DNA of 20,335 bases, from IMG/VR virus record IMGVR_UViG_3300042520_003000, positions 1 to 20,335 of that record; one strand, 5' to 3'. This DNA comes from a virus. Made by a program: the position numbers and the translations under genes. The notes under the pieces are model-generated. The model saw only the letters and a program-made list of their open reading frames with translations, did no database searches and was not told the origin of the DNA. Of this stretch, positions 1 through 20,335 are shown in pieces. Within the stretch, counting starts at the first letter, position 1, and each line of letters starts with the position of its first letter.

Positions 1-1
1 C

Positions 2-481
2 GGTGCCCGAAAGTTACAGGATTTTGGAACTGGAATTGGTTTCGCAACAGCAAATTCGCTTGAAAAACAAAAGGAATTAGCTACCTCGGTTTTACAAAAT
101 GCACTTAGCGCGCAGTTTGCACCAGAATTTCTCAATCGCATTGACGATATTATTGTATTTGACAGTCTTAAAAAGGCTGATATCCAAAAGATCATTGAAG
201 CTGAATTGACCGATCTATACGAAAGAACTAAAGAAAACGGCTACACTGTGGAATTAACACAAGAAGCCAAAGATTTTATTGTAGATAAGGGATACGATGA
301 GAAGTATGGAGCTCGTCCGCTTCGCAGAATGATCCAGTCACACATAGAGGATCTTTTAGCCGAGGCCTATATTGACAATAAGATCCAGGATGGAGATCAT
401 CTGGTCATCACGCATGAGACCGGAGCAGATGAACTAAAGATAATTAATGACGATTCTTCCCAAATAAATAACTCAAAATAA
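2..481 (+). CDS. ClpC/ClpB-like AAA+ unfoldase, C-terminal part (5' end outside window)
   Basis: The frame is open from base 2, so the gene begins outside the window. The visible 159 residues are the end of the second AAA+ module of a Clp/Hsp100 unfoldase. They begin in the stretch after the sensor-1 region (GARKLQDFGTGIGF), pass through FAPEFLNRIDDIIVF with its arginine-finger-like LNRID, and end with the small domain and sensor-2 motif YGARPLRRMIQ. Known family members use ATP to unfold proteins, often for a ClpP partner. The KLQDFGTGIGF wording is close to Bacteroidota ClpC proteins as I remember them, suggesting capture from such a host. No ClpP-binding loop can be judged because that region is missing. 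The acidic tail (about 25 residues) has no recognisable signal. The next gene starts 12 bases downstream, so they are probably co-transcribed. An internal TTG at 206 is not a real start. Confidence 0.88.
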   Translation, partial: GARKLQDFGTGIGFATANSLEKQKELATSVLQNALSAQFAPEFLNRIDDIIVFDSLKKADIQKIIEAELTDLYERTKENGYTVELTQEAKDFIVDKGYDEKYGARPLRRMIQSHIEDLLAEAYIDNKIQDGDHLVITHETGADELKIINDDSSQINNSK

Positions 482-493
482 GAACATATTAAA

Positions 494-1183
494 ATGGGAA
501 AATTTGGAAACAAAAGCATACCTAAGTTTATGAAAGACGAAAATGATATGCCAATCGGCGAAGATTCGGCAACTATCCACGAATTACAAGAGGGTCATTC
601 AGAGCCAGAGATCATTTCTCTTGGTGATGCGGATGGTGGCGACTTTATCACAATCACAGTTAAAACAGTTGAGGGTGAAGAAGTTGCGCTAGACTTTAAA
701 ATGGATGATGAAAAAGAAGAAACTGACGAAGAGGGAGTCTACAAAGGCACTCTATCAGCTGAACACAATGATGTAGTCTATACGATCAATTGTGAAATTG
801 AAGAAGCTGGTGACGGTGATTATGACATCAAGATTGGCGATGTTACTGCCGATATGGATGGTGCAAAAAAGGAGGAAGAAGTTGAACCAATGGACGAATC
901 TAAAGTCTTAAGATTTAGCCAATTCATGAACGAATCAATGGAAGAAGATCCAGCTGATTTAGAAGATGATGAATTACCTCATTTTCCACACGAGCCAATG
1001 AGCGAAGGTGCAGGTTGTTCAGACAACGCAAAGATGATAATTGAATCTATGTGTAAAGATCACCTAGTTAAAGAGGCAATGGATTATCACCACGATGACG
1101 ACGATGCTCATACTTATGAAGGTTACATTCACGAATGCATGTCTTATCTAAAGGAGTGCATGATGAAAGAGGGCTGGGAATAA
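494..1183 (+). CDS. acidic protein with internal capsid-targeting-like peptide
   Basis: A 229-residue, strongly acidic protein that I do not recognise. Residues about 50-125 look like beta-rich repeats of short acidic strands. Residues 133-148 read MDESKVLRFSQFMNES, which resembles the capsid-targeting sequence of T4 internal proteins, with a possible gp21-type cleavage after E147 (MNE|S). The remaining C-terminal part is helical and rich in Met, Cys, His and Asp, including HHDDDDAH. The ATG at 890 (M133) is preceded by a perfect AGGAGG, 14 bases away, so a shorter product carrying the peptide at its N-terminus is possible. The gene lies 12 bases after the Clp gene and is followed by a strong terminator. 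An internal capsid protein is inference from the peptide only. Confidence 0.75.
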   Translation: MGKFGNKSIPKFMKDENDMPIGEDSATIHELQEGHSEPEIISLGDADGGDFITITVKTVEGEEVALDFKMDDEKEETDEEGVYKGTLSAEHNDVVYTINCEIEEAGDGDYDIKIGDVTADMDGAKKEEEVEPMDESKVLRFSQFMNESMEEDPADLEDDELPHFPHEPMSEGAGCSDNAKMIIESMCKDHLVKEAMDYHHDDDDAHTYEGYIHECMSYLKECMMKEGWE

Positions 1184-1204
1184 GCTTAAATTTAATGATT
1201 TAGT

Positions 1205-1229
1205 AAATGGGGCTTCGGTCCCATTTTTT
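1205..1229 (+). terminator. intrinsic terminator with C(UUCG)G loop
   Basis: The stem AAATGGGGC / GTCCCATTT (nine pairs, one of them G-U) closes a TTCG tetraloop and is followed by a run of T ending at 1229. It lies just after the acidic protein gene and ends the Clp transcript. Confidence 0.85.
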
Positions 1230-1252
1230 ATTTGTTGAGTATAATAATTAAT

Positions 1253-2500
1253 ATGGCCATTCGAGGACACAATATCGCTATTTTTGACCTTGACGATACG
1301 TTAGTAGTAACTAATGCTCGGATCGAGGTCACTGACTCGTGGTCTGGCGAAAAATTTTACCTGTCGCCAAAGGAATTCAATGAATATGAAAGAAAGGCCA
1401 ATCACGCGATTGACTTTTCACAATTTGATGATCCTGATATTTTACGAGCGGGCACAATCGTTGAGTGGACTCTTGATATTATGAAAGAGGTCTATGCAAA
1501 AGAGGGCGCAGTCGGCATTATCACTGCACGTGGCGATGCCCAGCTAGTCAGAGAATTTATGTTAAGTCACGGAGTAGATATACATCCAGATCTAGTTTTT
1601 GCAGTAAATGAACCTGGCACTGAATTTACAGGCAATAATGCGGAAAAGAAGCAGCAGGCCTTTAAAAAATTGATTGAGAAAGGCTATTCGCAATTTATTT
1701 TCTTTGACGACGACATAAATAATCTAAAGCACGCAAAACTGCTTGAGAAGCAATATCCTATTAAAATTAGGACTGAGCATATCAAGCCAGACCAGTTGCC
1801 AGAGATTACAATGAAGAAGATCGGAATTTTCACAGGTAAATTTAAGCCACCTCACAAGGGTCACTATGAGATCATTAAGCAGGCACTAGCGGACAATGAT
1901 CAAGTTAGAATCTACGTATCTGACAAGCCAGAAGGAGGTATTGACGCAGATATTGCGATTAAGATTCTAAAGAAGTACTTGGGCAAAGAGCCTAATGTCA
2001 TAATCGAAAAAACTAGCATTTCACCAGTTCGTAGCGCGTATCGATTCATTTATGCACTTGGAGAAACACCTGATGCACCGAACCATGCAATTACGCTGTA
2101 TGCTGCACCAGATGATATGTCTAGATTCGATAAAGTACACCAATATTCCGGTAAGATCAAAAACGTCAAAAAGGTTAATACTGGCCGAGCGAAATTTAGT
2201 GATGGCAAAAAGGATCTATACGGTAAGGATTTGCGACGATTTTTAAAGATTGATGATTTTGAGTCGTTCAAACAGGGCATCCCAGATCAAGTTAACCCAA
2301 AGGCCATTTGGAAAATGCTTAAAACAAATGAAACTGGCGAGTACACTGTGCCAGCCAGTGCATTTACCCTAAACAAAAAGGTCTCTAGGCAAGATATTAA
2401 TCCAGTGCCAACTCAACGCCTGGTTCAACATCCAACGTATAGAGATGGATTTATGAATGAGAGTAAGGTCTTACGATTTAAGGACTTTACTAAAGAATAA
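1253..2500 (+). CDS. HAD phosphatase fused to HxGH nucleotidyltransferase
   Basis: A 415-residue, two-domain enzyme. Residues 8-160 form a HAD-type phosphatase: catalytic DLDDT at 12-16, motif II threonine in ITAR (90-93), and acidic motif FFDDD at 150-154. Residues 188 to about 340 form a cytidylyltransferase/NMNAT-like domain with GKFKPPHKGH at 195-204 and TSISPVRSAYR as a likely second nucleotide-binding motif. Such domains transfer NMP to or from phosphorylated substrates; the substrate here cannot be told. NAD or RNA-end metabolism would fit the other repair-like genes at the right end of the window. The last 15 residues, MNESKVLRFKDFTKE, repeat the peptide found inside the preceding gene. 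I chose the ATG at 1253 over the TTG at 1232 because the HAD motif follows it directly and its context is AT-rich like the other starts. Confidence 0.85.
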   Translation: MAIRGHNIAIFDLDDTLVVTNARIEVTDSWSGEKFYLSPKEFNEYERKANHAIDFSQFDDPDILRAGTIVEWTLDIMKEVYAKEGAVGIITARGDAQLVREFMLSHGVDIHPDLVFAVNEPGTEFTGNNAEKKQQAFKKLIEKGYSQFIFFDDDINNLKHAKLLEKQYPIKIRTEHIKPDQLPEITMKKIGIFTGKFKPPHKGHYEIIKQALADNDQVRIYVSDKPEGGIDADIAIKILKKYLGKEPNVIIEKTSISPVRSAYRFIYALGETPDAPNHAITLYAAPDDMSRFDKVHQYSGKIKNVKKVNTGRAKFSDGKKDLYGKDLRRFLKIDDFESFKQGIPDQVNPKAIWKMLKTNETGEYTVPASAFTLNKKVSRQDINPVPTQRLVQHPTYRDGFMNESKVLRFKDFTKE

Positions 2501-2504
2501 TTAT

Positions 2505-2783
2505 ATGGAAAACCAAAAAGCTACATCAACTGGCTTTGTTGATATTTTTTTCAATAAGCTAAAGGAGCAATCGTTTACGATTATTTTAATGGTTGGCATT
2601 CTAATCTACCAGAATCAGCTGTTTGAAACAGAGATAGCCAGATATGAAAAGTTACTTGATCAAAAGGATGATAAAATCGATCAACTAACAGACATGATCA
2701 TTAAAAAATCTACTGAACGTGAGGCTTATTTAAACCAACAGCGCGATTCGTATGTACAAGATCTATTAAACGATCGCCGATAA
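2505..2783 (+). CDS. small single-span membrane protein with coiled coil
   Basis: A 92-residue protein. Residues about 22-40 (FTIILMVGILIYQNQLF) are a convincing transmembrane helix. They are followed by a charged heptad-like helix with several Glu/Lys/Asp/Gln positions, ending in a basic tail (LNDRR). No signal-peptidase site is obvious. The topology (short N-terminus, one span, long soluble coiled coil) occurs in small phage membrane proteins such as spanin-like or superinfection proteins, but nothing here decides between these. It starts four bases after the upstream stop and ends three bases before the next start, so it belongs to the same operon. An open frame extends upstream to an ATG at 2457, but that stretch is the previous gene read in another frame. 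Confidence 0.75.
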   Translation: MENQKATSTGFVDIFFNKLKEQSFTIILMVGILIYQNQLFETEIARYEKLLDQKDDKIDQLTDMIIKKSTEREAYLNQQRDSYVQDLLNDRR

Positions 2784-2786
2784 TTT

Positions 2787-3269
2787 ATGAGTAAGTTAAA
2801 TATTGAAGAATTAGTTGGCGGCTTGCTGGAAGCAGCAATGGTCGCTCAGGGAATTAGTGAGAAACAACACATAAATTCAATTCGTAACTATTTCAACGAT
2901 GATGGTACTCCGATTATGAAGCGATTCATTATTGGAGATAAACCAGTTGATTTTCCTCTCTATATTCTAGCGGATCATTCGTCAATTGGCTTAGATGAAC
3001 TTGAAATCGAATTTGAAGCTAGATTGTTATTCGGCACCAATGCTGATGATGTATCTAAGATAAAGAAAGCGTTGCTGGGTCTCTTCAAAAAGAAGGGCTA
3101 TGTGCACAATTTACCACCGATCACGGTTGACTCTGGCAAAAACGAGGATAATACAGGCATGGCAAAGATCAAAGTCAAATTTAAAGCTGACGACAAGCCT
3201 GAAGCGGTCAGCCGACTAGTCGATTCGTATATTCAAACTCTAAACGATCCGACAATTAAAAAGAATTAA
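2787..3269 (+). CDS. DUF2589-like protein (first of a pair)
   Basis: A 160-residue protein whose layout resembles the DUF2589 family: an N-terminal helix IEELVGGLLEAAMVAQGISEKQ, a spacer, the short segment VDFPLYILADHSSIGLDELEIEFEARL, and a C-terminal beta-rich part rich in Lys and Asp. The clearer family member at 3532-4128 has the same order (IEDLIVSPIVGMAKGQAKL, then VPMLPLVPLPSLAITSADIAFTMEV). The match is therefore partly by comparison with its neighbour. The family's biochemical role is, to my knowledge, not established. The gene sits between a membrane protein and a zinc-ribbon protein, with gaps of 3 and 5 bases. Confidence 0.6.
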   Translation: MSKLNIEELVGGLLEAAMVAQGISEKQHINSIRNYFNDDGTPIMKRFIIGDKPVDFPLYILADHSSIGLDELEIEFEARLLFGTNADDVSKIKKALLGLFKKKGYVHNLPPITVDSGKNEDNTGMAKIKVKFKADDKPEAVSRLVDSYIQTLNDPTIKKN

Positions 3270-3274
3270 TTTAG

Positions 3275-3478
3275 ATGGCATTACCTTGTCCAATGTGTAG
3301 AAAGCCATTAGGCTTAACTCTAGAATTTATCATCAAAAATCCAGTTTCAGCGTGCCCTCACTGTCGCACAATTCTGGATTTTACAGTAAACGATGAAATT
3401 AAAGAATCATTTACTAAAGTCCTAAAGGAGATTGATGATATTAAAAAGCAATATAAAGGCCAGGTTAAATTTGGGTAA
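3275..3478 (+). CDS. small zinc-ribbon protein
   Basis: A 67-residue protein with two CxxC knuckles (C5-P-M-C8 and C27-P-H-C30), a typical zinc ribbon, followed by a charged helix (residues about 40-60). The first residues, ALPCPMCRKPLGLTL, look like small zinc-ribbon proteins that bind nucleic acid or act as assembly factors; the actual partner is unknown. It is sandwiched between two DUF2589-like genes, 5 bases after the first, which suggests a functional link with them. An inverted repeat and a promoter-like element follow before the second DUF2589 gene. Confidence 0.75.
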   Translation: MALPCPMCRKPLGLTLEFIIKNPVSACPHCRTILDFTVNDEIKESFTKVLKEIDDIKKQYKGQVKFG

Positions 3479-3482
3479 CCTC

Positions 3483-3500
3483 CTGGATTTGACTATCCAG
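3483..3500. repeat. perfect inverted repeat
   Basis: CTGGAT-TTGACT-ATCCAG, a perfect six-base stem with a six-base loop, lies between the zinc-ribbon stop and the GATAAATAA element. It lacks a T-run, so it is more likely an RNA-processing or regulatory hairpin than an intrinsic terminator. Confidence 0.45.
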
Positions 3501-3504
3501 AAAA

Positions 3505-3513
3505 GATAAATAA
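3505..3513 (+). promoter_or_regulatory. late-promoter-like element GATAAATAA
   Basis: GATAAATAA lies 18 bases before the start of the DUF2589 gene. It differs in one base from the T4 late -10 consensus TATAAATA. Near-identical copies occur upstream of the genes starting at 4241, 9298 and 16447. Promoter activity is inferred from this recurrence. Confidence 0.5.
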
Positions 3514-3531
3514 CAAAAAATTCACAATTTT

Positions 3532-4128
3532 ATGGCAGGAATCGCAGACAACTTTGCAGGGCTTCCAATCGAAGATCTAATTGTTTCGCCTATTGTCGGT
3601 ATGGCAAAAGGTCAAGCTAAATTAAATGAAGTAACTTGGAGATACATCTCTGAAGTAGCTTTTGAAAAAGACAAAGACGGTAACGCTACAGCTAGATCAC
3701 TAGATGTTGAGATGAACCGTGTTGTTACAAATGGAGAAACTGGTGAGCAGGAAATCCAGAAACTATACAACAAAGTTCCAATGTTACCATTGGTTCCACT
3801 ACCATCTTTGGCAATTACTTCAGCTGATATTGCATTCACGATGGAAGTTAAAACGTCTGAAACAACAAAAGAAAGTTCAGACAGTGAAACTTCATACTCT
3901 GCAAGTGCAAGCGCTAGCTGGTGGGGAATGAAATTCTCTGCAACTGTTGCTGGTAAAGTAGCAACGCACAAAGAAAATACTAGAAGCACTGATAATTCAG
4001 CTAAGTACGAAGTTAAAGTACACGCTGAGCAATTACCAGCGACTGAAGGTATGCTGAAACTATCTGACTATTTGACTCAAATGTTAGAGCCTTCATTGAT
4101 TCCATTAACTGCTGATCCTAGCAAGTAA
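3532..4128 (+). CDS. DUF2589 family protein
   Basis: A 198-residue protein I recognise as DUF2589 (Pfam PF11655, from memory). It shows the N-terminal amphipathic helix IEDLIVSPIVGMAKGQAKLNEVTWRYI, the proline-rich turn VPMLPLVPLPSLAI, a long beta strand (ADIAFTMEVKTSETT), and a Ser/Ala-rich segment (SYSASASASWWGMKFSA) joining two long strands that end in the charged region before LPATEGM. The family occurs in bacteria and some phages without an established function; a beta-barrel or lipocalin-like fold is only a guess. It has its own promoter-like element and is followed by a strong terminator, so it can be expressed as a single gene, perhaps at a high level. Confidence 0.82.
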   Translation: MAGIADNFAGLPIEDLIVSPIVGMAKGQAKLNEVTWRYISEVAFEKDKDGNATARSLDVEMNRVVTNGETGEQEIQKLYNKVPMLPLVPLPSLAITSADIAFTMEVKTSETTKESSDSETSYSASASASWWGMKFSATVAGKVATHKENTRSTDNSAKYEVKVHAEQLPATEGMLKLSDYLTQMLEPSLIPLTADPSK

Positions 4129-4151
4129 TAGACTACTTTGATACACTAGAT

Positions 4152-4175
4152 AAGGGCGCTTCGGCGCCCTTTTTT
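4152..4175 (+). terminator. strong intrinsic terminator with C(UUCG)G loop
   Basis: AAGGGCGC-TTCG-GCGCCCTT, an eight-pair GC-rich stem with a TTCG tetraloop, runs into T residues to 4175. It ends the DUF2589 transcript and has the same loop design as the terminator at 1205-1229. Confidence 0.92.
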
Positions 4176-4210
4176 AGTTTAGGTAGAAATATAATCTAGA
4201 ATGGACGACT

Positions 4211-4219
4211 GATAAATAA
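4211..4219 (+). promoter_or_regulatory. late-promoter-like element GATAAATAA
   Basis: A second exact GATAAATAA, 21 bases before the start at 4241 and directly downstream of a terminator, where a new promoter is expected. Both this copy and the one at 3505 are followed by CAAAAA within two bases. Confidence 0.55.
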
Positions 4220-4240
4220 ACAAAAAGGTCAGGCCATATT

Positions 4241-4777
4241 ATGGGATCAAAAATTTTAAAATTCGATGACTTTAACTCTAATTTAAAGGAGTCATTTGAT
4301 AGACAGGAAAAGGAAAGAATGCAAGACGTTGGACTTGATTCAGCAAAGAAATTCACTGATGCATTTTCAGTTTTGGACTTTTTTGGTGGATCTCTACCTG
4401 ATAGTTACGAAAGTGCTGAAATGGAGGCAAAACAAGCAGGTTACGAATTGTCAGCTCAGCTATTCGATGAAGCGGCTATGATGGCACAGGACGGCGAAAC
4501 AGATTACGAAAACGAAGAAGACGGCGTATTTGAAGCAACTGATGTTGAGGTTGCACAGAAAAAAGCCCAAATTGAAGCCGAAGATGCCGAAATTACAAAG
4601 GCTGAAGCGGATATTGAAGCGAGAGAAGCCAATATTAAACCGTTAGATCCAAATTCAATGACTCAAAAAGCAACGCTGGCTGCAGACAGAGCGGCGTTGG
4701 AAGTTAGAAAAGCAGATCTAGCTAAAAAGAGAGCAGAAGTTGCAGCACTAAAAGTTGTTCCAACACCAGCTGCATAA
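4241..4777 (+). CDS. coiled-coil protein with N-terminal capsid-targeting-like peptide
   Basis: A 178-residue protein beginning MGSKILKFDDFNSNLKES, the same peptide type as residues 133-148 of the gene at 494, with a possible gp21-type cut after E17 (LKE|S). The middle (residues 30-95) is helical and acidic. Residues about 99-170 are a long Ala/Glu/Lys coiled coil (QKKAQIEAEDAEITKAEADIEAREAN and similar), ending in a Pro/Ala tail. The composition would suit a scaffold-like or packaged internal protein, but there is no specific match to gp22 or another named protein. A promoter-like element precedes it and the probable structural genes follow after 14 bases. Confidence 0.75.
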   Translation: MGSKILKFDDFNSNLKESFDRQEKERMQDVGLDSAKKFTDAFSVLDFFGGSLPDSYESAEMEAKQAGYELSAQLFDEAAMMAQDGETDYENEEDGVFEATDVEVAQKKAQIEAEDAEITKAEADIEAREANIKPLDPNSMTQKATLAADRAALEVRKADLAKKRAEVAALKVVPTPAA

Positions 4778-4791
4778 AAAAGCTTAACTAA

Positions 4792-5529
4792 ATGACTCAA
4801 GCTGAATTAATAGCAGATATTCAAGAAGAACTGACCTTTTCCAAGGCATTACCGTATGTAATTCCAGAAAAGGAGATCGCGAGAATAATTAAGATCGCGG
4901 AGGGTTATTTTTATGATAACTGGCGCCATGCGGTTGAGCCAAGATATTTAGCTATTCCACAGGACGTTTTCAAAAACGATCGATTTAAAAAGGAAAGAGC
5001 AATCAGACTACCTGATTGTGTACAATTTGTGCATCAGTGTAGAGAGCCTAGAGGCGCTTCAATCTTTGGGTCAATTGACCGAGATTTTTCCGAAAATAAA
5101 TTTGTCGGTTCTGAGATCTTTTTAACACCGTTCATTGGTGAATCTATCATGTACAGAACAATCCTGTTCTCTTTCTTGGATTTAACTAAGGGCTTTGTAC
5201 TAGATACTTTTGCCTATAATTATAATCGTAATACTCGCGATTTAATCATCATGGGCCGCAGCCCGATCGCTAACGGTATGGTATTAGAAGTAGCTAAGAA
5301 GATTGAACTGGAAGATTTATACAATGATGAACTTTTCCAGAGATACGTTAGAGCAAAAGCAAAACTTAGACTCGGAGAACTCTTAACTAGCTTTGATTAC
5401 AACCTACCTGGTGGAGTTAAGGTAAATTATACAAATCTGGTAACTCGTGCAGAGAATGAATTAACTCAAGTTATGGAAATGATGAAGGGCGAGAACACAG
5501 CAGATTGGATGTTCCTAATAAGACAATAA
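4792..5529 (+). CDS. probable virion structural protein (neck/tail type, unassigned)
   Basis: A 245-residue protein. It starts with a helical segment (TQAELIADIQEELTFSKALPYVIPEKEIARIIKIAEGYFYDNW) typical of neck or head-tail connector proteins in T4-like phages, where two helices precede a beta-rich body. Recognisable pieces are EKEIARII and a mid-region full of Phe/Tyr strands. I cannot assign it to gp13, gp14 or another named protein. It is 4 bases ahead of the gp25-like gene, which supports a role in the virion. No signal peptide or membrane segment is seen. Confidence 0.6.
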   Translation: MTQAELIADIQEELTFSKALPYVIPEKEIARIIKIAEGYFYDNWRHAVEPRYLAIPQDVFKNDRFKKERAIRLPDCVQFVHQCREPRGASIFGSIDRDFSENKFVGSEIFLTPFIGESIMYRTILFSFLDLTKGFVLDTFAYNYNRNTRDLIIMGRSPIANGMVLEVAKKIELEDLYNDELFQRYVRAKAKLRLGELLTSFDYNLPGGVKVNYTNLVTRAENELTQVMEMMKGENTADWMFLIRQ

Positions 5530-5533
5530 GACA

Positions 5534-5914
5534 ATGGCAGTAGACCTATATTTTAGAAATTCAGAGGATCCTAACTATCAACCTAATCTTTACGAAGTTA
5601 AGGATGATATTGAAAATACGATTCAGCAAGTTAGGATGACTATTCTAACAAAGAAAGGAGAAGTTCTTGGCGAACCGGATTTTGGATTCGGTATGGAGAA
5701 GTACCTGTTTGAATTTGATACGCTGAGTGTTGCACCAATGGAACAGGAAGTTAATCAATTAATTCAAGACTATGTGTTGAATTCCAGAAAGTATAATATT
5801 AAATCTTCTGTTGCTTATTTAGACAGTGCAGAAGATCCTTTCAAATCAACGCTTGCCCTTGATATAAAAATAGATGGCACCACATCTGTGTTTGCCGCAT
5901 TATTTGATGTATGA
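5534..5914 (+). CDS. 25: gp25-like baseplate wedge subunit
   Basis: A 126-residue protein close in size to T4 gp25 (132). Residues 42-60, GEVLGEPDFGFGMEKYLFE, match the family motif around the conserved Glu-Pro-x-Phe-Gly segment, and the preceding part (VKDDIENTIQQVRMTILTKK) is the usual helix plus strand. gp25 proteins form part of the baseplate wedge in contractile tails and injection systems. The stop overlaps the next start (ATGA at 5911-5914), so the two are translationally coupled. Confidence 0.85.
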   Translation: MAVDLYFRNSEDPNYQPNLYEVKDDIENTIQQVRMTILTKKGEVLGEPDFGFGMEKYLFEFDTLSVAPMEQEVNQLIQDYVLNSRKYNIKSSVAYLDSAEDPFKSTLALDIKIDGTTSVFAALFDV

Positions 5915-6348
5915 GAAAATATGTACCCTTATTTGAAACGTATTCAACACCAGCTTGGTGGGTTGGCCTTGCGGATTGCAACGGCATTGAATCATTTATT
6001 AAAGAACCCGATATGTCAGATGCAGACGACGCGGATCGTCTCGCTGAACTTGGGTTAGACGAACCTGGCGCAGGTAATAAACTTAGAAAGGGCTGGTCAA
6101 ACCAAGTAGGCATGCTGCAAATGAGAGCTCGTGCAAATTCACAAAGACATGCAGTCGTATATCGAGTTAAACTAAATCCGGAAGACGCTGACCAAATTGA
6201 AAGTATGTTGACCGATGGAGAATACATTGAGGCTCTATCTCTATTAAAAGAAGTTGCTCTCGAAACACAAATTGCAAGAGGCACTGGAATCAATGCTGAA
6301 AAAGCTTGGAGTATGATTCCTAATCCAGACTTAGATCCATTTTCATAA
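5911..6348 (+). CDS. unknown protein following gp25
   Basis: A 145-residue protein that I do not recognise. It starts MRKYVPLFETYSTP, whose LFE|T is a loose match to the capsid-targeting peptides found elsewhere in the window. The C-terminal half contains a mixed strand/helix segment (RHAVVYRVKLNPEDADQIESMLTD) and the end DPFS. Overlap with the gp25-like gene (ATGA) suggests co-expression in late infection. It is followed by a terminator for this strand. Confidence 0.65.
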   Translation: MRKYVPLFETYSTPAWWVGLADCNGIESFIKEPDMSDADDADRLAELGLDEPGAGNKLRKGWSNQVGMLQMRARANSQRHAVVYRVKLNPEDADQIESMLTDGEYIEALSLLKEVALETQIARGTGINAEKAWSMIPNPDLDPFS

Positions 6349-6352
6349 AGAG

Positions 6353-6375
6353 AGTCGGGGTTTGAAGACCCCACT
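6353..6375. repeat. hairpin between convergent operons
   Basis: GGGGT-TTGAAG-ACCCC (6357-6372), extended by AGT/ACT across a bulged C. It lies between the plus-strand gene ending at 6348 and the stem-loop at 6403. On the minus strand it is followed by CTCTTTAT, so it may terminate the portal operon weakly. Confidence 0.4.
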
Positions 6376-6402
6376 TAGGACCGGGACTAGTTCACGGACA
6401 TT

Positions 6403-6433
6403 GGAGACAGATTCGCTACCTGTCTCCTTTTTT
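6403..6433 (+). terminator. intrinsic terminator after the gp25 operon
   Basis: GGAGACAG / CTGTCTCC, an eight-pair stem with a nine-base loop, is followed by six T. It ends the plus-strand transcript ten bases before the stop codon of the convergent portal gene. Confidence 0.85.
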
Positions 6434-6442
6434 ATGCGATAA

Positions 6443-8125
6443 TTATAGGGAACCTGGTTCGCCGACTTCTTTTGAAGTTTCGCCAGTCGGTGGAGTCTCA
6501 GCTGCTGGTGCGGCTGGTGCTCCGGCTGGAGGCGGTGGTACTGCACCAGCATCTGCACTAACTTCTAGAGCTTTACCATATGCAGCTAAATAGTCACGGT
6601 TCTTATCAATATCCTCATCACTCATTTTAAGGTATTCCTTAATTAAGTATTCAGTTGAGAAGTAAGGTTGACCGCTGTCGTCGACTACTGCTTTAAGAGC
6701 ATTAAGAGTAGCAAGGCGCTTGTTAAGCAGATCCTGTTGTTTGATTTCTTCAAATACGTTGTCATCATAGAATTGTAGACCTATTGCATTTGAGAATTTA
6801 GGATCGTCTTTTAACTCTTTAAAATCCAGACACATTTGGATATAAAGAGGCTTTGTGATTAGCTCCTTAAAGGCTGAACGTAGTCTAGAGATAAATTTAT
6901 TGTAACGAATTTCTTCACGAGAAATTCCTTCAGAATTCATGGTGTATGTTCCCATGCCGTCGCCAAAACGAGATTCTGGAATTTTTGAATCAAGCTTTAA
7001 CTTATCATGGAAATACTTTAATAACTCTGAACCTGATAGATTTGGACCGGCGTATTCTAGTGGCTCAATTTTAATCTGTTCATTACGATCATTAACTGGT
7101 AAAACATAGTTCTTATAGAAAAGAATGTTAGGCTTACCGTCAACTTTTAATTCGCCAGATTCTCCATCAAACGAAATATCTTCTTTTAGAGTATTTGTAA
7201 ATTCGCGAATGTCTTCCTTGGCCTTTTGCATTGACTTTGTACCAACTGGAACAGTTGTTGTCAAGCGAATTGGCGCATTCATTGTATGCCAAATAACTTT
7301 AGAATGTTCTATGATTCTAAGTAGATTAAACGAGCGAACCATTCTCTCAACGAAGGATACTCGTTTGGTTCTAAACTGGTTTGAATAGGAAATGTAAATT
7401 ACTTGAGAATCAGTCAGAGTTCTAATCTTTGCACCCTTTGGATCTTTTTGGGCCCATTCAAGATAGATTTTACCAGCAAAGTCTTTTTTAACTTGTGGAA
7501 ATAGGGTTGCTGGATCAAGTTCTTTAAAACCAATGATGTTTTTAGGATTCATTGGATCGTCATAGATGATTTCAAACGCAAGATGGCCTTCAATCAACCA
7601 CTGATAGAAATATTGCCAAGCTGCGATACCTGTGCCGAATCCCCAAGAGGAATAGATCTTTTGGAAATTTTCTTGATAACGCTGAACAATTTTTTCTTGA
7701 TACTGTAAACGTGCTTCTTTGCTACGACCCTTATACCGAATTTCTCCGATTAGGTCATTTGGATAACAGAAACGATTATCGTCATCATAAACGATTGCAT
7801 CATCAGTTATTGTTTCAAGAATAAATTCAATTTCACCGTTTGATGCAATATCACGAAGTCGTTCTCTCTTTGAGACGTAATCTAATTGAAAGAATGCGAT
7901 TGATTTGGATCTTAGACTTGAAGTTGTGTCTGATAAAGCAAGAGTAGCCTTCATCAAATCGTCTCCAAGCAGTCCGCCCTGCATGCCACTCAATTGACCT
8001 TCAATAAAGCCGATCGCTTGTGAATTTTTGACCAAAAGGTCGTCGTATTTCATTCCAAATCGGCTCAGGTCAGTTAGTCTTGATCTGATACCGCTAAGTG
8101 GATTACTATCTAAAAAGCCTGCCAT
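6443..8125 (-). CDS. 20: portal vertex protein, gp20-like
   Basis: A 560-residue protein matching the T4-like portal (T4 gp20 is 524). Family-typical segments in order are FFQLDYVSKRERLRDIASNG near residue 80, the acidic ITDDAIVYDD, the gp20 core WLIEGHLAFEIIYDD, RMVRSFNLLRIIEHSKVIW with the conserved portal helix, and PESRFGDGMGTYTMNSEGISR, a signature near the clip/crown region. Portals form the dodecameric ring through which DNA is packaged and ejected and nucleate head assembly. The C-terminal 40 residues are Pro/Ala/Gly-rich (VPPPPAGAPAAPAAETPPTG), an extension beyond the usual end. Last gene of the minus-strand operon, 9 bases after the upstream unknown gene. The start fits the AT-rich context. 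Confidence 0.93.
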   Translation of the reverse strand: MAGFLDSNPLSGIRSRLTDLSRFGMKYDDLLVKNSQAIGFIEGQLSGMQGGLLGDDLMKATLALSDTTSSLRSKSIAFFQLDYVSKRERLRDIASNGEIEFILETITDDAIVYDDDNRFCYPNDLIGEIRYKGRSKEARLQYQEKIVQRYQENFQKIYSSWGFGTGIAAWQYFYQWLIEGHLAFEIIYDDPMNPKNIIGFKELDPATLFPQVKKDFAGKIYLEWAQKDPKGAKIRTLTDSQVIYISYSNQFRTKRVSFVERMVRSFNLLRIIEHSKVIWHTMNAPIRLTTTVPVGTKSMQKAKEDIREFTNTLKEDISFDGESGELKVDGKPNILFYKNYVLPVNDRNEQIKIEPLEYAGPNLSGSELLKYFHDKLKLDSKIPESRFGDGMGTYTMNSEGISREEIRYNKFISRLRSAFKELITKPLYIQMCLDFKELKDDPKFSNAIGLQFYDDNVFEEIKQQDLLNKRLATLNALKAVVDDSGQPYFSTEYLIKEYLKMSDEDIDKNRDYLAAYGKALEVSADAGAVPPPPAGAPAAPAAETPPTGETSKEVGEPGSL

Positions 8126-8134
8126 TTATGGGCG

Positions 8135-8782
8135 TTATTTTCCAAATTCTGATAGAAGGACGGCAACTGGAGTCTTAACTGAGATGGTCGGATCGTTTCG
8201 ATAATCAATTTGTTCGATTTTTGAAACATCTTCCCAATCAATTAGAGCTATGTTTGCCATATTCTCTCTTTGATATTTATTTAGCGCAAAGCTCAAGTTA
8301 ATTCCAGTGAGCTTTGACATGAATGCCGGATTGACTGTTAAGAATGGGCCGATTAATCGATCAGCTAGCCTACTCTCAAATGGCATCAATTTATCTGACT
8401 CGTCATAGAATAGCTTAAGCCTTTCCCTAACTGCTCCCAAGTAGCGTCTGATTATAACTGATCTCAACTTTGGTGGAATCATTTTAAGATTTAGGATGAT
8501 TTCTCCATCCTGGCCACCAAGACTTAAGCAAACTGGCGCATTATCATAATATGGTCGTTTAATTGGGTACTGCTTTAGATCATTTTGGCTCATCGTTTCA
8601 GATAAGTTTGGGACAACATCATTTGGTAATGCATTTACCACGTTAAATGAATAGAAATGACCTGGAATTAATCTAAATCTTGAGTATGCGATTCCTTCTT
8701 GCTGAAAATAATAATTAGCATAGTTTGACGTCTCAGCAACAATGCCGTCAGTAATATACGAATCTAAGTCAATGTATGCCAT
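8135..8782 (-). CDS. unknown T4-like structural or packaging protein between gp4 and portal
   Basis: A 215-residue protein with no confident family name. Residues about 36-125 contain the order GHFYSFNV ... PYYDNAPVCLSLGG ... ILNLKMIPPKLRSVI. I have seen this layout (Tyr-Phe segment, PYYD, then PP.LR) in proteins of other T4-like phages, possibly ones annotated as DNA-end protection or structural proteins. In T4 the gene next to gp4 encodes gp2 (end protector) on one side and gp53 on the other, so either context is possible, and length does not decide. It lies between gp4 and the portal with small gaps (9 bases each), arguing for a head or packaging role. Confidence 0.5.
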   Translation of the reverse strand: MAYIDLDSYITDGIVAETSNYANYYFQQEGIAYSRFRLIPGHFYSFNVVNALPNDVVPNLSETMSQNDLKQYPIKRPYYDNAPVCLSLGGQDGEIILNLKMIPPKLRSVIIRRYLGAVRERLKLFYDESDKLMPFESRLADRLIGPFLTVNPAFMSKLTGINLSFALNKYQRENMANIALIDWEDVSKIEQIDYRNDPTISVKTPVAVLLSEFGK

Positions 8783-8791
8783 TACTATATT

Positions 8792-9298
8792 TTATATTGA
8801 TTTGAACAAAAAGTTTTCAGTTATAATGCCAAACTGCAGGCCTCGAGTTGCGGCAAAGGATTTTGCTGCTTCAAACTTAGCCTGATTGAGAATGAACTGC
8901 TTAGCTGCATACACATAGTTAGCAGTTTGCTTGTCGGTCATTCTCTTTGGTGCAACTGGCGGTTTGGTGTATTTGTTTGGTTTTACTTCAATTAACCAAG
9001 ACTTTTCGTTGCCTTCATTATCCTTAGTCACAATATAAAAGTCGACATAATAAATGTGACCGCGTTTATCTAACGGGCTGTAATATGGAATACCAACTGG
9101 CTCTGACGAATATTTTATAATTGTTGGGCTTGCGTCACACCATTTTAGAAACTTAAATTCCCAAGAACTCCTAAATATTATTTGATTTGGATCGCCAATG
9201 TATTTGTCTGGATTGGATGGCCTAAAGTAGCCCTGTTGAATTTGACCCTGACGAGGCTTTAAAAAGGTTTTTATGTTGTTCTTTTGAACTGGCTTCAT
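8792..9298 (-). CDS. 4: head completion protein, gp4-like
   Basis: A 168-residue protein with the gp4 (gp50) layout: YIGDPNQIIFRSSWEFKFLKWCD (residues 34-55) corresponds to T4's YRGDPKKITYRSNWEKFFFEWLD, and IEVKPNKYTKPPVAPK (103-118) to IEIKPKKETQPPVKP. The D86 / E104 / K106 arrangement (FYIV, then ...IEVK) fits a restriction-endonuclease-like fold. T4 gp4 completes filled heads so tails can join. The N-terminal 30 residues are basic and longer than in T4. It is the first gene after the primase; a late-promoter-like TATAAATA overlaps the primase stop. Confidence 0.92.
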   Translation of the reverse strand: MKPVQKNNIKTFLKPRQGQIQQGYFRPSNPDKYIGDPNQIIFRSSWEFKFLKWCDASPTIIKYSSEPVGIPYYSPLDKRGHIYYVDFYIVTKDNEGNEKSWLIEVKPNKYTKPPVAPKRMTDKQTANYVYAAKQFILNQAKFEAAKSFAATRGLQFGIITENFLFKSI

Positions 9299-9302
9299 AT
9301 GG

Positions 9303-9311
9303 TTATTTATA
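9303..9311 (-). promoter_or_regulatory. exact T4 late promoter consensus TATAAATA(A)
   Basis: On the minus strand the bases 9311 to 9303 read TATAAATAA, the exact T4 late -10 consensus used by gp55-type sigma factors. It overlaps the end of the primase gene and sits only four bases before the gp4 start, so a transcript starting about six bases downstream would have almost no leader. Confidence 0.6.
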
Positions 9312-10425
9312 GGTAGACCATATCGAGGACAGTCTCACTAAAGTAACCATTGATGAAATTTGAAAAGCGATCAACTGTTAGATCCGGATCTCGTTTGACT
9401 AGGAAAGAGAATAGATCATTAATATCTTTGACCTGTTGCAGAGAGATTAACGAGTCACTCTCTGGATGACTCTTTTTGATTGTATCTAGTGCTTTATTCC
9501 AGAGAAATATTGAGTAACCTTGCTTAATCAGGGACATCATCTGAGTCTTGCCAGCTTTATCCCTATCAAAGATTATCCGAGTGCCGGCCTTTGAACCAAG
9601 ATTGGTCAGAATGGACTTTGCTTTGCTTACACCAGACGTGGCAATACAGTTATTAATTAACATTGAATCGAATTGACCTTCAGCTAACAGAATTGGTTTC
9701 GAAAAATCAATGTTTAGAATATTGAAATAATTGTTTAGAAAGTTCGCGTCTTCAATCAGTGCTCGTTCGAGCTGTTTTTGCACAAACATTGAACTAAGTT
9801 CAGTATAGCTCTTAATGATGTATTTTCTATCAACATCAGCTTTTAAACTTCGAGTCGCTAGCCCAAGGACCTTGCCGGATTTTCTATCAAAGTTAAAGAT
9901 GTAGATTCGAGAATTTGCGGAGTCAGTATACAGAAAATCTCCATACTCCGGTATTCGGTCAAGATCACGGCCTTTAATAAACGCCAATGCTGGCGAATCC
10001 TCATCGACCAGATCAAGTCTCTTCAACGAAAATCGATTAATAACATCAGTTATTCGAATCAATTTTGAAGTATCTGAAGTTAGGAATCGAACAAGTTGAT
10101 TGTCGGCCCTCTTTATCTTAACTGATGTATCCTCTTCTAGAATAAAAGTCGGCATCAGCACTGAAAAGCGCCGACTCATTTTAGATACAAATTCTGCAAG
10201 GCTCATATAGGCCATACAGCCGTCATTGAAGCACTTGTAATGTTTGGTATCTAGGTAAAGGTTGCCGCGCTTTTTACCAATCTTCTTTTGAGAGTCTCCA
10301 CAAATAGGGCATGCAAAATTGAGTTTGTGCTCAGTGCCAGTCTCAATTTTTTGTTTTTCTAGAGTATCTGGAAATCTCCTCTCTAGAATAAGTTTAATAA
10401 ATGCTACTACTTCGGATCGTTTCAC
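9307..10425 (-). CDS. 61: DNA primase, gp61-like
   Basis: A 372-residue primase (T4 gp61 is 342). The N-terminal zinc-binding domain has C39-P-I-C42 and C65-F-N-D-G-C70. The Toprim catalytic core has LLAEGQFDSMLI with E249 and IIFDRDKAGK with D287 and D289. It makes RNA primers for lagging-strand synthesis, working with the replicative helicase. Start is GTG at 10425, overlapping the polymerase stop by four bases (GTGA), so translation is probably coupled. The final segment has DINDLF after the Toprim domain, as in DnaG-type Toprim primases. Confidence 0.9.
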   Translation of the reverse strand: MKRSEVVAFIKLILERRFPDTLEKQKIETGTEHKLNFACPICGDSQKKIGKKRGNLYLDTKHYKCFNDGCMAYMSLAEFVSKMSRRFSVLMPTFILEEDTSVKIKRADNQLVRFLTSDTSKLIRITDVINRFSLKRLDLVDEDSPALAFIKGRDLDRIPEYGDFLYTDSANSRIYIFNFDRKSGKVLGLATRSLKADVDRKYIIKSYTELSSMFVQKQLERALIEDANFLNNYFNILNIDFSKPILLAEGQFDSMLINNCIATSGVSKAKSILTNLGSKAGTRIIFDRDKAGKTQMMSLIKQGYSIFLWNKALDTIKKSHPESDSLISLQQVKDINDLFSFLVKRDPDLTVDRFSNFINGYFSETVLDMVYL

Positions 10426-12050
10426 GCAGTTTCTTCTACCTTCTTATTGGGTTTGGGTTTAGATGCAGATTTATAAGCTTTGACTAGATCAACGCCCATC
10501 GAATAGACTTCTTTGCCCTGTTTTAAAGCTCTTTCGTATTTGTCAGTTTGCAGCCAAGAGCCGCCGTCCTGATTATTCATAACCTCAGTCCAGCCGTTGG
10601 TTCGAACGTAATCTTGCATTTCTTCAATCGATAGAGCAAATGGATCTTCGACTGTGATGCCTAGTTTTTTAGCAATACGCTCTCGATATTTAACAAGCTC
10701 ATGCTTAGGTACAACTACTGTGTTTAGACCAAACTGTGAAATTGCTTGCAAGTAAATCATCATCAGATCTGGCGGAATTTGCGCATCTGGATTACCGATA
10801 AAACCTTGGCAACTTTCTGGAATTTCTGCGTATTCTAGCGTTTGACTGTGAACTGCATACAGTGGATACATTTCTTCATCAGTGAAGTCTTTTTTGCGGC
10901 TTCTAGACTTAACTAATTCAATGCTACGTGATAGCGAAGAAGTTAATTCTGGATACTGCATGGCCTTTAGTATCTTATTGATTGGTTCAACAATCATTCT
11001 AAAGAATTGCTGTTGCTTGTCCATTGGTGGTGCAAACTCTTCTGGATAAGAACCTGGAGCATAACCGAAAATATCAAATTCATATTCATTGGCTGCTGCA
11101 TAATAGAATCGAATCTTTGAACCCGACTGAATGTAATTGTACTTTTGGTTACCAGTCTTCTTAATAATATGATTATGGTAGGCTGCCGCTCTAGCATAAA
11201 TCGAGATACCTTTCTCTAATTGTAGAGGCACTAGCTTTTTTACATAGTCATCATATACTCGGACTGAAAAGTTAAATGCGATCTGATCGATTGGTAACTG
11301 TTCAAATTCATCGCGAATTGCGTTTAGCCTTGGAATTAGGTCTTGTTCAAGATCCAACGTATTACCAACTTCAAGTAAGTATTCATATAACTTATACAAG
11401 TGAGTTCTGGCCCAAACTGGATACGCTGCTTGAATAGCTTCAAGTCCCTTGATAGTTAATGATTCTTTGGCTAGTAGCTCTTCCTGCTTATTATCTTTAT
11501 ATGATACTTTTAGGATATACTTTTTCTTAGCGAGCCAAATTGCGGATCTTGAAATATTCTCAAGTTCAAAGTCTTGACGGTTGTCTGTATGAAAGTGAGC
11601 TGCGTAACGAGTAAAGGCCTGCTTAAAATAGTCTTTGAGGCGGTGTCTATTAATCGCAAGACAGAATTCAAGAGACTGGTTTGAGTCCAACTCTTGAGAT
11701 AGTCCTTCAACTGATTGGATTGCATAGTCAAAACAGATGTAGACTGAGTCAGTATCTGTATAAATTGCAGCTTCTTTATCAATTTGATTAATTTGTCGAC
11801 CAGCAATGCCTAATTGCTGATGTAGCTCTTCATCAAGGTGCCACTTTGCCATAAAGTAGTGGTTTACTGCCTTGATTGAGAATTTAATTAGGTCTTGGCC
11901 CTGTAGAGTAATAGACTGAGCAATCTCATTGTTGTGGAAATAGAAGTATCGGTTACCGAAGGCTCCATAGAATGAGTTAATTAAGATCTTGATTGCGTTT
12001 TGTTTAAGATCTAGAGATTTGATCAGCGTTTCTTTTTCAGTTCTTGTCAT
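10422..12050 (-). CDS. 43: family-B DNA polymerase, C-terminal half (split gp43)
   Basis: A 542-residue protein with polymerase motif B (LKQNAIKILINSFYG, residues 15-29) almost at its start, motif C (YTDTDSVY, 97-104), the KKKY motif (175-178) that binds primer, and a thumb region to about residue 370 (FAPPMDKQQQFFRMIVEPINKIL). The 3'-5' exonuclease and motif A (DxxSLYP, carrying a catalytic Asp) are missing. T4 gp43 is 898 residues and its motif B lies near residue 560, so about 530 residues must come from another gene. Beyond the thumb is an extension of about 170 residues with no family match. No N-terminal half exists in this window. The frame continues upstream to a TGA at 12084-12086 without an ATG. 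Split gene 43 has been described in some T4-like phages, so this need not be an artefact. Confidence 0.9.
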   Translation of the reverse strand: MTRTEKETLIKSLDLKQNAIKILINSFYGAFGNRYFYFHNNEIAQSITLQGQDLIKFSIKAVNHYFMAKWHLDEELHQQLGIAGRQINQIDKEAAIYTDTDSVYICFDYAIQSVEGLSQELDSNQSLEFCLAINRHRLKDYFKQAFTRYAAHFHTDNRQDFELENISRSAIWLAKKKYILKVSYKDNKQEELLAKESLTIKGLEAIQAAYPVWARTHLYKLYEYLLEVGNTLDLEQDLIPRLNAIRDEFEQLPIDQIAFNFSVRVYDDYVKKLVPLQLEKGISIYARAAAYHNHIIKKTGNQKYNYIQSGSKIRFYYAAANEYEFDIFGYAPGSYPEEFAPPMDKQQQFFRMIVEPINKILKAMQYPELTSSLSRSIELVKSRSRKKDFTDEEMYPLYAVHSQTLEYAEIPESCQGFIGNPDAQIPPDLMMIYLQAISQFGLNTVVVPKHELVKYRERIAKKLGITVEDPFALSIEEMQDYVRTNGWTEVMNNQDGGSWLQTDKYERALKQGKEVYSMGVDLVKAYKSASKPKPNKKVEETA

Positions 12051-12060
12051 GTCGTCAATG

Positions 12061-12144
12061 TTCGTATACTGTTTTGTACAACTTCAAAGAACGAAGTTTA
12101 GCGAGGTAGTATAATCTTAAATAAATACTAAAAAGTATCGACTA
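12061..12144. promoter_or_regulatory. divergent intergenic region with two small hairpins
   Basis: Between the polymerase fragment (minus) and the gene at 12145 (plus) there are about 94 bases. AACTTC-AAAGAAC-GAAGTT (12080-12098) and ATACT-AAAA-AGTAT (12125-12138) can form hairpins, and CTTAAATAAATA (12116-12127) resembles the A/T-rich late element. No clear promoter can be chosen. Confidence 0.35.
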
Positions 12145-12765
12145 ATGGCAGCTGTGCTCATGCAAGATAGGGCAATATTAAACAAAAAGTATCCTTTTTT
12201 AGCGAATTTTCCTTTTTCGGAATTTTCGTTAGAAGTTGGAGACTTGCCTATTGCGCCAGTAGGTAGAGTAATCGAGGAGGAAGAAGTTGCCGATTCAAAG
12301 CTGGCTAGATATTCGTCACCGATTATTAAATTCATTTATCATAAAGACAGCAGATTTTCAATTAACATTCACGAAAAGGACCTGATCTGGATCCATACTA
12401 GGTCTGATCAAGTTAAAGAATTGGATATAGTGTCCCAAATTTTAACAGCTGGTCTTGAATCCACCAATTTGCTTGAAAAAAGAGATGCTACTGAAATAGC
12501 CGATGACTGGATCAAGAAGATCTCGGACAATAAGACGATGTTGGCATATTCAACATTTAGTGAAGTTTTATCAGCCCTAATTGGGGACAGGCAGATTAAG
12601 GATACGGTCCAATTGATAAATAGCATTAACAAGCTTGCCAATAAAAAGGGATTAGTTAAATTAAGTAGAGATGAATACAGCATTATTGATGCCTATTATA
12701 ACTTTCGCTTAATTTATACTCGACTGATCCTCGGAATTGTCATTGCCTCAAAAATATCTCTCTAA
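12145..12765 (+). CDS. unknown protein divergent to the polymerase fragment
   Basis: A 206-residue protein that I do not recognise. The N-terminal part is rich in Phe/Pro/Leu (FPFLANFPFSEFSLE), followed by an acidic middle and a largely helical body (TEIADDWIKKISDN, KDTVQLINSINKLANK). The C-terminus is hydrophobic (YYNFRLIYTRLILGIVIASKISL), long enough for a membrane-associated helix. It has an ATG at 12145; a second ATG ten codons on is an alternative. The stop abuts the next start without a gap. Nothing suggests it is part of the missing polymerase half. Confidence 0.6.
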   Translation: MAAVLMQDRAILNKKYPFLANFPFSEFSLEVGDLPIAPVGRVIEEEEVADSKLARYSSPIIKFIYHKDSRFSINIHEKDLIWIHTRSDQVKELDIVSQILTAGLESTNLLEKRDATEIADDWIKKISDNKTMLAYSTFSEVLSALIGDRQIKDTVQLINSINKLANKKGLVKLSRDEYSIIDAYYNFRLIYTRLILGIVIASKISL

Positions 12766-13170
12766 ATGAATACTGAGATGGACTCATTCATAAAATACCT
12801 CTATTCAGTAGAGGAATCTTGTGAAACACTAACCGCTGACCAATTTCAAAAATTGTGTTTAATTCAAACAAAGGTAACTGAATTGGTCGATAAGGTCAAC
12901 ACAGTATTCAATCCACCCGCTCAAACCCAGGCTGTCGAAACTCCAGTTGTCGTGCAGCAATTAGAACCAGCTGTCATACAGGAAAAAAACGTTATAGGAT
13001 TTCAGGAATTTATAACGGAAAAGATCGCAAAGCGGGGTAAAAATTGGGTCGTATTAGATTCAAAAGGTAAAGAAGTATTGGGAACTCACCCATCTAAAGA
13101 GAAAGCAGTTAAGCAATTACAGGCAATTGAAATTTCAAAAATGAAAGCAAAAGGCACCTGGAAAAAATGA
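12766..13170 (+). CDS. small protein with internal FQEFITE peptide and basic C-terminal domain
   Basis: A 134-residue protein. Residues 1-50 are an acidic helix, then a Pro/Val/Gln-rich linker (50-72). Residues 76-85, VIGFQEFITE, match the F..FI.E capsid-targeting form of T4 IPIII (YQEFIAE), with possible cleavage after E85 (ITE|K). The remainder, 49 residues, has 14 Lys/Arg against 4 Asp/Glu, so a net charge of about +10, and contains GKNWVVLDSKGKEVLGTHPSKEKAVKQLQAIE. Such short Lys-rich cargo would fit a DNA-binding internal protein. Its TGA overlaps the ATG of the next gene (ATGA at 13167-13170). Confidence 0.7.
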   Translation: MNTEMDSFIKYLYSVEESCETLTADQFQKLCLIQTKVTELVDKVNTVFNPPAQTQAVETPVVVQQLEPAVIQEKNVIGFQEFITEKIAKRGKNWVVLDSKGKEVLGTHPSKEKAVKQLQAIEISKMKAKGTWKK

Positions 13171-13967
13171 AATTTCTAAAACCATTTTCAACATTTATTA
13201 ATGAAAGCCGATATGGTGGCCAGCATGGCTATGATACGGTTGCTAAGCTAAGTGATGAATTTGGCAGACAACTTGATGAGTTTGGAGCTGAGTTTAATGA
13301 GCCGATTACTAATGTGATATCTGAATTTGAGAGCCTAGTTGAAGAATTAACTAATACTCGACAGTATTGGTACAATCGTGAATCTAGAAATATTCAAAAA
13401 GATCACTATGCCGTTTCAGTTAAAGTCTATGCCTATCCTGATCTTGAAGAATTTCAAGCAACGGTTGGCCCAGAAATGGAAGTTGATGATGACGATTTGG
13501 AAAATGAGTGGATGAGATGGATGCAGATGGAAATTGAAGATTTTGAATCTTTATTTTTAGACAAGTTTTCGGCATTTGATGAAATTCGCTGGGGAGGCAA
13601 AAGCGGTGGATGGATTTGTCCAGTTCCAGATGAGAGCCCAGATGGTATGGTGGATGAACTTAGAGATCTTTTCCAAGACTATCTTAGATATTTTGAAGAT
13701 GCTGATGAGGAAGAACTGCAAAGCTTACAAGACTGGACAGCATTTAGCGAAGAAGAACGATCTAGGCTTGGAGATATTGGCATAACCGATAGCGGGTATA
13801 TTCAAAATGTGACATCTGAAAGAGATGATTTAGTTGCACAAATTGAGAGAAAAATTGAAGCTCTACAAGAACAAAAGGCTGGCTTAGATTTTATAATTGA
13901 GAAACATGCTGAATTTGAGAAAACTGCTAAGCAGAACTTTCTGGATTATGTGAGGGAGTCTCAATAA
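13167..13967 (+). CDS. acidic protein with N-terminal capsid-targeting-like peptide
   Basis: A 266-residue protein beginning MKFLKPFSTFINES. FxxFINE|S is the best match in this window to the T4 internal-protein targeting sequence (MKTYQEFIAEA in IPIII, from memory), with predicted cleavage after E13. The body is acidic and rich in Trp/Tyr/Phe. Residues about 210-262 (TSERDDLVAQIERKIEALQEQKAGLDFIIEKHAEF) form a coiled coil. No enzymatic motif was seen. The end overlaps the UvsW gene tail to tail by 41 bases. Confidence 0.75.
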   Translation: MKFLKPFSTFINESRYGGQHGYDTVAKLSDEFGRQLDEFGAEFNEPITNVISEFESLVEELTNTRQYWYNRESRNIQKDHYAVSVKVYAYPDLEEFQATVGPEMEVDDDDLENEWMRWMQMEIEDFESLFLDKFSAFDEIRWGGKSGGWICPVPDESPDGMVDELRDLFQDYLRYFEDADEEELQSLQDWTAFSEEERSRLGDIGITDSGYIQNVTSERDDLVAQIERKIEALQEQKAGLDFIIEKHAEFEKTAKQNFLDYVRESQ

Positions 13968-15495
13968 ACTTAGCTAGTTCAAATTTGTGCTTAGACACAA
14001 TAAACTTTTCCCTATTATAAATCTTTTCACGAGCGGCTCCATGTTTAACAATGTAGCCATTAAGATCATCAACTAAATCATAGACGACTACTTCATGCTT
14101 GCCTGCTAATTGGCGCATACCTCGGCCGATTGACTGCCTAATCGTAATTTCTGATTTATAACTTTCGGCAAAGATAATGTGATTAACATTCTTAAGGTCA
14201 ATTCCAGTTGAGAAAGTGCCATACGATGCAACTAACACAACACCTTGGCCTTTTTCCATAGCATTTTTATAAGCAGCTCGATCTTGATCGCCAACGTCTC
14301 CATCGATATAGTAACAGTTTTCATTCCATGTTCGAATCCTGTCTGCAATTCGAGCGCCGTATTGGTCCTTAACATTAATAAACAGGATCAGTTTATTACC
14401 TTCGAGTTTTCGACACAGACTTGAAATAAAATTGATTCGAGGTTCATAACCAACAATGAATTCTCGTTCCATTGTGAATAGGGTTTTACCGTCTACTGAT
14501 TTATTATTTTCCCTAAGCCAATCGTATTGCTTGACCCAAGGTTCATCCGCTGGATAACCTAACTTAAGTATTTTAATGTATACGTTTGGAGAGTGCTGTT
14601 GCTCAATCAAAAAACTAGACTTAAGCACCATCGATAACGGCCCCAAATGCTGTTGAATCTTAAAAAAGTCAGAATACTCTTCGTCGACTTGAATTGTACC
14701 AGATAGTCCCAATTTGTATTCAGCATTTTTAGATTGAGTCAAGATGTTTTTAATTGAATCTCCCCTAGACGTATGAGCTTCGTCAATACAAAGCACTGAA
14801 AAATTTAGGAACCACTCAGGTGATTTATTCGCTAAGCTTTGATAAGTTGAAATAACTAGTTCAGCCTCCTCAAACTTTTTATCTGAGTATTTGTTTGATC
14901 CGCCGATTTGTAGAATGTTATAACTTAACAGCCCAGTTTGATAGTCCTTTTCAAATTTCTCAGCAGTTTGACCGACTAATGAAATATTAGGTACTACGAC
15001 TAGTGCTTTTTTATCTTTTGAGACAATGCCCTTTCTCTTTAAAAAAGAAATATAGATGTAGAGAATTAGAGTTTTACCAGCTGAGGTTGCGAGCTCTTGT
15101 GCACAGAACTTATATTTTAGTGCACGGTGAGCCGCTTCCATTTGATAATCACGAGGCTCGATGTTTGAACCATCTAATAAAACTGACGTAAACTTTTCCA
15201 GCATTTCGCGAGTAAAGTCTAAATTGAGCAAGCTGTCAAGCCCGTCAATTTCAACTTCATATCCGAAATTTTGGCCAAACTTAATTACTTCACGCCATAG
15301 CCCGATACCGATCTTATTTTCAGCATCGATAAATTTATCATAGCCATCCCAAAGACGGCGTTTATACAGGAAGTTAAAGTGGTAACCCTTTTGCCTTTTT
15401 CTAAAATATAACTTGAGGTCTTTTGCCTCCTTTTTTAGATCAGCGTGAACTAATTGTAAATGTTGACGATCATCTGTGACTTTGAATCTTAACAA
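13927..15495 (-). CDS. uvsW: UvsW-type DNA/RNA helicase
   Basis: A 522-residue SF2 helicase (T4 UvsW is about 503). The N-terminal region (residues 20-80) contains YHFNFLYKRRLWDGYDKF, corresponding to T4's YRFNPRFRYGNWDGRIRL. Then PRDYQMEA (114-121, Q-like motif), ATSAGKT (136-142, Walker A), DEAH (238-241), SGT (265-267, motif III), YGTFSTGIDL (425-434, motif V) and QSIGRGMR (454-461, motif VI). UvsW remodels R-loops and forked DNA in recombination-dependent replication. Upstream in frame there is a stop at 15507-15505 and no ATG, so the likely start is TTG at 15495. Gap to the UvsY-like stop is 14 bases. The last 41 bases are shared with the convergent gene. Confidence 0.93.
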   Translation of the reverse strand: MLRFKVTDDRQHLQLVHADLKKEAKDLKLYFRKRQKGYHFNFLYKRRLWDGYDKFIDAENKIGIGLWREVIKFGQNFGYEVEIDGLDSLLNLDFTREMLEKFTSVLLDGSNIEPRDYQMEAAHRALKYKFCAQELATSAGKTLILYIYISFLKRKGIVSKDKKALVVVPNISLVGQTAEKFEKDYQTGLLSYNILQIGGSNKYSDKKFEEAELVISTYQSLANKSPEWFLNFSVLCIDEAHTSRGDSIKNILTQSKNAEYKLGLSGTIQVDEEYSDFFKIQQHLGPLSMVLKSSFLIEQQHSPNVYIKILKLGYPADEPWVKQYDWLRENNKSVDGKTLFTMEREFIVGYEPRINFISSLCRKLEGNKLILFINVKDQYGARIADRIRTWNENCYYIDGDVGDQDRAAYKNAMEKGQGVVLVASYGTFSTGIDLKNVNHIIFAESYKSEITIRQSIGRGMRQLAGKHEVVVYDLVDDLNGYIVKHGAAREKIYNREKFIVSKHKFELAKFIETPSHNPESSA

Positions 15496-15509
15496 AACTC
15501 TTGATCATT

Positions 15510-15944
15510 TTAGCCGAGGAGTTTTTCAACATCAACTCGAGTCTTTAGACCGAACAACACAGCATCAACTGTTTTTATCGACTCTGCATAAAAAGCAATT
15601 TGATTTTCGATCTGCTCTAACTTTTCTTTAATATCAGCAGTTTTGCCGTCAACGATTGTTGCTTTTTCGTTTGAATTGTATCGCATCTGCATGCTCTTTG
15701 AAGTATCGATCCATTCCTCTCCCTTTCTTTCACGATAGGTCTTTTTGAGTCTGGTGAAATGTTCTAGCAGCGTGTGATTTTCTTCAAGCAAGCGTTGTCT
15801 CATGCTCAAAAAGGTAACCTGGACAGTCGACATCTTTTTGATGTTGTCCAATAGTTTAATGCCATCGTAAATCTCTGAAGAAAAGGATTCTCTCTTTTCT
15901 TTAAAGACTTGGGCAACTGATTTCTTTTGAGTTTCGTCCTGCAT
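15510..15944 (-). CDS. uvsY: UvsY-like recombination mediator
   Basis: A 144-residue protein of UvsY size (137 in T4). The C-terminal half, RYNSNEKATIVDGKTADIKE (residues 88-107) and the following helix IENQIAFYAESIKTVDAVLFG, aligns by eye with T4 UvsY's RYEKSEMKTVLAADKDVLKVDTSL and its final helix DFCSGALDAIKSR. The middle has KKTYRERKGEEW, like the T4 lysine-rich segment. UvsY helps UvsX load onto gp32-covered single-stranded DNA. Adjacent uvsY and uvsW genes are also found in T4, which supports the call. I chose ATG at 15944; a TTG lies one codon upstream. Confidence 0.72.
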   Translation of the reverse strand: MQDETQKKSVAQVFKEKRESFSSEIYDGIKLLDNIKKMSTVQVTFLSMRQRLLEENHTLLEHFTRLKKTYRERKGEEWIDTSKSMQMRYNSNEKATIVDGKTADIKEKLEQIENQIAFYAESIKTVDAVLFGLKTRVDVEKLLG

Positions 15945-15976
15945 CAATATATTTTACCTAAATTAGCCAGCAAGTT

Positions 15977-16447
15977 TTAGCTGATAAACGTGTAATATAC
16001 ACCTTCTAATTGGTAAAAGTCTGAGCCGAACTCTGCGATATTGGTACTGGAGTAGATGTCGTTACCAATAATGTGGTTGTCACCATTCTTGTAGAATACA
16101 CCAACCTGGCCATCATACAAGCAGATTACTGAGTCAAGAGCATAGTGCTTCATTGAGCCCTTAACAATTGTTTTAAAGTCATCTAAAGAAACATCAGTTC
16201 CGTCATTAGTGATAAAGATGCTGGGTACTTTAAGTCTGCGCATGCCTGATCTTGGATCAACTGCATGTAAAACCTGTAATACATACTTTAATCGACCGAA
16301 CTTGTCAAGATCTAATAGAAATTGATTGTACTGCTTAGCGTTTAAAAAGTTGTAAATAGCGAATGGTTTCTGTGACTGTACGCAATCCCGAATTGCCGTG
16401 TATCGGTTACCCTGGATCTCTCGAGTCTTTCTGATTACTTTTTCCAT
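15977..16447 (-). CDS. unknown protein upstream of uvsY
   Basis: A 156-residue protein that I do not recognise. The N-terminal 30 residues are basic (EKVIRKTREIQGNRYTAIRD); the middle is a mixed helix/strand fold with a repeated strand pattern (DSVICLYDGQVGVFYKNGDN) and no catalytic motif. It is the first gene of the minus-strand uvsY-uvsW group, preceded by GATAAATAA 32 bases before the ATG. A recombination or virion role cannot be chosen. Confidence 0.6.
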   Translation of the reverse strand: MEKVIRKTREIQGNRYTAIRDCVQSQKPFAIYNFLNAKQYNQFLLDLDKFGRLKYVLQVLHAVDPRSGMRRLKVPSIFITNDGTDVSLDDFKTIVKGSMKHYALDSVICLYDGQVGVFYKNGDNHIIGNDIYSSTNIAEFGSDFYQLEGVYYTFIS

Positions 16448-16479
16448 TTAAATTTGTGTATATTAGTCCAAAGACTATA

Positions 16480-16488
16480 TTATTTATC
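16480..16488 (-). promoter_or_regulatory. late-promoter-like element GATAAATAA
   Basis: On the minus strand the bases 16488 to 16480 read GATAAATAA. This is the same element as at 3505 and 4211, and lies in the divergent gap between the genes at 16447 and 16505, facing the former. Confidence 0.45.
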
Positions 16489-16504
16489 AATCTAACTCAA
16501 ATTT

Positions 16505-16780
16505 ATGGCAACGGTTACTGTTAAAGAGCAAGCACATATCATCTACAATCGTCGATCATGGCAAAGCAGCATCGAGATAGACGGCACTCTCGTTAAATTT
16601 CGATACGTTGATGATTGGGATGGCGCAGAATTTTATGTCGTTCGAGACGGGTCATACCGACAACTTGATAAAGAAGATATGACTGAGGCTGAACTCATGG
16701 CATACGATATTTGTTCAATGTATGGTATCGAAGAGTTAGGCTCAGTTGGCGAAACCTTTCAATTTCCAGATGAAGATTAA
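16505..16780 (+). CDS. small unknown protein
   Basis: A 91-residue acidic protein with a mixed beta/helical pattern: three strands in residues 1-50 (TVTVKEQAHIIYNR, SIEIDGTLVKFRYV, EFYVVRDGSYRQL), a helix (MTEAELMAYDICSMYGIEEL) and an acidic tail. No motif or family is recognised. It is followed after about 38 bases by the HAD gene and may share its transcript. Confidence 0.65.
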   Translation: MATVTVKEQAHIIYNRRSWQSSIEIDGTLVKFRYVDDWDGAEFYVVRDGSYRQLDKEDMTEAELMAYDICSMYGIEELGSVGETFQFPDED

Positions 16781-16818
16781 TAGAAACTAGTTGCGCTCGT
16801 TGAGTAAAATAACTGGTT

Positions 16819-17346
16819 ATGGCAAAACTACAAATTTTTGATTTTGATGAAACTCTATTTAGAGTACCAGGCTATGTCTGCAAAGAAGCAGCCGGTTTAA
16901 CTCCATACGAGTGGTTTGATTCGCCAAAATCTCTAGATTCATCTTTTAACATTAGAGGAATTGAGAGTGTTATTTCCAGAACTCGGGACAAGTCATCAAT
17001 GAATGTTTTAATAACGCATAGAGTTGTTGAAACTAGAGATGCGGTAATTGATGTACTCAGTACGCAAAACGTTAGATTCGATAAACTTTACTTTTTAGGC
17101 CGTGAAGGTAAAAAGGTCGATAAAGTGATTGAATTGCTCAGAGCAGATGATGAAATTGACCAGCTCGTTATCTATGAAGATTCACTTTATCAAATAATTG
17201 AGTATACTAGCGGATTACGTGATTATGGTTTTGACGGAAACGTTAATTTTGTATTCGTTGATAAAAACAAGTTAATTGAGTTTGACATGGCAACTGCTAG
17301 AGAACTCGAAGATTATTCAAATATTACTAGATTAAACATTATATGA
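16819..17346 (+). CDS. HAD-like phosphatase of the RNA-repair (SAK) type
   Basis: A 175-residue HAD-family protein. The catalytic loop is IFDFDETLF (residues 6-14, with D8 and D10). TPYEWFDSPKSLD follows as in the Swiss-Army-Knife RNA-repair HAD family (PF10307), where Trp and a proline-rich cap follow the catalytic loop. The second motif is LITHR, and LVIYEDSL is the likely acidic motif III. Proteins of this family remove phosphates from RNA ends or nucleotides; that role here is inference from sequence type and from the neighbouring kinase and ligase. The stop overlaps the kinase start (ATGA at 17343). Confidence 0.75.
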   Translation: MAKLQIFDFDETLFRVPGYVCKEAAGLTPYEWFDSPKSLDSSFNIRGIESVISRTRDKSSMNVLITHRVVETRDAVIDVLSTQNVRFDKLYFLGREGKKVDKVIELLRADDEIDQLVIYEDSLYQIIEYTSGLRDYGFDGNVNFVFVDKNKLIEFDMATARELEDYSNITRLNII

Positions 17347-17945
17347 TTCTATTTGTAGAAGGACCAAGACACAGCGGTAAAACGTATTTGATTGAGCAAT
17401 TCATTGCACAGTGTAATGATCCGAGAATAGAATACTATAAGTTCTATTTTGCAAATCACCTAAAAACTCTGCACCTTGAGTGGCAAGAAGATCAACCTGG
17501 ACTGCACTATTTTAGCCTAGGCAATATCATGACCATTCTTGAAATGAATCAGCGCGAAGCTTATCGAGATAAAATTTGGATCTTTGATCGAGCTATTATC
17601 TCAGCATACGCTTGGGCAATTCTACGTGGAAGATTATCTCATATTAAAGCCTATAGTGAAATCCGTAGAGTTTTTGGATTGGACCTATATCAAAACTGTA
17701 AAACCATCTTTGTATCAGCTGATGGCAATACGTTAGACTCAACTAGGCAAAAAGATCATTGGGATGGAGCCGTTAAAACTGGCGATGAAACTCACTTGAT
17801 GCTGGACCTAATTCAGTCTAACATATATGACATTGCTGACATAAACAAAGGCAATGGTTTCTACTCAATAAAAAATGAATTCGACCAAGTCGCGATCAAT
17901 CACTTTATAGAATCTTGTAATTCCGCACTTGGTTTGAATAAATAA
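17343..17945 (+). CDS. P-loop kinase, possible nucleotide or nucleic-acid 5' kinase
   Basis: A 200-residue protein with Walker A GPRHSGKT (residues 7-14) and a Walker B/lid-type IWIFDRAIISAYAW near residue 80. The order resembles thymidylate-kinase and polynucleotide-kinase folds; DRAIIS is like the DR(Y/W)..S segment of nucleotide kinases. Phosphate acceptor cannot be told. Lying between a HAD phosphatase (four-base overlap) and a ligase-like gene (6-base gap), a 5'-end kinase for broken RNA is plausible, as in T4 Pnkp, but a dNMP kinase is an equally good reading of the fold. Confidence 0.72.
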   Translation: MILFVEGPRHSGKTYLIEQFIAQCNDPRIEYYKFYFANHLKTLHLEWQEDQPGLHYFSLGNIMTILEMNQREAYRDKIWIFDRAIISAYAWAILRGRLSHIKAYSEIRRVFGLDLYQNCKTIFVSADGNTLDSTRQKDHWDGAVKTGDETHLMLDLIQSNIYDIADINKGNGFYSIKNEFDQVAINHFIESCNSALGLNK

Positions 17946-17951
17946 CCAAGT

Positions 17952-19760
17952 ATGGCAGGATTATCACATATTAAAGATCTGTATCAGAAGAAAGGTAAGG
18001 AGTTCGTTTCCGATCTCCTAAACAAGCACGTCATCATTAACGAAAAGATGGACGGTGCATTCTTTGGCATTAGAAAGAACTGCGAAAGCGGCGAAATCGA
18101 GTTTTACAAAAAGGGCGGCAAACTATCATATGTTGATAGAGTCTTAAGCCGTTATTACGAGCCTGCAATCCAGCACATTAATCAACTTGGTCAAATTGAC
18201 TTGCCATGCGACCATTATTTTGGATTTGAGTATTTCGTTAATAAAAACTCACAAAAGGTTGAATACGATAGACTGCCTCAAAATAACTTGATTTTAAGTT
18301 ACATTCATATTTTGGGCGAGAATGGCGAGCCAACTCAAACAATACAAGACGGTAAAAGTCTAAATGCTTGGGCCGACAAACTGCAAGTCGAAAGACCACC
18401 GATCGTCTTTGAAGGTAAACTTACTGACGAGCAAAAGGTTCAAATAATGGAATTCGTCTATACTCCGATTGAAGAGTTATTGGAGAAATTCAAAACAACA
18501 TCATTTACCAAGTATATCCTATCAGTATTCAATCCGGAGTTAAAGGCTAGCTTTTTAAACGATGATATGGATAAGTCTATTGAGGGCCTAGTCTTTAGGT
18601 TCTATGAGCCTGAATCAACTGGCGAAGAGTCAGTGTTCTTGGCAAAATTAATTGATCCATGGTTTCAGCAGAGTGCAATAGATCGTGCCGAAAATCAAAG
18701 AGCTGAAGCGAAAAAGAGTGATGATTATATTTGGATTACAGTTATCGACTTAATGAATTACATCGAACGATTCAATAATGCTGAACTTCGAAACTTACCA
18801 GCTGATGGCGAAACGTCTGATGAAAGATATGTTAGCCTGGTAAATTCAATTTACAAGGGATTTGTACAGGAATTTGGTGATAAGTACTCAGAACTTGATA
18901 TTAAAATTCCAGAATACTTAACTAAAGACGAATTCAATGTTAACTTTGATTTGATTAGAGATCCTGAAGTAATAGATTTAATTGAGTCAAATCCAAACTA
19001 CAAAGAGATTTATCGAATTCTTTTAAATGTCTTTAGAAAAAAGAATATTCGAATCGGTGCTAGTTTCTTTACTCAGCCGATGAAGCAGATTCTGCATTCG
19101 CAGATTAACAAAATCATGAATATCGTGAACGAAGACAAACTGTTTGAAAACTACTTTCCAACATTTAGTGAATTTGTTGGAACACCTGAAGAGCCAGGTT
19201 ATTTTGATACTTTTGCTGAAGTCCCAGCCGACAAGCGTCAATCCAAGCAAGTTAACCTAGTCATTTCAGAATTTCAGCCAATAACTAACTCTCACGATAG
19301 AATCATTGAAAAATTGTGGACTGAGTCTAATACACCAACTGTCTTAATTGCAGTACATCCAGGTGCAAAGTCTAAGAGATTTCCAATTTCAAATGAAACA
19401 GTTAATTCGACTCTTAAGAAATATGCCGCTGCTAACCCAGAAAAGATTGCGGGAATTTTTGTAATTAATGAAGCAAATATCGGTCGAATGCTATCAGTAA
19501 TTAAGCCTGATTTCGAGCCAGTTTCAATCGTTGCAGAAAAAGGTAGACTTGCAGATTTGGCATTACAACTTGAACACGCCAAAAAGAGATCTCGAGATCT
19601 TAACTTAAAGAGAAATTTGTTGCTAATGGAGATTCCATATTCGCCGAGCGCAAATGAAGCAATTTCTGCAATTCGTGCACAGGATTTCTCAGCGTACAGA
19701 ACGTTAGTTCCGCGCTCACTACATTCAGAATTCTTTACTTACAATCGAGACTTAAGTTAA
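17952..19760 (+). CDS. ligase-type nucleotidyltransferase fused to a C-terminal HIGH-like nucleotidylyltransferase
   Basis: A 602-residue fusion. The N-terminal 240 residues have the ligase superfamily motifs: EKMDG (31-35, adenylated lysine K32), FGFEYF (90-95, motif III), EGLVFRF (211-217, motif IV) and LAKLID (230-235, motif V, K232). This resembles the Rnl2-type RNA ligase core. A helical linker (about 240-430) leads to a second domain with FQPITNSHDR (441-450), a variant of the HxGH nucleotide-binding motif, and IAVHPGAKSKRFPIS downstream. The first histidine-like position is Thr and the Gly position is Ser, so activity of this domain is uncertain. Overlaps the convergent phosphoesterase by nine bases. 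Confidence 0.8.
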   Translation: MAGLSHIKDLYQKKGKEFVSDLLNKHVIINEKMDGAFFGIRKNCESGEIEFYKKGGKLSYVDRVLSRYYEPAIQHINQLGQIDLPCDHYFGFEYFVNKNSQKVEYDRLPQNNLILSYIHILGENGEPTQTIQDGKSLNAWADKLQVERPPIVFEGKLTDEQKVQIMEFVYTPIEELLEKFKTTSFTKYILSVFNPELKASFLNDDMDKSIEGLVFRFYEPESTGEESVFLAKLIDPWFQQSAIDRAENQRAEAKKSDDYIWITVIDLMNYIERFNNAELRNLPADGETSDERYVSLVNSIYKGFVQEFGDKYSELDIKIPEYLTKDEFNVNFDLIRDPEVIDLIESNPNYKEIYRILLNVFRKKNIRIGASFFTQPMKQILHSQINKIMNIVNEDKLFENYFPTFSEFVGTPEEPGYFDTFAEVPADKRQSKQVNLVISEFQPITNSHDRIIEKLWTESNTPTVLIAVHPGAKSKRFPISNETVNSTLKKYAAANPEKIAGIFVINEANIGRMLSVIKPDFEPVSIVAEKGRLADLALQLEHAKKRSRDLNLKRNLLLMEIPYSPSANEAISAIRAQDFSAYRTLVPRSLHSEFFTYNRDLS

Positions 19761-20335
19761 GGTTGTAAAATCTCCCTCAATAAAACAAATGTGTTGAGCC
19801 TTACCGTCATTGTGGATAAGGACATGGCTCTGTAGCCAACTGCTTGGGCCAACATTGTAATTAACTCGAAGCTTGGTACTTGTACCAACTGATAGGGCTC
19901 CATCTTTACGGCCTGGAGAGTGATAATGGCCGACTACCATTTTGCGATTTAATTTTCTAAATTGCAATAGCGAGCCACGAGAACCGTTTGAGCCGACATC
20001 GCCATGTAGACCAAGTTCCCAGTCATTGACAATAAACGAATCGCTTCGACCTAGAGTATTAAATGTTGGAAACTTCTGTTTGATTAAGTGGGGAATAATT
20101 CCTTGTGGGGCTTCGCCTTTAAGCAATAGTGCAGCAAACTCCATATATTCAATTGAATTTCTAAGAGTTGAAGCCTTTCGCCAATCAGTGTTCTTTAACC
20201 ATCTATCTAAAAAGTCATCATGGTTACTGCGGACAACTGTGACATTATAGTCTTTAAAGTCTTCAAGACCTATCAGCATTGCGTCAATCTCATGACGTAG
20301 CGAGTTACTACCATCCATTTCTCGTTGGAATTGAA
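19752..20335 (-). CDS. calcineurin-like metallophosphoesterase, C-terminal part (5' end outside window)
   Basis: The reading frame is open to the right edge, so the first ATG seen (20318) is probably internal. Three of the usual metal motifs are visible: VVRSNHDDFLD (GNHD-like), LHGDVGSNG (histidine motif) and VVGHYHSP (GHxHxP-like, metal-binding). The first motif (DxH) and the second (GDxxD) would lie before the window end. Such enzymes hydrolyse phosphodiesters or phosphomonoesters of nucleotides or RNA. It meets the ligase gene tail to tail with a nine-base overlap. Together with the kinase and ligase it recalls the kinase-phosphatase-ligase modules of bacterial Pnkp. Confidence 0.8.
   Translation of the reverse strand, partial: QFQREMDGSNSLRHEIDAMLIGLEDFKDYNVTVVRSNHDDFLDRWLKNTDWRKASTLRNSIEYMEFAALLLKGEAPQGIIPHLIKQKFPTFNTLGRSDSFIVNDWELGLHGDVGSNGSRGSLLQFRKLNRKMVVGHYHSPGRKDGALSVGTSTKLRVNYNVGPSSWLQSHVLIHNDGKAQHICFIEGDFTTLT

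Follow-up and report, generated by a model that had tools for sequence, protein, structure and literature searches.

A conserved viral gene trio encoding a HAD-family protein, a thymidylate kinase-like protein and an Rnl2-like ligase fusion: a possible system for healing and sealing nucleic acid ends

Introduction

When genes for a phosphatase, a kinase and a ligase lie side by side in a virus, do their products act jointly on broken nucleic acid ends? The question is raised by the window, i.e. the whole 20,335-base stretch of DNA analyzed here, which is a virus record in its own right (IMGVR_UViG_3300042520_003000). A preliminary description had proposed that it contains an RNA-repair island of four adjacent genes, comparable to a dispersed bacterial Pnkp and used against host defenses that cleave tRNAs. 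The answer matters either way. If a trio with a kinase of the thymidylate/deoxynucleoside type does heal and seal ends, it would be a novel way of phosphorylating 5' ends; otherwise, it cautions against labeling every kinase–ligase neighborhood as RNA repair.

Organization of the locus

All four predicted reading frames are present in the window, but only three of them form a unit. On the plus strand, positions 16819–17346 encode a HAD-superfamily protein of 175 residues, a predicted phosphatase; positions 17343–17945 encode a P-loop kinase of 200 residues; and positions 17952–19760 encode a 602-residue fusion protein, in which PF09414, Foldseek and fold matches point to Rnl2-like ligase, helical and NMNAT-like domains. 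The HAD and kinase frames share four bases (ATGA), and a gap of six bases separates the kinase stop (17945) from the ligase start (17952), so that the overlaps previously taken to imply co-expression of the three genes exist for the first pair but not for the second. The three genes constitute an operon-like same-strand unit, adjoined by genes for the helicase UvsW, a primase and a DNA polymerase, and their co-transcription is plausible.

The fourth gene (19752–20318, minus strand) is convergent with the ligase gene and is cut by the end of the record, leaving the C-terminal 188 residues of a T5-A1-like metallophosphoesterase of about 530 residues that is complete in two relatives (L001 and L003); its N-terminal part falls outside the window. 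The fragment matches positions 349–540 of the 542-position profile PHROG 1745 ('DNA transfer protein', E = 3.7e-49), i.e. the C-terminal region of T5 A1, the difference being its location on the strand opposite to the trio. Strand and spacing of this gene differ among relatives. Given its orientation, its likeness to T5 A1 and its variable position, we discarded it as a member of a repair island; it is a neighbor that probably stands outside the operon.

Conservation of the trio

Scanning with alignments of the kinase and of the HAD protein yielded 41 contigs (counted by hand over both lists). Comparing gene neighborhoods, as had been suggested for this locus, showed that the HAD–kinase–ligase order and the common strand are kept in all related contigs that reach far enough (38/38). 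These relatives are IMG/VR contigs, which may be fragments, and several of them are near-identical; counting the window, the clade comprises 26 distinct ligase proteins. Some lineages harbor a gene of about 140–210 codons between the kinase and the ligase genes. Upstream of the trio, the relatives carry the same two small genes and the UvsW gene in reverse orientation. Six of the genomes that we searched contain the trio (referred to as triad genomes; 252–271 kb, four of them near-identical).

The trio is under purifying selection: relative to L001, pN/pS is 0.16 for the HAD gene, 0.20 for the kinase gene and 0.13 for the ligase gene (0.20 for its NMNAT-like tail alone), the range of 0.13–0.20 being rough because synonymous sites are near saturation. 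Taken together, the preservation of order and strand on 38 contigs and the purifying selection place this observation well beyond chance. The window ligase protein matches three closer IMG/VR contigs at 84–73% and also, more distantly, large uncultured phages (31% for a 462 kb record, 22–26% for records of 635–735 kb). Single-sequence PDB searches with the three trio proteins returned nothing useful.

The HAD protein

The HAD protein carries the motifs DFDET, T66, K99 and ED121, whose residues are common to 19 clade members. Seven of these 19 proteins match HAD_SAK_1 with an E-value of 0.1 or better (best E = 1.4e-9); the homologue from L159 scores 33.6 bits, above the Pfam cut-off of 25.6, and the window protein 12.9 bits (E = 0.09), below it. 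These profile matches suggest a kinship between the window protein and the "Swiss-army-knife" HADs of RNA repair, in keeping with the RNA-repair affinity attributed to it in the preliminary description. In the RNA-repair section of PMC7824862, SAK-HADs appear as RNA-repair phosphatases of jumbo phages, grouped with RNA ligases. A profile of the HAD protein finds only the ligase-adjacent copy in three triad genomes, and it has no match in seven non-triad genomes.

The ligase fusion

The N-terminal domain of the fusion (residues 1–235, positions 17952–18656, plus strand) was assigned from PF09414, a structural model and a tally of motif columns over 70 relatives. Residues 26–232 match PF09414 (RNA_ligase) at 27.2 bits, the cut-off being 27, and 17 of 28 fusion-family members match this family (best 6.3e-10). 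In a Foldseek comparison of the AlphaFold model (pLDDT 80.6, pTM 0.56), T4 Rnl2 occupied ranks 1–3 for the N-terminus (best solved structure 2hvr, E = 1.9e-7), followed by fungal tRNA ligase and trypanosome REL1. The window protein shares with T4 Rnl2 the N-terminal fold and the motifs KxDG (motif I; K32 in EKMDG), E (III; E93), EG (IV; E211-G212) and K (V; K232). Lys32 is kept in 25/26 clade ligases, an arginine replacing it in L155, and the motif V lysine in 26/26; most of the clade has E or D in motif III and EG, DE or SE in motif IV. Model and motifs thus place this domain in the T4 Rnl2-like RNA-ligase class, with a sealing activity that is predicted. Unlike T4 Rnl2, the window protein has Ile/Val at the second motif V lysine and Lys at the motif Ia arginine; it also possesses another helical C-terminal domain and an NMNAT-like extension, and it is encoded in a replication block. 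The helical middle domain (about residues 236–395, positions 18657–19136, plus strand), delimited by the helices of the predicted model, is 87.5% identical to that of L001 and 80.6% to that of L003, and is the slowest-evolving part of the fusion in the comparison with L003.

The C-terminal domain (residues 431–602, positions 19242–19757, plus strand) matches NMNAT by fold (1hyb, Z = 15.5), and CTP_transf_like matches 23/28 fusion-family members; together with the PF09414 match, this bears out the earlier notion of a ligase fusion. The resemblance of the window domain to this HIGH-type fold does not extend to the motifs of NMN adenylyltransferases (GRFxPxHxGH and ISSTxxR): SEFQPITNSH stands in place of GRFQPxHxGH, and ISSTxxR is absent. 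In none of the 26 clade members does the GRFxP or the SxTxxR motif retain its arginine, and the window protein, like its two closest relatives, has lost the glycine of HxGH as well. An NMNAT fold (Z = 14.3) encoded next to a kinase fold (Z = 14.0) recalls NadR, which combines NMNAT with ribosylnicotinamide kinase; here, however, each fold is carried by a protein of its own, the motifs of the NMNAT-like one being decayed, and a ligase and a HAD protein are added. We set NAD+ salvage aside despite the presence of both folds, the NTase motifs being lost throughout the clade.

The kinase

The kinase had been described as an end-healing enzyme, a view that its family does not favor. Its structural model (pLDDT 88) is closest to vaccinia thymidylate kinase (VIA Z 15.7), dCK and NadR kinase scoring 14.0; the 50 best structural matches listed consist of thymidylate kinases, which hold the top 39 places, deoxynucleoside kinases and NadR. 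No polynucleotide kinase occurs among these 50, although absence from such a list proves nothing. The kinase profile matches deoxynucleoside kinases only (6ybh, E = 0.0016). Neither PF13671 nor PHROG 415, the polynucleotide kinase families, matches the window kinase, and no such family is among those listed for 21 clade kinases. Features of the thymidylate/deoxynucleoside kinase superfamily are present, namely the fold, the EGxxxxGKT P-loop (EGPRHSGKT), the DR-x3-S motif (within FDRAIISAY) and the basic lid residues (RxKDxWD). The residues invariant in the clade include EG...GKT, Y31-Y32-K33-F34, D82-R83, S87-A88-Y89, R135 and K137-D138; the clade alignment displays no invariant acid after strand 2. 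Judged from model and profiles, the window kinase is not a recognizable polynucleotide kinase, bearing in mind that a fold shows a fold and not a function.

This evidence leads to an alternative that we hold to be somewhat unlikely: the kinase and the HAD protein would act on free nucleotides (e.g. as a dNMP kinase and a 5'-nucleotidase) and supply DNA precursors, the ligase-like protein alone would act on nucleic acid, and the grouping would reflect co-expression with the replication block. Besides the structural ranking, the invariant Lys33 and the lack of an invariant acid after strand 2 would be compatible with a phosphate-bearing acceptor, and no canonical thymidylate kinase is found above cut-off in the triad genomes. 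The 5-nucleotidase family PF06189 weakly matches 7/19 clade HADs (best E = 0.0024). Furthermore, the kinase exists without its partners: distant homologues are present in 6/7 non-triad genomes, away from the ligase gene, and in the four non-triad regions that we fetched they adjoin an asparagine-synthase-like gene, with neither HAD nor ligase gene. This asparagine-synthase-like gene was not found in three triad genomes tested. Against nucleotide metabolism, a kinase and a phosphatase acting on one nucleotide would work against each other, and the constant adjacency of the ligase and the HAD_SAK_1 relation would be left unexplained.

Other repair genes in triad genomes

The trio is not the only candidate repair set in the genomes that carry it. 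A canonical DNA ligase (PF01068) is encoded once in each of the six triad genomes and in 12 of the 13 genomes searched, so the role of replicative DNA ligase need not fall to the fusion, and we consider it unlikely. Triad genomes also have 20–28 tRNA matches each, other PF09414 ligases and an AAA_33 kinase; a profile comparison between the trio kinase and the AAA_33 kinase of a relative gave a weak result (25% probability). In G005, genes for a T4-Rnl1-like ligase and an AAA_33 kinase adjoin 13 tRNAs, and another about 3 kb away encodes an OB-fold RNA ligase. In G001, a gene for an OB-fold RNA ligase adjoins a CCA-enzyme-like gene, one tRNA lying about 1 kb downstream. Both sets are tens of kilobases away from the trio. 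The window, a genome fragment, contains no detected tRNA gene. With other RNA-repair sets near the tRNAs, and the trio itself in a replication block, a role of the trio in tRNA repair against host defenses is less needed; this part of the preliminary description is weakened, not refuted.

The same layout raises the possibility that the trio repairs DNA or RNA–DNA nicks arising from phage replication or recombination, and not RNA cleaved by the host. Rnl2-type enzymes are able to seal RNA–DNA nicks, separate genes at other sites serve tRNA repair, and the UvsW and DNA polymerase genes that, with a primase gene, neighbor the trio in the window recur around the ligase in many huge phages. Nevertheless, the presence of a canonical DNA ligase in nearly all genomes searched and the affinity of both ligase and HAD protein for RNA-repair families make this proposal rather improbable.

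A model for the trio and its relation to known systems

Our best guess, which fits the data best but not decisively, is that the trio heals and seals broken nucleic acid ends, the likely substrate being RNA or RNA-containing nicks; we advance it tentatively, as a possibility short of an even chance, and the main counterweight is the family of the kinase, which points elsewhere. From genomic context and folds we infer the following activities, cooperation and substrate. The three proteins would be co-expressed and act jointly at nucleic acid breaks: a 3' phosphate would be removed by the HAD protein, the kinase would phosphorylate the 5' hydroxyl, and the Rnl2-like ligase would adenylate the 5' phosphate by means of Lys32 and then seal the break. 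The NMNAT-like tail would perform no chemistry and would be kept as a fold or a binding surface. The substrate may be RNA or RNA-containing nicks linked to replication, apart from the main tRNA-repair set of the phage.

Bacterial Pnkp (CthPnkp) groups kinase, phosphatase and ligase functions, its phosphatase being a metallophosphatase. The trio would group the same three functions, and to this extent the comparison with a dispersed Pnkp would hold; it fails on the phosphatase and on the kinase family, and as a whole is weakened, not refuted, by the differences: three separate proteins instead of one polypeptide, a HAD protein instead of a metallophosphatase, a kinase with a thymidylate/deoxynucleoside kinase fold and an Rnl2-like ligase. 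The RNA-repair sets of jumbo phages (SAK-HAD, PNK, Rnl ligases and RlaP, in the RNA-repair section of PMC7824862) resemble the trio in associating a HAD protein of SAK affinity with a protein of the RNA-ligase class. The trio differs from the sets in that section by a kinase that is not of the PNK type and by the NMNAT-like extension of its ligase, for which we found no description there; in addition, no RlaP (PF10127) was found in the 13 genomes searched. A neighboring Polbeta-like NTase was considered as RlaP and rejected, as it has no Pfam match.

The fusion in huge phages

The folds of the trio are known ones; neither the trio nor a ligase–NMNAT fusion was found described in the open-access literature searched, which is no proof of novelty. 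Among huge phages the gene for the fusion is widespread: one alignment scan detected at least 306 relatives. Many of these homologues share a block with primase-like, UvsW and DNA polymerase genes, and in many huge phages they lie between the UvsW gene and dUTPase or DNA polymerase genes. Among 70 relatives, the motif I lysine is replaced (by D, N, Q, M or R) in 14, on several branches, and many relatives have a decayed NTase or none. Both active sites have thus been lost repeatedly and independently, for which we found no prior report. The idea that each member keeps either the ligase lysine or the NTase motifs, never both or neither, was discarded, all four combinations occurring when SGTxVR variants are included in the NTase tally. 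Likewise with no prior report found, the HAD–kinase pair joins the fusion only in the NTase-decayed clade. On the topology alone of a FastTree tree, this clade is one branch, so that the association of NTase decay with the HAD–kinase pair counts as a single event and not as statistical evidence. The surviving active site varies among huge phages that keep the fusion, offering a natural series on what the fusion is for.

Such losses, the four Mahaphage-size members that retain neither active site and the slow evolution of the helical domain could mean that the fusion is mainly a non-catalytic nucleic acid-binding or scaffold protein, its active sites being remnants in many lineages. The near-universal Lys32 and the motif V lysine of the window clade argue against this, and we regard it as very unlikely.

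More speculative still is a scenario for the wider family, in which the NMNAT-like domain would be a second adenylating center, transferring AMP to a 5'-phosphorylated polynucleotide much as NMNAT acts on NMN, and the ligase domain would seal the resulting App-end; in the window clade, the NTase would later have decayed, the lysine route would have been kept, and the HAD–kinase pair would have been recruited to prepare ends. We consider this scenario a long shot. Under it, members devoid of the catalytic lysine could still ligate, and lysine mutants of RNA ligases can indeed retain the sealing of pre-adenylated ends (PMC3514331). Six lysine-less members (with Q, N or M) have complete NTase motifs.

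A capsid-targeting-like motif in many proteins

A motif exemplified by MKFLKPFSTFINES, which resembles the T4 capsid-targeting sequence, is present in many proteins. In the window, it lies at the N-terminus of the product of the gene at 13167 and at internal or C-terminal positions in those of the genes at 12766, 494 and 1232; related viral contigs carry it as well, including L004 (8704 and 11943), L116 (6621), L128 (7099) and others. By pattern count, [FY]..[FY]x.E occurs within the first 20 amino acids in 28 of 341 genes, compared to 1.6% of internal 20-residue stretches, a frequency suggesting that many proteins, including the second ligase-like protein of L004, are packaged in the head. 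The latter (8704–9966), whose motif I reads SEKLDG and whose N-terminus is capsid-targeting-like, had no convincing match in Pfam or PHROG; its gene immediately precedes that of the L004 fusion, in which the ligase motif I lysine is missing.

Variants and neighbors of the fusion and the kinase

The window encodes a second HAD–NTase fusion (1232–2500, plus strand), in which a HAD part matching PHROG 415 (E = 1.9e-12) precedes an NTase whose GKFKPPHKGH motif is intact and the C-terminus is formed by a MNESKVLRFKDFTKE tail; L177 encodes a similar protein (2497–3915). Some ligase fusions of about 1000 residues (L128 7674–10679 and others) are extended at the C-terminus by an additional region; it includes the stretch GEINIEVKG, which by its sequence resembles a PD-(D/E)xK nuclease. 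In the large sister clade, a gene upstream of the fusion encodes a Polβ-type nucleotidyltransferase-like protein (L070 5043–5987, GSIGKK...DLDLGY, and homologues, at 39 loci); no Pfam match was found for this protein, and by Pfam it is not RlaP (PF10127). Finally, distant homologues of the window kinase in larger phages (L178–L181) are flanked by a protein of about 830 residues and an asparagine-synthase-like amidotransferase.
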